From: Maricaulis parjimensis | GTDB taxonomy: Bacteria > Pseudomonadota > Alphaproteobacteria > Caulobacterales > Maricaulaceae | Assembly: GCF_016817355.1 (NCBI RefSeq) | Contig: NZ_JADOTT010000005.1 | Span: 124,001 to 188,000, forward strand | Reading direction: 5' to 3' | DNA length: 64,000 bases | Shown here: positions 1 to 64,000 of the stretch, piece after piece | How the letters are laid out: the number at the start of each line of letters is the position of its first letter | Position numbering within the stretch: position 1 is the stretch's first letter | The notes under the pieces: model-generated | What the model saw: only the letters and a program-made list of their open reading frames with translations | Databases searched by the model: none | Told to the model about the DNA's origin: nothing | Made by a program: the position numbers and the translations under genes

Positions 1-25
1 TATGACGATCCGTGCCCTGGGACAT
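1..25 (-). CDS. 5' end of probable DUF58 protein (partial)
   Basis: An ATG on the minus strand begins 3 bases after the stop codon of the moxR-type gene and the frame runs off the left edge, giving only M-S-Q-G-T-D-R-H. In bacteria a MoxR AAA+ ATPase gene is very commonly followed by a gene for a DUF58 (von Willebrand-like) protein, so that is the expected partner. Only eight codons are visible. The call therefore rests on position and known synteny, not on domain sequence. Confidence 0.35.
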
Positions 26-28
26 GGA

Positions 29-1027
29 TCAGGCCGCCCGGTCAGCCAGCGATTTGATCAGGCCTTCCAGCGTGTGTCCGTCGGCGCGTGCGGCGAAGGA
101 CAGGGCCATGCGGTGTTTCAGGACTGGTTCGGCCAGCGCCGCCACATCCTCGGTGGACGGGGCGAGGCGGCCGCGCAGCAGGGCACGGGCGCGGCAGGCC
201 AGCATCAGGGCCTGGCCGGCACGCGGGCCGGGACCCCAGGAAACACCTTCGCGCACGGCTTCCACATCCGAATCATCCGGACGCGCCAGGCGTAGCAAGT
301 CGAGAATGGCATCCAGCACGCGCTCACCGACCGGCATGCGGCGCACCAGGGATTGCAATTTCAGGATTTCGTCCGGGCTGAGCACTTCGACGGCGTCCTG
401 GCTTTCGGCGCCGGTCGTTGCCATCAAGACGGCGCGTTCGGCGTCGCGCGACGGGTAGGGAATGTCCACGCGCAGCAGGAAACGGTCGAGCTGGGCTTCC
501 GGCAGCGGATACGTGCCTTCCTGCTCCACCGGGTTCTGGGTGGCCAGGACGTGGAAGGGCTGGGGCAGGTCGTGGCGTTCACCGGCGACGGTGACATGGT
601 GTTCCTGCATGGCCTGCAGCAGGGCCGCCTGGGTACGCGGGCTGGCGCGGTTGATCTCGTCAGCCATCAGGAGGCGACAGAAGATCGGGCCCGGCAGGAA
701 GCGGAAATGACGCTTGCCGTCATCGCTTTCCTCGAGGATTTCGGAACCGAGGATATCGGCCGGCATCAGGTCCGGCGTGAACTGGATGCGCTTGGTGTCG
801 AGGCCGGTCGCGATGGCGATCGTCTGAACCAGGCGGGTCTTGGCCAGGCCCGGCGCGCCGACCAGCAGGGTGTGACCGCCTGCCAGGATGGCCGCGAGGC
901 ACAATTCGATCTCGTCCTCGAGGCCGAAAATGACGCGTCCAATGGACTCCTTGACCGCTTTCAGTCGCTCGGTTGCGGCATCGGCTTCTGCAATAAGCTC
1001 CGCCCCGGGTTCATTCGTGTCGGTCAT
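29..1027 (-). CDS. MoxR-family AAA+ ATPase
   Basis: A 332-residue MoxR (AAA_3) ATPase, a family of cytoplasmic chaperone-like ATPases thought to help assemble or activate envelope protein complexes together with DUF58/VWA partners. Visible motifs are the Walker A GAPGLAKT (about residues 57-64), a Walker B/sensor stretch ending MADEINRASPRTQAALL, and LATQNPVEQEGTYPLPEAQL, which is diagnostic of the MoxR subgroup. Length is typical. The start ATG at 1027 gives a normal N-terminal helix. It is the first gene of a leftward operon that continues off the window and is divergent from the DUF1285 gene. The substrate complex cannot be told from this window. Confidence 0.93.
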   Translation of the reverse strand: MTDTNEPGAELIAEADAATERLKAVKESIGRVIFGLEDEIELCLAAILAGGHTLLVGAPGLAKTRLVQTIAIATGLDTKRIQFTPDLMPADILGSEILEESDDGKRHFRFLPGPIFCRLLMADEINRASPRTQAALLQAMQEHHVTVAGERHDLPQPFHVLATQNPVEQEGTYPLPEAQLDRFLLRVDIPYPSRDAERAVLMATTGAESQDAVEVLSPDEILKLQSLVRRMPVGERVLDAILDLLRLARPDDSDVEAVREGVSWGPGPRAGQALMLACRARALLRGRLAPSTEDVAALAEPVLKHRMALSFAARADGHTLEGLIKSLADRAA

Positions 1028-1111
1028 CGTCCTACATTCCCTTGCGATACAGACATGATCTATAGGCCATAATGCTCAAAACGAGCATGGCGTCGCACAT
1101 GAAAGCTGTCC

Positions 1112-1687
1112 ATGCCTTCCACCGCTACAACACGTGATCCGATGCAGTCCCTGCTCAAGGCCGCCCGCGAAGCGGGGGACGGCCTGCCGCCGGTCGAGCG
1201 CTGGCATCCGGAGTATTGCGGCGAGATGGACATGGTCATCAAGCGCGATGGAACTTGGTGGCATGAAGGCACGCGGATTACACGTGACCGTCTTGTAAGG
1301 CTTTTTTCCACCATCCTGCGCAAGGACGAGGACGGGCAGACCTATCTCGTCACCCCGGTCGAGAAGATCGGCATCACGGTGGAAACCGCGCCTTTCATTG
1401 CCACACGGGTGGATGCGGTCGGTTCCGGACGGGAGCAATCCCTGGTTTTCACGACCAATATGGGGGATCTCGCCGAGGCTGGACCGGAGCATCCGATCGA
1501 TGTGCAATTTGATGCAGAAACCGGCGAACCGACCCCGCTTGTCCGGGTGCGCGGGCGTCTGGATGCGCTGATGGCCCGCCCCGTCTTCTATGAACTTGCC
1601 GAACTGGCCGAGGAGAAGGATGGGGTGATGGGAGTCTGGAGCGGGGGCGAATTCTATCCGCTGGGGGGCGTCGATGGAGACAGCTGA
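1112..1687 (+). CDS. DUF1285 domain-containing protein
   Basis: A 191-residue cytoplasmic protein matching the DUF1285 family by its opening (LPPVERWHPEYCGEMDMVI), the WWHEGTRITRDRLVRLFSTIL segment and the YLVTPVEKIGITVE stretch. Structures of the family show a small beta-rich fold, and its biochemical role is not established. It is the first gene of a tight rightward cluster: the following NUDIX gene starts 14 bases inside it, followed by DUF6111 and cca. This DUF1285-NUDIX-cca order is a recurrent alphaproteobacterial arrangement, which hints at a link to nucleotide or RNA housekeeping, but that is only contextual. Confidence 0.88.
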   Translation: MPSTATTRDPMQSLLKAAREAGDGLPPVERWHPEYCGEMDMVIKRDGTWWHEGTRITRDRLVRLFSTILRKDEDGQTYLVTPVEKIGITVETAPFIATRVDAVGSGREQSLVFTTNMGDLAEAGPEHPIDVQFDAETGEPTPLVRVRGRLDALMARPVFYELAELAEEKDGVMGVWSGGEFYPLGGVDGDS

Positions 1688-2291
1688 CGCTCTGATCGAA
1701 CGGCTTAAATCCCGTCTCGACCCGATTGATGCACCGCTGGAGCCTCCGGCACGCAGTGATGGCGATCTCAATGGCGGTTTCCCCACGCCGCAGGGGGAGT
1801 TGCGGCAGGCGGCTGTGCTGGCTCCTTTGATCCTGCATGCGGGAGCACCACGCCTTTTGCTGACCGAGCGCGCCGCGCACCTGCCCAAACATCCCGGACA
1901 GATATCCTTCCCCGGTGGCAGTATCGATCCGGGCGGGGAAAGCCCGGCGGAGGCGGCCGTGCGTGAACTGGAAGAGGAAGTCGGGATCAGCGCGACCCAT
2001 GTCGAACTGATCGGGCGTTTCGACGGGTACCGGACCGGCACAGGATTCCACATCACACCCTTCGTGGGCGTGCTTCGTCCCGGTTACACGGTTCGGCCCG
2101 ACCCCAGTGAAGTGGCGGATGTGTTCGAAACGCCCTTTGCCTTTCTGATGGATCCGGGCAATCACCAGAAACATGCCCGTGAATGGCAGGGCGTGATGCG
2201 TCACTATTACGCCATGCCCTGGCAGGACCGCTATATCTGGGGCGCCACCGCCGGCATGCTGAAATCCCTGCACGACAGGCTATATGGATAG
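1674..2291 (+). CDS. NUDIX hydrolase, CoA pyrophosphatase-like
   Basis: A 205-residue NUDIX hydrolase of the NudL/PCD1-type CoA pyrophosphatase group, which cleaves coenzyme A (and possibly related pyrophosphates) to 4'-phosphopantetheine and 3',5'-ADP. The UPF0035-like motif LTERAAHLPKHPGQISFPGG precedes the Nudix box, where G-G-E-S-P-A-E-A-A-V-R-E-L-E-E-E-V-G supplies the metal-binding glutamates (about residues 85-105). It overlaps the DUF1285 gene by 14 bases, so translation is probably coupled. Substrate assignment comes from the family; the enzyme could accept other nucleoside pyrophosphates. Confidence 0.9.
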   Translation: METADALIERLKSRLDPIDAPLEPPARSDGDLNGGFPTPQGELRQAAVLAPLILHAGAPRLLLTERAAHLPKHPGQISFPGGSIDPGGESPAEAAVRELEEEVGISATHVELIGRFDGYRTGTGFHITPFVGVLRPGYTVRPDPSEVADVFETPFAFLMDPGNHQKHAREWQGVMRHYYAMPWQDRYIWGATAGMLKSLHDRLYG

Positions 2292-2294
2292 ATC

Positions 2295-2606
2295 ATGGTT
2301 CGTATCACACTGATCGAAATCGCCTCCTTCCTGGTGCCCTTCCTGCTGTTCTTCGTTTGGCGGTGGCAGACCCGGGCGGATGTGAAACTAACGGCGACAC
2401 CGGCCCTGAAACTGGGTCTGGCGGGAGCCCTGCTGGCGATCCTGGTGCTGATCATCATGGTTGTGCTGGAAAGTGTCCGCGGCGGTCATGCCGGGGACCA
2501 GTACGTGCCGCCGCGCCTGGAAAACGGCCGTGTCGTGCCGGGGCATTTCGTGCCCGAAGATGAGCCGGATGATGATGACAGCCCGGTGGATGACGAGCCG
2601 CAATGA
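2295..2606 (+). CDS. DUF6111 small inner-membrane protein
   Basis: A 103-residue protein with two predicted membrane helices: residues about 5-22 (IEIASFLVPFLLFFVWRW) and about 38-57 (GLAGALLAILVLIIMVVLES). A soluble acidic tail ends DDDDSPVDDEPQ. This two-helix, acidic-tail layout between a NUDIX gene and cca matches the alphaproteobacterial DUF6111 family, whose function is unknown. It lies 3 bases after the NUDIX stop and its own stop overlaps the cca start (ATGA), so it belongs to the same transcript. The first helix has an unusually Phe-rich face. Confidence 0.8.
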   Translation: MVRITLIEIASFLVPFLLFFVWRWQTRADVKLTATPALKLGLAGALLAILVLIIMVVLESVRGGHAGDQYVPPRLENGRVVPGHFVPEDEPDDDDSPVDDEPQ

Positions 2607-3859
2607 GCACAGCAGCGTCGGTTCCGCACCGCCTCGATCCCGCAGACCATGACTGGATGAGCGCCCCGGCCACGCGCCGCGTGATGGCCGCGCTTGAGGC
2701 GGCCTGTCCGGGGGGCAGCCGGTTTGTCGGCGGCTGCGTACGCAATGCGCTGCTGGGAAAACCGGTCGCCGATGTCGATATCGCCACCCAGCTCCTCCCC
2801 GATGAAACGATCGCTGCGGCCCGGGCTGCCGGTCTCAGGCCGGTGCCCACGGGCAAGGCGCATGGCACCATCACCATTGTCTGCGATGGGGAGCCCTTCG
2901 AAGTCACCACCTTGCGCCGGGATGTGGAGACGGATGGTCGCCGCGCCGTGGTCGCCTTCACGAAGGACTGGGCGGAGGATGCCCAGCGCCGGGATTTTCG
3001 TCTCAACGCGCTCTATGCGGATGCCGACGGCGTGATTCTCGACCCGACCGGCGGTCTCAAAGATGTGGAAAACCGGCGCTTCGTTTTCGTCGGATCTGCA
3101 GAAAACCGCATCCGTGAAGATTATCTGCGCATCCTCCGCTTCTTCCGTTTTGAAGCCTGGTACGGGTCCGGTTCGCTGGATGTTGCCGGGCTTGAAGCTG
3201 CCGCCAAGCTTCAGGAAGGCTTGGATAATCTTTCGGCAGAACGGGTCTGGTCCGAGTTCAAGAAACTGCTCGCCGCCCCCGACCCGGGTGCCGTGATTGC
3301 CGTGATGTCCGAGGCGGGAATCCTGACGCGAATTCTCGGAGTGAACGGATCCTTAAGAGTCCTGACCGGTATCATTGCCCAAGATGTAGAATACGGTTTA
3401 GCGCCCGATTCGCTTTTGCGGTTTGCGGCGCTTGCCGATGGCGGACCGGAAAGGATCAAGACCATGGCAGCCAAGCTGAGAATGTCGAATGCCGAAGCGC
3501 GCCGGCTTTCGGGTGCTGTTGACCCGTCGGCCCGTGAAGATGTCACCGAAGCCTTCTCCGATCTCGCCGCCGCCGAGCGTGCGCTGATGACGCTGGGGGC
3601 CCGTGCCTTTGAAGACCAGGTCCGCCTGCAGGCCGCCGGGGAAGTCGCCCCGCCGCCGCGTGACTGGACCCTGCTGGCCAAGTTTGCCCGCGAATGGAAA
3701 GAGCCGGACTTCCCGGTGAAGGGTGGCGATCTCATCCTTCTGGGTTACGAACCGGGCCCGATGCTGGGCGATGCCATGGACGAGCTGAAAGCGCACTGGA
3801 TTGCCGAGCGCTTCGAGCCGACCAAGGAAGAGCTCCTTGCCAAGCTGAGCCAGCACTGA
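2603..3859 (+). CDS. cca: CCA tRNA nucleotidyltransferase
   Basis: A 418-residue class II nucleotidyltransferase that adds or repairs the 3'-CCA of tRNAs. The N-terminal catalytic core shows RFVGGCVRNALLG followed by the metal-binding DVDIAT (D-x-D), the RRDFRLNALYAD motif, and EDYLRILRFFRFEAWYG, the conserved helical motif that selects the incoming base. No HD phosphohydrolase domain is seen, so this is the shorter alphaproteobacterial form, with a divergent C-terminal tail instead. It ends the DUF1285-NUDIX-DUF6111-cca cluster and is followed by a strong bidirectional terminator. Confidence 0.95.
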   Translation: MSTAASVPHRLDPADHDWMSAPATRRVMAALEAACPGGSRFVGGCVRNALLGKPVADVDIATQLLPDETIAAARAAGLRPVPTGKAHGTITIVCDGEPFEVTTLRRDVETDGRRAVVAFTKDWAEDAQRRDFRLNALYADADGVILDPTGGLKDVENRRFVFVGSAENRIREDYLRILRFFRFEAWYGSGSLDVAGLEAAAKLQEGLDNLSAERVWSEFKKLLAAPDPGAVIAVMSEAGILTRILGVNGSLRVLTGIIAQDVEYGLAPDSLLRFAALADGGPERIKTMAAKLRMSNAEARRLSGAVDPSAREDVTEAFSDLAAAERALMTLGARAFEDQVRLQAAGEVAPPPRDWTLLAKFAREWKEPDFPVKGGDLILLGYEPGPMLGDAMDELKAHWIAERFEPTKEELLAKLSQH

Positions 3860-3882
3860 AAAACAGGCGGTTCAATCCACAG

Positions 3883-3913
3883 AAAAACCCCGGCTCTTGA
3901 GCCGGGGTTTTTT
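3883..3913. terminator. Bidirectional rho-independent terminator
   Basis: A perfect 9-bp stem, CCCCGGCTC / GAGCCGGGG with a TT loop, is flanked by AAAAA on the left and six T on the right. It can stop the rightward cca transcript and the leftward CPBP-protease transcript, which converge here. Confidence 0.92.
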
Positions 3914-3935
3914 GTGTCTGGCTGCTGGCGTGTCG

Positions 3936-4667
3936 TCAGATGTCCAGGTTCAGATACATCGCCGTGAAGGCCAGCGTGTCGACGATGCCGTGGGCCAGGA
4001 TGTTCGGCCAGAGATTGCGCTTGTTGAGCAGGTAGAGCGCACCCAAGGCCAGGCCGATCATGCCGGTCGTAAAGAGGCCCTGGATACCCTGATAATAGGC
4101 ATGGGCGATACCGAAGATGAGGGCCGGGATCAGGATCGAGACGAAGCTGGCCCAGCGGGCGTCCGGCAGGAGCTTGCCGACCCGGTCGATCAGATAACCG
4201 CGGAAGAAGATTTCTTCGCCAAAGGCGGCACTCGTCCAGGCAATCGCCAGCCAGGTGAGATAGACGGGCAGATTGCCCTGGATATTGCCCCAGCGCGCTT
4301 CCACGCCCTCGGCATCCCCCTCAACCGACCAGAAGCCCAGGAAATCGCCCAGATAGGCGGTGCCGGCCCCGATGCCGATAATGGCGATTGTCGCCAGCAG
4401 GCCCTGGGGCAGGATCAGCGGGAAGGACCACCAGCGGCGCAGGCGGCGCAGGCCGAAGCTGGACCAGCTTTCTTTCCGCAAACAGGTGATCACGCCGATC
4501 GTCGCCAGGGTGAAGGCGAGGGAGATCGGTCCGGCATATTTCCAGGCGACCTGGTCGAAGATGAGCTTGGTCGAGATCAGCACGCCCATTACCAGGGCGA
4601 TCTCGAGAATCAGGCCGAGTCGTCCGGGCTGGACGGGCGCGGTCTGGGCGGGGGAGGCAGCAATCAT
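3936..4667 (-). CDS. CPBP-family intramembrane glutamic endopeptidase
   Basis: A 243-residue multi-pass membrane protein of the CPBP (CAAX protease / bacteriocin-processing, ABI) family. The three signature motifs are present: EEIFFRGYL (paired glutamates and Arg), FGIAHAYYQ (F-x-x-x-H), and HGIVDTLAF near the C-terminus (H-x-x-x-D/N). About seven hydrophobic segments can be picked out. Bacterial members cleave unknown peptides within the membrane, and some act in bacteriocin self-immunity. No bacteriocin genes lie here, so the substrate is open. The next upstream gene on the same strand is an AraC-family regulator, which may or may not control it. Confidence 0.88.
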   Translation of the reverse strand: MIAASPAQTAPVQPGRLGLILEIALVMGVLISTKLIFDQVAWKYAGPISLAFTLATIGVITCLRKESWSSFGLRRLRRWWSFPLILPQGLLATIAIIGIGAGTAYLGDFLGFWSVEGDAEGVEARWGNIQGNLPVYLTWLAIAWTSAAFGEEIFFRGYLIDRVGKLLPDARWASFVSILIPALIFGIAHAYYQGIQGLFTTGMIGLALGALYLLNKRNLWPNILAHGIVDTLAFTAMYLNLDI

Positions 4668-4700
4668 GTCTTTTTGTCCTTCAAGGCGCGCGCGGCGCGA

Positions 4701-5525
4701 TCAGTGAAGGACAGTCTGATCCAGGCGGCCCGTCGGGTCTTGAATGATCGTGCGGCGCCATTGGCCCGGCGAGATGCCATAGGCGGCCTTGAACTGGCGC
4801 GTCATGTGGGCCTGGTCGGCAAAACCGGCATCCATGGCGGCATCGGCCAGCCGGTCGCCCGACAGCACGCCAGCCCGCACCCGGTCCAGACGGCGCAGGG
4901 TGAGATAGCGGCCCGGCGAGGTGCCGCGCACGGCCCGGAAGCCACGACATAATTGCCAGCGATCCAGTCCGGTCTCCTGTTCCAGCCTGGCCAGGGAAAT
5001 CCCGTCTTCCAGATGGTCCTCGATCAGCGTGCAGGCGAGATCGACCTGTTCGCGGACAAAGCGCTGCACCGGGGCCGGCGCGTCGCACAAGGCATCCAGC
5101 GCCTGGGCGAGGTCGATCAGGGCGGTTTCGGTTTCCAGCGCGGAGGCGGTGTCCGGCAGGGCGTGCAGTGTCTTCACGGCGCGGACCAGGTCCGCGTCGC
5201 GGCTGATCCCGCCTGGCAGGAAGGGCAGGCCCTGTCCCGGGCGCAGTTTGACCAGCCAGTCCGGACGCAGGGTCACGGCCAGGTAGCCGAACCCGTCTTC
5301 CGTGCCCGGCCGTCCGTCATGCAGCTCGTCCGGATGCAGGACGACAACGCCGCCCGGCTGCGAATGGCGTGTCTCACCGCGATAATCAAAGCTCTGTACG
5401 CCATGCAGCGTCAGCGCCAGCGTGTAGGTGTCATGCCGGTGCGGCGCAAAGGCCGTATCGACCAGTTCCGCGCGGAAACGCTGGAAGGGGCGGTCGGTCG
5501 GCAGGGTTTCGGTCGGCTCGGGCAC
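4701..5525 (-). CDS. AraC-family transcriptional regulator
   Basis: A 274-residue regulator with an N-terminal cupin-type ligand-binding domain (HRHDTYTLALTLHGVQSFDYRG and VVVLHPDELHDGR) and a C-terminal double helix-turn-helix. The HTH region begins near residue 165 with LARLEQETGLDRWQLCRGFR and ends with the family signature DAAMDAGFADQAHMTRQFKA and GISPGQWRR. This belongs to the subgroup that senses small molecules through an AraC_binding domain; the ligand is unknown. It begins with GTG, preceded by GGATGAG. It sits 33 bases upstream of the CPBP protease gene on the same strand, so co-transcription is possible. Confidence 0.92.
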   Translation of the reverse strand: MPEPTETLPTDRPFQRFRAELVDTAFAPHRHDTYTLALTLHGVQSFDYRGETRHSQPGGVVVLHPDELHDGRPGTEDGFGYLAVTLRPDWLVKLRPGQGLPFLPGGISRDADLVRAVKTLHALPDTASALETETALIDLAQALDALCDAPAPVQRFVREQVDLACTLIEDHLEDGISLARLEQETGLDRWQLCRGFRAVRGTSPGRYLTLRRLDRVRAGVLSGDRLADAAMDAGFADQAHMTRQFKAAYGISPGQWRRTIIQDPTGRLDQTVLH

Positions 5526-5609
5526 GTCTCATCCATTCGCTGTGAGCAGCTTAGATGATCGGCAGACCGTGTTTGGATGCAATCGGGATGCTGTTCCGTG
5601 CAGTCCCGC

Positions 5610-6509
5610 CTAGGGCCACTTCGCCTCGGGCGGCATGGAGGACAGGATGGATTTCACATTCCCGCCGGTCTCCAGACCGAATTTCGTGCCGCGGTCATAG
5701 AGGAGGTTGAACTCGGCATAGCGGCCGCGGCGCACGAGTTGTTCCTCACGGTCCTCCGGCGTCCAGGTCTCGCCCATGCGGCGGCGGACCAGCATGGGAT
5801 AGGTTTTCAGGAAAGCCAGGCCGACATCGCGGGTGAAGGCGAAATCCGTATCCCACTCGCCGGTATTGTGGCGGTCGTAGAAAATCCCGCCAATGCCGCG
5901 CGGCTCGTCGCGGTGGGGCAGGTAGAAATACTCGTCACACCAGGCCTTGAACCGGGCGTGGAAATCCTTGCCATGCTGGTCGCACACCGTTTTGCAGGCG
6001 GCGTGGAAATCCTTCGCATCGGGATGATCCTGGGTGCGGGCCCGGTCGAGCACGGGCGTCAGGTCCATCCCGCCTCCGAACCACCACTGGGTCGTGGTGA
6101 TGAAGCGCGTATTCATGTGAACGGCCGGGACATGCGGGTTCCACATGTGGGCAATCAGGGAAATCCCGGTGGCAACGAAGCGCGGATCTTCGGCGGCCCC
6201 GGGGATCTGCTTGCGGAATTGTTCGGAGAACTCACCCTTCACCGCCGAGACGTGGACACCAACCTTCTCGAACAAGCGGCCCTTCATCAGCCCCATCGTG
6301 CCGCCGCCTTCATCCTTGGACCCGTCACCCCGTTTCCAGTCCTCGAAGGTGAATTTGCCCGGCTCACCGCCATAGAGATGGGCGGGGGCCTCGGCTTCCA
6401 GCGCTTCGAATTCGGCACAGATCTGGTCGCGCAGATCCTCGAACCAGGCCTGGGCGGACTGGCATTGCAGGTCAGAGCCTGCGGCGGCGGGTTTGGATGA
6501 AGTCGTCAT
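5610..6509 (-). CDS. hemF: Oxygen-dependent coproporphyrinogen III oxidase
   Basis: A 299-residue aerobic coproporphyrinogen oxidase that converts coproporphyrinogen III to protoporphyrinogen IX using O2 in haem synthesis. Family blocks are clear: [51 protein letters not shown] and [19 protein letters not shown], the last two near the C-terminus. The frame stays open upstream to 6668, but the ATG at 6509 ([11 protein letters not shown]) gives the usual family length. It lies next to the bc1 complex operon, whose cytochromes need haem, though on the opposite strand and separated by trmL. Confidence 0.95.
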
Positions 6510-6559
6510 GGCGATGTTGTTTAGCGAAGCGCGGGGCGAGGGCAAGTGGGAAGGCGGGT

Positions 6560-7015
6560 TCAGCCGCCCAGACCCAATTGCCGCGTCATTTCGGCGAGAG
6601 CGATTCCCCCGCTGACCGAGACATTGAGGGAGCGGGTCTCCGGGCGAATCGGAATCCGGACGCGACAATCCGCCGCGTTATGCACATCGTCGGGAACACC
6701 GGCACTTTCGCGTCCGAAAAGCAGCCGGTCGCCCGGTTGGAAAGAAAATTCCCACAGGTCTGTTGCGCCCTTTGTCGTGAACAGGACGAGCCGGCCGGAA
6801 GCGGCCTCAGCGCTTTGTGTGTAAGACGTCCACGAGGCATGGCGCACCGGGGAAATCGAGGCGGAATAATCCATCGCAGCGCGACGAATCCCCTTGTCTG
6901 TCAGGGGAAAACCGCAGGGCTCGATAATGTCCAGACCCGCCCCGAAACAGGTCGCGATCCGCATCGACGCCCCGAGGTTTTGCGGAATATCTGGTTGAAA
7001 AAATACGATCCGCAT
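6560..7015 (-). CDS. trmL: tRNA (cytidine/uridine-34 2'-O)-methyltransferase
   Basis: A 151-residue SPOUT-class methyltransferase that 2'-O-methylates the wobble nucleotide of tRNA-Leu isoacceptors. The ATG at 7015 starts [20 protein letters not shown], the standard N-terminus; the longer open frame to 7264 has no family support. The trefoil-knot SAM-binding motifs [11 protein letters not shown] and [20 protein letters not shown] are near the C-terminus. It is divergent from petA across a 187-base gap. Confidence 0.94.
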
Positions 7016-7126
7016 TCTAATCCGCGCACAGTCCGGACGTGTCCATGTGCATGCGGCATTGCGCCGCCTACTGGCCAGTGCGTCCGGGAGTAGTTTATAC
7101 CGCGTCAAACCCCGCGTTGGCGGGCT

Positions 7127-7140
7127 CGTCAAGTTTGACG
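7127..7140. promoter_or_regulatory. 14-bp palindrome in the trmL/petA divergent region
   Basis: The sequence CGTCAAGTTTGACG is two 6-bp inverted arms around GT, 62 bases upstream of the petA start. Its right half contains TTGACG, a good -35 hexamer, although no convincing -10 follows at 17 bp. It could be an operator overlapping the petABC promoter. It does not match the FNR/FixK consensus TTGAT-N4-ATCAA. Confidence 0.3.
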
Positions 7141-7202
7141 TGATTTCTGGGGCAGGGGACGCATCCCGCGGACCCGTAGATGATAAGAGAAGAGGTCGGC
7201 TC

Positions 7203-7856
7203 GTGACGGAAGAGAACGGCGCGCCCGGCGGACAGGGTGAAGAACCAACCCGCCGCGACTTCATCTATATCGCTGCTGGCGGCGCGGCCGCTGTCGGTGG
7301 CGGTCTCGTGGCTTGGCCGTTTATCGATCAGATGAACCCGGCAGCGGATACGCTGGCTCTGGGCTCCATCCGTTTCGATACTGCGCAGGTTGAGGAAGGG
7401 GCCTCCGTCACTGTGATGTGGCGTGGTGGTCCGGTCTTCGTCCGTCGCCGTACCGAAGCCGAGATCGCGGAAGCCCGTGAGGCAGGCCTGAACAGCCTGC
7501 CGGATGATCTGGCCCGAAACGACAATCTGGCGACATCGGCGCCGGCGGTTGATGCCAACCGCGTGCTGCGCCCGGAAATCCTGATCGTCAAAGGCAATTG
7601 TACCCACCTCGGCTGCGTGCCGCTGGGTCCGGGTTCCAATACCGGCGATTATGACGGCTGGTACTGCCCGTGCCACGGTTCGCACTACGACACGTCCGGT
7701 CGTATCCGCCGTGGCCCGGCTCCGGAAAACCTGCCGGTCCCGGATTACTATTTCGAAGGCGGCGAAGAGAGCACGATCGTCAAGATCGGCCTGTCGCCTG
7801 AAGAAGCCGCCTCCTCCGGCTGGCAAGAAACTGACGCTTCGGGAGCAGTGGCATGA
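7203..7856 (+). CDS. petA: Ubiquinol-cytochrome c reductase Rieske iron-sulfur subunit
   Basis: A 217-residue Rieske protein of the bc1 complex, which carries electrons from ubiquinol to cytochrome c1 on the periplasmic side. The [2Fe-2S] ligands lie in CTHLGC and CPCHGSHYD. The N-terminus [19 protein letters not shown] is a twin-arginine anchor, consistent with Tat export. A GTG start at 7203 with AGAGG upstream fits the family; the frame open to 7047 would add an unsupported extension. The stop overlaps the petB start (ATGA), so the operon is translationally coupled. Confidence 0.96.
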
Positions 7857-9127
7857 GCGGACCCTCGACCTACAAGCCGTCCACCGGCATCGAGAAGTGG
7901 CTCGACAGCCGACTTCCGATCATCCGGCTGGGCTATGACAGCTTCGTCGACTTCCCGACGCCGCGGAACCTGAACTACTGGTGGACGTTCGGCGGGATCC
8001 TCGCCGTCTTCCTGATGATCCAGATCATCTCCGGTATCGTTCTGGCGATGCACTATGTCGCGCACGAAGATTATGCCTTCGAGAGCGTCCAGCGCATCAC
8101 CCGCGACGTGCCCTTCGGCTGGCTCATCCAGTCCATGCACGCCAATGGCGCGAGCTTCTTCTTCGTCGCCGTCTACCTGCACATGTTCCGGGGTCTATAT
8201 TACGGATCCTACAAGGCACCGCGCGAGATCCTCTGGATCCTCGGTGTCGTGATCTACCTGCTGATGATGGCCACGGCCTTCATGGGCTATGTGCTGCCGT
8301 GGGGCCAGATGTCCTATTGGGGCGCCATGGTGATCACCAATTTGATCGGCGCACTGCCCTTCATCGGCGATGCGATCCGGGAATGGCTGTGGGGTGGTTT
8401 CTCCGTTGGCCAGGCCACGCTGAACCGCTTCTTCTCCCTGCACTACCTGCTGCCCTTCGTGATCGCCGGCGTTGTCGGCCTGCACATCTGGGCGCTGCAC
8501 GTGCCGGGCAATGGCAATCCGGCCGGTCTGGAAATCAAGGACCCGAAGAAAGACGCTCTGCCCTTCCACCCGTACTACACGGTGAAGGACGGCTTCGCGA
8601 TCATCGTCTACCTGATGGTTTTCGCCACCTTCGTCTTCTACATGCCGGGTGTGCTGGGCCATGCCGACAACTATATCGAGGCGAACCCGCTCTCGACGCC
8701 GGCCCACATCGTGCCTGAATGGTACTTCCTGCCCTTCTACGCGATCCTGCGCGCTGTCACCTTCGACATCGGCCCGATCGACGCCAAGCTGGGCGGCGTG
8801 CTGGCCATGTTCGGTGCCATTGCGATCCTGTTCGTCCTGCCCTGGCTGGACACGTCCAAGGTTCGCTCCATGCGGTACCGTCCGCTGACGCGCTGGTTCT
8901 TCATCTTCTTCGTCATCGCCGCCCTTGGTCTGGGCTGGTGTGGTGCGAAGAACCCGGATGATCCGGTGCCGCTGCTGGGCTTCAAATTCGTGTACCTGGC
9001 GCAGTTCCTGACGCTGTACTACTTCGCCTACTTCGTGGTGATCCTGCCGCTGCTCGGCATCATCGAGAAGCCGAAGGATCGTCCGGCATCGATCGAGGCG
9101 TCTGTCCTCGGCAATGACAAGTCCTAA
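7853..9127 (+). CDS. petB: Cytochrome b of the bc1 complex
   Basis: A 424-residue cytochrome b, the membrane core of complex III that holds two b haems and the Qo and Qi sites. Visible hallmarks include [20 protein letters not shown] (haem-ligand histidine region), [20 protein letters not shown] (Qo site), the second histidine region [20 protein letters not shown], and [13 protein letters not shown] (the PEWY motif). It is not fused to cytochrome c1, unlike the form in some Rhizobiales. It is coupled to petA by an ATGA overlap and followed 15 bases later by petC. Confidence 0.97.
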
Positions 9128-9142
9128 GGGAGCGACGAGATC

Positions 9143-9940
9143 ATGATGACCCGTATTTTCGCCGCTGCCGCTCTGGCTCTTGGTCTGTCCGCCGGCGCTT
9201 CGGCGCTTGAGGGCGATGCCCACGCGCCGGAAAAGCATGAATGGCATCACGCCGGTCCGTTCGGCGTCTATGACGACCATGCGGTCCAGCGCGGCTTCCA
9301 GGTCTACCAGGAAGTCTGCGCCTCCTGTCACTCGATGAACCTGATGCGTTTCCGCAATCTGGGTCAGCGCGGTGGCCCGTTCGAGTCGGAAGACTTCCCG
9401 AACCCGAACGACAACCTCGTGGTGATGCAGATCGCTGCCGGCTATCAGGTCGAGGACGGTCCGAATGAAGATGGTGACATGTTCATGCGTCCCGGCCTGC
9501 CGTCCGACGCTTTCGTGGCACCGTTCGCGAACGAGCAGCAGGCGCGTGCGTCCAATGGTGGGGCCTACCCGCCGGACCTGTCCCTGATCGTGAAGGCCCG
9601 CGGTGGCGGTGCCGACTACATCCGCTCGCTTCTGCTGGGCTATGAGGAAGCGCCGCATGACGCTCACCTGTCGCCGGGCCAGTACTACAATGCCTATTTC
9701 GAAGGGGGCGCCATCGCCATGGCTCCGCCGCTCTCGGAAGGCATTGTGACCTATGCCGACGGTACCGAAGCGACCGTTGAGCAGATGGCGGAGGATGTCG
9801 TCACCTTCCTGACCTGGGCCGGTGACCCGCACATGGAAGCCCGCAAGCAAATGGGCCTCATGGTGCTGATCTACCTCTTCATCTTCGCGATCCTGGTCTA
9901 TCTGGCCTACCGCCAGGTCTGGGCGAATGTGAAGCACTAG
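9143..9940 (+). CDS. petC: Cytochrome c1
   Basis: A 265-residue membrane-anchored cytochrome c1. The N-terminal signal peptide (residues 1-22) ends at an Ala-x-Ala-like site (ASALEG). The haem attachment motif is CASCH, and a single C-terminal membrane anchor (LMVLIYLFIFAILVYLAYR) is followed by a basic tail. It passes electrons from the Rieske centre to soluble or membrane cytochrome c. A GGGAGCGACGAG ribosome-binding region precedes the ATG. It is the last gene of petABC and is followed by a terminator hairpin. Confidence 0.96.
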   Translation: MMTRIFAAAALALGLSAGASALEGDAHAPEKHEWHHAGPFGVYDDHAVQRGFQVYQEVCASCHSMNLMRFRNLGQRGGPFESEDFPNPNDNLVVMQIAAGYQVEDGPNEDGDMFMRPGLPSDAFVAPFANEQQARASNGGAYPPDLSLIVKARGGGADYIRSLLLGYEEAPHDAHLSPGQYYNAYFEGGAIAMAPPLSEGIVTYADGTEATVEQMAEDVVTFLTWAGDPHMEARKQMGLMVLIYLFIFAILVYLAYRQVWANVKH

Positions 9941-9965
9941 GGCCTGAAGCCCGAACCGATTTGAG

Positions 9966-9999
9966 AAGGGCCGCGAGCGGGAACGTTCGCGGCCCTTTT
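9966..9999 (+). terminator. Terminator after petABC
   Basis: An 11-bp stem, AAGGGCCGCGA / TCGCGGCCCTT with a 10-nt loop, ends in four T. It lies between petC and the mtnP start only 15 bases downstream, so mtnP probably depends on readthrough or on a promoter at the hairpin. Confidence 0.75.
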
Positions 10000-10014
10000 C
10001 GCAAGGGGACCAAG

Positions 10015-10887
10015 ATGACGACCTGGAAACTCGGCATTATCGGTGGCTCCGGCCTCTATGCGCTGGACGGGCTGGAGGATGTCCGCGCGCAAGGCGTGAC
10101 AACGCCCTGGGGATCACCCTCCGCGCCGCTGACCCATGGACGGCTCAACGGGGTGGACCTCGTCTTCCTGCCGCGCCACGGACCCGGCCATGCCATCCCG
10201 CCGACGGACATCCCTTTCCGCGCCAATATCGCGGCCCTGAAAATGGCGGGCTGCACCGACATTCTTTCGATCTCGGCATGTGGCTCCCTGCGTGAGCATC
10301 TGGCGCCCGGCCATTTCGTCATGGTGGACCAGTATGTCGACCGCACAGTGGCGCGTGAGCGCACCTTCTTCGGCCCGGGCTGTGTGGCCCATGTGCCGCT
10401 CGCCCGGCCCGTCTGTGCGCGTCTGAGCGGACTGGCGGCCGATGCGGCGGAGGCTGAAGGCATTCCCACCCAACGCGGTGGCACCTATCTCGTCATGGAA
10501 GGCCCGCAATTCTCCACCCGCGCCGAGAGCGAGCTCTACCGGCAATGGGGGATGGATGTGATCGGTATGACCAACATGCCCGAAGCCCGGCTCGCCCGCG
10601 AGGCCGAGCTGCCCTATGCCGCCATCGCCATGGTGACCGATTATGACTGCTGGTATGACGAGGCCGGTGAAGTCGACGTTGCCGAAGTTCTCAAGGTCAT
10701 GCAGGGCAATACGGTGAAGGCCAAGGCGCTGCTGCTCCGGATGACGGGCAGCCTGTCCGGCCAGGACCGCACCCCGTCACCGGACGGGATCGAGACCGTC
10801 CTGGACACGGCGATCATCACCCCGCCCTCCGCCCGGGATCCGAAAATCCTCTCCGACCTCATGGTGGTTGCCGGGCGCGTTCTCTGA
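10015..10887 (+). CDS. mtnP: S-methyl-5'-thioadenosine phosphorylase
   Basis: A 290-residue member of the PNP/MTAP phosphorylase family. It splits 5'-methylthioadenosine into adenine and 5-methylthioribose-1-phosphate, the first step of methionine salvage. Motifs are GGSGLYALDG (phosphate site), FLPRHGPGHAIPPTDIPFRAN, MEGPQFSTRAES and VIGMTNMPEARLAREAE (MTA/purine site). The ATG at 10015 follows AAGGGGACCAAG. The apt gene about 2 kb downstream would recycle the adenine released, a sensible metabolic neighbour although not in the same tight operon. Confidence 0.94.
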   Translation: MTTWKLGIIGGSGLYALDGLEDVRAQGVTTPWGSPSAPLTHGRLNGVDLVFLPRHGPGHAIPPTDIPFRANIAALKMAGCTDILSISACGSLREHLAPGHFVMVDQYVDRTVARERTFFGPGCVAHVPLARPVCARLSGLAADAAEAEGIPTQRGGTYLVMEGPQFSTRAESELYRQWGMDVIGMTNMPEARLAREAELPYAAIAMVTDYDCWYDEAGEVDVAEVLKVMQGNTVKAKALLLRMTGSLSGQDRTPSPDGIETVLDTAIITPPSARDPKILSDLMVVAGRVL

Positions 10888-10929
10888 CGCGACTGGACGG
10901 ACCCCGCCTGCCGGACCTAGAGTGGCGGC

Positions 10930-11697
10930 ATGACATGTCTGCGCCCCGGTCCCCGACTGGCCTGCCTGCTCCTGCCTCTGCTTGCGCTGATGGCGGCACC
11001 GGCCTTTGCGCGCAGCGACGAGGTCAGTTTCACACCCCTCGATGATGCCCAGTACGATGTCTCCCGCGAAAGCGTGGTCCAGCTTCTGTGCTGGCATGAC
11101 GATCCGACCCAGCTGCATCTCAGCCGGGCGGTCGTGCTGGCCTATCACCCGGTGGGCGCGGAATTCGACCTGCTTCTGGCAACCCGCCATGGCGTCTACG
11201 GCTCGCAGGGATTGCGCAATTGCCGGGTGAGGGGGGTTCCGCTCGAGATCGGCGAGATCGTGGCCGTTGAAACGGGGCATCCCGGCACAACAGACACCTC
11301 CCAGTTCAGTCAGGACTGGGCCATTCTCACAACCCGCGGGCGTCTGCCGGCCTCTGTTCCGCGTTTGCGCGTCCTGGTCTCGGACAGCCAGCCGGACGGC
11401 CAGCTGACCTTCCTGCGACGCCCGGTCGACCAACAGGCCTGCAGCCTGCCGCAGGCGCCGGACTATCTCACCGAGCCCAGCCTGATCTTCCATGATTGCG
11501 ACCGGCGCCCGGGCTTGTCGGGCACGCCGCTCGTCACGCAGATCGGCGATGAGCCCTATATCGTGGCGCTGCATGTCGGCCAGTATCTGATCCTGGATGG
11601 GGAGCGGCAGGAATATGGCGTGGCCCGCCGGGTCAGTGATGATTTTCTCGACGCACTGAACACGGTCCTCGTCCGCGCCGACATTGCGCGCCGTTGA
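10930..11697 (+). CDS. Secreted trypsin-like serine protease homologue
   Basis: A 255-residue protein with a signal peptide (hydrophobic residues about 10-27, cleavage near AFA-RS). The mature part shows a spaced chymotrypsin-fold-like triad: H87 in LLATRHGV, D129 in SQDWAIL and S197 in PGLSGTPLV. The last matches the GxSGxP nucleophile loop, and a Cys pair (about 171 and 190) brackets that loop. I infer a periplasmic or secreted peptidase S1-like protein. The match is by motif and spacing only, and substrate and partners are unknown. The gene stands alone between mtnP and an LprI-like gene. Confidence 0.6.
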   Translation: MTCLRPGPRLACLLLPLLALMAAPAFARSDEVSFTPLDDAQYDVSRESVVQLLCWHDDPTQLHLSRAVVLAYHPVGAEFDLLLATRHGVYGSQGLRNCRVRGVPLEIGEIVAVETGHPGTTDTSQFSQDWAILTTRGRLPASVPRLRVLVSDSQPDGQLTFLRRPVDQQACSLPQAPDYLTEPSLIFHDCDRRPGLSGTPLVTQIGDEPYIVALHVGQYLILDGERQEYGVARRVSDDFLDALNTVLVRADIARR

Positions 11698-11757
11698 CCC
11701 CTTTTCCCGCTTCCCGGCCTCGTCCATAAAGACCTCCGAGTGGATGGAGAGGACGAC

Positions 11758-12153
11758 ATGCTGCTTCAGCTTGCCGCCGGATTTTTGCTGGCCGGTGCCC
11801 AGCCGCAATTCGAATTGCCGCGCCCGGCCGTGGAATGTGCCGAACACCTGACCAATTGGCCGGCGCGCCGGTCTTGCCTGCGTCGTCTCCTGTCCGATGC
11901 CGAGGACCAGCTCGAGACCGCTGAGGCAGGAGCTCGCGAGGAAGCGCGCGAGATCGATCTGGATACGGCGGGCCAATTCCACGCCGTCGACCAGCTGGAC
12001 GCCGCCCAGTCGGCTTGGCTGACCTATCGCGACAGTGAATGCGACCGGCGGGTCGCCCTGATGTTCATCTCCGAGGATTCGCGCGAAGAGATCGGTCTGG
12101 ACTGCCGGATCAGCCTCACCCGCGCCCGGGCCGGCGAATTGCGGGACATGTAA
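11758..12153 (+). CDS. Secreted LprI-like (DUF1311) protein
   Basis: A 131-residue protein with a short signal peptide (MLLQLAAGFLLAGAQP). Its C-terminal half carries the DUF1311/LprI signature QSAWLTYRDSECDR plus further cysteines (ECAEHL, RSCLRR, LDCRIS) likely to form disulfides in the periplasm. LprI of mycobacteria inhibits lysozyme, but for most proteobacterial members the role is unproven. The ATG at 11758 is preceded by GGAGAGG at ideal spacing. The stop overlaps the GST start (TAATG), so the two are co-translated. Confidence 0.75.
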   Translation: MLLQLAAGFLLAGAQPQFELPRPAVECAEHLTNWPARRSCLRRLLSDAEDQLETAEAGAREEAREIDLDTAGQFHAVDQLDAAQSAWLTYRDSECDRRVALMFISEDSREEIGLDCRISLTRARAGELRDM

Positions 12154-12788
12154 TGACCCGGCCTGTCCTGCACATCGGCAATAAGCGCTATTCCAGCTGG
12201 TCCCTGCGGGCCTGGCTGGTTCTGCGCAAGGCTGGTATCGAGTTCGAGGAAAACATGGTGCCCCTGCACGGGGATGATCTGCGTCAGCGATTGTCGGCCC
12301 TGTCACCGGGCCATACGGTTCCGGTGCTGGAATGGCAGGGCGGCGTGTTCTGGGATTCCCTGGCGATTGCCGAATGGGCGGCCGAACAGGCCCCCCATCT
12401 CTGGCCCCGGGATGCGCAGCAGCGTGCCCTGGCCCGATCGGCAACAGCGCGGATGCATTCCAGCTTCATGGCCCTGCGCGGCCAATGCTCCATGGATCTG
12501 GCCCGAACCCCCAAAGCCATCGGGCTGAAGGAAGAGACACGCGCCGACATCGCCACCATCCAGGCGCTCTGGAATGATGTGGCCAGCATGGACGGCCCCT
12601 TTCTGTTCGGCACATACTCCATTGCCGATGCCTTCTTTACGCCGGTTGCCGACCGGTTCCGGGCGTATGACATTCCGCTGCATGCGTCGGCGCAGGCCTA
12701 TTGCGACGCGCTGCTCAGCGATCCCGACTTCCTCGACTGGCGCAAGGATGCGTTGGTGGAGACCTTCCCCTACAGTGAAGCCCAATAA
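12153..12788 (+). CDS. Glutathione S-transferase family protein
   Basis: A 211-residue GST-fold protein. The N-terminal thioredoxin-like domain opens [20 protein letters not shown], with the SSWS serine cluster near the expected glutathione-activating position, followed by the cis-proline region HTVPVLEW and the [10 protein letters not shown] gamma-loop motif. The C-terminal helical domain contains [17 protein letters not shown], matching the GST N-capping box pattern. It may detoxify electrophiles or help in ring metabolism; the substrate is unknown. The start ATG overlaps the upstream TAA stop. Confidence 0.9.
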
Positions 12789-12814
12789 GCCTTCCAGCCC
12801 GTGAGCCTGCCAGG

Positions 12815-13351
12815 ATGACAGAGATGGACCTGAAAAAAGCGATCCGCACGATCCCTGACTATCCCAAGCCGGGCATCATGTTCCGCGATGTCACCACGCT
12901 GATCGGGGATGCGCGGGCCTTTCGTGTGGCGGTGGATCGTATGGTCCAGCCTTGGGCCGGTGCCAAGATCGATCTCGTTGCCGGGACTGAAGCCCGCGGC
13001 TTCATCCTGGGCGGAGCCGTGGCCCACCAATTGTCTGTCGGCTTCATCCCGGTGCGCAAGCGCGGCAAACTCCCCCATCGCACCCTGATCGAGGAATATG
13101 AGCTGGAATACGGCCAGGACGCGATCGAGATCCATGTCGACGCCGTCCAGGAAGGCGACCGGGTGCTTCTGGTCGACGACCTGATTGCGACCGGCGGCAC
13201 GGCCGAAGCCTCCATCAAACTGCTTCAGCGCGCAGGCGCCACGGTGGTCGGCGCCGCCTTCGTCATCGACCTGCCCGATCTCGGTGGCGCCAAACGGATC
13301 GAGGCGCTGGGCGTCCCGGTCTCCAGCCTGATCGAATACGAAGGCGAATAG
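12815..13351 (+). CDS. apt: Adenine phosphoribosyltransferase
   Basis: A 178-residue type I phosphoribosyltransferase that makes AMP from adenine and PRPP. The conserved parts are the N-terminal [18 protein letters not shown], the [10 protein letters not shown] loop, and the PRPP-binding [16 protein letters not shown] (about residues 115-130). ATG at 12824 (MDLKKAI) is also possible and has AGGA at better spacing. It may salvage adenine produced by MtnP encoded about 2 kb upstream. Confidence 0.95.
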
Positions 13352-13365
13352 GAAAGGGCGGGACC

Positions 13366-14028
13366 ATGTTTGTCGGCCATTACGGACCCGCCTTCGCCGC
13401 CAAGTCCCTGGCCCGCAGCGTGCCGCTGTGGACACTCTTCCTGGCCGTCCAGCTGGTTGATGTCGCCTGGGGCGTGTTCGTTGCCAACGGGATCGAGCAT
13501 GTCCGCATCATTCCCGGTTTCACCGACTCCAATTCGCTGGACCTCTACGACATGCCGCTCACCCATTCCCTGCCGGCGGCGCTCGCCTGGGCGGTGGGAG
13601 CCGGCCTCGTCTACGCGATCTGGGCGCCGCGCGAAAAACGCAGAGGCGGTGCTGTCATCGCGCTGGCCGTTTTCTCGCACTGGATCATGGATCTTCTTGT
13701 CCATGTGCCCGACCTGGCGCTCTGGCCGGGTGGTCCGAAAGTCGGGCTGGGCCTGTGGAATAATTACCCACTCGCCCTGGCCCTCGAGTTTTCATTACTT
13801 TTCGCGGGTTTTGCGCTCTATCTGCGCGTCACCCGGGCGAAGAATCTCGTGGGTCGGATCTGGCCCTGGATCTTCTTTTTCCTGCTGATCGCGGCCGAGC
13901 AGGTCAATCATTCCATGCCCTTGCCAGACAGCATCGCCCAGGCCGGCTATATGGCCACCGCGACTTTCATCCTCATCACGGCCCTCGCCGCGATCTGCGA
14001 TATCACCCGGAAACCGGCGGACAGCTAG
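13366..14028 (+). CDS. Multi-pass inner-membrane protein, YdjM-like
   Basis: A 220-residue protein with about six predicted membrane helices. The N-terminus has HYGPAFAAK, the middle has LTHSLPAALAWAVG, and then SHWIMDLLVHVPDL. This pattern of membrane-embedded H-x-x-x-A/H-x-x-x-D motifs recalls the YdjM/DUF457 'membrane-bound metal-dependent hydrolase-like' group. I treat that as a resemblance, not a firm assignment. It follows apt by 14 bases and may be co-transcribed. No substrate can be proposed. Confidence 0.55.
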   Translation: MFVGHYGPAFAAKSLARSVPLWTLFLAVQLVDVAWGVFVANGIEHVRIIPGFTDSNSLDLYDMPLTHSLPAALAWAVGAGLVYAIWAPREKRRGGAVIALAVFSHWIMDLLVHVPDLALWPGGPKVGLGLWNNYPLALALEFSLLFAGFALYLRVTRAKNLVGRIWPWIFFFLLIAAEQVNHSMPLPDSIAQAGYMATATFILITALAAICDITRKPADS

Positions 14029-14083
14029 GCGTGAAAGACGGCCGGCACCCGCCCGGGCGCCAGCCTCTCTGTTCTGTCGACGA

Positions 14084-15562
14084 TCAATCCGTGATCAGCT
14101 CACGCACATCCTGTGTCACCGCCTCCAGCGAGGGGTGGTGGATATACATCATGTGCCCGGATTCATAATACTCGAAGCGGACGCGGTCCTGAACGAAACC
14201 GGGCTGGTTGAACATGAGTTCCGCCGCGAAGAAGGGCGTCGCCAGGTCGTAATATCCCTGGGCCACCAGGACTTCGAGATCCGAATTCTGGCGCATGGCA
14301 CGGGCAATCCAGGGCGCCACATTGATATAGTTGTTATTGCCCGTGCGGCCGGCATCCCAGTTCCAGCCGCGCACGCCACCGATGGTGGAATAGTATTCGG
14401 TGATGTCCACGCCCAGCGAGCGTCCGAAATAGTCCAGCATCGCGGCGGTATAGCTGCCATCAATGCCGTAGAAGCTCGGATCGGTTTCCGGACTGTCGCC
14501 GATCCCGTCCACCTCGACACCGGTATAGCGGCTGTCCAGGCGGCCTACGGACAGGCCCTCATCGCGACGCAGCTCACGCTGGAAATGACGCAGGGAGACG
14601 CGCATGTTCGCCCGGCGCAGGAAGTCCTCGGAGAGGCCGGTGAAGCGGGACAGGTCGGCGATGACCGCGGCTTCACGCTCGGCCGGCAGGGTAACGCCAT
14701 GCATCAGGGCCGGCATGTAGTCTTCCACCGCGAACTCCCGGGCAGCGGCCAGGAAGGCTTCCAGATCATTATTCCAGGCGGAACGGTCGACCTTGCCGTG
14801 ATACCAGGCCGTAGCGGCAAAGCCCGGCATCAGGCCGACATAGCCGATATCATTGCCCGCCGATGTGTCGTCATAGCGGAAATCCAGCACGGTGGAGATC
14901 AGGGCGACGCCATTGATCGCCACATCGGTGAAACTGCCTTCCAGCTGGTTCAGCAGCGAGCCGATGCGCAGCGTGCCATAGCTCTCGCCCAGCAGGTATT
15001 TCGGCGAATTCCAGCGCTGGTTCTCCGACAGCCAGATACGGATGAATTGGGCCAGGCTTTCTGCGTCCTCATTGACGCCCCAGAAGTCATCGCCGGAGCT
15101 TTCGCCCAGGGCGCGGCTCCAGCCGGTGCCGACCGGGTCGACAAAGACGAGGTCGGCGACATCCAGGATGGAATAGACATTCTCGACCACGTCATAGGGG
15201 GCCGCACCATCATCGCCGACATCCGGCAGGACGAGGCGCTGCGGGCCGAATACGCCCATGTGCAGCCACAGGCTGGCCGAACCCGGCCCGCCATTGAAGA
15301 CAAAGGCGACCGGGCGCGTGCGCGGATCGGTCATGCCGTCCGCGATATAGGTGGTGGAGAAGATGGAGGCGGTCGGATTGCCGTCCTCGTCGCGCAGATA
15401 GGTCTCGCCCGCAATGGCGCGGTAGCGGATGCGCTCGCCATTGACGGTGACCTGGCCCCGGCTTTCATAGACGCGCGGTTCGGAGGCCGTATCGCTGTCC
15501 TGTGCGAGGGCGGGAAGGGTGAGGCTGACGGCGGCGAGGGCCGCGGCAAACAGGCGGATCAT
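14084..15562 (-). CDS. Secreted S10-family serine carboxypeptidase-like protein
   Basis: A 492-residue exported protein. The signal peptide MIRLFAAALAAVSLTLPALA ends at ALA-QD. The mature alpha/beta-hydrolase carries S10 carboxypeptidase hallmarks: VFNGGPGSASLWLHMG (oxyanion loop), LLGESYGT (nucleophile Ser), GYYDLATPF (catalytic Asp region) and YESGHMMYIH (catalytic His). It probably trims peptides from their C-terminus in the periplasm or outside the cell. ATG 15562 was chosen because it begins the signal peptide; the frame is open to 15697 but overlaps the rlmJ start region. Confidence 0.88.
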   Translation of the reverse strand: MIRLFAAALAAVSLTLPALAQDSDTASEPRVYESRGQVTVNGERIRYRAIAGETYLRDEDGNPTASIFSTTYIADGMTDPRTRPVAFVFNGGPGSASLWLHMGVFGPQRLVLPDVGDDGAAPYDVVENVYSILDVADLVFVDPVGTGWSRALGESSGDDFWGVNEDAESLAQFIRIWLSENQRWNSPKYLLGESYGTLRIGSLLNQLEGSFTDVAINGVALISTVLDFRYDDTSAGNDIGYVGLMPGFAATAWYHGKVDRSAWNNDLEAFLAAAREFAVEDYMPALMHGVTLPAEREAAVIADLSRFTGLSEDFLRRANMRVSLRHFQRELRRDEGLSVGRLDSRYTGVEVDGIGDSPETDPSFYGIDGSYTAAMLDYFGRSLGVDITEYYSTIGGVRGWNWDAGRTGNNNYINVAPWIARAMRQNSDLEVLVAQGYYDLATPFFAAELMFNQPGFVQDRVRFEYYESGHMMYIHHPSLEAVTQDVRELITD

Positions 15563-15695
15563 GGAATACTCCCCAATCTTGTTCCGGCCGGAGATTAGGG
15601 GGGCGGGCAGGCCGGGGAAAGGGCGCGGCTGCAGGCGTCCGCATTCCGCGCAATTGTCTTGGGTCCGGGGGGCAAAATGCGCTAAGGGCAGCGCC

Positions 15696-16589
15696 ATGAA
15701 TTACCGCCACGCTTTTCATGCCGGCAATTTTGCCGACGTCCTCAAGCACTGCGTTCTCGCGCTGTGCCTGGAACACCTCAAATCCAAGCCCAAACCCTTC
15801 CGCGTGATCGATACGCATGCCGGGATTGGCGGCTATGACCTGACCTCCGACGCGGCCCAGCGTTCGCCGGAATGGAAGGACGGGATCGGCCGCCTGCTGG
15901 ACGCCGACATCCCCGAAGAGGCCGCCGAAGCGCTGGCGCCCTATCTGGACCTGGTGCGTGAGCTCAATCCGGGCGGGATGACGCAATATCCCGGCTCACC
16001 GGAAATCTCCGCCCGTCTCTCGCGCAAGGATGACCGCATCCATCTGTGCGAATTGCACGAGGCCGACTCGGTCACGCTGGATGCTCGCTACCGCCGCGAT
16101 GCCCGCGTGAAGGTGGAACGCCGCGATGGCTACAAGGCGCTGAAATCACTGCTCCCGCCGAAAGAGAAACGTGGCTTGGTCCTGATCGACCCGCCTTTCG
16201 AGGATCGTGATGAGCTGGCCCACATGGCCGAGGCCGTGATCGGGTCTTACGGTCAGTGGCCGACCGGCACCTATATCTTCTGGCGCTCCCTGAAAAACCT
16301 TTGGGCGGCGGACCGGTTCGACAATGGCCTGGCTGAATGGCTGATCTCGGAAAAGGGTCTGGAGCCGGAAAAGGTCCTGCGCGCTGATCTGTGGATCCGG
16401 GACCTTGCCAGCGAGGGCAAGCTGGCCGGTGCCGGTGTGGTCATCGTCAATCCGCCCTTCACCCTGGAAGAGAAGCTGGTGAAGCTTCTGCCCTGGCTGG
16501 CCGACACCCTGGCCCAGGGCGATGGCTATGGCTGGCGCGTTGATGGCGCGCTGACCGATGAAGACCTGGAAGACCTCGCCGAGGAATAG
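15696..16589 (+). CDS. rlmJ: 23S rRNA (adenine-2030-N6)-methyltransferase
   Basis: A 297-residue RlmJ that methylates A2030 of 23S rRNA using SAM. It begins with the family signature MNYRHAFHAGNFADVLKH, followed by the SAM-binding VIDTHAGIGGYDL and the catalytic LVLIDPPFE (a D-P-P-F/Y motif). Length is normal for the family. It is divergent from the S10 peptidase gene and 10 bases upstream of the PhzF gene. Confidence 0.95.
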   Translation: MNYRHAFHAGNFADVLKHCVLALCLEHLKSKPKPFRVIDTHAGIGGYDLTSDAAQRSPEWKDGIGRLLDADIPEEAAEALAPYLDLVRELNPGGMTQYPGSPEISARLSRKDDRIHLCELHEADSVTLDARYRRDARVKVERRDGYKALKSLLPPKEKRGLVLIDPPFEDRDELAHMAEAVIGSYGQWPTGTYIFWRSLKNLWAADRFDNGLAEWLISEKGLEPEKVLRADLWIRDLASEGKLAGAGVVIVNPPFTLEEKLVKLLPWLADTLAQGDGYGWRVDGALTDEDLEDLAEE

Positions 16590-16599
16590 GAGCCGATCC

Positions 16600-17526
16600 G
16601 TGAGCTTGCGTTACGCGATTTATGACGTCTTCACCGACACGGCGCTGGCGGGCAATCCGCTCGCCGTCGTGTTCGGGGCCGATGGATTGGACGACATGGC
16701 GATGCAGGCCATTGCCGGCGAGTTCAACCTGTCCGAGACGGTCTTCATCACCGAACCGAAGGGCCGCGATGCCGATTATGGGCTGCGCATTTTCACGCCG
16801 GTGGATGAGCTTCCCTTTGCCGGTCATCCCACCGTGGGGGCCACTGTGGCCCTGACGCTGGCCTCCGGTGCCGCAGAGGGCGATCGCCGCCGCTTTGTGC
16901 TGGAAGAGACGGTGGGCGATGTCACGGCGGACGGGCGGGTGAATGGACCGCGTTCCGGCTCGGCCCGTTTCTTCGCGCCGAAACTGCCGGAACAGGTCGG
17001 GGAGCTGCCGGATTTTGGCGCCATTGCCGATGCGCTGGACATCATGCCCGGTGATCTCATGGACACCTCCATCCAGGGCGGAATCTGGTCGGCCGGTGTG
17101 CCCTTCGCCATCGTGCCGGTCCGCAATGCCGATGTCCTGGCCGACATCAAGCTTGATCTGGCGGCTTTCGAGACGGCGTTCGGTGGCGAGATGCCGGTCT
17201 GTGCCTATGTGGTGGCCAAGGCCAGCGCGACCGAGCACACGACCGATTGGCGGACCCGCATGTTCGGGCCCAATCTGGGTATTCACGAGGATCCGGCCAC
17301 GGGTGGTGCGGCGGCGGCTTTCGCCGGTCTGCTCGCCGAACAGACCGGTTTGGGCGAGGGGGAGCACGGGATTGCCCTTTATCAGGGCGTCGAAATGGGC
17401 CGACCCAGCCTGATCCGCCTGCGCCTGCGCATGGAGGGCGGAAAGCTGGCCGAGCTCATGCTGGGCGGGGATGCCGTGAAGATCGCCGAGGGCGAGCTGC
17501 TCGCCATTCCGGGCGAGGACGCCTAG
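16600..17526 (+). CDS. PhzF-family isomerase
   Basis: A 308-residue PhzF/epimerase-fold protein. It starts at GTG 16600, 10 bases after the rlmJ stop, with AGGAG upstream. The N-terminal VFTDTALAGNPLAVVF and NLSETVFITEP contain the conserved catalytic glutamate, LPFAGHPTVGA is the family motif, and the second domain has HEDPATGGAAAAFAG. In phenazine producers PhzF isomerises DHHA, but no other phz genes are present here, so this is a general-purpose relative of unknown substrate. It converges with the crotonase gene, and their stop codons overlap. Confidence 0.9.
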   Translation: MSLRYAIYDVFTDTALAGNPLAVVFGADGLDDMAMQAIAGEFNLSETVFITEPKGRDADYGLRIFTPVDELPFAGHPTVGATVALTLASGAAEGDRRRFVLEETVGDVTADGRVNGPRSGSARFFAPKLPEQVGELPDFGAIADALDIMPGDLMDTSIQGGIWSAGVPFAIVPVRNADVLADIKLDLAAFETAFGGEMPVCAYVVAKASATEHTTDWRTRMFGPNLGIHEDPATGGAAAAFAGLLAEQTGLGEGEHGIALYQGVEMGRPSLIRLRLRMEGGKLAELMLGGDAVKIAEGELLAIPGEDA

Positions 17527-18401
17527 TAGGAATCCTCGGCCTCATCCCAGAACGGGTACCAGGACGGCATGTCCTCGCTGACCCGCATCGGGAAGTCCGG
17601 ATTGCGTTTCTCCAGAAAGGACATCACGCCCTCCTTGGCATCCGGCCCCATGCCGGCATGCAGGATGCCCTTGGTCTCGACCCGGTGCGCCTGCATCGGA
17701 CTGTTCTCGGTCAGCATCCGCCAGGCCATCTGACGCATCAGCGAAACCGAGACCGGCGAGCATTTCTCGGCAATCAGCCGCGCGCGTTCGCGGGCCTCCG
17801 GCAACAAATCCTCTGCTGGCAGAACCCGCGCCACGAGCCCGCTCTCGAAGGCCTCTGCCGCTGTGAAGGTGCGGCCGGTGAGTCCCCAGTCCATGGCCGT
17901 GGAAATTCCGACCACGCGCGGCAGGAACCAGCTGGCACAGCCGTCCCAGACAATGCCCCGCTTGGCGAAGGGATAGGCGAATTTCGCGTCCATGGAGGCC
18001 AGGCGGATATCCATCGGCAGGATCATCGTCGCGCCGATCCCGACAGCCGCGCCATTGATGGCGCCGATGACCGGTTTGGCGCTCTGCCAGATGCGCAGAT
18101 TCAGCGTTCCGCCCATGTCCCGCCATTTCGGGTCATTATCGTCGAAGGTTCCGCTCTGGGCTTCATCGGCCACGCGGTTGAAGGTATCCGCTCCCGTCGA
18201 CAGGTCGGCTCCGGCACAGAAGGCGGGTTTGTGGCCGGTCACGATCACCGCGCGAACATCATCATCGGCGTCGCTGGCATCAAATGCCGCCTTGATCTCC
18301 TCGCCCATCTCCAGCGTGAACGCATTGAGCCGATGCGGACGGTTCAGCGTGATGGTTGCGACGTGGTCCTCGACCTCGTAGCGAATGGTTTCAAACGACA
18401 T
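17523..18401 (-). CDS. Enoyl-CoA hydratase/isomerase (crotonase) family protein
   Basis: A 292-residue crotonase. Visible parts are IRYEVEDHVATITLNRPHRLNAF (N-terminus, shown as family pattern), the oxyanion-hole segment KPAFCAGADLSTG, and NGAAVGIGATMILPMDIRLA, where the second oxyanion glycine lies. The DGCASWFLPRVVG stretch follows. Such enzymes hydrate or isomerise acyl-CoAs in fatty-acid or amino-acid breakdown. The usual second catalytic glutamate position is occupied by GCASWFLP rather than a clear E, so the exact reaction is uncertain. Confidence 0.88.
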   Translation of the reverse strand: MSFETIRYEVEDHVATITLNRPHRLNAFTLEMGEEIKAAFDASDADDDVRAVIVTGHKPAFCAGADLSTGADTFNRVADEAQSGTFDDNDPKWRDMGGTLNLRIWQSAKPVIGAINGAAVGIGATMILPMDIRLASMDAKFAYPFAKRGIVWDGCASWFLPRVVGISTAMDWGLTGRTFTAAEAFESGLVARVLPAEDLLPEARERARLIAEKCSPVSVSLMRQMAWRMLTENSPMQAHRVETKGILHAGMGPDAKEGVMSFLEKRNPDFPMRVSEDMPSWYPFWDEAEDSY

Positions 18402-18460
18402 ATCGACCTCCCCTTATCATTGCGGAGGAGGCTAGCACCTCGATTTCCGGCTGGCATCCG

Positions 18461-19174
18461 CTATTGCGGCAGGGTGAAGACGTCCGGGTCGTCCAATGAA
18501 TTCAGGCTGATTGAATTGAGCTGGGTCCACTGCACGCGTTCGCCAGTATCGAGGTCGAATTTCTCGGTCCGGAAGGCGTAGCGCACACCTTCGATTTCGC
18601 GGAAATCGGAATATCGGCTTTCAAACCGGCGCACTTCCGGATCCACCGCAGGGTGGAGGGCGTGGTCGCTGCGGCTGCGCACGACATCATGGGTGTGAGG
18701 GTCCAGATAGAGTCGTTCGGCAAACCCGTCCGGATGAACAAGGTCCAGCGTGTCCTGCCCGGTCTCCTCGTCCCGGCCGGCGGTTATGTCCACATCATGG
18801 GCGGCGTATTCGTGCAGTCCGTAGACATTGCCCAGAACCCCGCGCCAGAGAATGCGCGCTTCCTCGTCCGTGATCGGGCTGCCAGCCATCCCGCCTTGTC
18901 CCATCGACCAGGCAGAGCCTTGGTCCAGCGCTTCGGTGAAGACCCGCTGGCCGTCAATGCTGACATCAATCCGCATATTGCCGCTTCGAGTGGCACGGTA
19001 GACAGCCTCGGCCTGCCAGCCTTCATTGATCGTCAGGTGAAGCTCCACACTGTCGACGGCTTCGATGGCGGCTTCACCACCACGCGCCTGCGTATGGGCG
19101 TCGATCAGGGCCTGGGTGGCTGCATCGGGCTGTTCCACGAGCAGAACAAGGGCGGCAAGGCTGAGCAAGGACAT
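18461..19174 (-). CDS. Exported LolA/LolB-like protein
   Basis: A 237-residue protein with a weak signal peptide (MSLLSLAALVLLVEQPDA). The body reads as an antiparallel beta fold of the outer-membrane-lipoprotein-sorting type: AHTQARGGEAAIEAVDSVEL, then MRIDVSIDGQRVFTEALD, AERLYLDPHTHDVVRS and FREIEGVRYAFRTEKFD. Relatives with this 'ARGG...' opening are usually annotated as outer-membrane lipoprotein-sorting proteins of unknown cargo. ATG at 19174 is preferred over 19189 because it begins the hydrophobic segment. No lol partner is nearby. Confidence 0.6.
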   Translation of the reverse strand: MSLLSLAALVLLVEQPDAATQALIDAHTQARGGEAAIEAVDSVELHLTINEGWQAEAVYRATRSGNMRIDVSIDGQRVFTEALDQGSAWSMGQGGMAGSPITDEEARILWRGVLGNVYGLHEYAAHDVDITAGRDEETGQDTLDLVHPDGFAERLYLDPHTHDVVRSRSDHALHPAVDPEVRRFESRYSDFREIEGVRYAFRTEKFDLDTGERVQWTQLNSISLNSLDDPDVFTLPQ

Positions 19175-19265
19175 GGTGTCTCCCTTCACGTCTTGAAGGG
19201 ATGAGTAGCGGTCGGCACCTCGCGGCAGTTTGGCGGCGGCGTTAATTCGCCGTCATGCGTTCTGC

Positions 19266-20510
19266 CTATTCGTCCTCGTCATCGATAACCGCGAAAAGCT
19301 TGCCGCGCTCGGTCCAGAAGACCAGGGCCAGGGCCAGCGCTGCCATGACGGCTTGGCTGAGGATGAGCGGGACAGGTGTGCCGTCATACATCTGGCCGAT
19401 CACGGACCCGATGAAGGCGCCGACGACGCCGGTCAGAAACCCGTAGAGCGCCGAGGCGGTTCCGGCGACATGACCCACCGGCTCCATCGCCAGGGCCGAG
19501 AAATTGGCGGCGATCAGGCCTAGGAAGGCCATCGCGGCCGCGAGCAGGGCGAGGAAGATGTAGAGATTGTCGACGCCACTCAGCAGCACCACGCTGTGAA
19601 TGGCACTGATCACGACGAATGCCACCAGGGCGCTGTGGGACAGTCGTCTTTGGCCAACCCGCATGACCAGGCGGGAATTGGCATAACTGGTCACACCAAT
19701 GCCGCCGGCAATCGCCGCAAAGGCGAGCGGGAAATGCCCGTCACTCAGGCCGAAATGGTCGACGAAAACCTGCTGTGATGTTCCCAGGAAACCATAGAGG
19801 CCACCGAAGAAGGGCATGGCGGCCAGCGTATAGCCGATCATCAGCCGGTGCCGGACTGTCTCGCCGAAGGCCGCAATCAGAGACCGCAATTTCAGCGGCA
19901 CCCGGAATTCCGGATGCAGGGTTTCCGGCAGGCGCATTTGCAGCCAGACCATGAGGCCGGCCGCGAACAGCATCAGAAAGGCGAAAATCCACCGCCAGGG
20001 CGCAAAGCTCAGAATGATCTGACCCAGCGTCGGGGCGAGGACGGGCACGGCCATGAAGGCCGTCATCACCATGGACATCACTTCTGCCATGCGCCGGCCA
20101 GACGCCACATCCCGGGCAACGGCGACCGCGATCACCCGGCAGGCCGCCGCGGCGGCGCCCTGCATGAAGCGGGCGATCAGCAGCAGGTCAAAGGAGGGAG
20201 AGAGCGTGCAGATCAGCGTGGTCAGCAGGAACAGGGCCAGCGACACCATCATCACGGGTTTGCGGCCAAACCGGTCCGAGAGAGGGCCGTAAAAGAGCTG
20301 GGCGGCACCAAAACCGGCCAAATAGGCCGAGATCACGAATTGCTGGTCATTGGCTTCGGTCACGCCCAGATCCAGGGCGATATCGTCCAGCGCCGGCAGC
20401 ATCATGTCGATGGCCAGGGCGACGACGGCGGTCATGGCCACGAGAAGCGCGACGAATTCGGTCAGAGATAGCGGGAAGCTGTCACCCAAGGGGTGTTGCT
20501 GTGTCGTCAT
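19266..20510 (-). CDS. MFS multidrug efflux transporter, Bcr/CflA family
   Basis: A 414-residue, 12-helix major facilitator. The Bcr/CflA type is recognised by DMMLPALDDIALDLGV in helix 1, the motif A loop YGPLSDRFGRKPVMM, and AVARDVASGRRMAEVMSMVM in helix 4-5. It probably exports drugs or metabolites by proton antiport. The C-terminus ends with the acidic DDEDE tail. ATG 20510 starts the short cytoplasmic leader MTTQQHPLGD; the longer open frame is unsupported. Confidence 0.93.
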   Translation of the reverse strand: MTTQQHPLGDSFPLSLTEFVALLVAMTAVVALAIDMMLPALDDIALDLGVTEANDQQFVISAYLAGFGAAQLFYGPLSDRFGRKPVMMVSLALFLLTTLICTLSPSFDLLLIARFMQGAAAAACRVIAVAVARDVASGRRMAEVMSMVMTAFMAVPVLAPTLGQIILSFAPWRWIFAFLMLFAAGLMVWLQMRLPETLHPEFRVPLKLRSLIAAFGETVRHRLMIGYTLAAMPFFGGLYGFLGTSQQVFVDHFGLSDGHFPLAFAAIAGGIGVTSYANSRLVMRVGQRRLSHSALVAFVVISAIHSVVLLSGVDNLYIFLALLAAAMAFLGLIAANFSALAMEPVGHVAGTASALYGFLTGVVGAFIGSVIGQMYDGTPVPLILSQAVMAALALALVFWTERGKLFAVIDDEDE

Positions 20511-20604
20511 GACGATCTCCGGGAGCGGGTGCAGACCTGCACGGGTCTGGAATGCGCTCTTCGCCGGGAAGATGCAAGGGCGGGCCGTGCATGGCCGCCA
20601 TGTC

Positions 20605-21042
20605 CTACTCGTAGGGAGAGTAGAATAGATGCATCTGGAAGCTCTGTCCGATGCGCTGTGCCCGGGCGAGGAAGGCCGCGTGCGCCGCCTCACTGGCCCC
20701 GATCTCCGACAGGGTTTGCTCGAACAGTTTCAGCCAGCGGGTGAAGTGGTCCGGCGAGATATCCGCCTTGATCTTCATGTGCGCCGGCATGGGTCGTCCC
20801 GAATAGCCGCCATCATGAAAGACAATGGAGGACCAGAAGCGCTTCATCGTTGCCAGGTGCGGATCCCAGTCGCCGGCCACGGCCTTCTCAAAGACCGGGC
20901 CGAGCATCGCGTCGTCCCGGACATGCCCGTAGAAGGTCTCGACCAGGTCGGAAATCAGTGCCGGCGTGATCCCCATTTCTGCAGCTTCCGCACGGGCGGC
21001 TGCCCGCGCTTCGGTTTCACGCAAGGGCGTAGGGGAGGACAC
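20605..21042 (-). CDS. Group III truncated haemoglobin
   Basis: A 145-residue truncated globin of group III (TrHbP/Ctb type). Features are LVETFYGHVRDDAMLGPVFEKAV (helices B-C), HLATMKRFWSSIVF (E helix), the YSGRPMPAHMKI segment typical of group III, and HFTRWLKLFEQTL with the proximal histidine region. Campylobacter Ctb modulates oxygen and NO handling; the role here is inferred only. It starts with GTG 12 bases after the ychF stop, and its AGGAC Shine-Dalgarno overlaps the ychF end, so the two are likely co-transcribed. Confidence 0.9.
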   Translation of the reverse strand: MSSPTPLRETEARAAARAEAAEMGITPALISDLVETFYGHVRDDAMLGPVFEKAVAGDWDPHLATMKRFWSSIVFHDGGYSGRPMPAHMKIKADISPDHFTRWLKLFEQTLSEIGASEAAHAAFLARAQRIGQSFQMHLFYSPYE

Positions 21043-21054
21043 CGGTCCGGCGTC

Positions 21055-22155
21055 CTAGACGTTGAAGCGGAAGTGCATCACATCGCCATCCTGGACGATG
21101 TACTCCTTGCCTTCCGCGCGCATCTTGCCGGCTTCCTTGGCCGGGCCTTCACCGCCGCAGGCGACATAATCGTCATAGGCAATGGTCTCGGCGCGGATGA
21201 AACCCTTCTCGAAATCCCCGTGGATGACACCGGCTGCTTGCGGCGCGGTATAGCCTTCGCGGATCGTCCAGGCGCGGGCCTCTTTTGGGCCAGCCGTGAA
21301 ATAGGTCTGCAGGCCCAGCAGGGAGTAGCCCGTGTGGATCAGGCGATCCAGGCCCGGCTCTTCCAGTCCCAGGGTTTCCAGATATTCCGCGCGCTCGTCC
21401 TCGTCTTCCAGCAGGGCCAGTTCGCTCTCGATCTTGGCCGAGATGACGACAGCCTGGGCGCCTTCTTCCTCGGCGCGCTTCATGACGATTTGAGAATAGG
21501 CATTGCCTGTGGCGGCCGAGTCCTCATCGACATTGGCGATGAAGAGGACGGGCTTCGTGGTCAGGAGCTGCAGGCCCTTCCAGGCCTTCTGGTCTTCCTT
21601 GGACACTTCGGCGAAACGGGCCGGCTTGCCATTGTTGAGCTGTTCCAGCGCCAGATCGATCAGGGCGAGGGCGGCTTTGGCTTCCTTGTCACCGGTCTTC
21701 GCCTTCTTCTCCAGATTGGAGCGGCGCTTGTCCAGGCTCTCCATGTCGGCCAGCATCAGCTCGGTCTCGACAGTTTCCAGGTCGGCCAGCGGGTCGATCT
21801 TGTTGGCGACGTGGGTGATGTCATCATCATCGAAACAGCGCAGCACATAGGCGATGGCGTCGGTCTCGCGGATATTGGCCAGGAACTGGTTGCCCAGGCC
21901 TTCGCCCTTGGAGGCGCCCGCGACCAGGCCGGCAATGTCGACGAAATTCATGCGCGCCGGGAGGATTTCCTTGGAACCGGCGATCTCGGCCAGTTTCTTC
22001 AGGCGGGGTTCCGGCACCGCCACATCACCGACATTCGGCTCGATCGTGCAGAAGGGATAGTTCGCGGCCTGGGCGGCGGCGGTCTGGGTGAGCGCATTGA
22101 ACAGGGTCGACTTGCCGACATTGGGCAGTCCGACGATGCCGCATTTGAATCCCAT
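21055..22155 (-). CDS. ychF: Redox-regulated ATPase/GTPase YchF
   Basis: A 366-residue Obg-family NTPase (YchF/OLA1) that prefers ATP and associates with ribosomes. Motifs are [18 protein letters not shown] (G1), the [12 protein letters not shown] switch region, DIAGLV (G3) and a C-terminal TGS domain ending [12 protein letters not shown]. Translation starts at ATG 22155 with the canonical [16 protein letters not shown]; an upstream open frame to 22353 is not supported. It precedes the truncated haemoglobin gene. Confidence 0.96.
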
Positions 22156-22507
22156 GGCGCTAAATCCCTCGTGTGTTGAGCGCCGCCTTATAGGGATTTT
22201 GAACGCCGGGGTCGACTGTCCTGTCAGTGGCTCCGGCTCCCGGGGATGCGGACTTGAGGGGGCGAGCAATCCCGGGAACCGGAGACCGAAGCGCCGGGTG
22301 ATGGACAGATCCCCGGTGCCCCACCGGCAACAGGCCGGTCCTGAACATCCCATTCCCGCCAGCCCCGGAATATCCGGACAGGACAGCCAACCGGCCCGGT
22401 CGTCGGGCAGGCGAGGGAGCCGGTTGTGACCGGCGGTGCAGGGGTGTGAGTGGGCTCGCCGGGAAGGGACAGCCGGCGAGCCGATGAACCTGACGTCCGT
22501 CGGGGGA
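22156..22507. other. Non-coding gap between ychF and the Met/Asp-repeat gene
   Basis: About 350 bases without a supported gene. It must hold the ychF promoter. Several short GC-rich inverted repeats are present (for example around CCGGTGCCCCACCGG), and the best hairpin, at 22453-22482, is listed separately. Open frames here have no ribosome-binding site or family match. Confidence 0.5.
22453..22482 (-). terminator. Hairpin downstream of the Met/Asp-repeat gene
   Basis: A perfect 10-bp stem, GGCTCGCCGG / CCGGCGAGCC with a 10-nt loop, starts 25 bases past the stop codon of the leftward Met/Asp-repeat gene. No T-tract follows on the minus strand, so it is a weak or protective 3' hairpin rather than a classical terminator. 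Confidence 0.45.
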
Positions 22508-22855
22508 TTACAGGGCTGCCGGCGCGGCCTTCAGGCCTTTGCGGCGGCCACGCGTCGGGTCGTCCGAGTTCATCATGCTGTTGTCGTCATGCATCATGTC
22601 CTCATCGGACATCATGGCGTCGTCCGCCATCATGGCGTCGTCGTCCGACATCATCGTATCGTCCGACATCATCATGTCGTCGGACATCATTTTGTCGTCG
22701 TCCATCATCATGGAGTCATCGTCCATCATGTGGTCGTCGGACATCATGGAATCGTCGTCCTGCATCATCGTGTCCTGTTGCAGGGCGAGGGCGGGCAGGG
22801 CGATGCCGGCGGCAAGGCTGGCGGCAATCAGGCTCTGGCTGAAAAGGCGTGGCAT
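22508..22855 (-). CDS. Exported Met/Asp-rich repeat protein
   Basis: A 115-residue protein. Residues 1-25 form a signal peptide ([17 protein letters not shown]). Residues 29-99 are about eleven degenerate six- or seven-residue units of the form x-M-M-x-D-D-(D), and a basic tail follows (TRGRRKGLK). The ATG at 22855 has GGGAGAC upstream. Methionine-pair clusters mixed with aspartates are typical of periplasmic metal-binding peptides (copper(I) by Met thioethers, other cations by carboxylates), and small 'pentapeptide MxKDx repeat' exported proteins are a known, poorly studied relative. A metal-buffering role is my inference. The mature chain looks intrinsically disordered. It is monocistronic. 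Confidence 0.7.
22559..22771 (-). repeat. In-frame MMxDD tandem repeat tract
   Basis: About eleven imperfect 18- or 21-bp units built on ATGATG-NNN-GACGAC encode the Met/Asp repeats. Units differ at the third base and in the variable residue (S, H, K, T, A), so the repeat is old or selected at protein level rather than a fresh slippage expansion. The strand complement yields a meaningless His/Val-rich frame. Confidence 0.8.
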
Positions 22856-22972
22856 GGCAGTGTCTCCCGTGGTTTTGACGGGAGAAGGAATGCGCGGGCC
22901 AGTCCCCTTTTACCAATCAACTCGCCGCACGGAGCGATGCCGGGTTTTCACTGTGGTGTGAGGGCGGCGCGA

Positions 22973-23578
22973 TCAGTCCGCGTCAGGCCGTCCACGCTTG
23001 ATCACCTCAGGCGCCGGGGCCTTGTGGGTGACGCGGGTCTGGAAGGCGTCGACATCGCCACTGGCCAGCAGATCGACGGAATCGGCGATGGCGTCCAGCA
23101 GGTCGATCAGCCAGCTCTCTTCTGCCTTGGCGAAATCGGACAGGACATAGCCGGTCACCCGGTTGCGGTCGCCGGGATGGCCGACGCCGATGCGGGCGCG
23201 GCGGAAATCCGGGCCGATCTGCGAGGTGACGGACTTGATGCCATTATTGCCGGCCGCGCCGCCGCCCAACTTCATGCGGAACTTGCCCGGCGCCAGATCC
23301 AGCTCGTCATGGAAGACGACGACATTCTTGGGCTCGACCTTGTAGAAATTCGCAGCCTCGCCCACGGCATGGCCGGAATTATTGTAGAAGGTCTGCGGCT
23401 TGAGCAGGAGGAGCTTGTTGGAGCCGACAGTCAGCTCACAGGCCAGTGACTGGAAGCGCTTGCGCCAGGGACCGGCACTCCAGGCCTGGGCGATGACATC
23501 CATCGCCATGAAGCCGACATTGTGGCGGTTCTTCAGATATTTCGGCTCGCAATTGCCGAGCCCGGCCAGGATCATCAT
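22973..23578 (-). CDS. pth: Peptidyl-tRNA hydrolase
   Basis: A 201-residue Pth that frees tRNA from prematurely released peptidyl-tRNA. It begins MMILAGLGNCEPKYLKNRHN with the catalytic His in RHNVGF, followed by PQTFYNNSGHAVGE, FHDELDLAPGKFRMKLGGGA and NNGIKSV, all family hallmarks. GLGNCE replaces the common GLGNPG, a small oddity at a conserved glycine-loop position. It lies downstream of rplY, a common bacterial pairing, but a terminator sits between them. Confidence 0.95.
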   Translation of the reverse strand: MMILAGLGNCEPKYLKNRHNVGFMAMDVIAQAWSAGPWRKRFQSLACELTVGSNKLLLLKPQTFYNNSGHAVGEAANFYKVEPKNVVVFHDELDLAPGKFRMKLGGGAAGNNGIKSVTSQIGPDFRRARIGVGHPGDRNRVTGYVLSDFAKAEESWLIDLLDAIADSVDLLASGDVDAFQTRVTHKAPAPEVIKRGRPDAD

Positions 23579-23610
23579 CTGGGGCAGCTTCCTTGGCAGT
23601 GTCCGGATAC

Positions 23611-23642
23611 AAAATCAGCGAAGCCGGTTTCGGCTTCGCTGA
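23611..23642 (-). terminator. Rho-independent terminator after rplY
   Basis: A perfect 12-bp stem, TCAGCGAAGCCG / CGGCTTCGCTGA with a 4-nt loop, is followed on the minus strand by TTTT. It should end much of the leftward rplY transcript before pth, so pth is served by readthrough or its own promoter in the following 33 bases. Confidence 0.85.
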
Positions 23643-23674
23643 CAATGTGGTTCGAACCAGGAAGAGGCGAGGGA

Positions 23675-24322
23675 TTAGTCCTCGTCTTCGCTCTTCTGGT
23701 TGATGACTTCCGTTTCCGGCGTCTCGGCGTCTTCTTCCGATTCCGGCGTCAGGACGGCGCGCGAACCCTGCAGGGTGGCAACCGTGAAGTCGCGATCGGA
23801 GATCGTCGGAACCACGCCCTTCGGCAGGGCGATGGAGGACATGTGGATCGTGTCGCCAATGTCCAGGCCGGACAGGTCGGCTTCGATCGCATCCGGAATG
23901 GAGCCGGCCGGGCAGTTCAGTTCCACCGTGTGACGCACGATGTTCAGAACGCCGCCGCGCTTCATGCCCGGGGATTTCTCTTCATTGATGAAGTGCACGG
24001 TGACTTCGACGTCGATCTTCGTGTCTTCGTCAACGCGGAACAGGTCGACGTGCAGCGGCGCGTCGGAGACCGGGTGGAACTGGATGTCGCGCGCGATGAC
24101 CTGCTGGCGCTTACCTTCGTGGTCCAGCTCCATCATGTTGGAGATGAACTTGCCGGTCAGCAGAGCCTTGCGGATTTCATTGCCGCGCAGGTTGATCGAG
24201 ACCGGACCCTGCTTGCCGCCGTACAGGACGCCCGGGACCAGGTCTTCACGGCGGGCAGCGCGAGCCGCGCCCTTGCCGGTGCCTTCACGAACGTCAACGG
24301 TGAGAACGATGTTGGAGCTCAT
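23675..24322 (-). CDS. rplY: 50S ribosomal protein L25 / CTC form
   Basis: A 215-residue long form of L25 (general stress protein Ctc), which binds 5S rRNA. The N-terminal L25 domain contains VDVREGTGKGAARAARR and VPGVLYGGKQGP, and the C-terminal TL5 domain contains DVEVTVHFINEEKSPGMKRGG and LSGLDIGDTIHMSSIALP. A Glu/Asp-rich tail closes the protein. It is first in the rplY-pth order and is separated from prs by about 200 bases. Confidence 0.96.
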   Translation of the reverse strand: MSSNIVLTVDVREGTGKGAARAARREDLVPGVLYGGKQGPVSINLRGNEIRKALLTGKFISNMMELDHEGKRQQVIARDIQFHPVSDAPLHVDLFRVDEDTKIDVEVTVHFINEEKSPGMKRGGVLNIVRHTVELNCPAGSIPDAIEADLSGLDIGDTIHMSSIALPKGVVPTISDRDFTVATLQGSRAVLTPESEEDAETPETEVINQKSEDED

Positions 24323-24519
24323 CGGTCCTGTTCCTTAAATGCAAACGCCGCCTCCAGCCCGGAAAACCCCGGCGGGCGGCGATCTGTCATGGCTTCATGC
24401 CACAGTTATATTTCGAGCGGCGGGCTATAACCGATCCCTGAGCGCCGCGCAACAGCATCAGCAGCGAAGAGTCAGCTAATTCACCCGTCGCGTGAAACGG
24501 CCGGGATGGCCTTGGCCGT

Positions 24520-25452
24520 CTAGTCGAACAGCTTGGACACCGACTCATCATTGGCGATGCGGCGGATGGCTTCGCCCAGCAGCGGGGCCACGGACAGGCG
24601 GCGCACTTTTTCCGTCTGCGTGGAGTTGGGCGGTTCGACGATGGAATCGGTGACGACCAGCTCGCGCAGGCGGGATTTGGCCACCCGGCCCTGGGCGTCC
24701 TTGGACAGCACGCCGTGGGTGACGTAGGCGGAGACTTCCACTGCGCCTTTTTCCAGCAGGGCTTCGGCCGCATTCACCAGCGTGCCGCCACTGTCGCACA
24801 TATCGTCGAACAGGATGCAGCGCCGGCCTTCCACCTCGCCGATGATATTCATCACCTCGGCCACGCCGGCCTTCGGACGGCGCTTGTCGACGATGGCGAT
24901 CTCGGCATCGAGCAGTTTGGCGAGGGCACGGGCCCGCACCACGCCGCCGACATCCGGCGAGACGATGAGCAATTCATCGGTCTTGTAGTTCCGGCGGATG
25001 TCTTCTTCCATCACCTTGGTGGCGAAGAGATTGTCTGTCGGAATGTCGAAGAAGCCCTGGATCTGGCCGGCATGCAGATCGACGGTCAGCACGCGGTCCG
25101 CGCCGGCCTTGGCAATCAAGTTCGCGACCAGCTTGGCGGAGATCGGCGTCCGGCCACCGGTCTTCCGGTCCTGGCGGGCATAACCGAAATAGGGGATGAC
25201 GGCTGTGATCCGGCGCGCACTGGCGCGAACCAGGGCGTCGATGATGATCAGCAATTCCATCAAATGGTCATTGGCCGGGGAGGAGGTCGATTGGATGATG
25301 AAGACATCCTCGCCCCGGACATTTTCATCGATTCGCACGAAGATTTCGCCATCCGCGAAACGCTCGATCTCGCTCGCGCAGAGCGGTGCGTCCAGATAAT
25401 CGGCAATCGTCTTGGCCAAATCAGTATTGGCCGTCCCCGACATCAATTTCAT
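24520..25452 (-). CDS. prs: Ribose-phosphate pyrophosphokinase
   Basis: A 310-residue PRPP synthetase making 5-phosphoribosyl-1-pyrophosphate from ribose-5-phosphate and ATP, the precursor for nucleotides, NAD, His and Trp. Motifs are [49 protein letters not shown] (ATP loop), [13 protein letters not shown] (metal-binding His) and the PRPP loop [18 protein letters not shown]. Start M9 of the open frame (ATG 25452, MKLMSGTAN) matches family length. Its product is used by apt, nadC and the phosphoribosyltransferase also present in this window. Confidence 0.96.
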
Positions 25453-25524
25453 GGCTGGTGGTCCCCGGCTGCCCAAGACGCGCGCTGATTAACAGAGGCG
25501 GGCGCCAGATTGAAGCCGAAATGA

Positions 25525-26610
25525 TCAGCTTGCAGAGAATCCTGCGGGTGGTGGCAATCCCGCACTATCCAGGCAAACCAGCTTGAAAAGCTGTCCCATC
25601 TGGTCCGGATCGGTCAGTCGCCAGACCTGGCGGGCAATCTTGGCGCGCTGCTCCGGTGCGCTCTGGCACAAAACGGCGGCACGCTGTTCGATGCCCAGAC
25701 CGAGCAGGAAGGGGCCCTGCTCGACAGGGCCATAGCCGGTCAGGCTGTCATTTCGGGCGGCATGCAGGAGTGACTGGAAATCCACCCGGGCCGTCAGGTC
25801 CGCCGTGCCCGGCGCCTCCAGAACCGCCACTTTCTCATGCGCCTTGATCGCTTGCAGCGTGTCGCCGGTCTCGCTGGCTGCCGGACCATAATCGATGAAG
25901 AGCGCGCGTCCGGGCTGATCCGCAAAGCGCTGTGCCAGGGTTTCCACAACCTGGCGGTCGCCTGGGCGAATCTCCACCAGACTGCCCTCCGGCGCGTCCT
26001 GCAGACTGTCCGGAACGAGGCTGGCATCCACACCGATCGGCGGTCCCATCAGGAAGACGAAGGCCTCATCATCCTCGGCCAGTCCGACCATGCGCTCGCA
26101 CCATTCGCCTTTGTGGCGGATGACCTGGCGGACAGGCAGACAATCGAGGAATTCATTACCCAGGATGATCGCGGGGCCGGAGGGAACGGCTTCGAGACGG
26201 TCCACCCAGCGGATCTGCGCTCCGGTCGGGCCCAGGGTCTGGGCCTGGACAGCTTTCAGTGCGGCGCTGGCCTCGATCAGATTGATCCGGGCGGCTTCCA
26301 TGAAACCGGGCACGGTGCGAGCGGCGCGCAGGGCGTCGGCCATCATCGTGCCGCGCCCCGGTCCCAGCTCGACCAGCTGGAATTCGACGGGCGATCCCAT
26401 ATCCATCCAGGACTGGGCCGCCCACAAGCCCATCAGCTCGCCGAACATCTGGCTGATTTCCGGCGCGGTGATGAAGTCCGATCCCGCCCCGATCGGATCC
26501 TTGGTGGCGTAGTAGCCATCCTTGGGATCAAACAGGGCCTCGGTCATGAAGGCGGCAATCGAGACCGGTCCCGTTTGCCGGATCCGGTCACGCAGGCGAT
26601 CAGTGATCAT
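25525..26610 (-). CDS. MidA/NDUFAF7-like class I SAM-dependent methyltransferase
   Basis: A 361-residue protein of the COG1565 family. In mitochondria, NDUFAF7/MidA dimethylates an arginine of the complex I 49-kDa subunit. Visible elements are FMTEALFDPKDGYYATKDPIG, DFITAPEISQMFGELMGLW, the SAM-binding VELGPGRGTMMADALRA, and ILGNEFLDCLPVRQ (a post-motif acidic loop). The alphaproteobacterial homologue may modify NuoD, but that is an inference from the mitochondrial relative. It overlaps no neighbour but starts 4 bases after the lgt stop, so lgt and this gene form an operon. Confidence 0.92.
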   Translation of the reverse strand: MITDRLRDRIRQTGPVSIAAFMTEALFDPKDGYYATKDPIGAGSDFITAPEISQMFGELMGLWAAQSWMDMGSPVEFQLVELGPGRGTMMADALRAARTVPGFMEAARINLIEASAALKAVQAQTLGPTGAQIRWVDRLEAVPSGPAIILGNEFLDCLPVRQVIRHKGEWCERMVGLAEDDEAFVFLMGPPIGVDASLVPDSLQDAPEGSLVEIRPGDRQVVETLAQRFADQPGRALFIDYGPAASETGDTLQAIKAHEKVAVLEAPGTADLTARVDFQSLLHAARNDSLTGYGPVEQGPFLLGLGIEQRAAVLCQSAPEQRAKIARQVWRLTDPDQMGQLFKLVCLDSAGLPPPAGFSAS

Positions 26611-26614
26611 TCGC

Positions 26615-27466
26615 TCAGGCTTTCGCGCTGTCTTGCTTCATGGTGCGGTAGATCAGCCAGCAGCCCAGCGCAATCATCGGCAGGGAAAGCAGCATGCCCA
26701 TCGTCACATAGCCGCGCAGGGCTTCGGGCATGTGGGCGTCCGGCTCACGCACGGTTTCCAGCAGGGCCCGGAAGAGGCCGTAGAAGACCAGGAAAAGGCC
26801 GGCATTCAGACCCGGCTTCTCCAGCGAGCGGAATTTCCAGGTCGCGATATTGATGATCGCAAACAGGGCCAGGCCCTCCAGCGCCGCTTCATAAAGCTGG
26901 CTGGGATGGCGGGGCAGGCAGAGCCGGTCCGCCGCAAATGTCATGCCCCAGGGCAGTTCGGTCGGGCGGCCCCATAGCTCGCCATTGATGAAATTGGCCA
27001 GCCGGCCGAAGAACAGGCCGATCGGGGTGACGACGGCGGCGGCATCGGCGATGCGCCACAGATCGATCTTCTGGCGGCGGGAATAGAAGAAGAGCGCCAG
27101 CGAGACGCCGATCAGTCCGCCATGGAAGGCCATGCCGCCATCGGTAATGCCCAGGATGATGTCCTGTGGACGCTCCCAGATCATGTCCGGCATGTAAAAG
27201 ATGACATAACCCAGACGGCCGCCCGCGATCACGCCCAGTGTCGCCCAGATCAGGAGATCATCGACCTGTTCCACGCTGAAAGGCGATTTCGGTGATTTCG
27301 TGCCCGGCGGATTCCACATGTGCGGACGGCGGGCCAGCGCCATCATGTAGCGCCAGCCAATCATCAGACCGGCGATATAGGCCACCGCATACCAGCGCAG
27401 GGCGAACCAGCCGAGATCGAAAATCTCCGGCTTGAGGAGATCAAAGCTGGGGGTACAAATGTCCAT
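26615..27466 (-). CDS. lgt: Prolipoprotein diacylglyceryl transferase
   Basis: A 283-residue, seven-helix inner-membrane enzyme that attaches diacylglycerol from phosphatidylglycerol to the lipobox cysteine of prolipoproteins. Motifs are LRWYAVAYIAGLMIGW, GGRLGYVIFY, MAFHGGLIGV (H-G-G-L), FGRLANFINGELWGRPT (the signature with essential Arg and Asn) and RHPSQLYEAALEG. The frame opens with a TTG at 27469, but the adjacent ATG at 27466 is the better start. A methyltransferase gene follows directly. Confidence 0.96.
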   Translation of the reverse strand: MDICTPSFDLLKPEIFDLGWFALRWYAVAYIAGLMIGWRYMMALARRPHMWNPPGTKSPKSPFSVEQVDDLLIWATLGVIAGGRLGYVIFYMPDMIWERPQDIILGITDGGMAFHGGLIGVSLALFFYSRRQKIDLWRIADAAAVVTPIGLFFGRLANFINGELWGRPTELPWGMTFAADRLCLPRHPSQLYEAALEGLALFAIINIATWKFRSLEKPGLNAGLFLVFYGLFRALLETVREPDAHMPEALRGYVTMGMLLSLPMIALGCWLIYRTMKQDSAKA

Positions 27467-27588
27467 CAATCACTCTGTGTGTCGGCTTTGGGCGTCGGCG
27501 ACCTGCATGTGTGACGGAAGCACGCATTGCGATTTTTCCGCCTGGGCCGCATATAGGCTCTCGTTGAACACTCTAATGGCTTTCTTTG

Positions 27589-27918
27589 ATGCAAACGCGC
27601 AACCCGCTTCTGAATGATTTTGCCGATCTGATGACCGATGCCTTTGGCGCGGCGCAGGCGATGGGCGAGGAAGCCCGTGCGGTATTCCGGGCCCGCGCCG
27701 ACCGCATGGTCGCTGAAATGGACCTGGTCACGCGTGAGGAATTCGACGCGGTGAAAGCCGCTCTGGATGCCTCCCAGGGTGAGGTCGATGCCCTGAAAGC
27801 CCGTATCGAGGCTCTGGAAGCCGCGGCCAAGCCGAAACCGGCCAGCCGTGCCAAGAAGCCGGCTGCGAAAACCTCGGCCAAGGCGACGCCGAAGGCATCC
27901 GGCAAGGCCAAGTCCTGA
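27589..27918 (+). CDS. Ubiquinone biosynthesis accessory factor UbiK-like
   Basis: A 109-residue protein of the BMFP/UbiK family. The N-terminal half is a predicted helix and coiled coil (NDFADLMTDAFGAAQAMGEE ... FDAVKAALDASQGEVDALKA), followed by an Ala/Lys/Pro-rich disordered tail. In enterobacteria UbiK helps assemble the soluble Ubi metabolon with UbiJ and favours aerobic ubiquinone synthesis. The alphaproteobacterial proteins carry longer Lys-Ala tails like this one. It is divergent from lgt; the nearby bc1 genes would consume the quinol, but there is no operon link. Confidence 0.85.
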   Translation: MQTRNPLLNDFADLMTDAFGAAQAMGEEARAVFRARADRMVAEMDLVTREEFDAVKAALDASQGEVDALKARIEALEAAAKPKPASRAKKPAAKTSAKATPKASGKAKS

Positions 27919-28016
27919 CCCGATCCTGATTTCCCGCTTTTGATTGCGCCTGTCGCGGCGCGGACATACCGTCACGCTACGGTGTGAGTCGCCGCGCAGA
28001 CGAAGGAGACACCTCC

Positions 28017-28520
28017 ATGGACCTGCTCTTTGATGAATACGCACCGTCGACGGTTGATCCGCTCGATTCGGTCGAGCAGGCGGTCATTGCCGAGCAATAT
28101 CCCTATGACCGTGACGAGAATGGCGAGCTCCACCTGACAGCGACCGGCGCCTGGCGTGATCACCAGATCTGGTTTGCCTGGCGTCCGGAACTGGAAGCGC
28201 TTCACATCTGCGCCAGCCTCGACCTGAAAGTGCCTCAAAAGCGTTTTCGTGATGTCTGTGAATTGGTTGCACGACTGAACGAGAAGCTCTGGATGGGACA
28301 TTTCGATGTCTGGTTCGAGGATGGCTCCATCGTCTATCGCCATTCGCTAGGGCTGCCTGCGGGCGAAACTGTCTCTCCGGCCCAGGCGGCCGGCATGATC
28401 ACGGCTGCGCGAGACGCAGGCGAACGCTTCTATCCGGCATTCCACTTCCTCGTCTGGGGCGGTAAAGGTGTGGAAGAAGCCGTAGCCGCCGCGATGTTCG
28501 AGACGGCTGGCGAAGCCTGA
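28017..28520 (+). CDS. YbjN-domain protein
   Basis: A 167-residue protein with a YbjN (bacterial sensory transduction-like) domain: LHLTATGAWRDHQIWFAWRP, ALHICASLDLKVPQKRFRDV, LVARLNEKLWMGHFDVWFED and SIVYRHSLGLPAGETVSPAQ. YbjN folds resemble type III secretion chaperones, and E. coli YbjN affects motility and stress responses, but the molecular role is unclear. ATG 28017 is preferred because GGAG lies just upstream; the frame opens at 27984. It is immediately followed (7 bases) by proC. Confidence 0.82.
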   Translation: MDLLFDEYAPSTVDPLDSVEQAVIAEQYPYDRDENGELHLTATGAWRDHQIWFAWRPELEALHICASLDLKVPQKRFRDVCELVARLNEKLWMGHFDVWFEDGSIVYRHSLGLPAGETVSPAQAAGMITAARDAGERFYPAFHFLVWGGKGVEEAVAAAMFETAGEA

Positions 28521-28527
28521 CACGAGC

Positions 28528-29367
28528 ATGACACAGACCTTGAAGATTGCATTGATCGGCGGTGGCCATATGGGCGGTGCCCTGGCCTCCGGATGGTTGC
28601 GGACCAAACGGTCTGGCGTAAGTGCGGACAGTCTCACCATTGTGGACCCGTCCCCGGGCGAACCCGTCCAGAACCTGGTCGAAAAGCATGGCGTACGCTG
28701 TGTCGCCGAGCTCGATGCGGCGGACGCGGCCGGCATGGATCTCATCGTCCTCGCCGTGAAACCGCAAACCCTGGAAGCCGTGGCCGCACCGCTGGCACCG
28801 ATGCTGTCCAAGGATGCGGCTCTGGTCTCCATCATGGCCGGTGTGACGCTGAACCGCCTGGCCATGGCCTTTGGCGATCGTCCCATTGTGCGCGTCATGC
28901 CGAACATGCCGGCGTCCGTGGGCGCCGGTGTCAGTGTTTGCGTGGCGAACGAGGCCGGTGAGGCTTTTGAAAAGACCGCCAACAAGCTCTTCAAACCGGT
29001 TGGGTCCGTGGAATGGGTGAAGGATGAGCGCCTGATCGGCGCCGTCACAGCCGTATCCGGGTCGGGGCCGGCCTATGTCTTCCTGCTTGCCGAAGCCCTC
29101 GCCGGTGCGGGCACGGCCGAAGGCCTGCCGCGTGAACTGGCCGAGAAACTGGCCCGCGAAACCATTATCGGTGCCGGTGCCCTCCTGGCCTCCAGCGACA
29201 AGTCCCCGCAGGAATTGCGTCGCTCCATCACTTCACCGGGTGGTACCACCCAGGCGGCCCTCGACGCCCTGATGGGTTCGGGTGGCGGTCTGCCGGAACT
29301 GGTCCGCAATGCGGTGAACGCCGCCGAACGCCGCTCGCGCCAGCTGGGCAATGGCAATGGCCGCTAG
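28528..29367 (+). CDS. proC: Pyrroline-5-carboxylate reductase
   Basis: A 279-residue P5C reductase, the last step of proline synthesis (NADPH-dependent). The N-terminal Rossmann loop is IGGGHMGGALASGW, followed by VLAVKPQTLEAV, IVRVMPNMPASVGAG, VSGSGPAYVFLLAEALAGAG and SPGGTTQAALDAL, the C-terminal signature. It sits 7 bases after the YbjN-domain gene and converges with the histidine kinase gene 8 bases away. Confidence 0.96.
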   Translation: MTQTLKIALIGGGHMGGALASGWLRTKRSGVSADSLTIVDPSPGEPVQNLVEKHGVRCVAELDAADAAGMDLIVLAVKPQTLEAVAAPLAPMLSKDAALVSIMAGVTLNRLAMAFGDRPIVRVMPNMPASVGAGVSVCVANEAGEAFEKTANKLFKPVGSVEWVKDERLIGAVTAVSGSGPAYVFLLAEALAGAGTAEGLPRELAEKLARETIIGAGALLASSDKSPQELRRSITSPGGTTQAALDALMGSGGGLPELVRNAVNAAERRSRQLGNGNGR

Positions 29368-29374
29368 CGCCTGA

Positions 29375-30691
29375 TCAGCCCGGCAGGCTGATTGTCGCTT
29401 TCAGACCGCCCAAATCCGAGGTTTCAAGCCGGATATCGCCGCCATGATTGCGCGCGACATCGCGGGCAATGGCGAGGCCGAGACCGACGCCCTTGCGGTT
29501 CTGGTTGCGGCTTTCGTCGAGGCGGTTGAAGGGTTTCATCGCCTCTTCATACTGGTCTTCCGGAATGCCGGGACCATTATCCTCCACCACGATTTCAACC
29601 CGTGTACTGGTCCGGCGCACGATCACCCGCGCCTTGTCGCCATAGGACAGGGCATTGCCGATCAGATTGCTCAGCGCGCGGCGCATCGGGCCGGGGCGGA
29701 TATCGGTCTCGATCGCCCCATCGGCCAGGAATTCAACCTGACCCTCCTGGCGCACGGCATTGTCCACGACATCGCGGGCGAGGGCGACCAGGTCCTGGCG
29801 CTCGGTCTCCTCGCTGGCCTGGCCGCGGGCAAAGTCGAGATACTCGTCCAGCATCTCTTCCATCTCCGCCAGATCCTTCTTGGCATCCTCGCGTTCCGGG
29901 CTTTCCGGCATCAGGGCCAGCTGGAGTTTCAACCGGGTCAGCGGGGTGCGCAGATCATGGCTGACCCCGGCCAGCAGGGCCGTGCGCTGTTCCAGGTGAC
30001 GGCGGATACGGGCGCGCATCTCCAGGAAGGCATGGGCGGCCTGGCGGACCTCGGTCGCGCCGGCCGGACGGAAATGCGCCACATCCTGACCCCGGCCGAA
30101 TTGCTCCGCCGCATCGGCCAGGCGCCGGATCGGTTTGACCTGATTGCGGATGAAGACGATGGAGACGGCGGTCAGCAGGCAGGTTGCCCCGATCACCCAC
30201 AGCAGGAAGATATGGCCGGTCGTCGCAAACACCCGCTCACGCAGGGCGATGAAGCGCAGGACGCCGCCATCCACCTCGACCCGCACATCCACATAGCTGG
30301 GATAGCGCGTGGTATCGAACCAGACCGGATTGTCGATCTGGGCCGAGAGCGCCGCCCGCAATGTCCGGTCCAGCGTGCGGAAAAAGGAGGTGCGGCGCGA
30401 GGTCGGCAGGCTCTCTCCCGGCCGGAAGTCCACCGAGAGCCGCATTGTCTCATAGGCCATTTCGGCATGGCGCTCGAACGTGTCCGGCGCGTCCTCGGAA
30501 GCCTCGTAGAGCCGCGTCATCATGGCGATATCGCCCGCCACGCCCTCGGAGAGCCGGCTGGTGACGGTTTCCCAATGTTCCTCAAAGAAGGACCAGGCCA
30601 CGGCGACCTGCATCAGCGCCACTGGCAGGACAATGATCAGCAATGTCCGGGCAAACAGGCCCTTGGGCAGATAGCGGCGGAGCACGGCCAT
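29375..30691 (-). CDS. EnvZ-like sensor histidine kinase
   Basis: A 438-residue membrane kinase. Helix 1 spans residues about 12-34, a periplasmic sensor region about 35-160, helix 2 about 161-181 (IFLLWVIGATCLLTAVSIVF), then HAMP, the dimerisation box with phospho-acceptor H245 (GVSHDLRTPLTRLKLQL), and the ATPase domain (NLIGNALSYGD, VEDNGPGIPED, KGVGLGLAIARD). The overall type is EnvZ. It lies 6 bases downstream of its response regulator gene, forming a two-component operon. The periplasmic region gives no recognisable ligand domain. Confidence 0.94.
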   Translation of the reverse strand: MAVLRRYLPKGLFARTLLIIVLPVALMQVAVAWSFFEEHWETVTSRLSEGVAGDIAMMTRLYEASEDAPDTFERHAEMAYETMRLSVDFRPGESLPTSRRTSFFRTLDRTLRAALSAQIDNPVWFDTTRYPSYVDVRVEVDGGVLRFIALRERVFATTGHIFLLWVIGATCLLTAVSIVFIRNQVKPIRRLADAAEQFGRGQDVAHFRPAGATEVRQAAHAFLEMRARIRRHLEQRTALLAGVSHDLRTPLTRLKLQLALMPESPEREDAKKDLAEMEEMLDEYLDFARGQASEETERQDLVALARDVVDNAVRQEGQVEFLADGAIETDIRPGPMRRALSNLIGNALSYGDKARVIVRRTSTRVEIVVEDNGPGIPEDQYEEAMKPFNRLDESRNQNRKGVGLGLAIARDVARNHGGDIRLETSDLGGLKATISLPG

Positions 30692-30697
30692 GGCGCG

Positions 30698-31399
30698 TCA
30701 GTCCTCAAAGACCGGGTCGGCGACCAGGCGATAGCCTTCCCCGCGCACGGTCTGCAGGTGAAGCGGCTCCTTGGGATCCGTCTCGATCTTGCGGCGCAGG
30801 CGCGTGACCTGGACATCGACGGCCCGCTCACCGCCGCCCGTGCGTTCTGACAGGGAGAGGCGCGATACGGTCTGCCCCGCCGAGGCCGCCAGCGCCGCCA
30901 GCAGGGCTGCTTCACCGCCGGTCAGGCGAACGGGTTCGCCGCCCCGGGTCAGGCTCTCGCGTTCCACATCAAAGGACCAGTCACCGAACATGACCTGCCG
31001 GATCGCCGCCGCCGCCGGACGGGCCCGGCGCAAAATGGCATTGATCCGCAGGACCAGCTCTTCCGGCTCGAAAGGTTTGGCCAGATAATCGTCCGCGCCC
31101 AGGCTGAGCCCCTTGATCCGGTCCTCCGCCTCGCCGCGGGCGGTGAGCAGGAGGATGGGCGTGTCGCCGCGTTGGCGGATCGCTTCGGTCAGTTCGAACC
31201 CGTTCATGCCCGGCATCATCACGTCCAGCACCAGAAGGTCGAAGGCGAGCGAGTTGAGGGTCGACAGGGCCTTGTCGGCATTGGGGGCGGTGGAGACGCG
31301 ATAGCCGCGCTCCTGCAGGAAGCGTTTCAGCAGCGTGCGGATGCGGTCGTCATCATCGACCACCAGGATATGGGCGTCATCGCCGGCCAGGTCCGCCAT
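30698..31399 (-). CDS. OmpR-family response regulator
   Basis: A 233-residue regulator with a receiver domain (DDDD acidic cluster at residues 15-18, phospho-acceptor D59 in LLVLDVMMPGMNG, conserved Lys in YLAKPFEPEELVLR) and a C-terminal winged helix (LTGGEAALLAALAASAGQTV ... VDVQVTRLRRKIE). It is encoded directly upstream of the EnvZ-like kinase, which should be its partner. An extended open frame to 31522 adds no domain. Targets are not visible in this window. Confidence 0.95.
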   Translation of the reverse strand: MADLAGDDAHILVVDDDDRIRTLLKRFLQERGYRVSTAPNADKALSTLNSLAFDLLVLDVMMPGMNGFELTEAIRQRGDTPILLLTARGEAEDRIKGLSLGADDYLAKPFEPEELVLRINAILRRARPAAAAIRQVMFGDWSFDVERESLTRGGEPVRLTGGEAALLAALAASAGQTVSRLSLSERTGGGERAVDVQVTRLRRKIETDPKEPLHLQTVRGEGYRLVADPVFED

Positions 31400-31449
31400 G
31401 CCGTCTCCAGAAGCTTGAGGGTTTACAATGGCGCGGACTGTCCCGGCGC

Positions 31450-32085
31450 TCAAGCTTGCTGGTCCGGCTTGCGCCGCACATAGCCCAGCCCGGTCGCCAG
31501 GCTGAGCGCGGCCGTCAGCCACAGCGCCGCCATCCAGCCCAGCAACAGCCAGTCCGCTCCGCCCAGTCCCAGTGGGAAGGCGATCAGGGGCAGGGCGGTC
31601 ACCAGGAAAGCAATCAGGGTTTTCAGCTTGGCCGAGGCCGACACTGGCAGAGCTTCATGGCCCGGCTTGTTCGACACCATGCGCACCAGGGTGATACCGA
31701 CATCGCGCAGCACGATGGCGAGGACCGGGACCAGGATGTAGACCGACACCCCTGTCTCCGATCCCAGATTGAGGATCAGCACATAGACGAGGAGATAGGC
31801 ATCCACGAGGACCTTGTCGGCGATCGGGTCGAGCAGGGCGCCCAGGGCCGATTGTGCCGAGAGGCGCCGGGCCAGATAGCCGTCCAGCCAGTCACTGGCC
31901 GCGGCGATGATGAAGGCGGCCACGGAATAGGCCGCCAGCGTGCGCGCCGCGACCGACGCATCGCCCAGCCAGAGCGGGACATTATAGTCCACCGACCAGA
32001 AATAGGACTGCCACAACGCCCAGGCGCCCGACAGGGCCAGGACAATGCGCAATACGGTGAGAATGTTCGGGACAGCTTTCAGCAC
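31450..32085 (-). CDS. pgsA: CDP-diacylglycerol-glycerol-3-phosphate phosphatidyltransferase
   Basis: A 211-residue integral membrane enzyme making phosphatidylglycerol phosphate. The CDP-alcohol phosphotransferase signature D-G-x2-A-R-x8-G-x3-D-x3-D is intact: DGYLARRLSAQSALGALLDP followed by IAD. About five membrane helices flank it. It begins with GTG at 32085, 10 bases downstream of the uvrC stop. The uvrC-pgsA order is a long-known bacterial linkage. An anionic-lipid product also supplies Lgt, encoded 5 kb away. Confidence 0.93.
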   Translation of the reverse strand: MLKAVPNILTVLRIVLALSGAWALWQSYFWSVDYNVPLWLGDASVAARTLAAYSVAAFIIAAASDWLDGYLARRLSAQSALGALLDPIADKVLVDAYLLVYVLILNLGSETGVSVYILVPVLAIVLRDVGITLVRMVSNKPGHEALPVSASAKLKTLIAFLVTALPLIAFPLGLGGADWLLLGWMAALWLTAALSLATGLGYVRRKPDQQA

Positions 32086-32094
32086 TTGCCTTGC

Positions 32095-33987
32095 CTAGCT
32101 CTGGAACCAGTCGTGGATCTTTTTGGCCATGGCTTTGGACACGCCGTCAACCGCTTCCAGGTCGGCGAGTGCAGCATTGCGCACCGCCTTGGCCGATCCG
32201 AAGTGGGCCAATAATGCCTTTTTTCGCGAAGGACCGATGCCGGGAATCTCGTCCAGCGGGTTGTCCGTCATCTGCTTCTTGCGCTTGGCCCTGTGCCCGC
32301 CGATCGCGAACCGGTGCGCTTCATCCCGCAGCCGCTGGAGATAATACAGAACCGGGTCCTTTTGCGGCAGTTTGAACGGCGCTTTGCCGGGCAGGTAAAA
32401 GGCTTCGCGTCCGGCATCACGCTCGGGTCCCTTGGCGATCGCCGCAATCGGCACATCGGTGATGCCCAATTCCTCGGCGACCTCCAGCACGACCGACAAT
32501 TGCCCCTTGCCGCCATCGATCAGAACCAGATCCGGCACCGGCGCGCCGTCATCGCGTTCTTTCTGCAGGCGGGAGAAGCGCCGGCGCAGCATGGCTTTCA
32601 TCATGCCGAAATCATCATTCGTGGCGGCGTCATCCCCCTTCATGTTGAAGCGGCGATAATGGTTTTTCTCAAAGCCTTCCGGCCCGGCCACAATCATCGC
32701 GCCCAGCGCGTTCGTGCCCTGGATGTGGGAGTTGTCATAGACCTCGATGCGCTGGGGAATGTCGTCCAGTTCGAAAACGCGCTGCACGCCTTTCAGCAAT
32801 TGGGTCTGGGTGGCGCTTTCAGCCAGGCGCCGGGCCAGCGCTTCGCGGGCATTCGTTGCCGTGCGCTCCACCAGTTTGCGCTTTTCGCCGCGCTGGGGCG
32901 TGGCCAGTTGCACCTTGCGCTCCGCCTTCAGGGACAGGGCCTCGCCCAACAGTTCGGCCTCCTCCAGCTCATGACTGAGCAGGATCAGGCCGGGGGCCGG
33001 TTTGTCATCATAGAATTGCGCCAGGAAGGCCGCCAGCACATCGGCCGGTTCCGCATCCGTCTCATGGCGCGGGAAGAAGGACTGATTGCCCCAGTTCTGA
33101 CCCGCCCGGAAGAAGAAGACCTGCACGCAGGACTTCCCGCCATCCTGGGCGATGGCGATGACATCGGCTTCCTCCACCCCGTCCGGATTGATGCCCTGGT
33201 CGGTGGTGACAGCCGCAATGGCGCGGATCCGATCGCGCAGCTTGGCTGCGGTCTCGAAGTCCATCGCCTCGGACGCCTCGCCCATGCGCGTCTGCAATTC
33301 CTGGCGCAGCGTATTGGACCGGCCGCGCAGGAAGTCCGTGGCTTCCTTGACCAGCTCGTCATAGGCCGCCGGCTCGACCAGATCGACGCAGGGGCCGGCA
33401 CAGCGCTTGATCTGGAAGAGCATGCAGGGGCGCGAGCGGCCCTCATAAACGCTGTCACTGCAGGTGCGGATCAGGAAGGCCTTCTGCAGCGTGTTCAGAG
33501 TCTGGTTCACCGCCCCGACCGACGCAAAGGGGCCGAAATAATCCCCCTTCGTCTTGCGCGAACCGCGATGCTTGAGCAATTGCGGCGCCGGATGGTCCTT
33601 GCGGATCAGGATATAGGGGAAACTCTTGTCGTCGCGCAGCAGGATGTTGAAGCGGGGTTTGAGCCGCTTGATCAGATTGGCTTCCAGCAGCAGGGCTTCG
33701 GTCTCGGTCTGGGTGACCACGAATTCCATCGACCGGGTCAGCGCGATCATCAGGGCGATCCGGTTGGAATGCCCGCGGCCCGCCGCATAATTGGAGACGC
33801 GGTTCTTCAGATTGCGGGCCTTGCCGACATAGAGCAGCGTGCCATCTTCCCCGATCATGCGGTACACGCCCGGCTTTGAGGGCAGGCGTTTGACATAGTC
33901 CGCGATGATTTTCGGTCCGCTCAGCGATTGCGCCTTGGCGTCGGAAGGGTCATCTATCGGACCGGATTGAGGATTTGAGGTGGCCAT
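32095..33987 (-). CDS. uvrC: UvrABC system protein C
   Basis: A 630-residue excinuclease subunit that makes both incisions in nucleotide excision repair. Domains in order: GIY-YIG nuclease ([20 protein letters not shown]), a cysteine-rich linker ([16 protein letters not shown]), the UVR motif, the RNase H-like nuclease ([35 protein letters not shown]), and C-terminal helix-hairpin-helix ([20 protein letters not shown]). I chose ATG 33987, whose bases overlap the start of the divergent SDR gene; the upstream ATG at 34038 would lie inside that gene. Confidence 0.95.
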
Positions 33988-34753
33988 GCCTGACAAGATC
34001 GCGCTCGTAACCGGCGGCGGCAAGCGCCTGGGTGCCAAAATTGCCAGTGCCCTGGGTGCGGATGGCTGGCATGTGGTGATCCATTATAACCAATCGGGCA
34101 CGCCGGCGCGCGCGGTGGAAGCGGCAATCCGTGAAGCCGGCGGTTCTGCGGAAAGTGTTCAGTACGACATGGCGGACACGACCGGTATCCGGGATTTCAT
34201 GGATCGGGTGGGGCGGGTCGATGCGCTGATCAATTCCGCCTCCATTTTCGAGATGGACCGGCCGGAAGATGTCGACGCGGCGACGCTGGAACACACGCTT
34301 TCCATCAATCTGGTCGCGCCCGTCATCCTGGCTTCGGCCATGGCGCAGCACCATACGGAGCGCGCCTCCGGCTGTATCATCAACATTCTCGACCAGAAGC
34401 TCTTCAACCTGAACCCGGACTTCTTCTCTTACACGCTGGCCAAGTCGGGCCTCTTGTCGGCGACAACCACCATGGCGATGGCGCTGGCGCCGCGTGTGCG
34501 GGTCAATGGCATAGCGCCGGGTATTACCCTGCCATCGGGCGGGCAGAGCCAGGCCGAGTTCGAGCGCGCCCACCGCATGAACCCGATGCAGGGCGGTTCC
34601 ACGCCGGATGACATCATCCGCACAGTGCGCTTCATCCTTGCGACACCGTCCATGACGGGCGAGACGATCATTGTGGATGGCGGACAGCATTTCGACGCCC
34701 GCAATGGCGATGTCATGTACGCAGCCGGCGTACCGGAGGATGAGAGCAAGTGA
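33986..34753 (+). CDS. Pteridine-reductase-like SDR oxidoreductase
   Basis: A 255-residue short-chain dehydrogenase. The cofactor loop is TGGGKRLG (residues 9-16), and NSAS follows at the usual N-A-A-G position. The catalytic set is D136 - Y149 - K153 (NILDQK, then SYTLAKSG). Aspartate in place of the usual serine, with T-G-x-x-K-R-L-G, is what pteridine reductase (PTR1) and FolM-type enzymes show. The 4-base overlap with folB supports a role in pterin or folate reduction. GAGG lies at good spacing before ATG 33986. Substrate is inferred. Confidence 0.82.
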
Positions 34754-35157
34754 GACTGGATCAGGTCATCGAGAACGCGCTGGTCAATGCCACCGGCGAG
34801 GATGCTTTCGTCTATCGTCTGGAAGGCGTGAAACTGGATGTCGAGATCGGCATTCACGACTATGAGCGCGGCGTGAAACAGCGCGTCCTGGTCGATGTCG
34901 TCACCGTTGTGTCAAAGGCCTGGTGCGGGACCGACGACATCGCCACGGTCGTCGACTATGACTACATCCTGCACGGCATCAAATCGCTGGAGGAGAAACA
35001 GTTCGATCTCCAGGAAACCCTGTGCGGAACAATTCTCGACATCGCCTTGGGCCCGGACATCGTCTGCGCCGCCCAGGTCACGACCCGCAAGGTCGACGCC
35101 TATGCCGACGCCGAAGCCGTCGGCCTGACGCGTTTTCGGATGAAGCAGACGACGTAG
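34750..35157 (+). CDS. folB: Dihydroneopterin aldolase
   Basis: A 135-residue FolB-family protein that cleaves 7,8-dihydroneopterin to 6-hydroxymethyl-dihydropterin and glycolaldehyde in folate synthesis. Visible features are VYRLEGVKLDVEIGIHDYERG (the I-G-x-x-x-x-E-R active-site strand), VDYDYILHGIKSL and QDLQETL-like FDLQETLCGTILDIA. It starts with GTG overlapping the SDR stop. Spacing and overlap indicate co-translation with the pteridine-reductase-like enzyme. Other fol genes are not in the window. Confidence 0.9.
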   Translation: MRLDQVIENALVNATGEDAFVYRLEGVKLDVEIGIHDYERGVKQRVLVDVVTVVSKAWCGTDDIATVVDYDYILHGIKSLEEKQFDLQETLCGTILDIALGPDIVCAAQVTTRKVDAYADAEAVGLTRFRMKQTT

Positions 35158-35176
35158 GCGGGACTAGTTGTCCCGC
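35158..35176 (+). terminator. Short hairpin between folB and the convergent gene
   Basis: A 7-bp stem, GCGGGAC / GTCCCGC with a TAGTT loop, directly follows the folB stop and overlaps the 3' end of the convergent gene. No T-tract is present, so it is at most a weak terminator. Confidence 0.4.
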
Positions 35177-35886
35177 AGTTCGATTTCCGCCGAGTAGGGC
35201 AGGAAGATCGACAATTCCAACGGCCCTGTCTGGGTCAGGCTGACACGGTTCTCGAAACTCGTTTCCACGAAAATCCGGTACTCATTGCCGAAGGTCGAAC
35301 GCAGGAAGCGGATATCCTGGGCAATCGCCTCGACCACGCTGTTGCGATACTGGTCGGCCCCGCCGGACAGCGTGAGATTATAGCTGGGCGAGACCTGGAG
35401 CTCGGTCCGTCCGGTTGTTTCCAGGCCCTCAACAAAGCTGGCGATCCGATTGTCCGTGTCATCAAACCCGTCATCCGCGCGGACCGGCGTCTTGATGAAA
35501 AGTGTGACCGTGGACACGTCCTCGCGGCGCGGATGTTCAACAATATCCACCTGGCCGATCATGTCGGGATCGAGATCCAGCAGATTGTCGCCCGCCAGGG
35601 CAATGGTGATGTCCGGATTGCGATCGGCCGCGGCCAGAACGGTTTCCAGCGTAGAGCGCACTTCCTCCCGCCGGGCGTCCTGTTCGCGGGTGTCCGACAA
35701 TATGGTCAGCTGGATCAGGTAATTATCGGCACGGCGCACGATATGGACATGGGGGATGTTCTGATTTCCGCCGACGCTATCCCGGCTGATCCGGGACCCG
35801 GTGACGACAATCACATCCTCCTGGAAAGCGAAACCGGTCGCCGGCAAGGCCAGCAGCAAGGACAAGGCAAGAAGCAGGGATCGCAT
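35164..35886 (-). CDS. Exported protein of unknown function
   Basis: A 240-residue protein with a clear signal peptide (SLLLALSLLLALPATGFA, cleavage near AFQ). The mature start EDVIVVTGSRISRDS looks like the plug-domain opening of TonB-dependent receptors, but at this size there is no beta-barrel. The rest, with VEHPRREDVSTVTLFIKTPV and SFENRVSLTQTGPLELSIFL, reads as a soluble alpha/beta protein. I do not recognise a family. It is likely periplasmic and monocistronic, and converges with folB. Confidence 0.6.
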   Translation of the reverse strand: MRSLLLALSLLLALPATGFAFQEDVIVVTGSRISRDSVGGNQNIPHVHIVRRADNYLIQLTILSDTREQDARREEVRSTLETVLAAADRNPDITIALAGDNLLDLDPDMIGQVDIVEHPRREDVSTVTLFIKTPVRADDGFDDTDNRIASFVEGLETTGRTELQVSPSYNLTLSGGADQYRNSVVEAIAQDIRFLRSTFGNEYRIFVETSFENRVSLTQTGPLELSIFLPYSAEIELRDN

Positions 35887-36298
35887 CGGTCTGAAACTCC
35901 AGCTGTTTTAGGACACGCTAGAGTGGGTTTGAAAGCCTGTCACCCGGATTCGGAGTGGGAGGGGCGTCGTGCCAACTTATCCCCACCCCTGACACCCAGC
36001 CTCATACTTCCCCAGCCTCTTCACCACTCGAGGCCCGGCCCGGTCAGGTCGGGGGTGAGGCGGTCGCGGAGCGTTCCGGATGTCTGGGCTGACCGCCAGA
36101 GGGAAGGAACGGCTATCAGGGGGTCCAAGAGTGCCGAGGTTTGGCTCCAGTATCCGCCTGGTCTTGAATACCCGTCGCGAGGCGGGAGGAAATCTTCGCG
36201 TGCGGGATGCCTTGCGGTGTCACTCACTCAGTTTCCTAGACGATGCCGGATGGCGTCCCGCACTCCTCATATCGCCAGCGTGGCAGCGCGTGGCGGAT
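35887..36298. other. 412-base non-coding stretch
   Basis: It lies upstream of the leftward exported-protein gene and downstream of the leftward DUF418 gene. No open frame in either direction carries a ribosome-binding site, signal or domain. No strong terminator or repeat was seen. It may contain a decayed gene, but I cannot show that. Confidence 0.5.
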
Positions 36299-37486
36299 TT
36301 ACGCCTGCCGTTTCAACAGCTTCTGCGCTTCACCATAGGTCAGCGTGCGCCACACCCATTCCAGGGGACCGAAGCGGAAGAAGTGCAACCAGATCGGTGA
36401 CCAGACCAGTTGCAGGGCCCAGACCAGCAGGACCAGCTTGGCTTGGTCCACCCGTTCCACGGTGCCGAACAGGCCCAGACCCGGCATGCCGACAAAGATG
36501 AAGGTCATGATCAGGCTCTGGGTCAGATAGTTCGTGAAGGCCATCCGTCCCGTCGCCGCGAAGAGCTGCACGATCAGGCTGAACACGCCGATCTTGGAAA
36601 CCAGCATCACGAAACAGGCGTAGCCGAAGGCCAGGACAAGGCTGCCCACATAGGACCAGGCATTGCCGTGTGCCATCGCCCAGCTGTCGAATTCACCGGC
36701 GATCATCGTGTTGGTGGAATTGTCATTCATCCACCAGCCGACGCCCAGGAAGATGACCGACAGGATGGCATAGCGGGCCATCGACCAGCTGGCCGAGAGG
36801 AAGCCGGACTTCATCAGCGCCATGCCGATGAACATCAGCCCCATGGTCCGCGCGCCCAGCATGATCATGCCGGCGACCTGGCCCATTAGGGCAAAGCCGG
36901 CATTCCAGGGCAGGCGATCCAGAAAACCGGCCTGGTAGGCGGCCGTCGTATTGTTGAGCATGTCGGTCATGAAGGCTTCCTGCTCGGCGGAGCCTTCACC
37001 GCCCATCATGGCGCCAGCATAGGTGCCCCCCACCATGACAATGCCGCTCACGGCGATCAGGACCAGACCCCAGATCACCAGGGGCAGGCTGTTCATGCGC
37101 CGGGCCTTCACGGCCAGCATGCCGACCAGGGCATAGGTGACCAGAATATCGCCCCACCAGATGAAATAGGCGTGGATCAGGCCGATCAGGAGCAGCCAGC
37201 GCATGCGCGGATAATGCCGGCCTGTATCCTCGCCCTCGCCAGCCATGAGTATGATGCCGGCTCCGAAAAGCGTGGAGAAAATGGTGATGAATTTGAAGGC
37301 GAAGAATGTGTGTGCCAGCGCCCAGACCGTCAGATTGCCGCCGGTCAGATCCATTTGCAGGGTGGGATTGTCATAGGCGAAGGGCGCCATGGCGAAGCCC
37401 TGCACATTCATCATCAAAATGCCCAGCACGGCGATCCCGCGCAGCGCGTCGATCGACACAAAGCGATCGGTTTTCGGTGCAGCCAT
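36299..37486 (-). CDS. DUF418 multi-pass membrane protein
   Basis: A 395-residue protein with about ten membrane helices. It opens with RFVSIDALRGIAVLGILMMN, the DUF418/YeiB signature, and then FKFITIFSTLFGAGIILM. The C-terminal DUF418 segment reads GRMAFTNYLTQSLIMTFIFV and WSPIWLHFFRFGPLEWVWRT. Related proteins are often compared with acyltransferase-type (OafA/NolL) membrane proteins, and some are linked to export or modification of envelope glycans, but no function is proven. ATG 37486 is chosen over the frame opening at 37789. Confidence 0.9.
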   Translation of the reverse strand: MAAPKTDRFVSIDALRGIAVLGILMMNVQGFAMAPFAYDNPTLQMDLTGGNLTVWALAHTFFAFKFITIFSTLFGAGIILMAGEGEDTGRHYPRMRWLLLIGLIHAYFIWWGDILVTYALVGMLAVKARRMNSLPLVIWGLVLIAVSGIVMVGGTYAGAMMGGEGSAEQEAFMTDMLNNTTAAYQAGFLDRLPWNAGFALMGQVAGMIMLGARTMGLMFIGMALMKSGFLSASWSMARYAILSVIFLGVGWWMNDNSTNTMIAGEFDSWAMAHGNAWSYVGSLVLAFGYACFVMLVSKIGVFSLIVQLFAATGRMAFTNYLTQSLIMTFIFVGMPGLGLFGTVERVDQAKLVLLVWALQLVWSPIWLHFFRFGPLEWVWRTLTYGEAQKLLKRQA

Positions 37487-37640
37487 GTCATCTCCCCCTG
37501 ACCGGTTCGGCGCGCACCCTACAGCGCGAAACGCGGCCTGTCTCGGGGACATCTTGTGTCCGCGTCCCACCCTCTGGCGAAACCGTTTGCGGCACGTCGC
37601 GCCTATGCCAAACTCGTCCTGCGTTTTGAGGAGACTTGCC

Positions 37641-38354
37641 ATGCATCGCCGCACGCTTCTGCTTGCCCTGGCCGGACTGGGCCTGTCGGCCATGCCCGCC
37701 GCCCGTGCCGCGCAATGGGGGCTCAGCGAGAGCCAGGCCAGTGATGGTGTGCGCGCCGCGCTGCGCCAGGCCGCCCGGCTTGCGACCAATCAGCTGGGGC
37801 AGCGCGATGGTTTCTGGGGCGATCCGCAAGTGCGCATTCCTCTGCCCTCACAGATCCGCAGCGCGCAATCCATGCTGCGCCGGGTGGGCATGTCCCAGCA
37901 GCTCGATGATCTGGAATTGTCGATCAATCGCGCGGCCGAGGCCGCCATGCCAGCGGTGCAGACCATCTTCCTCAATGCGGTCCAGTCCATCACTTTGCAG
38001 GACGCGCTGGGGATTGTCCGGGGCGGGGACCGTTCCGCCACCGAATATCTGCAGAACCGGACCTCCGACCAGCTCTACGCCCTGGTCCGTCCGCGCATGG
38101 CGCAAACGCTGGAAAGTTCCGGCGCCTATCGCGCGCTGCGCCCGATCGACCAGCGGATCAATAATCAGGGGGGCTTCCTGGGCGGGCTGATCCGCAGCCG
38201 GTCCTCCGGCCGTTCCCTGTCCGAACAGGTCACCGATGACGCCACGCGGCGCACGCTGAACGGTGTGTTCCACTATGTCGGGGAAGAGGAGGCGGCGATC
38301 CGCCGGAACCCGGTCAACCGGACGACCGATATTCTGCGCCGGGTGTTCGGCTAG
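37641..38354 (+). CDS. DUF4197 exported protein
   Basis: A 237-residue protein with a signal peptide (MHRRTLLLALAGLGLSAMPAARA) and a DUF4197 body: GLSESQASDGVRAALRQAAR, then VRIPLPSQIRSAQSMLRRVG, ELSINRAAEAAMPAVQTIFL, ALGIVRGGDRSATEYLQNRT and NGVFHYVGEEEAAIRRNP. The family is common in Gram-negative bacteria, predicted periplasmic, mostly helical and of unknown function. GGAG precedes ATG 37641. Its stop overlaps the stop region of the convergent antiporter gene. Confidence 0.88.
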   Translation: MHRRTLLLALAGLGLSAMPAARAAQWGLSESQASDGVRAALRQAARLATNQLGQRDGFWGDPQVRIPLPSQIRSAQSMLRRVGMSQQLDDLELSINRAAEAAMPAVQTIFLNAVQSITLQDALGIVRGGDRSATEYLQNRTSDQLYALVRPRMAQTLESSGAYRALRPIDQRINNQGGFLGGLIRSRSSGRSLSEQVTDDATRRTLNGVFHYVGEEEAAIRRNPVNRTTDILRRVFG

Positions 38355-39340
38355 CCCATCACGCCGCGGGCGAGGACCGCGATATAGGCCAGATAGCTTC
38401 CGAACAGCAGCACACCGAACAGGCGGTTGATCGGTTGCTTGGCCAGGATGATGCCCGCTATCGCCACGCTGGCGCCCAGCATGACGAAGAAATCCAGCGT
38501 GAAGAAGCTTTCCGGCACGGGCAGGGTATGACCGGACGCAGCAGCGGCCAGTCCGGTCGCGCCACCCACGGCAAACACGTTGAAAATGTTCGAGCCCAGA
38601 ACATTGCCGATCGCCATCTCGGCCTGGCGGCGGACCGAGGCCATGACGACGGTGGCCAGTTCCGGCAGGGAGGTGCCGAACGCGACAGCGGTCAGGCCGA
38701 TAATGGCTTCATCCACGCCCAGCGTGGCAGCGGCTTCCGTGCCGCCGACGACGATCATCTGGGCCCCGACGGGCAGGGCGACCAGGCCGATCAACACGGT
38801 GATGACGCTTTTGCCCAGGCTTTTGGGCAGGCCGTCCATGTGTTCCAGATCGGTCAGTTCAGCGAGGCTGGGATCATCCTTCTCACGGCCGGCCAGAATG
38901 CCGAGCAGCGCGATATAGCCGATGATCAGGGCGAACAGGATTCCCCCCTCCAGACCGTCGATCTCATGATCGCCCCAGCTGACCACCATCAGGATCATCG
39001 CTGCGACGAGGGCAAAGATCGCATTGCGGCGCACGCCGGGCGTGGTCGTCGCGATGGCGCCGAAAATCGCTGGCAGGCCGAGAATCAGGAGGAAGTTGGC
39101 AATATTGGATCCGACGATATTGCCCATCGCCAGTCCGGGCGCGCCGGACAGGGCCGACTGGATCGAGACCACCAGTTCCGGAGCCGACGTGCCGAAGGCA
39201 ATGATCGTCAGGCCGACCAGAAGCGGCGGCAGTTTCCAGATCCGCGCCAGGGCCGCACCGCCACGCACCAGCAAATCGCCGCCAAACAAGAGGACGACGA
39301 TCCCACCCAGGATGAGGCCGATGAAAACGGGAGCAGCCAT
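38351..39340 (-). CDS. Calcium/sodium antiporter, CaCA family
   Basis: A 329-residue, about ten-helix YrbG-type cation/Ca exchanger. The two inverted alpha-repeats are obvious: GTSAPELVVSIQSALSG with AMGNIVGSNIANFLLILGL, and GTSLPELATVVMASVRRQ with AIGNVLGSNIFNVFAVGG. The glutamates in the two GTS-x-PEL motifs bind the ions. It probably extrudes Ca2+ against Na+ or H+. The ribosome-binding site is weak, and a 26-residue membrane peptide is encoded 24 bases upstream on the same strand, so coupling is possible. Confidence 0.95.
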   Translation of the reverse strand: MAAPVFIGLILGGIVVLLFGGDLLVRGGAALARIWKLPPLLVGLTIIAFGTSAPELVVSIQSALSGAPGLAMGNIVGSNIANFLLILGLPAIFGAIATTTPGVRRNAIFALVAAMILMVVSWGDHEIDGLEGGILFALIIGYIALLGILAGREKDDPSLAELTDLEHMDGLPKSLGKSVITVLIGLVALPVGAQMIVVGGTEAAATLGVDEAIIGLTAVAFGTSLPELATVVMASVRRQAEMAIGNVLGSNIFNVFAVGGATGLAAAASGHTLPVPESFFTLDFFVMLGASVAIAGIILAKQPINRLFGVLLFGSYLAYIAVLARGVMG

Positions 39341-39363
39341 GTCAGGAACCTATGGTTCGCGGA

Positions 39364-39444
39364 CTAGTCGAGGCGGCGGTATTCGATAAGGTTGAGCAGA
39401 CCGAAAATGATGGCGACACCGCCAATGGCAACCAGAGCAAACAT
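39364..39444 (-). CDS. 26-residue membrane peptide ahead of the antiporter
   Basis: A very short gene: MFALVAIGGVAIIFGLLNLI then EYRRLD. One hydrophobic helix (residues 2-20) is followed by a charged end, so a single-pass peptide. The start has an excellent Shine-Dalgarno, GGGAAGG, 6 bases before ATG. The stop is 23 bases before the antiporter start on the same strand, so both share a transcript. I do not recognise a family. It could regulate or accompany the antiporter, or its translation could open the weak antiporter ribosome-binding site. Confidence 0.6.
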   Translation of the reverse strand: MFALVAIGGVAIIFGLLNLIEYRRLD

Positions 39445-39522
39445 GCGAAACCTTCCCACAATGTCGTGTACTGGACCCGTACATAGCGCGCTCGTCCGGC
39501 ACTGGCTAGCGGGGTTTGCGGC

Positions 39523-39990
39523 ATGAACTGGAGGCGGCGCATTGAACCCTTTGTCCGGCCGGTTCTGCAGTCTTGGTGGCGGCAGGTCCGGGGCATGACA
39601 CTCGGTGTCCGCGGGATAGTCCGGCGTGAGGACGGACATGTCGTCCTGGTCAAGCACACCTATGTCCCCGGCTGGCATCTGCCGGGCGGCGGTGTCGAGC
39701 GCGGTGAGCCGGCCCAACTATCGCTGCAGCGCGAGCTTCAGGAAGAGTGCGGCGTCGAACTGACCGGTCCGGCGCGGCTCATGGGGATTTATTCCAATGA
39801 GTCCCGTTTCCGGGGCGACCATGTCCTCGTCTATGTCGCCGAGCACTGGCAGGCCTGCCAGTGCGACAATGATGGCGAGATCGAAGCCGTGGACTGGTTT
39901 GACCCGGATGACTTGCCCGAAGACGTCACGCCTGCCACGCGCCGCCGGCTGGAGGAGTTGGGGTCCGGCGTGTGCTCGCAGACCTGGTGA
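39523..39990 (+). CDS. NUDIX hydrolase
   Basis: A 155-residue NUDIX protein. After a basic N-terminus (MNWRRRIEPFVRPVLQSWWR) comes VVLVKHTYVPGWHLPGGGVE and the Nudix box G-G-G-V-E-R-G-E-P-A-Q-L-S-L-Q-R-E-L-Q-E, continuing E-C-G-V-E-L. All catalytic glutamates are present. The Arg/Trp-rich N-terminal leader resembles one seen in NUDIX proteins acting on nucleoside-diphosphate linked compounds, but the substrate is unknown. It is divergent from the 26-residue peptide/antiporter transcript. Confidence 0.9.
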   Translation: MNWRRRIEPFVRPVLQSWWRQVRGMTLGVRGIVRREDGHVVLVKHTYVPGWHLPGGGVERGEPAQLSLQRELQEECGVELTGPARLMGIYSNESRFRGDHVLVYVAEHWQACQCDNDGEIEAVDWFDPDDLPEDVTPATRRRLEELGSGVCSQTW

Positions 39991-40016
39991 GACGGGAAAA
40001 TTGCGCCCGGCGTGGT

Positions 40017-40081
40017 GCGGTGTACCGGCCCGGTTTCTGGCAAAGCGAGGGTTGTCACCAGAGCCCGAACCGGCACACCGC
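40017..40081. repeat. Imperfect 24-bp inverted repeat (long hairpin)
   Basis: Arms 40017-40040 and 40058-40081 match at 19 of 24 positions around a 17-base loop, with outer GCGGTGT / ACACCGC perfectly paired. It lies between the NUDIX gene and the sensor kinase gene, where it may form an RNA structure or be a remnant of a small palindromic element. It is not followed by a T-tract. Confidence 0.6.
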
Positions 40082-40230
40082 GGGGCGCACGCTGCCGAAA
40101 CTAGGTGTGGCCGGCTGAACCCTGGCTGAAGCAAACCGGCATTTTTTCGCCGCTCATGTGGCGAGATTGCGCGACACGTGCAACAAATTGACTACGATAA
40201 CGGTCAGGTGAGGCCACAGAGTCGAGCGGA

Positions 40231-42558
40231 ATGACTGCCCAGCCGGACAGCGACACCTATTTGCAGAGTGAGGATGGGAGTGTGGAAACACGCTCACCCT
40301 TCCAGCGTTTGGCAGAATCCGATGGCTGGGTCGGCCAGGTGCTGCCCGGTCTCGTTGCTGTCTTTTTCATTGTGATTGTGGCGCTGGCTGTCATGGCCGG
40401 CGAAGGCGCGCTGATGGCTTCGGCACGCTCCACCAATCTGTCGACGCTCGAGGCTGTCCTCTCCAACACGATCCAGCGCTTCCAGGACTGGGCGCAGGAC
40501 CGGGAAAATGATGTCCGTGTCTGGGCCCAGGATGACGGCGTGGTCTCGGCCCTGGAAGAATTGTCCGCCTCGCCGGTCCGCGCCAGTCTGGAAAGCGCGC
40601 CGGCCCAGCAATATCTCCGCGACCGGCTGGGCCCATGGCTGACCGAGTACGGCTATCGCGGTTATCTGCTGATTTCCAACAATGGCACCACGCTTGCGTC
40701 CGTCCGTGATAGCGATCTGGCCGAACCGGCACTGATGCTGGACCTGGTCAATCTGGAGCGTCTGTCGACAGCGGGCGCCCTGCTGACGCGTCCGCACATT
40801 GTCGATCTGGTGACCATCAATCCGGGCGAGGAGAATGGTCAGGTCGACGAGGAAATCCTGATGTACTCGATCGCCGAGGTCCGGCGTGACGGTGAGCGCA
40901 TCGGATATCTCGCCCTGCGTATCGATCCGCATGCCGAATATACGGCCACCTTCCGTGTTGGACGGACCGGCGTGTCCGGCGAAACCTATGCCATTGACCA
41001 GACGGGCCGATTGTTGACCGACACGCGCTATGGCGAGGAATTCGTCAATGCCGGCCTGCTGGCGGAGGGGCACCCCTCCATGCTGCATGTCGAGGTGCGC
41101 GATCCCGGTGTCGATGTCACACGCGGCGCCATCCCCTCGCGTCCTTATGCCCAGTGGCCGCTGACGGTTGCCGCACGCAGCGTGATCGAAGAGGGGCGGG
41201 GGCACAATCTGCGGGGCTATCGTGATGGCCGCGGTGTGCTCGTCATGGGCGCGTGGCGATGGGATGATGTGCGCGATATCGGGGTGATTACCGAGATCGA
41301 TGTGATCGACGCGCTGGCCGGTGCCAATCAGGCCCGGGCCGTGCTGCGGGTCTTCGCCGTGGCGATGGCCCTGTCCTTCATCCTGCTGGCCGTCCTGTTC
41401 AGCGCCCACCGAACGATCACCCGAAGACGGGCCCAGGTCACGGCCGCGGCAAACCAGCGTCTGTCCCAGATCCTGATGACGGCCGCGGAAGGCATTTACG
41501 GCATTGACGGCAATGGCACGATTACCTTCATCAATCCGCGGGCCTGCCAGATGCTCGGCTATGCGGAGCATGAGCTGATCGGCAAGGACATGCATGCCAC
41601 CGTGCATCATTCCCGCCGTGACGGTTCGATTTATCCGCGCGAGGAATGCGGTATCCACTATCCCGGCCTGCCCGGTGAATCGGCGGATGGGGATGTTTTC
41701 TGGACGAAGGCCGGCCAGCCCATTCCGATCGAATCGGCGTCTTCGCCGCTGGACCCGACGGACAAGAGCAAGGGCGCGGTGATCACCTTCCGGGACATCA
41801 CCAATCGCAAGCGCGACGAGCTGGCCCTGCGGCGCTACGCCCAGGAGCTCAAACGCTCCAACTCCGAACTCCAGGAATTCGCCTATGCGGCCTCGCATGA
41901 CCTGCAGGAACCGCTGCGGAAGATCCAGGCCTTCGGTGAGCGTCTGAACAACAAGTGCTATGATGCTCTGGATGATACCGGCCGGCACTATCTGGAACGC
42001 ATGGTGGATGCCGCGACCCGCATGCGCCGGCTGATCGATGACCTGCTGAGCTATTCGCGGGTGAATTCCAAGACCACCTCTTTCCTGCCGGTAGAGCTGT
42101 CGACCGTGATTGCCGACGTCCTCTCCGACCTGGAGCCGCGCATCACGGCGGAAGAGGCCAGCATCCGCGTCGGCGAGCTTCCGGCCATCGAGGCGGATCC
42201 GGGCCAGATGCACCAGCTCTTCCTCAACCTGATCGCCAATTCGCTGAAATTCCGCCGTCCCGGCGTCAGTCCGTCCATCTCCATTGAGGGCAGTGTTGAA
42301 GTGGGCGAGAGCGGCGCCATGGCCCGTATCGCTGTCGCCGACAATGGCGTTGGTTTTGAGCCGCGTCATGCCGAGCGGATCTTCGGCATGTTTGAACGCC
42401 TGCACGGGCGCGACGAGTTTGACGGTACCGGGGTGGGCCTGGCCACCTGCCGCAAGATCGCAGAACGCCATGCCGGCGAACTGACGGCTTGGGGTGAGCC
42501 CGATGCGGGCGCCGTCTTCACCCTGCTCCTGCCCGTGCGGCAAGGCAGTGTTACCTGA
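40231..42558 (+). CDS. Membrane sensor histidine kinase with Cache-like and PAS domains
   Basis: A 775-residue kinase. Helix 1 spans residues about 35-56; a large periplasmic region, about 57-370 and Cache-like (VGRTGVSGETYAIDQTGRLL), is followed by helix 2 (about 372-392). Then come a PAS domain (ILMTAAEGIYGIDGNGTITF), a HisKA box with H556 (YAASHDLQEPLRKIQAFGER) and a phytochrome-type ATPase domain (NLIANSLKFR, ADNGVGFEP, GTGVGLATC). HDLQEPLRKI is the mark of the phytochrome-like kinase subclass, which usually works with small Rcp1-type regulators such as the one encoded two genes downstream. The PAS domain has no visible cofactor-binding Cys. Confidence 0.93.
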   Translation: MTAQPDSDTYLQSEDGSVETRSPFQRLAESDGWVGQVLPGLVAVFFIVIVALAVMAGEGALMASARSTNLSTLEAVLSNTIQRFQDWAQDRENDVRVWAQDDGVVSALEELSASPVRASLESAPAQQYLRDRLGPWLTEYGYRGYLLISNNGTTLASVRDSDLAEPALMLDLVNLERLSTAGALLTRPHIVDLVTINPGEENGQVDEEILMYSIAEVRRDGERIGYLALRIDPHAEYTATFRVGRTGVSGETYAIDQTGRLLTDTRYGEEFVNAGLLAEGHPSMLHVEVRDPGVDVTRGAIPSRPYAQWPLTVAARSVIEEGRGHNLRGYRDGRGVLVMGAWRWDDVRDIGVITEIDVIDALAGANQARAVLRVFAVAMALSFILLAVLFSAHRTITRRRAQVTAAANQRLSQILMTAAEGIYGIDGNGTITFINPRACQMLGYAEHELIGKDMHATVHHSRRDGSIYPREECGIHYPGLPGESADGDVFWTKAGQPIPIESASSPLDPTDKSKGAVITFRDITNRKRDELALRRYAQELKRSNSELQEFAYAASHDLQEPLRKIQAFGERLNNKCYDALDDTGRHYLERMVDAATRMRRLIDDLLSYSRVNSKTTSFLPVELSTVIADVLSDLEPRITAEEASIRVGELPAIEADPGQMHQLFLNLIANSLKFRRPGVSPSISIEGSVEVGESGAMARIAVADNGVGFEPRHAERIFGMFERLHGRDEFDGTGVGLATCRKIAERHAGELTAWGEPDAGAVFTLLLPVRQGSVT

Positions 42559-42564
42559 TAGAGG

Positions 42565-42586
42565 CCGGCCGCCCTTTCGCGGCCGG
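42565..42586 (+). other. Intercistronic hairpin between two kinase genes
   Basis: An 8-bp perfect GC stem, CCGGCCGC / GCGGCCGG with a 6-nt loop, lies in the 38-base gap between the kinase genes and is followed by AAAA rather than T. It may tune mRNA stability or lower expression of the second kinase. Confidence 0.5.
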
Positions 42587-42596
42587 AAAACCGCGA

Positions 42597-43517
42597 ATGT
42601 CCGACGCTCCGCCCGAATTGCCTGCCTGGCGCGCCCGGCTGGTCCCGATCCTGTCGGGGGTCGGGCTGGCCGTTATGCTGGGCGCAGGGCTTCCATGGGC
42701 GTGGGGCAATGTGCCGGCGCTGGCAGGCATAGGCCTTGTTTCATCGCTTCTGGCAGCGATCCTTGTCATCGCCTGGCGAGAGCAGGACGCCCGCGAGAAC
42801 CAGCTGCGCCGTCTCCAGCGTGAAAATGCGGACCTGTCAGAATTCGTCTCGGTGACGACGCATGATCTGCATGAGCCCTTGCGCAAGATTGAAATGTTCG
42901 GACAGCGCCTTCTGGACAGTCTCGGGCCCGTGCCGGATGAAAAACAAGCGCGCTATCTGGAGCGGATGACCGACGGGGCGACCCGTTTGCGTGACTTGCT
43001 GGACAAGCTGAAAACCCATGCCCGTATTCGTGATGACCTGACCCGGACCGGTCCGGTGGCACTGGATGACATCCTCGCCCGTATTGCACAGGATCGTGTC
43101 CAACAGCCCCATAGCATCACGGTGGAGCCTTTGCCGACGGTTGAGGCAGACCCGGACCAGATGCGCATTCTGTTCGAAAACCTGATCGATAATGCCTTGA
43201 AATATCGGCAGTCGGACGCGAATGTGGATATTCGAATCTCTGTCCGGTCAGAGGCGGATACCACGGGTGGGCTAGCCGTGATCGAAGTCAGCGACACCGG
43301 GATCGGTTTTGACAACCGCTATTCCGAGCGCATTTTCGGTCTGCTGGATCGCCTGCACTCCCGGGATGCCTATCCCGGTTCCGGTGTCGGCCTTGCGACC
43401 TGCCGCAAGATTGTCGAGCGGCATGGCGGGGGCATCACTGCCCGCGGCGAGGAAGGAAAAGGTGCCTGCTTCACCTTGATCTTGCCGCGACATCGGGCGA
43501 ATCTGGAAGAGACATGA
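42597..43517 (+). CDS. Short membrane histidine kinase
   Basis: A 306-residue kinase without a sensor domain. Two membrane helices (about residues 16-34 and 42-60) are separated by about 8 residues, then comes a short coiled linker, the HisKA box with H89 (VTTHDLHEPLRKIEMFGQRL), and the ATPase domain (ENLIDNALKYR, SDTGIGFDN, GSGVGLATC). The kinase core closely resembles that of the preceding large kinase, so the pair probably arose by duplication. With no input domain it may heterodimerise with, or be regulated by, its neighbour. A response regulator gene follows. Confidence 0.92.
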   Translation: MSDAPPELPAWRARLVPILSGVGLAVMLGAGLPWAWGNVPALAGIGLVSSLLAAILVIAWREQDARENQLRRLQRENADLSEFVSVTTHDLHEPLRKIEMFGQRLLDSLGPVPDEKQARYLERMTDGATRLRDLLDKLKTHARIRDDLTRTGPVALDDILARIAQDRVQQPHSITVEPLPTVEADPDQMRILFENLIDNALKYRQSDANVDIRISVRSEADTTGGLAVIEVSDTGIGFDNRYSERIFGLLDRLHSRDAYPGSGVGLATCRKIVERHGGGITARGEEGKGACFTLILPRHRANLEET

Positions 43518-43555
43518 CCCGTGATTGACGGGTTCAGCAGGACGGGGCCTAAAAC

Positions 43556-44032
43556 ATGAGCCAGGAAAACCGGCTTTTCACCATTCTGATGGTCGATGAC
43601 GATCCGGATGATCGACTGCTCTTTAAAGAGGCCTGCGAGGAAGTCCGTCTCCGCAATCCGCTCGAATTCCTCGAGAATGGCGAGCAGTTGGTCGACTATC
43701 TGCGCCGCAAGGGCCCCTATGCCAGTCTTGAAGGGGCACCCTATCCGGGCATCATCCTGCTCGATCTCAACATGCCGTTGAAGGATGGCCGCGAGGCTCT
43801 TGAAGAGATCAAGAATGACGCCGAACTGCGTCATATCCCGATCATCGTCCTGACCACATCCAAGGATGAGGATGACATCCTGTCGAGCTACGGGCTCGGA
43901 GCCTCGTCCTACATCGTCAAGCCGATCTCGCTGGACCGGCTGATGCGCGTGGTCAATTCGATCGGTGAATACTGGGTCCAGATCGTTGAAGTGCCGCAAA
44001 GCGAAAACGGCGACGGTGATCTCGAGGACTGA
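43556..44032 (+). CDS. Single-domain response regulator, Rcp1-like
   Basis: A 158-residue stand-alone receiver. The acidic pair is in MVDDDPDD (about residues 13-18), the phospho-acceptor is D70 in IILLDLNMPLKDG, and TT then K appear in IIVLTTSKDEDD and YIVKPISLDRL. Insertion of RRKGPYASLEGAPYPG before the acceptor strand is typical of Rcp1-type partners of phytochrome-class kinases. It has no output domain, so it acts through protein-protein contact or phosphorelay. It is the third gene of the two-kinase module. Confidence 0.93.
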   Translation: MSQENRLFTILMVDDDPDDRLLFKEACEEVRLRNPLEFLENGEQLVDYLRRKGPYASLEGAPYPGIILLDLNMPLKDGREALEEIKNDAELRHIPIIVLTTSKDEDDILSSYGLGASSYIVKPISLDRLMRVVNSIGEYWVQIVEVPQSENGDGDLED

Positions 44033-44124
44033 CCGGCATTTCCCCTGACAAGGGAATGCGCTAGTCTGGTTTTCGCGCAAGGGGGCGCGATGGCCGGATT
44101 GGCCATTCATGCGGGGAGGAACCC

Positions 44125-44463
44125 ATGAAACATCTCGTACTGACGGGCTCGCTTTTGCTTGCCCTGTCTTCGCCTGTCTGGGCCGATGGTATGGACAACG
44201 CGGTTGGTCACACCGTTCGCGTCACTGTCGGGGATCAGTATTTCGACGCCTGGTTTGCCGAGGATGGCAGCTATTCCGACAGTCGCGGAATTGCCGGAAC
44301 CTGGAGCCATGATGGCGAACTCTGCATTCACGTGCAGACCGAACAGGGCCCGTCTTCGGAGTGCGGCCCCTGGAATTCCGACCTGGCGGCCGGTGAATCC
44401 TGGTCGACCACGGGCTGGTCTCCCGATGGCAGCTCGGTGACGGTCGAGATTATCGGCCACTGA
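44125..44463 (+). CDS. Small exported protein of unknown function
   Basis: A 112-residue protein with a signal peptide (MKHLVLTGSLLLALSSPVWA, cleavage WA-DG). The mature part has two cysteines, in ELCIHVQ and SECGPW, that may form one disulfide, and a repeated Trp/Gly pattern (AWFAEDGSYSDSRGIAGTWS). It reads as a small beta-rich periplasmic domain. I do not recognise a named family. It has a good ribosome-binding site (GGGGAGGA) and is followed by a stem-loop. Confidence 0.7.
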   Translation: MKHLVLTGSLLLALSSPVWADGMDNAVGHTVRVTVGDQYFDAWFAEDGSYSDSRGIAGTWSHDGELCIHVQTEQGPSSECGPWNSDLAAGESWSTTGWSPDGSSVTVEIIGH

Positions 44464-44473
44464 TGTGTCAGGC

Positions 44474-44500
44474 GCCGGAGGCGTGAAGAACGCCTCCGGC
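44474..44500 (+). terminator. Stem-loop after the small exported protein gene
   Basis: A perfect 11-bp stem, GCCGGAGGCGT / ACGCCTCCGGC with a GAAGA loop, begins 11 bases past the stop. No T-run follows, but the stem is strong enough to mark the transcript end. Confidence 0.6.
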
Positions 44501-44583
44501 TCGCCTTGCGCGCGATCTGCCGCGACTCTGACATGATTTGCCGCTAGGCTACCCGTCATCGCGTGTGCGATCTGGGGGAAGTC

Positions 44584-45237
44584 ATGTTCTTGTTCGGGCG
44601 TCTTACAAAAATTTCCGCCACCTTGTTCGTGTCCATGATGATGGCCATGGCGATGCTGGTCCTGCTCTGGTTCTACCTGCCCCACTGGCTGGGTTGGGTG
44701 CAGGACGGTGCGGATCTGGTCGAGGACGCAGTGGCCAGCCTGCCCATTCCCGAGCAGTACAATAATCTCGTCCGGATCTATGCGAGTGACGACAAGATCG
44801 TCCTGCTGATCTTCACCATCATTGCACGGATCATACTGGGCATTCTGGGCACCGGATTTTCCACGCTGACCGGCATGGACAAGATCCGGGTTGCTGAGCC
44901 GCCTTTTGTGAGCCGAATCTCATCCATGATGGCGACACTCTTCCTGTCCTTCGTCCTCGCCATCATCATGCTGGCCTTCATTGCCCTGACGATGGAGCAC
45001 GTGCTTCACACCATGCTCGATGCGGCGGACTGGGTGGAAGATCAGCTCTCCCATCTTCCTCTCAGCGGGCGCTGGCAGTCCGGCGTGCGCTTTGCGGTGT
45101 CGGATGACAAAATCCTGCTGCTCTTCTTCACCATCATTGCGCGCATCCTGATCGCGCTGGTGGCGACCGCCTTCACCCAATCGGTGCGCGCGGCCACGGG
45201 CGGCAAGAAGACCCAGACCATCAAGGTTCCGGCCTGA
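44584..45237 (+). CDS. Internally duplicated four-helix membrane protein
   Basis: A 217-residue protein made of two similar halves. Each half has a Met-rich helix, a short amphipathic section with a D-W/L-V-E-D motif (DGADLVEDAVASLPIPEQYN; AADWVEDQLSHLPLSGRW), then a SDDKI-x-LL-x-FTIIARI helix (ASDDKIVLLIFTIIARIILG; VSDDKILLLFFTIIARILIA). So it is a tandem duplication of a roughly 100-residue two-helix unit. ATG 44584 has GGGGGA upstream. I cannot name a family. A transporter-like or scaffold role is possible, but nothing else in the sequence says which. Confidence 0.75.
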   Translation: MFLFGRLTKISATLFVSMMMAMAMLVLLWFYLPHWLGWVQDGADLVEDAVASLPIPEQYNNLVRIYASDDKIVLLIFTIIARIILGILGTGFSTLTGMDKIRVAEPPFVSRISSMMATLFLSFVLAIIMLAFIALTMEHVLHTMLDAADWVEDQLSHLPLSGRWQSGVRFAVSDDKILLLFFTIIARILIALVATAFTQSVRAATGGKKTQTIKVPA

Positions 45238-45253
45238 GGCCGGAGGAGCCGCG

Positions 45254-46267
45254 TCAGTCGCTGAGCACTTTGGCCAGATAGGGCAGGGACGTATCCATCC
45301 GGAAGTCGATCGAGGAGTGCGTTCCGGCAAACTCCTCATAGACATGCGGAATGCCGCGTGCAGCGAGCTGCTTGTTCATGCGGCGTGCGCCATAGACCAG
45401 ATTGTATTGGTCGATATCGCCGCAATCGATGAAAAGGCCCTTGAGGATTTTCAGCCCGTCGGCATGCTCATCCAGCATTTCCAGCGGATCCCAGCTCATC
45501 CATTGCGCCCAGCGTTCCGGGATGCGTTCACACGTATCCATTGTCACGGGAAGGCGGATGCCCAGGAAAGCGTCCGGATCGGGATCATAGGTCGCGGCCA
45601 TGGCCAAGATCATCAGGGCGTGAAGATCATCACCACTGACCTTGATCTGGCTGTCCTTCTCCCAGGCCTCGATGAAGCTTTCGATCGTGCCTCCATGCTT
45701 GGCGATGCGACGCAGTGTGTGGGCGAAGTCGGCCGCGAACATCAGCTCGAACCCCATATCGCCGGAATGACAGGCCGCAGCTGACCAGAAGTCCGGATGC
45801 AGGAGCGCGTGGACCATGGCACCATAGCCGCCGGAGCTCTTGCCGAAACAGCCGCGTTTGCCAACGCCACCGCAACCGAATTCGGCTTCCACGGCCGGGA
45901 TCGCTTCCTGGAGCAGGAAGTCGTCCCAATGGCCCATGGCCAGCGAGTTCACATACTGGTTGCCGCCCAGCCGTGTGAAACAGTCCGGGAAGGCGATCAC
46001 GCAAGGCTTCATCCGGCCCTCATGGATCAACCGGTCGGCGCGCTCGGGAACATTCTCGCCGAAATTCCGCCAATTCGTGTGACCCGGTCCGCCCGAGGTA
46101 AAGCCGACCAGATCCACCAGAAGCGGCAAATCCCGGCCCTCATGTCCGTGCGGGACATAGACGTCGATGCGGCGGTGCGGGCTGTCGCCTAGCATATTGC
46201 CGGCGACGGCCTGGCTGTCGACATGGATGGTGTGAAGGGTTCCGGCGGGGATATGTGCGTGTCTCAT
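45254..46267 (-). CDS. Alpha/beta-hydrolase esterase
   Basis: A 337-residue esterase of the esterase D/feruloyl-esterase-like (DUF/Esterase_put) type. The N-terminus is RRIDVYVPHGHEGRDLPLLVD, the nucleophile elbow is GCFGKSSGGYGAMV (Ser in G-K-S-S-G-G), and a C-terminal YEEFAGTHSSIDFRMD carries the likely catalytic His. A catalytic Asp may lie in GLFIDCGDIDQYNLV. There is no signal peptide, so it is cytoplasmic. The substrate is unknown. It is divergent from the phosphoribosyltransferase gene. Confidence 0.85.
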   Translation of the reverse strand: MRHAHIPAGTLHTIHVDSQAVAGNMLGDSPHRRIDVYVPHGHEGRDLPLLVDLVGFTSGGPGHTNWRNFGENVPERADRLIHEGRMKPCVIAFPDCFTRLGGNQYVNSLAMGHWDDFLLQEAIPAVEAEFGCGGVGKRGCFGKSSGGYGAMVHALLHPDFWSAAACHSGDMGFELMFAADFAHTLRRIAKHGGTIESFIEAWEKDSQIKVSGDDLHALMILAMAATYDPDPDAFLGIRLPVTMDTCERIPERWAQWMSWDPLEMLDEHADGLKILKGLFIDCGDIDQYNLVYGARRMNKQLAARGIPHVYEEFAGTHSSIDFRMDTSLPYLAKVLSD

Positions 46268-46381
46268 GGCGGCAGATTAGGCGGGTTCGCTGCCAGCCGC
46301 CACAGGCCGTCTGCCGTGAACACGGCGGAGCGGAGGGATGAGGCCCTTGTGCGCTGCATCCCTGTGGTTGAAGCTGGGCGA

Positions 46382-46939
46382 ATGAGTACTGACAAGACCT
46401 TCATTTCTGCCGACCAGCTTTTGGCCCAGAGCTTCCAGCTGGGTGCCAAAATCCTCGAGACCGGTTTTCGCCCGACTTACATTGTCGGCGTCTGGCGCGG
46501 GGGTGCCCCGGTCGGGATTGCCGTACAGGAATACCTCGCCTGGAAAGGCGTCGAGACCGACCATATCGCCCTGCGCACCTCGGCCTATACCGGGATTGAC
46601 CAGATGGCACGCGAAGTGCGGGTGCATGGCGAGAGCTATCTCGTTGATGCCCTCAATGCCGATGATCGCTTGCTCATCGTCGATGATGTGTTCGACAGCG
46701 GCAGTTCCATCGAGGCCATCATCGATGTGCTCAAGGCGAAGTGCCGACGGAATTTCCCGCAGGAGACCCGGATCGCCACCGTCTATTACAAACCGACCCG
46801 CAACCGGTCATCCATGACCCCCGATTTCTACGTAGAAGAAACGGATGACTGGCTCGTCTTTCCGCATGAATTGTGCGGATTGAGCCCCGATGAGATACTG
46901 GCGAAGGGCGAAGTGGGGCACAGCGTGCTGGAGACCTGA
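46382..46939 (+). CDS. Phosphoribosyltransferase-domain protein
   Basis: A 185-residue type I phosphoribosyltransferase. VGVWRGGAPVGIAVQEYLAW is the N-terminal loop, and LLIVDDVFDSGSSIEAIIDV is the PRPP loop with the two acidic residues. It ends WLVFPHEL, which matches hypoxanthine/xanthine PRT-type proteins. The likely substrate is a purine base, but the hood region is not diagnostic. ATG 46382 begins MSTDKTFISADQLL; the open frame reaches further upstream. Two small membrane-protein genes follow. Confidence 0.88.
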   Translation: MSTDKTFISADQLLAQSFQLGAKILETGFRPTYIVGVWRGGAPVGIAVQEYLAWKGVETDHIALRTSAYTGIDQMAREVRVHGESYLVDALNADDRLLIVDDVFDSGSSIEAIIDVLKAKCRRNFPQETRIATVYYKPTRNRSSMTPDFYVEETDDWLVFPHELCGLSPDEILAKGEVGHSVLET

Positions 46940-46964
46940 CGCCCCGGCATGATCGGAGAGTGAT

Positions 46965-47399
46965 TTGGTCAAGACGGCACATACGGCGCTGGCGCGGGAT
47001 ACCTGGCTCTACGGCGCGACGCTTCTCTTGATGTTCCTGGAACTGGCCTATTCGCTGTACTGGGCGGTGAGCGACATCCTGATCCGCATCCTGCCGCGAC
47101 CGCACACGATTTTTCCGGCGGACATGGTGAATTTCGTGCTGACAGCGCCGCTCTGGCAGGAGGCGGTCTATTTCTCCGGTGTGGCCCTGATCGTGTCCAG
47201 TTTCACGCTTGCCTGCCTCAGGCAGCGGGCGGTGATTCTGACCTATCCACTGGCCATGCTCATGTTCAGCGTGGACTGGGTCGTGGCGGCTGCCAGTGGT
47301 GCCGATTTCCTGACCGTGGCTGGCTATATCTCACTCGTCTATCAGGCGCTGGTGATCACGCTTCTTTTTATTGCGTTGAACCGCAAGCTGATCCGCTGA
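46965..47399 (+). CDS. Four-helix membrane protein, paralogue A
   Basis: A 144-residue protein starting at TTG with GGAGAG upstream. Four helices are predicted. It begins LVKTAHTALARDTWLYGATL and carries the paired motif ELAYSLYWAVSDILIRILPR. A second copy of this design, the next gene, shares ETAYSVWWGIGDILIRAFPG, so they are tandem paralogues. No known domain is recognised. Confidence 0.65.
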   Translation: MVKTAHTALARDTWLYGATLLLMFLELAYSLYWAVSDILIRILPRPHTIFPADMVNFVLTAPLWQEAVYFSGVALIVSSFTLACLRQRAVILTYPLAMLMFSVDWVVAAASGADFLTVAGYISLVYQALVITLLFIALNRKLIR

Positions 47400-47478
47400 C
47401 CCTTGGTGTCAGGCTTGCCGGAGGCGGAGACACAGGCCATCCTTTGTACCGGGCAAGGGTGCAGGGCAGGATGAGCGC

Positions 47479-47916
47479 ATGCGGATCACCTATTTTCAGG
47501 GGTTGTCGGCCTGGAAGATCGTGCTTCTGTGCAGTTCGCTTCTGCTCATGCTGGTCGAGACGGCCTACTCGGTGTGGTGGGGGATCGGAGATATCCTGAT
47601 CCGGGCCTTCCCGGGGACTCATCCCTTCTTCAAGGACAGTATGGTCGATCTCGTCCTGGGCACCAGCCTGGCCCAGGACTCGATCTATTTTCTGGCGACA
47701 ATCATTTTGACCGCCAGTTGCATCGCCCTGATTCTCCGCAAGGCGTGGGCTTTCTGGGCCTATGCGGCGGCAGCGCTCCTGTACAATCTGGACTGGGTCC
47801 TGATGGGACTGAACGGGCTGGATAACCAGCCCGCGGCTGGCTATTTCTCGATGGCCTATGCCTGTCTGCTGCTTTTTCTGCTCTGGCTGACCAACCGGTT
47901 CGGTGTCTCCCGCTAG
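47479..47916 (+). CDS. Four-helix membrane protein, paralogue B
   Basis: A 145-residue protein with four helices. It is clearly related to the preceding gene: VETAYSVWWGIGDILIRAFP, SIYFLATIILTASCIALILR, YNLDWVLMGLNGLDNQPAAG and YACLLLFLLWLTNRF align with the corresponding parts of paralogue A. ATG 47479 begins MRITYFQG. The pair is probably a tandem duplication. Function is unknown. Its stop overlaps that of the convergent VOC gene. Confidence 0.7.
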   Translation: MRITYFQGLSAWKIVLLCSSLLLMLVETAYSVWWGIGDILIRAFPGTHPFFKDSMVDLVLGTSLAQDSIYFLATIILTASCIALILRKAWAFWAYAAAALLYNLDWVLMGLNGLDNQPAAGYFSMAYACLLLFLLWLTNRFGVSR

Positions 47917-48305
47917 CCCGGGCGGTGAATGGCGCAGAGCTTGTGGCCATCCGGATCGCGGACATAGGACAGGTGCACAGTACCCAGATTGCCGGTGCGC
48001 GGACCAGGCGCATCCTCGATCGAGGTTCCGCCCTGTTCGACAGCGACATCATGAAAGGCTTTCACCTGTTCCGGCGAGCTGCACTTGAAGCCGATCGTGG
48101 CACCATTGGCGTGGGTCGCGGCCGCCCCATCAATCGGCTCGGTAATGCAGAAGGCATTGCCGTCATGAAGGAAGAAATAGCGCACATGCCCGGTCGGCGC
48201 TTCATTGCGGATCGGCTCGCCGGCACCCAGCGTGCCGAGAACGGCGGTGTAGAATTCCTTCGAGCGTTCGATGTCGTTCGTGCCGACCATGATGTGATTG
48301 AACAT
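47913..48305 (-). CDS. VOC-family (glyoxalase/bleomycin-resistance fold) protein
   Basis: A 130-residue vicinal-oxygen-chelate protein. MFNHIMVGTNDIERSKEFYT opens the first beta-alpha-beta-beta unit (metal His in FNHIMV), and LSYVRDPDGHKLCAIHR closes the second. Members isomerise or split small substrates or bind antibiotics. The metal ligands (His4 and a C-terminal His/Glu) are partly present. Substrate is unknown. Confidence 0.88.
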   Translation of the reverse strand: MFNHIMVGTNDIERSKEFYTAVLGTLGAGEPIRNEAPTGHVRYFFLHDGNAFCITEPIDGAAATHANGATIGFKCSSPEQVKAFHDVAVEQGGTSIEDAPGPRTGNLGTVHLSYVRDPDGHKLCAIHRPG

Positions 48306-48342
48306 AGTGTGTCCTCCCTCTGATTGACGGGAAATTCCCAGC

Positions 48343-49191
48343 CTAGGCTTCGTCGAGCCCGATGTCGAAATTCGGCGCTGAATGGGTCAGCGCACCCACT
48401 GAAATGATATCCACACCGGTCTCTGCAATACCGCGGACCGTGTCCAGATTGACCCCGCCAGAGGCTTCCAGCGTGACCTTGCCTTTGGCCTTGGCCACGG
48501 CGGCGCGCAGATCGTCCAGCGGGAAATTGTCCAGCAGAATGCTTTCCGCGCCTGCTGCGATGGCGGCGTCCAGTTGGTCCAGCCGGTCGACCTCCACGGC
48601 GATGCGCGTCATGTGACCGGCGCTGTTGCGGGCTGCTTCAACCGCCTCGGCAACACCGCCGCACACGGCGACATGGTTGTCCTTGATCAGGATGGCATCA
48701 TCCAGACCATAACGGTGCAGGGCACCGCCGCCGGCTTGCACGGCCTGCAGTTCAAAGGCCCTGAAACCGGGCGTGGTCTTGCGGGTGTGGACAATGCGGG
48801 CATTCGTACCGGCCACCGCCTCGACATAGCGTGCGGTGAAGCTGGCAATCCCGCTCATCCGGCCCATGAAATTCAGCGCGATCCGTTCAGCGGACAACAG
48901 GCCGCGGGCCCGGCCGGTGACGCTGATCAGGATATCGTCCGGCTTGACCGCGGCGCCGTCCTCGACCTGTGGGCTGACCAGGGCTTCCGGGTCGCATTGC
49001 CAGATCGCTTCCAGCGCTGGCTGCAGACCGCAGATCACGCCGGCTTCGCGGGATTTGAAGTAGAATTTCGCGTCGGCATGGGCAGGGATGCAGGCCAGTG
49101 ATGTGACGTCTCCGCGTCCGCCCTGATCCTCGGAGATGGCGCGGGCGACCGCCTCGGTCACGACATGGCGGGGCAGGGGCATAACGGGCAT
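48343..49191 (-). CDS. nadC: Nicotinate-nucleotide diphosphorylase (carboxylating)
   Basis: A 282-residue quinolinate phosphoribosyltransferase that makes nicotinate mononucleotide, CO2 and PPi from quinolinate and PRPP. Motifs are EDQGGRGDVTSLACI, LNFMGRMSGIASFTARYVEA, IVHTRKTTPGFRAFE (the conserved H-T-R-K-T-T-P-G loop), GGALHRYGLDDAILIKDNHV and LEASGGVNLDTVRGIAETGV. It is third gene of the leftward nadA-nadB-nadC operon, 12 bases after nadB. M4 (MPLPRHVV) is an alternative start. Confidence 0.96.
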   Translation of the reverse strand: MPVMPLPRHVVTEAVARAISEDQGGRGDVTSLACIPAHADAKFYFKSREAGVICGLQPALEAIWQCDPEALVSPQVEDGAAVKPDDILISVTGRARGLLSAERIALNFMGRMSGIASFTARYVEAVAGTNARIVHTRKTTPGFRAFELQAVQAGGGALHRYGLDDAILIKDNHVAVCGGVAEAVEAARNSAGHMTRIAVEVDRLDQLDAAIAAGAESILLDNFPLDDLRAAVAKAKGKVTLEASGGVNLDTVRGIAETGVDIISVGALTHSAPNFDIGLDEA

Positions 49192-49203
49192 GGTGGGGTC
49201 CTG

Positions 49204-50739
49204 TTACTCGGCCGGTGTCTGATAGCGGCGTTGCGGGGATTGTGTCGATGCCAGATCGGCCAGTGTAAGCTGTGTGTGTGCAGCTTCGGCCGCTGCTTGC
49301 GGGCAATCCGTTCGGAAATGTCCGCCCCGGCTCTCGCAGCGGTTCAGCGCGCCCGTGACAATGAAGTCCGCGGCCAGCAGGGCATCGGCGTCTCCGTGCT
49401 CTGCGCGCAGATCCGTGATCAGGGCTTTCAGCGCCGCCAGTCCGGTCTCACTGCGTTCCACGCCGCAATGCTGTGACATGGCCTGGCGCAAGCGGGCGAG
49501 AGCATGGGGCGGGAGGGGCGTCCACGTCGCGCTGCCTCCCGGGACGGTTTCGCGCGGCTTTGCCGGTTCGGTGCCAGAAGTGAGAGCCATGGCCACCTGG
49601 GCCGCGCTCACCAGACCTTCGGCCAGGGAGTTGGAAGCGAGGCGGTTGGCGCCGTGCAGGCCGGTCGAGGCACATTCGCCGATGGCGTAGAGGCCCGGAA
49701 CATCCGTGCGGCCATCAATATCGGCCTTTACGCCGCCCATATGATAGTGCGCAGTCGGTGCCACCGGGATCGGCTCGATGCGCGGATCGATACCGGCCTT
49801 TTGGCAGGCGGCAAACACGGCTGGGAATTCTTCGGGGAAGGCGTCGCCAATGGCCGTGCGGCAATCGAGGAAGGCCCCTTTGCCAGTGGCATTCTGGCGG
49901 TGCACGGCCCGGGCCACAACATCGCGTGGCGCCAGTTCGGCGTCGGCATGGACCGCTTTCATGAAACGGTGGCCAGACCGGTCGATCAGGGTTGCCCCTT
50001 CACCGCGAAGCGCTTCGGTGCACAGCGGCGCCGGATCCAGACCGGCATTGAGCGCGGTCGGGTGAAACTGGACGAATTCTGGGTCTTGCACCGTCGCGCC
50101 CAGACGGGCCGCCATCACCATGGCCTGGCCCTGGGCACCCGACGGTGTTGTGGTCAGGGCAAACAGGCCGCCGGCTCCGCCCATGGCGAGGATCGTGGCG
50201 TCAGCTTCAATCGTCTCGGTCCTGCCATCCGGGCTTTGAGCGACCGCGCCGGTACAAGCGCGTGTATCACCAAGCAGGGACACGGCTTTCCAGCCATTCC
50301 GGATCTCGATGTGGTCCGCCTGACGCACCGCCGCGATCAACGTCGCCATAATCGCGGCTCCGGCGCCATCACCCTTCACCCGGGCGACCCGGTGGCGGGA
50401 ATGGGCGGCTTCGCGGGAGAGCGACCAGGTCATGCCCTCGCGCTCGAAGGGGGCACCCAGCGCTGCCAATTCTGCGACTTCCGCTGCGGCGCCTTCGGCC
50501 AGCGCGCGGGCCGCCTCGGTATTCACCAGGCCCGCTCCGGCGCTGATCGTATCGGCCGTGTGGAGATCGGGGGTGTCATCCGCCGCCAGAGCTGCCGCGA
50601 CACCGCCTTGCGCCCAGCCGGAAGCCGCCCCTTCACCGAGCGGCGCTCCGGTCAACAGCACGACCCTGCTCGGCGCCAGTTTCAGCGCCGCCCAAAGGCC
50701 GGCAATGCCGGCACCACAGATGAGGACAGGGCGGGGCAT
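49204..50739 (-). CDS. nadB: L-aspartate oxidase
   Basis: A 511-residue FAD enzyme that oxidises L-aspartate to iminoaspartate. The dinucleotide fold is VLICGAGIAGLWAALKLAPS, followed by SGWAQGGVAAAL, the active-site SREAAHSRHRVARVKGDGAG and YHMGGVKADIDGRTDVPGLY then GECASTGLHGANRLASNSL. ATG 50739 starts MPRPVLICGAG with the FAD loop just after it. Middle gene of nadABC: the nadA stop lies 4 bases upstream. Its product feeds quinolinate synthase. Confidence 0.96.
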   Translation of the reverse strand: MPRPVLICGAGIAGLWAALKLAPSRVVLLTGAPLGEGAASGWAQGGVAAALAADDTPDLHTADTISAGAGLVNTEAARALAEGAAAEVAELAALGAPFEREGMTWSLSREAAHSRHRVARVKGDGAGAAIMATLIAAVRQADHIEIRNGWKAVSLLGDTRACTGAVAQSPDGRTETIEADATILAMGGAGGLFALTTTPSGAQGQAMVMAARLGATVQDPEFVQFHPTALNAGLDPAPLCTEALRGEGATLIDRSGHRFMKAVHADAELAPRDVVARAVHRQNATGKGAFLDCRTAIGDAFPEEFPAVFAACQKAGIDPRIEPIPVAPTAHYHMGGVKADIDGRTDVPGLYAIGECASTGLHGANRLASNSLAEGLVSAAQVAMALTSGTEPAKPRETVPGGSATWTPLPPHALARLRQAMSQHCGVERSETGLAALKALITDLRAEHGDADALLAADFIVTGALNRCESRGGHFRTDCPQAAAEAAHTQLTLADLASTQSPQRRYQTPAE

Positions 50740-50743
50740 GGCC

Positions 50744-51853
50744 CTAGATCGCCACCAGATCCACGGGCTTTTCCTGCTGGGTCGGATCAAAGCTGGCGGG
50801 CTTGTCCGGCTTGGGCAGGTCGAGCATGGCCTGGACGGAGGCGCGGGCGCCTTCGATGACGGTGTCCGGCACGGTTACTTCATGCTGTTCCAGACGCAGG
50901 CAGTCATAGATGTTTTCCAGCGTGATCCGTTTCATGTGCGGGCAGAGATTGCACGGGCGGATGAACTTGATCTCCGGCACATCGGCGGCGACATTGTCGC
51001 TCATCGAACACTCGGTCAGCAGGACGGCTTTCTTGGCGCCGCTATGCTTGGCCCAGTCAGCCATGGCCGCGGTCGAGCCGGCATAATCGGCAGCCTGGAC
51101 CACTTCCAGCGGGCTTTCCGGGTGGGTGATGATCACCACGCCCGGGTGCGCGTCGCGCAGGTCCTGGATGTCCTGGGCAGTGAATTGCTCATGCACTTCG
51201 CAGCTGCCGGCCCAAGTGAGGATTTTCACATCGGTCTGGGCGGCGACATTCTTGGCCAGATACTGGTCCGGCAGGAGAATGACCGTGTCCGAGCCGAGGC
51301 TTTCGACAACCTGGACAGCGTTCGACGAGGTGCAGCAGATATCGCACTCCGCTTTCACATCGGCCGAGGTGTTCACATAGGTCGCCACCGGAATGCCGGG
51401 ATAGGCGGCCTTGATACGGCGGACATCCTCGCCCGTGATCGAGCTGGCCAGCGAGCAGCCGGCCTCGGTATCGGGGATGAGGACCTTTTTCTCCGGAGCG
51501 AGCACTTTGGCCGTCTCGGCCATGAAGTGGACGCCGGCCTGGACGATGATGTCGGCCTCGCTCTCGGCTGCCATGCGGGCCAGGGCCAGGCTGTCACCCA
51601 TCAGATCGCCGACGCAGTGGAAAATGTCGGCGGTCATGTAGTTGTGGGCGAGAATGACAGCGTTTTTTTCTTTTTTGAGCTGGTTGATCGCATGGATCAG
51701 CGGCGCCTTGGCCGGCCACTCCATGGGCGTCACCACATGCTTCACCTTCTCGTAGAGATGGTCCGTGGCCGCCTTGACCTCATCCGTATATGCCAGTTCC
51801 GGCCGGTCCTGATCAAAGCCTTCAGGCGTTCCGTCCCAATTCAATCCGTCCAT
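50744..51853 (-). CDS. nadA: Quinolinate synthase
   Basis: A 369-residue [4Fe-4S] enzyme that condenses iminoaspartate with dihydroxyacetone phosphate to quinolinate. Motifs are ILAHNYMTADIFHCVGDLMG, PDTEAGCSLASSI, CDICCTSSNAVQVVESL (cluster cysteine), TWAGSCEVHEQF and FIRPCNLCPHMKRITLENI (C-terminal cluster cysteine). Start M11 of the frame (MDGLNWDGTPEGF, 51853) is preferred; the ATG at 51883 overlaps an upstream palindrome. It is the first gene of nadABC and is preceded by three NadQ-like boxes. Confidence 0.96.
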   Translation of the reverse strand: MDGLNWDGTPEGFDQDRPELAYTDEVKAATDHLYEKVKHVVTPMEWPAKAPLIHAINQLKKEKNAVILAHNYMTADIFHCVGDLMGDSLALARMAAESEADIIVQAGVHFMAETAKVLAPEKKVLIPDTEAGCSLASSITGEDVRRIKAAYPGIPVATYVNTSADVKAECDICCTSSNAVQVVESLGSDTVILLPDQYLAKNVAAQTDVKILTWAGSCEVHEQFTAQDIQDLRDAHPGVVIITHPESPLEVVQAADYAGSTAAMADWAKHSGAKKAVLLTECSMSDNVAADVPEIKFIRPCNLCPHMKRITLENIYDCLRLEQHEVTVPDTVIEGARASVQAMLDLPKPDKPASFDPTQQEKPVDLVAI

Positions 51854-51867
51854 TTTCCCCTCCCTTT

Positions 51868-51882
51868 TGCTCGCAGTGAGCA
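51868..51882. promoter_or_regulatory. NadQ-like operator 1
   Basis: TGCTCGCAGTGAGCA: 5-bp inverted arms TGCTC/GAGCA, 15 bases before the nadA start. It is one of three copies upstream of nadA. Confidence 0.75.
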
Positions 51883-51929
51883 TTAGTGGGATCTGAAAAT
51901 AGGCGGCTCGTCACAGGGCCGCCCCCTTT

Positions 51930-51944
51930 TGCTCGAAATGAGCT
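51930..51944. promoter_or_regulatory. NadQ-like operator 2
   Basis: TGCTCGAAATGAGCT: one arm differs at the last base. It lies just downstream of the predicted transcription start, in a good position for blocking elongation or initiation. Confidence 0.7.
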
Positions 51945-51956
51945 TTAGTCGGGAAA

Positions 51957-51985
51957 TATATAAATGCTCACATTGAGCAAAGCAA
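51957..51985 (-). promoter_or_regulatory. nadA promoter with operator 3 in its spacer
   Basis: Read on the minus strand: a -35 TTGCTT (51985-51980), a 17-bp spacer and a -10 TATATA (51962-51957). The spacer contains the palindrome TGCTCAATGTGAGCA (minus-strand reading, 51965-51979), so a repressor bound there would exclude RNA polymerase. Confidence 0.7.
51965..51979. promoter_or_regulatory. NadQ-like operator 3
   Basis: TGCTCACATTGAGCA: inverted arms TGCTC/GAGCA. It is the copy placed exactly between the -35 and -10 elements of the nadA promoter. Confidence 0.75.
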
Positions 51986-52032
51986 GCGATTGCCTTGCAT
52001 CACGGCAGTGATAGCCAGATTTCTTGGGACGA

Positions 52033-52362
52033 TCAGGCTTCGGGGATCTGGAAACCGCGGCTGTGGAGTGTCCAGATTGCGTGGCCCAGGCCGGTCAGGG
52101 CGAGGCCCAGGATCAGGCAGACCGGGAAGCCGACACCGGCGGCGACCAGCGCGAACGTGATCGCGCAATTGGCGGCGGCGGGCAGAAGGAGTTGGCGTTT
52201 GGTGATCCGGTTCATCGGCAGGACGCACAGGCCGACCATCAGCGCCATGACAAGGGGCAGGCCCAATTCATAGCGTTCCAGGCTGATGAATTGCAGGGCC
52301 AGCGCAGTCAGACAGCAGACCAGAAAACCAGCCCCGGTTTCGATCAGCCATGCCTGCCGCAT
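52033..52362 (-). CDS. Small membrane protein of unknown function
   Basis: A 109-residue protein with four predicted helices: LIETGAGFLVCCLTALALQF, then LGLPLVMALMVGLCVLPM, LPAAANCAITFALVAAGVGF and VCLILGLALTGLGHAIWTLH. I see no known family motif. ATG 52362 is chosen; a GTGGGG run precedes it. An upstream ATG (52380) has no ribosome-binding site. Three phased TTGC...GCAA boxes sit upstream. It lies between nadA and the RebB-like gene. Confidence 0.55.
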   Translation of the reverse strand: MRQAWLIETGAGFLVCCLTALALQFISLERYELGLPLVMALMVGLCVLPMNRITKRQLLLPAAANCAITFALVAAGVGFPVCLILGLALTGLGHAIWTLHSRGFQIPEA

Positions 52363-52389
52363 AACAACCCCACTACGCATCAAACGATA

Positions 52390-52444
52390 TTGCCATGCAA
52401 AACCAGATTGTTGCGCAGCGCAAGGAAAAAATTGTGCAGCGCAA
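52390..52444. promoter_or_regulatory. Three TTGC...GCAA boxes phased at 21 bp
   Basis: TTGCCATGCAA (52390-52400), TTGCGCAGCGCAA (52411-52423) and TTGTGCAGCGCAA (52432-52444) start exactly 21 bases apart, two helical turns. They sit between the RebB-like gene's 3' end and the small membrane gene's start. TGC-rich motifs like this resemble the PhaR/AniA sites I associate with phasin and PHB genes of Alphaproteobacteria. That identity is inference. Confidence 0.55.
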
Positions 52445-52459
52445 TATAGTGGGGTGCCG

Positions 52460-52813
52460 CTATTCCGGGCTGTCAGTCTCGTTGGGCAGAATTTTGTCCA
52501 CGTCGAGGCCTGTGGCTGCGGTGTCGACATCCAGCAGGGTCGAGACCCCTTGGGTCGAGGACGCCTGTTCCAGAACATTCTGATTTTGCTGTGCGTTGGT
52601 CGCATTGTGAGCGGCATTGCCGAGGGCTTGGCCCGTTGCCTGATAGAGATTTCCCATCGCCATTTCCGGCGCATCACCGACCACTTTGACATTGGCCTGC
52701 GTGACCGCATCAGTGATCTGCGGGTTGACGATGTCAGCGTCCTGGGCGGCTGCGCTGGCCGCCAGGCCCAGAGATGTCAGGCCCAGCAGGGTCCAGTGAA
52801 GGGGGTGAAGCAT
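52460..52813 (-). CDS. RebB-like R-body family protein with a signal peptide
   Basis: A 117-residue protein. Residues 30-93 match the RebB family (R-body structural proteins): NPQITDAVTQANVKVVGDAP, EMAMGNLYQATGQALGNAAH and NATNAQQNQNVLEQASSTQG. R-bodies are protein ribbons in Caedibacter that unroll explosively; many proteobacteria have uncharacterised reb genes. Here a leader (WTLLGLTSLGLAASAAAQ) suggests export, unlike classical cytoplasmic Reb proteins. It has a strong AGGAGG ribosome-binding site, 5 bases before ATG 52813. It is orphan: no further reb genes within this window. The C-terminal tail is acidic. Confidence 0.82.
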   Translation of the reverse strand: MLHPLHWTLLGLTSLGLAASAAAQDADIVNPQITDAVTQANVKVVGDAPEMAMGNLYQATGQALGNAAHNATNAQQNQNVLEQASSTQGVSTLLDVDTAATGLDVDKILPNETDSPE

Positions 52814-52887
52814 GATGTCCTCCTGCAATTCGCCGCAAGGTCTAGCACAGAAGGGTTCCGATCCGCTTAAATCGCTTGCCGGGCTTG

Positions 52888-53859
52888 CTAGCCTTCTTTC
52901 AGGCGCGGCGTGGAAAGACCCAGCGAGGGCAGGCCGGCGAGGGCTTCGCGGCGATAGCGGTAGAGTTCGGCAGGGCGGCCGCCCGTCTGGCTTTCTACCT
53001 TGCCTGTGCCTTCCACGAAGCCGGTACGGTCCAGCGCTCGCCGGAAATTCTGTTTGTGCAGACGGTATCCGATAATTGCCTCGACGCCCTGTTGCAGGCC
53101 GGAGAGGGTGAAGAGGTCGGGCATGAGCTCGAAGACGATGGGCCGGTATTTGATCTTGCCGCGCAGGCGAGAAATCGCGGTCGCCAGTATGCGCCGGTGA
53201 TCGGAGGCCATGGACAAGCCGAGGGCAGGGCACAGGGACGGATCGTCGACCTGACCATCCCGGGCGGCCTCCGCGACAAGACCAGCCTCGTAGAGCAGTT
53301 CATAGCGGTCCAGGACGCGTTCTTCATTCCAGGTTTCGCCACCCATGGCGAACGCCGTCTTGAGGCGATCATGCCGGGAGGCGCGGCGGCCGGGCACGCC
53401 GGCTTCATCGGCCCAGGCTGAGAGGCGGGGAATGATGTCGGTCTCGATCACATCCGGCTTGCCCTGGCGCCAATCTTCCCAGGGGAAGAAGTCATACCAG
53501 TCGCGCCAGCGACCCCCGCCATCCGGCGGCGTGGCCGTGTCGGCCGTCAGGGCGAGATAGCCGATCGAGATGATACGGGCATCTTCCGACCCGGTGAGGG
53601 CCGCCAGCGGCGCTTCGCGGCCGCGGTCGCCGAATGTGTAGAGCTGTTCGACATAGCCCAGCTGGAAGCGGGCCTGTTCGGCCACCCAGCGGCGAAGGCC
53701 GATCTCGAAAGTGCGATGGCGGGCCGGATCGAACGGACCGAAGGGCAGGGCAACGCCGCCGCCCGCCTGCGGCACGATCAGGACGCGCGGCGCGTCGCTG
53801 TCGACGGACAGGATGACCGCATTGAGGCCGACAGAAAGGGACTGACCGGCCAGTTCCAT
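52888..53859 (-). CDS. nadQ: NadQ-type NAD biosynthesis repressor
   Basis: A 323-residue regulator. The N-terminal half is Nudix-like: GLNAVILSVDSDAPRVLIVP, PFGPFDPARHRTFEIGLRRW and VEQLYTFGDRGRE. The Nudix box lacks the catalytic REx2EE set, so it is a ligand sensor rather than a hydrolase. The C-terminal part is an NrtR-type winged helix: MPDLFTLSGLQQGVEAIIGY, LHKQNFRRALDRTGFVEGTG and TGGRPAELYRYR. This matches NadQ (COG4111), predicted to repress nadABC in Alphaproteobacteria, and the three palindromes ahead of nadA fit it. It overlaps the HD-hydrolase stop by 1 base (TGATG). Confidence 0.88.
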   Translation of the reverse strand: MELAGQSLSVGLNAVILSVDSDAPRVLIVPQAGGGVALPFGPFDPARHRTFEIGLRRWVAEQARFQLGYVEQLYTFGDRGREAPLAALTGSEDARIISIGYLALTADTATPPDGGGRWRDWYDFFPWEDWRQGKPDVIETDIIPRLSAWADEAGVPGRRASRHDRLKTAFAMGGETWNEERVLDRYELLYEAGLVAEAARDGQVDDPSLCPALGLSMASDHRRILATAISRLRGKIKYRPIVFELMPDLFTLSGLQQGVEAIIGYRLHKQNFRRALDRTGFVEGTGKVESQTGGRPAELYRYRREALAGLPSLGLSTPRLKEG

Positions 53860-54476
53860 CAGCGCCCCTCGACCTGGGCGAGAACCGTTTTGAACGTATC
53901 CAGCATCAGGATCTGGGCCTGTTTCACCGGGCGCGGCTTGATCGTGATCTCGAGATCCGCTGGCGGCCGTCCGAAATATTTCAGCGCCTCTTCCTTGGTG
54001 AAACCGGCAATCTGGGTGGCCTCGAAATAGGCACAGATCACATCCGCACGCTTGATCTTGCGCTTCACCTCGGCCGGCAGTTTCGGCGGCAGGCCGTAGC
54101 GAAGATGGATGGCGCGTTCCAGCCGGTCCTCAAACTCGCGGTAGTTCACGCCGAGAGCCGCCTTAAACGGGCTGATCATGTCACCGATCACATATTCGGA
54201 GGCGTCATGGAGGATGGCGGCCAGGCGCCATTTCGGTTCCAGCTTGGGATAGAGATGGTCGAGGATCTGCAGCACCACGACAGAGTGTTCGGCGACGGAG
54301 AAGGCATGGTCGCCATGCGTTTGCCCGTTCCAGCGCGCCACACGGGCCAGGCCATGGGCGATGTCCTCGATCTCGACATCAAAGGGAGACGGGTCCAGCA
54401 GATCCAGCCGGCGGCCTGAAATCATGCGCTGCCAGGCGCGCGGAGCCGTGTCTTTTTTGCGGGCTGCAGCCGGCAT
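53859..54476 (-). CDS. HD-domain phosphohydrolase
   Basis: A 205-residue HD-fold protein of the YfbR/5'-deoxynucleotidase-like kind. Metal ligands are in THGDHAFSVAEHSVVVLQIL (H), LAAILHDASEYVIGDMISPF (H-D) and the C-terminal IKRADVICAYFEATQIAG (D). The ISGRRLDLLDPSPFDVEIED opening is characteristic of this alphaproteobacterial group. It precedes nadQ with a TGATG overlap, so they are co-expressed; a link to nucleotide or NAD turnover is only suggested by that. ATG 54476 is chosen over the frame opening at 54536. Confidence 0.88.
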   Translation of the reverse strand: MPAAARKKDTAPRAWQRMISGRRLDLLDPSPFDVEIEDIAHGLARVARWNGQTHGDHAFSVAEHSVVVLQILDHLYPKLEPKWRLAAILHDASEYVIGDMISPFKAALGVNYREFEDRLERAIHLRYGLPPKLPAEVKRKIKRADVICAYFEATQIAGFTKEEALKYFGRPPADLEITIKPRPVKQAQILMLDTFKTVLAQVEGR

Positions 54477-54651
54477 GGTCGTCCTTCCCAAAAATCGCGG
54501 AGTGGGGAGATAGCATTCTTGCCCGGGCATCTCCACTCCACCGGTCCTGCCTTTTCACAGCCGATGTGCGTTCATGCCGCATCGTGCTGCGAATTGACCT
54601 CCAGCGCAAAACCGGGATGGATAAGGCCATAGAAATACTCGGGAGACTGGC

Positions 54652-55026
54652 ATGAGCCTGACACGTGTTGTGATGAGACTGGGACGGAATCCGGATGCGG
54701 GTTTCCCCGACGGCGATGACGAGCAGGGCTATGTGGTCGTGGCGCCGCTGGACGGGGATGGCCGTCTCGATGTTGAGCTCTGGCGCGCGAACAAGGCCAA
54801 ATGCACGGTCGACCGTTTCTCGCCCGACCCGGACGAAAAGGCTGATGGCTGGCTCACGCATCGCGGTTCGCATTGGTTCTTCCATTATGACGAGGAAGGC
54901 GAAGGTCCGGATGAGCCGGTCTACCGTCTGGGTGATCACACGCTGCGAATGGGTGACTACCTCACCATCCACGAAGCCGATGGTGATGATCTGACCTACA
55001 AGATCACCGAAACCACGCCGGTCTAA
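54652..55026 (+). CDS. Conserved small hypothetical protein
   Basis: A 124-residue cytoplasmic protein with no signal or helices. It is acidic and beta-rich: MSLTRVVMRLGRNPDAGFPD, GYVVVAPLDGDGRLDVELWR, WLTHRGSHWFFHYDEEGEGP and YRLGDHTLRMGDYLTIHEAD. Trp/His/Asp-dense segments recur. I believe similar proteins are common in Alphaproteobacteria, but I cannot name a family. It is divergent from the HD-hydrolase gene and its stop overlaps the acyltransferase stop region. Confidence 0.75.
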   Translation: MSLTRVVMRLGRNPDAGFPDGDDEQGYVVVAPLDGDGRLDVELWRANKAKCTVDRFSPDPDEKADGWLTHRGSHWFFHYDEEGEGPDEPVYRLGDHTLRMGDYLTIHEADGDDLTYKITETTPV

Positions 55027-56081
55027 CCGGTCCTTTCCCGTTTCGGGGCGAGGCGCGCCACCATTGCCTTGCCCCGGTTCAGGAGCGGCCGTTCCAGCAG
55101 GACATGCGTCAGTCCGCCCAGGATGAGGCAGGCGATCAGGCAGATGGCATGGAAGGCCAGCCCGGCCAGAAGCGATCCTCCGATCAGATCCGGCACGATG
55201 CGCGCCAGAACACTGATGACCAGAATGTGCGAGAGATAGATCGCATAGGACCAGTCACCGATCCGGGCCAGCAGGGCCGGGAAGCGGGGTGACCAGGCGA
55301 GGAAAGTCGCGACCAGCCCAATCGCGAAGGGCGCCAGCACCGCCACGCGTTCGGGGGCGGCGGCCAGGCCATCAATTCCATTGAAATGGGTCCAGACCAG
55401 GCCGCCAGCCAGTCCCGCTGCCAGCACAAGCGGTGCCACGATGCGAAGCCTGGCCATCACGGGCAGGAGCGCAGCCAGACCGATCCCGGCCAAGAAGAGA
55501 AAGTTGAACGGGCTGAACATCATGTCCAGCCAGGCCGATGCGATCGTGTGCGGTGCCAGGATGTAAGCCAGGCTGGATACAGCCCAGAGCGCCGCGGCCC
55601 AGCCGCGCCAGCTGCGCGGAAGCAGCAGGCCCAGTCCATAAACCAGGTAGAAATAGAGTTCGTGCGTCAGGGTCCAACCGACCGGGAGGATGGGTGTCTG
55701 GCCGGTCGGGATGAGGGTGAGCGAACCGATCAGGTCGAGCTCGTCACGGGACCGGGTCAGACTGTCGCCCATGGCGAAATAGCCCGCGACGGCGAAACCC
55801 GTGAATATCCAGTAGAGCGGCAGGACCCGGTTCATCCGGTTGAGGAAGTAGTGGGCGTCAAACCCGCGATGCGCACGGTAGATGTAGTGGATGATGAAGC
55901 CGGACAGGACGAAGAACACGTCCACGCCGGCAAAGCCGAACAGGCTGGCCTGGCCCAGCACGGGCGTCTCGAAAAACCGGTCATTGGCTTGGTGGACATG
56001 CGCCACCACGACCATCAGCACAGCGATGGCCCGCAGGAATTGGATTTCGATCAGCGTCTTGTGCTGCCCGTGTTCGCCCAT
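55023..56081 (-). CDS. Acyltransferase-3 (OafA/YrhL) family membrane protein
   Basis: A 352-residue, about ten-helix acyltransferase_3 protein. It opens IEIQFLRAIAVLMVVVAHVH (the R-A-I-A/H motif) and GVDVFFVLSGFIIHYIYRAH (the F-x-x-S-G-F motif), and ends ILGGLTHVLLERPLLNRGKA (E-R/P motif). Such enzymes move acetyl or other acyl groups onto sugars of O-antigen, peptidoglycan or exopolysaccharide. No glycan-synthesis genes are in the window, so the acceptor is unknown. Confidence 0.92.
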   Translation of the reverse strand: MGEHGQHKTLIEIQFLRAIAVLMVVVAHVHQANDRFFETPVLGQASLFGFAGVDVFFVLSGFIIHYIYRAHRGFDAHYFLNRMNRVLPLYWIFTGFAVAGYFAMGDSLTRSRDELDLIGSLTLIPTGQTPILPVGWTLTHELYFYLVYGLGLLLPRSWRGWAAALWAVSSLAYILAPHTIASAWLDMMFSPFNFLFLAGIGLAALLPVMARLRIVAPLVLAAGLAGGLVWTHFNGIDGLAAAPERVAVLAPFAIGLVATFLAWSPRFPALLARIGDWSYAIYLSHILVISVLARIVPDLIGGSLLAGLAFHAICLIACLILGGLTHVLLERPLLNRGKAMVARLAPKRERTG

Positions 56082-56098
56082 GCCGGAAATCCTTGCCG

Positions 56099-57103
56099 CT
56101 AGTGCGGGGCGGGTTCGAAGGCGACCAGGGCGATGTGCGACCGGTCCGGGCTGACGGCCATGCGGCTGACGCCGTCCAGGCCGGCTTCACCCAGATCGGC
56201 GATGGAGGACCAGGGAAGATCCCGTGTCCGCATCATCAGCACACCTTCATCCACCGCGAAGAAGGCGTCGCGACCATCGGCCAGGGAAAACACGGCATAG
56301 TCCTGGGTCTCACCCGGCAGGTCGAACAGGTGCTGTGTGCCCTCTCCGTCGAAACCGGTCTCGTGCACGGAGAAGCCGCCATCCTCGCGGGACTGGGTGA
56401 ACAGGACACTGGCATGATCGGGTGCAGCATAGAGCGCCCGGCCGATCTGTTCGGCCACGTCGACCGGCTCATCATCGGAGAAACGGTCGAAGACTTTCAG
56501 GTGGAAGACCTCGTCCAGTGCAAACACTGCCAGCCGGGTCATGTCCGCATTGAAAGCGTAATAGCCATTGGGGCCGACGGAAGAGGCCGAACGGGGCTCG
56601 CCGCCCTCCAGCCGGTCAAGCCAGACTTCGCCGCCATAACCGCCCGGTGCCTGGTAGATATAGGAGAGGGCTTCGCCGGCCGGGGTCGGTCGCGGGGAGT
56701 ATTCGCCGGAGTCCGGCGTATCCGTGATCCGCACGCGTTCGGAACAGTCCAGATTGCAGCGCCAGATATCGGTCAGCGGTCCATCGCCGGACGCGTAATA
56801 GAAGGATTGGCCGTCAGCCGTGAAGGCCGGCTGATTGTCATAGCCGGCACGCTGCGTGGCATTGTGGATAGCGCCCAGTGCGGGAATGTCTTCAACCCAG
56901 CTCAGCGGCGCGATGTAGATGTCGACGCCCGGAAGGGCCGCCGCATCGGCTTCATCCGCATCTGTTTCTGTTGTTTCAGGCGCCGCTTCGGCCTCTGTCG
57001 CCGTTGCATCCATGTCGGCCGGTTCCGCCGGCTCCTGCGGGGCCGAACAGGCGGTGAGCAGGGCCAGGAGGCCGGTCGTGCCGGCGAGGAGAAGTCGGGT
57101 CAT
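56099..57103 (-). CDS. Lipoprotein with WD40/TolB-like repeats
   Basis: A 334-residue lipoprotein. The lipobox is LLALLTAC (Cys about residue 19), followed by an Ala/Glu-rich spacer (APQEPAEPADMDATATEAEA). The body has blade-like repeats: HNATQRAGYDNQPAFTADGQ and SFYYASGDGPLTDIWRCNLD, and LAVFALDEVFHLKVFDRFSD. This resembles TolB/WD40 beta-propellers. Its ATG overlaps the stop of the upstream synthase gene (TGATG), so the two are translated together. Lgt, encoded elsewhere in the window, would lipidate it. Confidence 0.8.
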   Translation of the reverse strand: MTRLLLAGTTGLLALLTACSAPQEPAEPADMDATATEAEAAPETTETDADEADAAALPGVDIYIAPLSWVEDIPALGAIHNATQRAGYDNQPAFTADGQSFYYASGDGPLTDIWRCNLDCSERVRITDTPDSGEYSPRPTPAGEALSYIYQAPGGYGGEVWLDRLEGGEPRSASSVGPNGYYAFNADMTRLAVFALDEVFHLKVFDRFSDDEPVDVAEQIGRALYAAPDHASVLFTQSREDGGFSVHETGFDGEGTQHLFDLPGETQDYAVFSLADGRDAFFAVDEGVLMMRTRDLPWSSIADLGEAGLDGVSRMAVSPDRSHIALVAFEPAPH

Positions 57104-58218
57104 CAGCGCTTCCTTACGGCTGCCGCTCCCACGCCATAACCGGCTCCGAAGGCGCACATCACACCCGTCTCGCCTGCCGCCATGTCGTCGGAATGCATCT
57201 GGAAATTCATCACGACGGAAGAAGAGGATGTATTGCCATACTCGTCCAGTATGGCCGGCGCATTTTCTTCGGTCCGGTCGCGGCCGAGGATGCGTTTCGC
57301 GATCATGTCGACCATGCGGATATTGGCCTGGTGCAGCCAGGTGCGGCGGACATCTTCCGGCTGCAGATCGATCTTCGTCATCAGATTGCGGGCCACTTTC
57401 GGGGCGAAGCCGACCACATCCTTGAAGACGCGGTGTCCGTCCTGGTCCAGATGCGGCTCGTAATCGGGATCAATCTGGCGTTCGGCGCGATTGATGAAGC
57501 CGAAATCGGAACGCAGGGCGGAGGACCATTTATTCTCGGCATGCGTGCCCAGAACATCCCAGCCTCCCGGGCGGCCGTCATCGGCCTCCACGATCATGGC
57601 AGCAGACGCGTCACCGAAGATGAAGTGCACATCGCGGCGCGAATGCACATTGATACAGGTCATGATCTCCGGCGAGCAGACCAGGATGCGTTTGGCTTCG
57701 CCGGACTTGATGAAGCCATTGGCAATGTGCAGCCCATACAGGGCGGAGGCGCAGGCCATGGTCAGGTCGAAGGAGAAGCCCTTGGCGCCGATCGCGTTCT
57801 GGATCTCGCAGGACACGCCCGGGAAATTGCGTTGCTGGGCGGAGGAGGCGACGATGACACCGTCGATATCCTTGCCGTCATAGCCCGCGCGTTCGAGCGC
57901 TTCATTGACGGATTTCAGGGCAAACTCGGCCTGGGTGGAGATTTCCTCGATCGGCCTCGGCGCGATCTGGGGCACCATGCGCTCAATGTCCAGAATGCCG
58001 TCCTTTTCATAGACGTGCCGCCGTTTGATCCCGGAGGCATTGACGATGAAATCGGAATTGGAGAGCGGCACTTCGTCGATTTCACCGGCCGCAATGGCGG
58101 CCGCGTGCTCGGCGTTGAAGCGCTCAGCATAGGCGTTGTAGCTGGCAACGAGTTCATCATTGGTGATGACATTCGACGGGACCCAATAGCCCGTCGAGCG
58201 GATGAGGCTGTTTGGCAC
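57103..58218 (-). CDS. Beta-ketoacyl-ACP synthase III (DarB/FabH-like), copy 1
   Basis: A 371-residue thiolase-fold synthase. The catalytic triad is intact: C156 in MACASALYGL, H296 in WLHQANI, N329 in EYGNT. The N-terminal YWVPSNVITNDELVASYNAY and NASGIKRRHVYEKDGILD resemble the DarB branch (dialkylresorcinol synthases) more than primary FabH. It starts with GTG 58218 (AGGA upstream). It is coupled by TGATG to the following lipoprotein gene. The second synthase, with the same length, lies beyond amt. No DarA-type partner was seen, so the product is unknown. Confidence 0.88.
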   Translation of the reverse strand: MPNSLIRSTGYWVPSNVITNDELVASYNAYAERFNAEHAAAIAAGEIDEVPLSNSDFIVNASGIKRRHVYEKDGILDIERMVPQIAPRPIEEISTQAEFALKSVNEALERAGYDGKDIDGVIVASSAQQRNFPGVSCEIQNAIGAKGFSFDLTMACASALYGLHIANGFIKSGEAKRILVCSPEIMTCINVHSRRDVHFIFGDASAAMIVEADDGRPGGWDVLGTHAENKWSSALRSDFGFINRAERQIDPDYEPHLDQDGHRVFKDVVGFAPKVARNLMTKIDLQPEDVRRTWLHQANIRMVDMIAKRILGRDRTEENAPAILDEYGNTSSSSVVMNFQMHSDDMAAGETGVMCAFGAGYGVGAAAVRKR

Positions 58219-58329
58219 GGTGTGTCCTGCTTTCCTTCCCAGACGGCGCCAGCCTACTCCATGAACCTGTCCGATCAATGCAAAGCCGCATGGCGGCCTC
58301 GCAGGCCCCGCACAAGAATCGAGCAAACC

Positions 58330-58349
58330 TGCACACTTGTGCAGCGCAA
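58330..58349. promoter_or_regulatory. Palindrome and TTGTGCAGCGCAA box upstream of amt
   Basis: TGCACACTTGTGCA (58330-58343) is a 6-bp-arm palindrome, and it overlaps TTGTGCAGCGCAA (58337-58349), identical to a box at 52432-52444. It lies 112 bases before the amt start. A related regulator may bind both places. Confidence 0.5.
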
Positions 58350-58460
58350 AATAAGCAAATGCAGGAAAAACCGGGCGGATAGTCGACTCTTCTTCGCGCG
58401 GGCTTCTAGCTCTTCGGCAGATCGCAAAAAGCGGCAACAACCCCGCCGGAGGCCCCACAG

Positions 58461-59672
58461 ATGGACAGTGGTAACAACGCCTGGATTTTGACTTCGACCG
58501 CCCTGGTCCTGCTCATGACGCTGCCAGGGCTTGCGCTGTTCTATGGTGGCATGGTGCGGCGGAAGAATGTGCTCTCCACCCTGATGCAAAGCCTGGGTGC
58601 AGCGGCCATTGTTACCGTTGTCTGGGCGCTGATCGCCTATTCGCTGGCCTTTACCGATGGCGGCGGGCTGAACGCCTTCGTCGGCGGTCTCGCCAGTGCC
58701 GGTCTGGCCGGTATCACACCGGACAGCATGTCCGGCGACCTGCCTGAAAACCTCTTCCTGATGTTCCAGCTCACCTTTGCCATCATCACGGTGGCCATCA
58801 TCGCGGGTGCGGCTGTCGAACGGATCCGTTTCTCGGCCTTCATGGTGTTCGGTGCCGTGTGGATCGTCCTGGTCTATGCCCCGATCTGTCACTGGGTGTG
58901 GGGTGGCGGCTTCCTGGGTGATGCCGGCGTGCTCGATTTCGCCGGTGGTGCCGTGGTCCATATCAATGCCGGCGTAGCCGGTCTGGTCCTGGCGAAATTC
59001 CTGGGTCCGCGCAAAGGCTATCCGGGCTCCAACATGGCGCCTGACAATCTGGTCCTCACAGTCGCCGGTGCCGGCTTCCTCTGGGTCGGCTGGTTCGGCT
59101 TCAATGGCGGGTCCGCCCTCGCTGCGGATGGTGCTGCGGCTCATGCCCTGGTGACCACGCAGGTGGCCACGGCGACGGCCGTCATCGTCTGGGTCTGCCT
59201 GGAATGGATCCTGCGCGGCAAAGCGTCTGTGCTCGGCGCGGCCTCGGGTGCCGTGGCAGGCCTGGTGGCGATTACGCCGGCAGCCGGCTTCGTCCCGGCC
59301 TGGGCGGCTTTCCTGGTCGGTGCCGGGGGCTCCTTTGGTGCCTATTGGGGCGTCACCGCGCTCAAGAAGGCGATCAAGATTGATGACACGCTGGATGCGT
59401 TCGGCCTGCACGGTGTGGGCGGGCTGGTCGGCGCTGTGCTGACTGGTGTCTTCGCCAGTGAGGCGATCGGCGGAACGGCTGGCGCGATCGAAGGCAATAT
59501 TCTGCAGGTCTGGACCCAGGCCTGGGGTGCGCTGGCGGCTGCGATCTACTGCGCCGTGGTCACCTTTGTCATCCTCTTCATACAATCCAAGCTTATGACG
59601 CTCCGGGTGGATGAAGAATCCGAGGTCTCGGGCCTCGATACAAGTTTGCATGGTGAGTCGGTCGGCAATTAG
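58461..59672 (+). CDS. amt: Ammonium transporter
   Basis: A 403-residue, 11-helix Amt/MEP/Rh channel protein. Motifs are MTLPGLALFYGGMVRRKNVL (helix 1), then GAVWIVLVYAPICHWVWGGG (signature with W-x-W), FAGGAVVHINAGVAGLVLAK (conserved His) and DDTLDAFGLHGVGGLVGAVL (second pore His). A GGAGG ribosome-binding site lies before ATG 58461. No glnK is adjacent, which is unusual since amt and glnK are normally paired. No sigma-54 promoter was seen in the 240-base upstream gap. It is flanked by the two synthase genes. Confidence 0.96.
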   Translation: MDSGNNAWILTSTALVLLMTLPGLALFYGGMVRRKNVLSTLMQSLGAAAIVTVVWALIAYSLAFTDGGGLNAFVGGLASAGLAGITPDSMSGDLPENLFLMFQLTFAIITVAIIAGAAVERIRFSAFMVFGAVWIVLVYAPICHWVWGGGFLGDAGVLDFAGGAVVHINAGVAGLVLAKFLGPRKGYPGSNMAPDNLVLTVAGAGFLWVGWFGFNGGSALAADGAAAHALVTTQVATATAVIVWVCLEWILRGKASVLGAASGAVAGLVAITPAAGFVPAWAAFLVGAGGSFGAYWGVTALKKAIKIDDTLDAFGLHGVGGLVGAVLTGVFASEAIGGTAGAIEGNILQVWTQAWGALAAAIYCAVVTFVILFIQSKLMTLRVDEESEVSGLDTSLHGESVGN

Positions 59673-59715
59673 GCCGGCTTCACCACCCATCTTCGGCCGG
59701 TTGGGGGCCGGAGAG

Positions 59716-59755
59716 CGGGAGCGGGTGCTGTAAGGGGTTGCGGCGCCCGCTCCCG
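59716..59755 (+). other. Stem-loop just after amt
   Basis: A perfect 10-bp stem, CGGGAGCGGG / CCCGCTCCCG with a 20-nt loop, begins 44 bases past the amt stop; no T-tract follows. It may stabilise the 3' end or act as a processing site. Confidence 0.6.
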
Positions 59756-59842
59756 ACCCCAAATTGAGTTGCCCTTCGGGGCTTGACCCGTTATTGGGTT
59801 TCGCACGTCCAGGCCTGTCCTCCCCGGCTTGAGACGCATACT

Positions 59843-59892
59843 GACCCGGCCCTGCCAGTGCGTTGTTACTGGACAGGGCCGGGTCTTTTTTT
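59843..59892 (+). terminator. Strong rho-independent terminator
   Basis: A 12-bp perfect stem, GACCCGGCCCTG / CAGGGCCGGGTC, with an inner CCAGT / ACTGG stem and a single-base bulge, is followed by seven T. It is the strongest terminator of the window, 170 bases past amt, and is oriented for rightward transcripts. Confidence 0.93.
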
Positions 59893-60064
59893 GGCACCGG
59901 TGTCAGTTTTGCCGAGTCCGTTATGCGTTTTTGTATGGAGTTGGTGGAGGCCGGGAGGCGCGCTTCTCCAATCCGTCATTCGCGATCCCCTGAACCGCGC
60001 GCAACCACACCCATTCCCCAGTCAAGCGACGGGGGATGATAGGCGGGCCCGGATCGGGTGGGGA

Positions 60065-61180
60065 TTAAAGTTTTTCGACGAAGACCGTGCCGGCGGAATA
60101 GCCCGCGCCGAAGGAACAGATCAGCCCCTTCTCGCCGGCGGCGAAACCGTCATTGTGGCGGTGGAAGGCGACCAGGGAGCCGGCGCCGGCCGTGTTGGCG
60201 AACTCGTCGAGGATGACCGGAGCCTCCTCAACCTCGAACTCGCGGCCGAAGACTTTTTTGGCGACCAGCATGTTCATGTTGATATTCGCCTGGTGCAGCC
60301 AGAGGCGTTTCATCTGGTCCGGCGTGAGACCGAACGTCTCCATGTCGGACAGAATCATCTCGGCGACCATCGGGCAGACTTCCTTGAAGACCTTGCGGCC
60401 CTCCTGCACGAAATAGCGATCCTCGAATTCCGGCTCCGGGTCTTCCGACGCGTTCAGGAAGCCGAAGTTCGATCGGATATTGTTGGAGAATTTGGTCATC
60501 ATGTTGCGGCCGAGCACGCGCCAACCCTCGCCGCCGGCGACATCTTCATGCTCGATCAGCATGGCCACGGCGACATCGCCGAAGATGAAATGGCTGTCGC
60601 GGTCGCGGAAATTGAGCTGCGGCGTGGTGATCTCCGGCACGATGACCAGAACCGATTTCGCCATGCCCGTCTCGATCATGTTGATCGCATTGACGATGCC
60701 GAACGTTCCCGAGGAGCAGGCCACGGTCATGTCAAAGCCGAAGCCTTCAATGCCCAACGCGTCCTGCATTTCGATTGCCATACAGGGATAAGTGCGCTGC
60801 ATGGAGGTCGCCGAGCAGATCACCGCATCGACATCCTTGGGATCGCGGCCAGCCGCGGCCAGCGCGTCGCGGGCGGCGGCAACACCGGCTTCCGCCGTCA
60901 GGGCCAGGGCCTCATTGGGGCGCGGCGCCACGCGGGGGCGCATCCGGTTGACGTCCAGCACGCCCGCCTTGTCGATCGTGTAGCGGGATTTGATGCCCGA
61001 GGCCTTCTCGATAAAGGCCGAGGAGGAGGGGTTCAGCGGCTCGACCGTGCCACGCGCAATCGCGTCGGCATTGTCGGCGTTGAACTGTTCCACATAGGCG
61101 TTGAAGCAAGCGACGAGTTCGTCATTCGAGACCGACTCTTCAGGTGTCCAAAGGCCGGTCGACCGGATCACAACGCTCAT
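60065..61180 (-). CDS. Beta-ketoacyl-ACP synthase III (DarB/FabH-like), copy 2
   Basis: A 371-residue thiolase-fold synthase with triad C155 (VACSSGTFGI), H296 (WLHQANI), N329 (EFANT). N-terminal GLWTPEESVSNDELVACFNA and EKASGIKSRYTIDKAGVLD place it in the DarB-like branch. It matches copy 1 in length and active-site positions while differing in many residues, so they are old paralogues rather than a fresh duplicate. CGGAG precedes ATG 61180. It is divergent from the formaldehyde dehydrogenase gene. The product is unknown. Confidence 0.88.
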   Translation of the reverse strand: MSVVIRSTGLWTPEESVSNDELVACFNAYVEQFNADNADAIARGTVEPLNPSSSAFIEKASGIKSRYTIDKAGVLDVNRMRPRVAPRPNEALALTAEAGVAAARDALAAAGRDPKDVDAVICSATSMQRTYPCMAIEMQDALGIEGFGFDMTVACSSGTFGIVNAINMIETGMAKSVLVIVPEITTPQLNFRDRDSHFIFGDVAVAMLIEHEDVAGGEGWRVLGRNMMTKFSNNIRSNFGFLNASEDPEPEFEDRYFVQEGRKVFKEVCPMVAEMILSDMETFGLTPDQMKRLWLHQANINMNMLVAKKVFGREFEVEEAPVILDEFANTAGAGSLVAFHRHNDGFAAGEKGLICSFGAGYSAGTVFVEKL

Positions 61181-61337
61181 TCATTTCACTCCGAAACGGG
61201 CAGACAGGGCGCGCAACCTAGTACCAAGCGCCAGCAAGGTCACCTCGCGAACTGCGCAAGCGGTGTCATTGTCTCTTTGACCTCTTGATCCAAATCTGTT
61301 CGAAACACCCTGACCAAACCTAGCCCGGAGATGCCCC

Positions 61338-62447
61338 ATGAAGACCCGTGCCGCTGTTGCGTTCGAAGCTGGAAAGCCGCTGGAGATCGTCGAGGTTGAC
61401 CTGGAAGGGCCCCGCGCGGGCGAAGTCCTGGTCGAGATCAAGGCGACGGGGATCTGTCATACCGATGAATTCACTCTGTCGGGTGCCGATCCGGAAGGCG
61501 CCTTCCCGGCCATTTTGGGCCATGAGGGCGCCGGTGTTGTGGTGGAGTGCGGCCCCGGCGTGACCGGCCTGCAGCCGGGAGACCATGTCATTCCGCTCTA
61601 CACGCCGGAATGCCGGGAGTGCGAATACTGCCTCAATCCCAAGACCAATCTGTGCCAGTCGATCCGCTCCACCCAGGGCCAGGGCGTGATGCCGGATGGC
61701 ACCTCGCGCTTTTCCTACAAGGGCGAGAAAATCCTGCACTATATGGGCTGCTCGACCTTCTCCAACTACACCGTCCTGCCCGAGATCGCGCTGGCCAAGG
61801 TCCGCAAGGACGCGCCCTTCGACAAGATCTGCTATATCGGCTGCGGCGTGACGACGGGGATCGGCGCGGTCACCTTCACCGCCAAGGTCGAGCCCAATTC
61901 CACCGCCGTGGTTTTCGGTCTCGGCGGGATCGGCCTCAATGTCATCCAGGGCCTGAAAATGGTCGGCGCCCGTCAGATCGTCGGTGTCGACCTCAACCCG
62001 TCCAAGGTGGAGATGGCCAAAAAGTTCGGCATGACCGACTTCGTCAATCCCAAGGATGTGACGGGTGATCTGGTCGGCCATCTGGTCGAGCTGACCGGTG
62101 GCGGCGCCGATTACACCTTCGAATGCATCGGCAATGTCGATGTGATGCGCACCGCGCTGGAATGCTCGCACAAGGGTTGGGGCACCAGCGTCATCATCGG
62201 CGTTGCTCCGGCCGGTGCGGAAATCCAGACCCGCCCCTTCCAGCTGGTCACCGGCCGAAATTGGCGCGGCTCGGCCTTCGGCGGCGCACGCGGCCGCACC
62301 GACGTGCCCAAGATCGTCGACATGTATATGGACGGCCGCATCGATATCGACAGCCTGATCACCCACAAGCTGAAGCTGGAAGACATCAATAAGGGCTTCG
62401 ATCTGATGCATGCCGGGGAAAGCATCCGGAGCGTGGTGGAGTTCTAG
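61338..62447 (+). CDS. frmA: S-(hydroxymethyl)glutathione dehydrogenase (class III ADH)
   Basis: A 369-residue zinc-dependent dehydrogenase that oxidises S-hydroxymethylglutathione (formaldehyde detoxification) and reduces S-nitrosoglutathione. Class III markers: KATGICHTDEFTLSGADPEG (catalytic-Zn Cys), GHEGAGVVVECGPGV, YTPECRECEYCLNPKTNLCQ (structural-Zn Cys quartet), GCGVTTGIGAV (third zinc ligand), and FGLGGIGLNVIQG (NAD fold). GGAG lies before ATG 61338. The next gene starts 3 bases past its stop, so they form an operon. Confidence 0.95.
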   Translation: MKTRAAVAFEAGKPLEIVEVDLEGPRAGEVLVEIKATGICHTDEFTLSGADPEGAFPAILGHEGAGVVVECGPGVTGLQPGDHVIPLYTPECRECEYCLNPKTNLCQSIRSTQGQGVMPDGTSRFSYKGEKILHYMGCSTFSNYTVLPEIALAKVRKDAPFDKICYIGCGVTTGIGAVTFTAKVEPNSTAVVFGLGGIGLNVIQGLKMVGARQIVGVDLNPSKVEMAKKFGMTDFVNPKDVTGDLVGHLVELTGGGADYTFECIGNVDVMRTALECSHKGWGTSVIIGVAPAGAEIQTRPFQLVTGRNWRGSAFGGARGRTDVPKIVDMYMDGRIDIDSLITHKLKLEDINKGFDLMHAGESIRSVVEF

Positions 62448-62450
62448 TTC

Positions 62451-62762
62451 ATGACCTTTCCACCCGACTGGTTCGAGATGGAGGATGAGCAGGCCATCGC
62501 CTTCGAGGATGAGCTGCGCCGGGAATGCATGCCTGGTCACGTCCTGCACGGGCTGGAAGTGCGGGCGGTCGCGGTGGCGGACTGGTCCGATGACAGCCTG
62601 TTCGAGATCGAGGATGGCCGCTGGGCGCTGGTCCACCTGACCTGGAAGGCCGAGACCGACCCGAAATGGCCGGCCACGGAGATCTTCAAGGATTTCGAGA
62701 CCGTGCTGAAACGCCTGCACGAGGATTTCGAGGAAAGGACAGGTGCTTCGGCGGGAGATTAG
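62451..62762 (+). CDS. Small acidic hypothetical protein
   Basis: A 103-residue cytoplasmic protein, acidic, no helices or signal. MTFPPDWFEMEDEQAIAFED, ELRRECMPGHVLHGLEVRAV, DDSLFEIEDGRWALVHLTWK and PKWPATEIFKDFETVLKRLH suggest an alpha/beta fold. It starts 3 bases after frmA, so is co-transcribed. I know no function for it; a role with formaldehyde dehydrogenase is only suggested by the linkage. Confidence 0.78.
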   Translation: MTFPPDWFEMEDEQAIAFEDELRRECMPGHVLHGLEVRAVAVADWSDDSLFEIEDGRWALVHLTWKAETDPKWPATEIFKDFETVLKRLHEDFEERTGASAGD

Positions 62763-63898
62763 TCGTCGAGCACGCTGTCCAGGCTGACCAGTTCGAAATC
62801 ATGCATCTGGTCCAGATAGGCCTCGAAATAGGCCTTGTGCGAGGACCCCACGATGACCAGGACCCGGGCGCCGGGCTGGTTGCCCGCGGCTTCCACGACA
62901 TTGGCGGCCATGCGCAGGCCGCGGGTCTGCCACCAGGCGAGATATTGCCGGGTGACGGCATCGTCCCGGCCGGAGGCAGCGGCTGCGCCGAAATCCTTTT
63001 CGATGGTGAAACGCTGATAGGCGGCGCTGTTCAGGAAGCGGTAGCCGTCCAGAACAGCGTCCGGTGAGCCGAGAAAGCCCGGCTCCATGGCGGCATATTC
63101 CGCTTCCAGCGGGTGTTCCGTGCTCCATACGGACTGGATGGCCGGACCCAGCGTGTCAGGCGAGCGCGTGTAGATGTAGTCCGCCGTATGGTCATCCATG
63201 GTGGCGAGCTCTGTCAGGCCCAGTCGCTGGCCCAGTTCCACGCCAATCAACTGGTTTTCATTGCGTGATTCCTGCAGGCGTTCCAGCCGGACCAGGAGGG
63301 CGTCATCCACCCCGTCGGCGGCAATCTGTTCGGCTTCATCCAGCTGGGCCCATTGCAGGGCGGCCGACCAGGGTTCGCCGGCTCCGTAGAACAGCGCGGC
63401 AAGGTGACGGCGTTCGGCCGGGGAAGGCGCGTCCGGCCAAGTGTCCAGCGTCATCTCCACGGCCAGAGCGGCCTCCGGCTGGGATATGCCGAGGGCATTC
63501 AGGGCGGGTTGCGGATCGGTGCAGTATCGGTCGGCAGCACCATCATGCAGCTCCGCGAAGCCGCGCATCTGATAGCAGGTGCGTCCGCCAATGCTTTCCA
63601 GCGCGATGACATCCGGCGCGAATTCCTCCAGTGCGTCGAGCAGGAGGGAAAGATGGGCCGGATCGAAAGCCGCTTCGGGGAGGTTGTTGAGGTGTTTCGT
63701 GCCGAGGATGAGGACTTGGGTTGGCTCACCGCCGAGCGTCCGTTGGACACCGGCGAAATCGATCGCAGGGCGGGTGTTTTCCGTATCAAACACCGGGGAA
63801 CCGGGAAGGGTGTCGGCATTGACGGCCTGGGCGATGGCCGGGCTGGCCAGGCTCAGACTGCCGGCCAGCAGGGATGCCAGGGACAGGGTGGTCTTCAT
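62759..63898 (-). CDS. DUF5694 exported protein
   Basis: A 379-residue protein with a signal peptide (MKTTLSLASLLAGSLSLASP, cleavage AIA-QA). The DUF5694 body shows VLILGTKHLNNLPEAAFDPA, LEEFAPDVIALESIGGRTCY and VLVIVGSSHKAYFEAYLDQM. The GTKHL and GSSHK motifs resemble the TraB/PrgY/TIKI fold, in which conserved His/Glu residues bind metal. Enzymatic activity is not established in this family. It converges with the small acidic gene, the stops overlapping. Start M20 of the open frame (ATG 63898) begins the signal peptide. Confidence 0.85.
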   Translation of the reverse strand: MKTTLSLASLLAGSLSLASPAIAQAVNADTLPGSPVFDTENTRPAIDFAGVQRTLGGEPTQVLILGTKHLNNLPEAAFDPAHLSLLLDALEEFAPDVIALESIGGRTCYQMRGFAELHDGAADRYCTDPQPALNALGISQPEAALAVEMTLDTWPDAPSPAERRHLAALFYGAGEPWSAALQWAQLDEAEQIAADGVDDALLVRLERLQESRNENQLIGVELGQRLGLTELATMDDHTADYIYTRSPDTLGPAIQSVWSTEHPLEAEYAAMEPGFLGSPDAVLDGYRFLNSAAYQRFTIEKDFGAAAASGRDDAVTRQYLAWWQTRGLRMAANVVEAAGNQPGARVLVIVGSSHKAYFEAYLDQMHDFELVSLDSVLDD

Positions 63899-64000
63899 CG
63901 GTCTTTCCTCCTTGGGCGGCAGTTTCCGCTCGATTGCCACGTTAGCGGGCTGCATTCGGGGCGGAACCGGGATTGGAGATGTGTGCGTTCCTCGCCTATG

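Follow-up and report, generated by a model that had tools for sequence, protein, structure and literature searches.

Introduction

Proteins of the family TIGR02953 are small and carry a signal peptide and methionine and aspartate repeats. In Brucella melitensis, the gene bcrX, coding for a methionine-rich MXKDX protein, is reported to share a transcript with msrPQ homologues; HOCl induces it, and an ECF16 sigma factor acts as its activator. BcrX is proposed there, like MrpX of Azospira, as a possible sacrificial sink (PMC8315932). For perchlorate islands, sigF/nrsF, yedYZ and mrpX are described as forming a methionine cycle in the periplasm that counters hypochlorite, and two islands are reported with predicted exported MsrA/MsrB homologues (PMC4623255). 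A preliminary description of the locus considered here had called exported MxKDx repeats known and hardly studied. The second half of this statement is partly outdated, since the Brucella MXKDX protein and MrpX are both discussed as hypochlorite scavengers in these accounts (PMC8315932, PMC4623255).

Methionine-rich exported proteins have also been linked to metals. SilE is described as a disordered Ag+ sponge with His and Met as ligands (10 His, 10 Met); ten conserved His are reported for both SilE and PcoE, and the SilE gene is placed in the sil operon (PMC5008109). According to the published accounts, copper likewise induces E. coli MsrPQ, which protects the copper chaperone CusF (PMC9302797), and in Caulobacter dichromate induces the YedY/MsrP gene CC2748, in part via SigF (PMC3511200). 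In view of these reports, a link of a protein to methionine sulfoxide reductase (Msr) genes is compatible with a role in metals.

A Maricaulis gene for a methionine- and aspartate-rich repeat protein was compared with these systems. It was analyzed within a 64-kb window, by which the whole stretch of DNA under analysis is meant. In the reading that we favor, and for which the chances appear evenly balanced, the protein is a methionine redox sponge that is sacrificial for bleach-like oxidants.

Genomic context of the gene

The gene lies on the minus strand, and both of its immediate neighbors, pth and ychF, are housekeeping genes. The features of the locus are as follows.

22973-23578, minus strand: pth, aminoacyl-tRNA hydrolase, upstream neighbor, outside the system (TIGR00447, 182.3 bits)
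22856-22972, minus strand: upstream region of 117 nt that separates the gene from pth and includes conserved blocks shared by three species
22863-22885, minus strand: hairpin with two 8-nt arms (22863-22870 and 22878-22885), assessed by folding z scores
22508-22855, minus strand: coding sequence, 115 aa plus stop, ATG start, taken from the ORF list, with orthologues in loci L006 and L007
21055-22152, minus strand: ychF, downstream neighbor, outside the system (TIGR00092, 491 bits)

Upstream of the gene, neither an ECF16-type promoter (GTAA-N14-21-CGAA) nor a sigma-70-type consensus was found, and no intrinsic terminator was detected at the gene. The hairpin covers the likely Shine-Dalgarno sequence GGGAG (22864-22868). 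Its folding yielded z scores of -3.35 for 61 nt and -0.92 for 133 nt, with values of -1.81 and -0.84 for the hairpins of the orthologues; a C/T difference present in both orthologues retains the pairing as G-U. As evidence for translational control, the hairpin is weak.

Two further elements were noted on the downstream side. A ten-base perfect inverted repeat (GGCTCGCCGG / CCGGCGAGCC; loop 10, without a U-run) is located at 22453-22482, in a stretch missing from both orthologues, and a truncated-haemoglobin-like protein (PF01152, 19 bits, below the cut-off of 21) is encoded on the minus strand at 20605-21042.

The array is also covered by an overlapping plus-strand frame (22436-23449), which is open across 337 codons and has a comparable open counterpart in the orthologous gaps. 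The true gene could accordingly be this plus-strand ORF, with the array read as His-His-x-Val-Val, an explanation that we consider highly improbable. Long frames occur frequently on either strand of the window (122 of at least 150 aa in 64 kb), and no signal peptide was recognized by eye in the plus-strand product. Moreover, in the sense frame the third position shows the highest counts of differences between orthologues (26, 22 and 19 versus 21/14, 18/14 and 9/8). The plus-strand ORF probably arises as a side effect of the ATG/GAC repeats.

Architecture of the protein

The minus-strand gene codes for a small, probably exported protein, composed of three parts.

22784-22855, minus strand: signal peptide (residues 1-24) with cleavage predicted after ALA, recognized by eye and identical in three orthologues
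22559-22768, minus strand: MM(x)DD array of 11 units, residues 30-99, defined from the sequence and from repeat and doublet counts
22511-22558, minus strand: basic C-terminal tail, residues 100-115 (PTxxRRKxxKA...), partly conserved in the three orthologues

The predicted signal peptide ends in an x-A pattern, as judged by eye, in agreement with the export assumed in the preliminary description. The same description had placed about 70 of the 90 residues after the signal peptide in repeats, which corresponds to the array at residues 30-99. Its count of eleven MMxDD units holds for the Met-Met doublets, of which the sequence contains 11, while strict MMxDD units number only nine, the remaining two being MMSDE and MMNSDD. 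Overlapping counting yields 10 MMxDD, because MMMDDD scores twice.

Consecutive doublets are spaced by 7, 6, 6, 7, 5, 7, 7, 6, 6 and 7 residues. With distances of 5-7, mostly 6 or 7, the unit is therefore mostly a hexa- or heptapeptide, and the name "pentapeptide" was rejected as wrong for doublets mostly 6 or 7 residues apart.

The 70 residues of the array include 24 Met, 26 Asp and a single Lys, and the mature part (residues 26-115) contains 27 Asp and 24 Met among 90 residues, with two His and no Cys. A pI of 4.05 and a charge of about -22 at pH 7 were computed for the mature protein. When the mature sequence was shuffled 100,000 times, 11 or more MM doublets were never reached, the maximum being 10. 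At the DNA level, the array was visible to Tandem Repeats Finder at 22571-22768, with a period of 57 and 74% matches.

AlphaFold2, run on a three-row alignment, gave a mean pLDDT of 55.3 and an array without regular structure. This fits a disordered chain, as far as a model of low confidence, built on a shallow alignment, can indicate. A sequence search of PDB gave no match, and no match of note for the protein was obtained from Pfam, NCBIfam or PDB. DUF2613 (Pfam, E 0.085) and RNase E (NCBIfam, E 3.1) were both below the cut-off and were taken as low-complexity noise.

Distribution among Maricaulis genomes

The whole-genome protein search located the gene in 3 of 19 Maricaulis genomes, its own included. 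Four rows were obtained in the genus at E <= 0.001, namely the gene itself, G001, G006 and G013. The orthologues in G001 and G006 are 75% and 77% identical, respectively; the remaining 16 of the 19 genomes searched yielded no orthologue. G013 (locus L005; E 9e-4, 38% identity) was rejected as an orthologue, being a DDTALS-type frame without Met, and G396 (L105), from the search of the order, was likewise rejected, being a D/E/S-rich frame without Met.

All three copies are situated between pth and ychF. Across 85 loci, ORFs of at least 40 aa with at least four MM were present only at the window gene and its two orthologues. In other relatives carrying both pth and ychF, the gap was short or filled by other sequence. 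Given this and the presence in 3 of 19 genomes, the gene is restricted to a few species and probably young. Searches of plasmids for the gene found nothing.

The gap itself was occupied by other genes elsewhere. In L014 (gap 4597-5302) it contains a DM13-domain protein. L021 belongs to a Maricaulis MAG that is more distant, and its gap (4582-5701) codes for an acidic EF-hand protein of small size. Both proteins have a signal peptide recognized by eye. The pth-ychF slot looks as if it repeatedly took up unrelated, lineage-specific exported cargo.

Conservation of the repeat

The numbers of doublets in the three orthologues are 11, 12 and 10, which provides the comparison of repeat number among relatives that had been proposed for this protein. 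Counting the stop codon, the corresponding genes measure 348, 369 and 339 nt. As the length differences are all multiples of three, all changes are in frame, and repeat number changing out of frame, named in the preliminary description as an observation against its reading, was thus not seen across the three orthologues. Residues 1-24, the signal peptide, show no difference among them.

In the alignment of the three species, 82 gap-free columns after residue 27 were evaluated. Met was the most conserved class, with 20 of 23 columns invariant versus 18 of 31 for D/E and 13 of 28 for other residues, which speaks for the methionine redox sponge. The three varying Met columns, read from the alignment, are extra Mets outside the doublets, and D and E are swapped between species.

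Substitution rates were estimated by two methods. NG86 gave dN/dS values of 0.378, 0.335 and 0.256 for the whole gene, and 0.272, 0.302 and 0.266 for the repeat with the tail. YN00 was computable for one pair, yielding 0.347 for the whole gene and 0.663 for the repeat with the tail.

Differences in Met codons were below expectation at third positions (P 0.0004, 0.0025 and 0.0020) and, less clearly, at positions 1 and 2 (P 0.071, 0.138 and 0.006); these P values are generous, because the alignment stacks Mets and the Met codon has no silent third position. The sequence comparison thus supports constraint on the MM/DD pattern. Selection on the pattern, rather than mere slippage, had been claimed previously, and the invariant Met columns together with the NG86 values of 0.26-0.38 bear this out. 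A lack of conservation in close relatives, which the same description had named as speaking against its reading, is not what was found: two close species keep the pattern, and no orthologue was detected in 16 of the 19 genomes searched.

These data also concern two other explanations. The first is an acidic cation buffer or surface polymer, in which hard cations such as Ca2+ or Mg2+ are bound by the 27 Asp, or the envelope is kept hydrated by them, and Met serves as non-polar filler. The charge of about -22 is in line with it, as is the small acidic EF-hand protein encoded in the pth-ychF gap of L021. It is disfavored by the better conservation of the Met columns relative to D/E (20/23 vs 18/31) and by the D/E exchange between species, and we rate it as quite improbable.

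The second explanation is a lineage-specific protein of little function, that is, a repeat expansion captured behind a signal peptide under weak constraint. Occurrence in only 3 of 19 genomes of the genus, the lack of a match of note in Pfam, NCBIfam or PDB, and the YN00 value of 0.66 in the repeat for one computable pair would agree with this. Indels that occur only in frame, identical residues 1-24, NG86 values of 0.26-0.38 over the whole gene and the conserved upstream blocks argue against it, so that it likewise appears quite improbable, if anything slightly more so.

Similar methionine-repeat proteins in other bacteria

Proteins of similar design were searched for in samples of the phylum and of classes, which were thin draws with one genome per species and at most 400 genomes. 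A two-unit MMx(D/E)(D/E) pattern was found in 4 of 398 phylum genomes (the host's own, G765, G473 and G509), in 2 of 74 genomes of the family of G473 (G473 and G509) and in 2 of 369 genomes of the class of G765 (G765 and G828). A looser three-unit MMx(D/E) pattern was present in 3 of 367 genomes of the host's class, namely its own, G1205 and G1212.

The protein of G765 has a signal peptide (by eye) and MMEEE/MMSDD units. Its gene is followed by those for a cytochrome b561 (PF01292) and a molybdopterin oxidoreductase (PF00174) that scored 102 bits with the NCBIfam MsrP model, below the cut-off of 207, and a two-component system lies on the other side. In G473, the gene for an MMKDD lipoprotein (by eye) adjoins an MsrA-MsrB fusion (PF01625, PF01641) and also a two-component system. 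A system of the same kind adjoins the MMKDD lipoprotein gene of G509, which lies at a contig end; as both genomes belong to one genus, G473 and G509 are not fully independent.

G828 encodes an MMKDD lipoprotein without an Msr match in 6 kb, one flank comprising 645 bases of contig. In G1205, MMDDDD units form the tail of an LTXXQ-family lipoprotein, which fits the same design, and in G1212 a short MMHDGMMGDGMM membrane peptide adjoins DUF411. Contexts with LTXXQ proteins or DUF411 are associated with envelope stress and metals.

A neighbor of the sulfoxide-reductase type was thus found in 2 of 6 look-alike genomes (G765 and G473), which are small numbers. No Msr match was found in the 6-10 kb covered at the genes of G509, G828, G1205, G1212 and the MXKDX genomes G152 and G030 (9-10 kb for the last two). 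Three Msr-type tblastn queries matched none of 80 pth loci (641 kb). The tblastn matches of the positive loci themselves are circular, because the host and two such loci had supplied the queries; the family scans of the neighbors (PF01292, PF00174, PF01625, PF01641) are independent of this control. Linkage of such Met proteins to sulfoxide reductases is not general.

In the host's order, TIGR02953 was matched in 3 of 299 genomes at E <= 1e-4 (G251, G152 and G030), the cut-off being exceeded in one of them, G030. The gene for the MXKDX-like protein of G251 is followed by genes for a cytochrome b561, a PF00174 protein and an ECF sigma factor. Directly upstream of it lies a DUF1223 gene (L259, 3074-3799, plus strand), and a DUF1223-like protein (by eye) is encoded near the MXKDX gene of G030 (L253, 1788-2585, minus strand).

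A viral pattern scan gave at least 120 stretches; four of those listed contained ORFs of 50-299 aa with five or more MM, and none of these resembled an exported MMxDD protein by eye. No account of an MMxDD or methionine-aspartate repeat was found in the literature searched, subscription journals being mostly outside its scope, and publications on Maricaulis and methionine included, as judged by title, none on such a protein.

The neighboring regulators bear on the question of metals. Against the heavy-metal model TIGR01387 (cut-off 279.2), the response regulators of G473, G509 and G765 scored 180.6, 186.4 and 173 bits, respectively, and they reached no cut-off among the models listed, the best of which, MtrA, was also not reached. 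At the loci L248, L249 and L250, from three genomes, the two-component systems adjoining the MMKDD/MMEEE proteins are of the OmpR type and scored below the heavy-metal model and the other cut-offs listed.

As a soft-metal sponge, the protein would hold periplasmic Cu(I) or Ag(I) with its Met doublets, as in SilE/PcoE or CusF, and Asp would provide secondary ligands. Participation of Met in Ag+ or Cu(I) binding is reported for SilE and CusF (PMC5008109, PMC9302797), SilE is described as disordered when free (PMC5008109) in parallel to the Maricaulis array without predicted structure, MsrPQ itself is reported to serve copper tolerance in E. coli (PMC9302797), and the membrane peptide of G1212 adjoins DUF411. 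Since Met can bind both metals and the Msr linkage is compatible with copper, copper or silver binding is a live rival. The immediate neighbors pth and ychF, the two His and absent Cys of the mature protein, and regulators of G473, G509 and G765 that lie below the heavy-metal cut-off count against it, although these regulators also reached none of the other cut-offs listed. We regard it as unlikely, and metal binding is not the best-supported reading.

Methionine sulfoxide repair genes in the host

The host genome encodes an MsrP (447 bits, cut-off 207), with an adjacent MsrQ-like gene that matches PF01794 and scored 113 bits, below the MsrQ cut-off of 130; against MamZ the latter reached 143 bits (cut-off 650). 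A PF01641 (MsrB) gene is also present. MsrP was found above the cut-off in all 19 genomes of the genus. The msrP gene and the repeat gene are located on different contigs (G000:C12 and G000:C13, respectively) and show no linkage. NrsF was found in 2 of the 19 genomes of the genus and was not found in the host genome.

Proposed function

The predicted exported, disordered and Met-dominated design, together with the sulfoxide-reductase neighbors of some look-alikes, is the reason why the methionine redox sponge is favored. Weighing against it are the missing linkage to msrP, the failure to find NrsF in the host, an ECF16-type motif upstream or a TIGR02953 match, the look-alikes without an Msr match, the contexts of G1205 and G1212, the less clear P values at codon positions 1 and 2, and the YN00 value of 0.66 in the repeat for one pair. 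The chain would be periplasmic or released, as the signal peptide recognized by eye suggests, and intrinsically disordered according to the low-confidence model. Its paired, exposed Met side chains would be oxidized to methionine sulfoxide before the envelope proteins, presumably by hypohalous acids and related oxidants, and the Asp residues would make for a soluble, extended and acidic chain. Re-reduction of the Mets could then fall to a periplasmic methionine sulfoxide reductase, for which the chromosomal MsrP, unlinked to the gene, and its MsrQ-like partner are the likeliest candidates. By analogy with what is described for MrpX and proposed for BcrX, the protein would constitute a renewable redox buffer.

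A more specific form of this proposal is a young, acidic, paired-Met redox buffer that has no operon of its own, depends on housekeeping MsrP in trans and is perhaps directed against hypohalites of the phycosphere. Taken together with the MMKDD/MMEEE proteins, it would mean a repeated, convergent origin of such sponges where a periplasmic sulfoxide reductase is available. In this form we hold it as tentative and rather unlikely. Algae release hypohalites in the phycosphere, and M. alexandrii was reportedly described from the marine phycosphere. Among the papers listed on phycosphere hypohalites, none dealt directly, by title, with algal release.

If the sponge reading is true, scavenging of bleach-like oxidants by Met peptides would extend to marine bacteria of a lineage that includes a member from the phycosphere, and an acidic form of Met scavenger would have been overlooked by the existing family model. 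It would also offer a simple natural setting in which to ask whether oxidant resistance can be conferred by a low-complexity Met array alone, with MsrP encoded elsewhere in the genome.

Comparison with known systems

SilE is Met-rich and described as disordered when free, in which it resembles the Maricaulis protein, whose array has no predicted structure. The latter differs from SilE and PcoE, as these are described, in having two His in its mature form and pth and ychF as neighbors instead of a sil or pco operon (PMC5008109).

In relation to TIGR02953 (penta_MxKDx), the unit of the Maricaulis protein is not five residues with Lys, as the doublets are mostly 6 or 7 residues apart and a single Lys occurs in the array. 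Neither the window protein nor the M. alexandrii orthologue matched the model (cut-off 41 bits), and no match at E <= 1 was obtained in the host genome. The MM-repeat proteins of G473 and G765 matched weakly, with 22.9 and 24.6 bits against the same cut-off of 41.

BcrX of Brucella shares with the Maricaulis protein the Met and Asp repeats and an msrP-type gene in the genome. It is characterized by the MXKDX unit of its name (five residues with Lys), the bcrXQP operon and ECF16 sigma control (PMC8315932), whereas the Maricaulis protein has an MMxDD(D)x unit of mostly 6-7 residues, is strongly acidic and lacks the ECF16 motif; this separation follows the published description and the name of the Brucella repeat.

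Of the traits that define the MrpX/BcrX group, a Met-rich repeat peptide is present (24 of 90 mature residues are Met, with export recognized by eye), as is MsrP in the genome, with an adjacent MsrQ-like gene below the cut-off. Linkage to msrPQ/yedYZ and SigF/NrsF (ECF16) control through a (T/C)GTAAC-N17-CGAA promoter were not found at this locus. Having neither msrP linkage, NrsF, the ECF16 motif nor a TIGR02953 match, the protein was therefore not filed as a member.

The mrpX gene is described as accompanied by yedYZ and sigF/nrsF (PMC4623255), in contrast to the unlinked Maricaulis gene, in whose genome NrsF was not found. Compared through published descriptions, MrpX of Azospira suillum and the Maricaulis protein are both Met-rich peptides of the periplasm, by prediction in the latter case, with an MsrP-type reductase in the genome (PMC8315932, PMC4623255), and the Maricaulis protein may work like MrpX.

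Follow-up and report, generated by a model that had tools for sequence, protein, structure and literature searches.

The window analysed here is a 64,000-nucleotide stretch of the Maricaulis parjimensis genome. It contains a single gene of the reb family, flanked by a regulator and by genes of NAD synthesis. The relevant features, in window coordinates, are the following.

50744-51883, minus strand: nadA, the flanking anchor of the conserved locus (PF02445, 362.6 bits; synteny).
51868-51979, no strand assigned: three TGCTCNNNNTGAGC palindromes upstream of nadA (pattern matches).
52033-52362, minus strand: small, very hydrophobic protein of 109 residues counted from MRQAW, between reb and nadA, with about four membrane helices by eye.
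52460-52813, minus strand: reb, an orphan gene of the putatively exported type, 117 residues (PF11747, 104.2 bits; sole match in the genome; translation).
52514-52717, minus strand: RebB domain, codons 33-100, with the QITD, KVVGD and HNATNAQQ motifs (PF11747; AlphaFold2 helix).
52745-52813, minus strand: predicted Sec signal peptide MLHPLHWTLLGLTSLGLAASAAA, codons 1-23, with cleavage between A23 and Q24 (our own rule, not SignalP).
52819-52824, minus strand: AGGAGG as ribosome-binding site, separated from the reb ATG by 5 nt (sequence).
52888-53859, minus strand: nadQ/nrtR, 323 residues, pointing the same way as reb and lying 74 nt upstream of it (PF21906 NrtR_WHD, 70.8 bits).

The reb reading frame runs uninterrupted from ATG to stop. 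Residues 33-100 of the translated protein align with the complete RebB model (PF11747, positions 1-68 of 68) at E 3.9e-30, and the score of 104.2 bits compares with a curated cut-off of 24 bits. These data confirm an earlier note on this DNA, which had recognized a RebB-like core and a near-perfect ribosome-binding site in front of it. The signature motifs of RebB are QITD and NA..QQ, and a KxxxD/E motif in domain 1 is diagnostic (PMC13430693). The window protein carries both signature motifs, as PQITDAV and HNATNAQQN, and has an intact KxxxD/E motif in the form of KVVGD. Judged by its sequence and its placement in a tree of Reb proteins, the protein is a true member of the RebB family. It contains no cysteine at any position. 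AlphaFold2, supplied with a 58-sequence alignment, predicts a single helix from residue 31 to residue 108, for most of which pLDDT exceeds 90. The leader lies outside this helix and is modelled with low confidence. Both the alignment and the model therefore speak against the objection, raised in the earlier note itself, that the leader might be part of the normal Reb fold. No relative in the PDB was found by sequence. The same note had described a single reb gene at this site. A search of the genome (3.35 Mb, 17 contigs, 99.98% complete) for a second PF11747 match returned none at E<=0.001, nor at E<=10. None of 14 control genomes contained a match (0/14).

The proposed position next to nadQ is also correct, since the frame at 52888-53859 encodes an NrtR/NadQ winged helix. 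Downstream of reb follow nadA and then nadB. The small hydrophobic protein between reb and nadA could be assigned to no family, either in NCBIfam (searched with an adjacent frame) or in Pfam (searched with a longer ORF); similar hydrophobic ORFs occupy the equivalent site in congeners with and without reb. The TGCTCNNNNTGAGC palindrome occurs five times in the window, versus 0.20 occurrences expected by chance. The copies before nadA are probably NadQ/NrtR operators, and a control of reb by them is not evident. One further copy near the start of the window (1074-1087) may mark another NadQ/NrtR-regulated gene. The neighbourhood of reb thus consists of genes for NAD synthesis and its regulation, an HD-domain protein and the small hydrophobic ORF. 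Among the genes directly adjoining reb, which is the range covered here, there is no R-body partner gene (sigma factor, rapA or synteny group genes).

The RebB domain is preceded by the 23-residue leader MLHPLHWTLLGLTSLGLAASAAA, followed by QD. This segment consists of a hydrophobic core and an AxA-type site (A21-A22-A23), with glutamine 24 at position +1. Four congeners encode leaders of the same type: MRATHLIASGFILVAGAGTAAWS followed by QT in G066, MTHAIKLILAVTAAFGLSVAAHA followed by QD in G064, MTRAFALILAVPATLGLSIAAEA followed by QD in G063, and MRTLIIAAAMGSLVHGLTAAEA followed by QD in G072, where the beginning of the Reb domain is missing because of a frame break. All five Maricaulis leaders show a hydrophobic core and an (A/S)-type signal-peptidase-I-type site, followed by glutamine at residue 22-24. 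Between deep lineages the leaders are 22-30% identical, compared to 42-68% for the mature parts, which suggests that the type of the leader has been kept rather than its letters.

We formalized this pattern in a rule of our own. Close to the start there must be 9-15 consecutive residues that are uncharged and hydrophobic and are not preceded by any acidic one; within the next 2-9 residues, positions -3 and -1 must be occupied by small residues, and the cut must fall at position 15-35. With glutamine at +1 as an added requirement, all six leader-bearing proteins pass, namely the five from Maricaulis and one from a more distant genome (G282, see below). As a background we used internal-Met segments of long ORFs in the loci analysed. 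Here, 22 of 4416 segments (0.5%) pass the rule with glutamine and 6.7% pass without it; the lower rate is somewhat flattering because the glutamine requirement was set after the leaders had been seen. In addition, the five Maricaulis leaders share descent and do not count as five independent events.

A basic residue in the n-region is common in real signal peptides, but it is not obligatory. The n-region of the window leader contains His3 and His6 only, without lysine or arginine, whereas Lys or Arg is present at the n-regions of G063, G064, G066, G072 and G282. The apparent export signal of the earlier note therefore stands in so far as the leader looks Sec-like and shares its type with four congeneric orthologues; the basic n-region is missing from the window copy. 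This gap gives some room to an alternative according to which the protein is a lone ordinary Reb in the cytoplasm or at the inner membrane, with the leader acting as an uncleaved hydrophobic anchor or being ignored altogether. The occurrence of leaderless lone reb genes at the same locus in G062 and G068 would fit this explanation as well. We nevertheless consider it unlikely, given that four congeners share the leader type with basic n-regions and an AxA end before glutamine, and that no comparable leader other than that of G282 was found outside Maricaulis among 427 Reb cores.

This last number derives from a screen of 427 distinct Reb cores, drawn from genome contigs (73 loci) and from samples of the order, the class and the phylum. 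The only convincing leader outside Maricaulis, MRTIAMSLALAMTAGTALA followed by QT, belongs to the degenerate protein of G282, from the Caulobacteraceae-like family f3. This protein no longer has the half of the domain that carries QITD, and it has kept the segment AAHNATNGQQQ...QASTTQGVS. None of the 99 other genomes of its genus contains a reb of this type (1/100 overall). No further leader-bearing member was detected with the exported profile among 385 genomes sampled from the class and 299 sampled from the phylum. Every other genome of the class sample with a full reb match has 2-11 copies, and the reb proteins encoded on plasmids are all canonical. Several proteins that passed the rule were rejected as exported candidates. 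In the Xanthomonas- and Stenotrophomonas-type passes (MQPSARAASVASLVG...) the hydrophobic stretch lies in or beside the Reb core, and in L021, L034, L028, L042 and L125 the start that was used lies upstream of the standard MAFPT/MAIPT start. The one match on viral contigs, a weak one (L164, 4854-5285, IMGVR_UViG_3300020043_000875) is not a Reb protein but a phage protein, which we take to resemble DUF3310, containing the stretch VNPQITDAVTQAN. This stretch has the same sequence as the beginning of the Reb domain and directly precedes the conserved part of the phage protein; most relatives align only after it or at lower identity.

Having a single reb gene is not exceptional in itself. Five genomes of the Caulobacterales genus g28 (G190, G210, G218, G250 and G418) each contain one leaderless full-length reb, and taxa with only one reb copy are mentioned in PMC3583457. 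The g28 proteins (L115, L117-L120) end in long Ala-rich acidic tails, the length of which depends on the species.

Within Maricaulis, a reb match is present in 7 of 19 congeneric genomes: the window genome (G000), G062, G063, G064, G066, G068 and G072. All seven copies sit between the nadQ regulator and nadA, and some of these loci also contain an rluA-like pseudouridine synthase gene beside reb. Intact leader-bearing genes are found in the window genome, G063, G064 and G066, and the copy of G072 is broken. G062 and G068 encode a leaderless lone reb of another sub-type at the same nadQ-nadA site. In nine congeners the nadA locus is readable and there is no reb match. Absence from nine of the 16 congeners with the locus, together with the broken copy of G072, indicates that the gene is dispensable. 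In a tree of 41 proteins, the exported-type sequences of G066, G064 and G063 form a clade (99/91), and the window protein branches next to it, its exact position lacking resolution. A separate long branch (100/99) unites G062 and G068. In the NadA tree the exported type appears on several deep branches (G066, G072, G000 and G063/G064). This distribution fits ancestral presence followed by repeated loss, and transfer of reb within Maricaulis is a possible alternative.

The closest relative of the window genome is G062 (NadA 97% identical). The DNA of the two genomes is 84% identical up to reb and 87% identical after it, and the only part that differs is approximately 447 bp long and contains reb. 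The exchange resembles a swap of alleles, with window positions 52460-52910 corresponding in G062 (L089, about 7911-8033) to a different, leaderless reb sub-type. As read from these flanks, the difference is a precise replacement.

Such a patchy record (of the 16 congeners that have the locus, seven contain reb, one of them a broken copy) might suggest that the gene is what is left of an earlier reb cluster, in decay and without present function, and the degenerate middle region of the G063 and G064 proteins and the degenerate G282 protein point in the same direction. This explanation appears quite improbable in view of the start codon, ribosome-binding site and leader type that are retained across deep branches, the 32 invariant columns among four divergent sequences, and the dN/dS of the mature part between G000 and G066 (about 0.22 at a dS of 1.09), even if dS is near or past saturation for most pairs. 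Between G064 and G063 the dN/dS of the mature part is about 0.42.

We then turn to the mature proteins. The four exported-type proteins carry net charges of -11, -11, -13 and -12, with -11 for the window copy. Canonical MAFPT proteins average -1.6 (n = 177, range -5 to +2). Since the leaderless Maricaulis proteins of G062 and G068 are acidic too (-12 and -8), acidity follows the lone Maricaulis gene and not strictly export. Three of the four intact exported-type proteins (G066, G064 and G063) have glutamate at the lysine position of KxxxD/E. G063 and G064 also contain proline and acidic insertions within the long helix. For the G064 orthologue (taken to be that of M. maris MCS10), AlphaFold2 predicts a helix at residues 70-107 alone, at low confidence (mean 54).

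R-bodies are coiled ribbons made inside some bacteria, with Reb proteins described as their cytoplasmic parts; one defining property of an R-body system is an SDS-insoluble coiled ribbon. The earlier note had raised the prospect of an exported R-body-like fibre. On this account, Sec-exported Reb subunits of a single kind would polymerize, within the periplasm or at the cell surface, into an R-body-like ribbon or fibre that might extend on a change of pH or on contact with a host. The window protein does retain the full core (104 bits), QITD, KVVGD, NAT..QQ and one long confident helix. With KxxxD and an unbroken helix in place, packing of the Reb kind is still possible for it. Nevertheless, two or more structural Reb proteins make up the R-bodies that have been characterized (RebA/RebB, PMC3583457; RebP1/RebP2, PMC8322103). 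In E. coli, formation of R-bodies requires RebA, RebB and RebC together (PMC3583457), and both RebP1 and RebP2 are present in the R-bodies of strain PA14 (PMC8322103). Where at least two clustered structural reb genes are expected of an R-body producer, the window genome has one. The strong negative charge also makes a classical R-body ribbon unlikely, and so do the missing KxxxD/E and the interrupted helix of orthologues. The present analysis gives at most weak support to the exported fibre, which we regard as having a slim chance of being correct, chiefly for the window copy with its intact core.

The interpretation we favour, with a probability of roughly 0.6, is that the gene encodes a Sec-exported, repurposed lone Reb helix that acts at the envelope or outside the cell and is not an R-body. 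Early in the evolution of Maricaulis, a Reb protein would have gained a Sec signal peptide, and a single reb gene would have been retained at the nadQ-nadA locus in part of the genus. The protein would be made with the 23-residue leader that is visible in the sequence. This leader would direct Sec export, and signal peptidase I would cut at AxA before the glutamine, a step for which the conserved pattern argues strongly. The cut would free a 94-residue acidic, mostly helical protein (the helix being a prediction) into the periplasm or beyond, where it may work without partners as a helical envelope protein, either soluble or loosely self-associating. A coiled R-body is not part of this proposal, since the known R-bodies depend on at least two Reb proteins and the packing features are eroded in the exported orthologues. 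A Reb building block known from the cell interior thus appears to be at work outside the cytoplasm.

The surveys covered here do not describe such a protein. The main text of a 2026 survey makes no mention of a signal peptide, export, the periplasm or an orphan Reb (PMC13430693). Its synteny analysis dropped patterns with fewer than three reb genes, so that a lone reb falls outside that part. Two studies from 2013 and 2021 (PMC3583457 and PMC8322103) are likewise silent on signal peptides in Reb proteins; Maricaulis, an orphan reb and secretion of Reb are not mentioned in PMC3583457, nor is Reb export in PMC8322103. In the literature outside subscription journals, we found no paper that names both Maricaulis and RebB. 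A lone reb as such also occurs in relatives within the Caulobacterales, and what these surveys leave unmentioned is the exported form. If our interpretation is true, the leader-bearing lone Reb lineage represents a natural experiment on a Reb helix without partners and outside the cytoplasm. Since the culturable M. maris MCS10 has an orthologue, this idea is directly testable.

Compared to known systems, the window protein shares the full RebB domain, QITD, NAT..QQ and the long helix with the products of canonical RebB clusters (MAFPTAVN... type; Caedibacter; PA14). It is 44% identical to RebB from Caedibacter taeniospiralis over residues 27-114 and 67-69% identical to several canonical Reb proteins over residues 29-109. 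Unlike these clusters, it has a signal-peptide-like leader, a single gene, a net charge of -11 and no reb neighbours, and its orthologues have lost KxxxD/E and part of the helix. The reb genes of genus g28 (MAFPTNVNDQ...) resemble it in providing one PF11747 match per genome and in belonging to the order Caulobacterales, but they are leaderless, have a long Ala-rich acidic tail, and occupy another locus type and another branch of the tree. The genes of G062 and G068 share the nadQ-nadA locus, single occurrence and acidity, but lack the leader and have a diverged C-terminal half. In contrast, the G282 protein (L130/L165) shares a leader, ending in ALA before glutamine, and the AAHNATNGQQQ...QASTTQGVS segment, but the QITD half is gone and its net charge is only -2.
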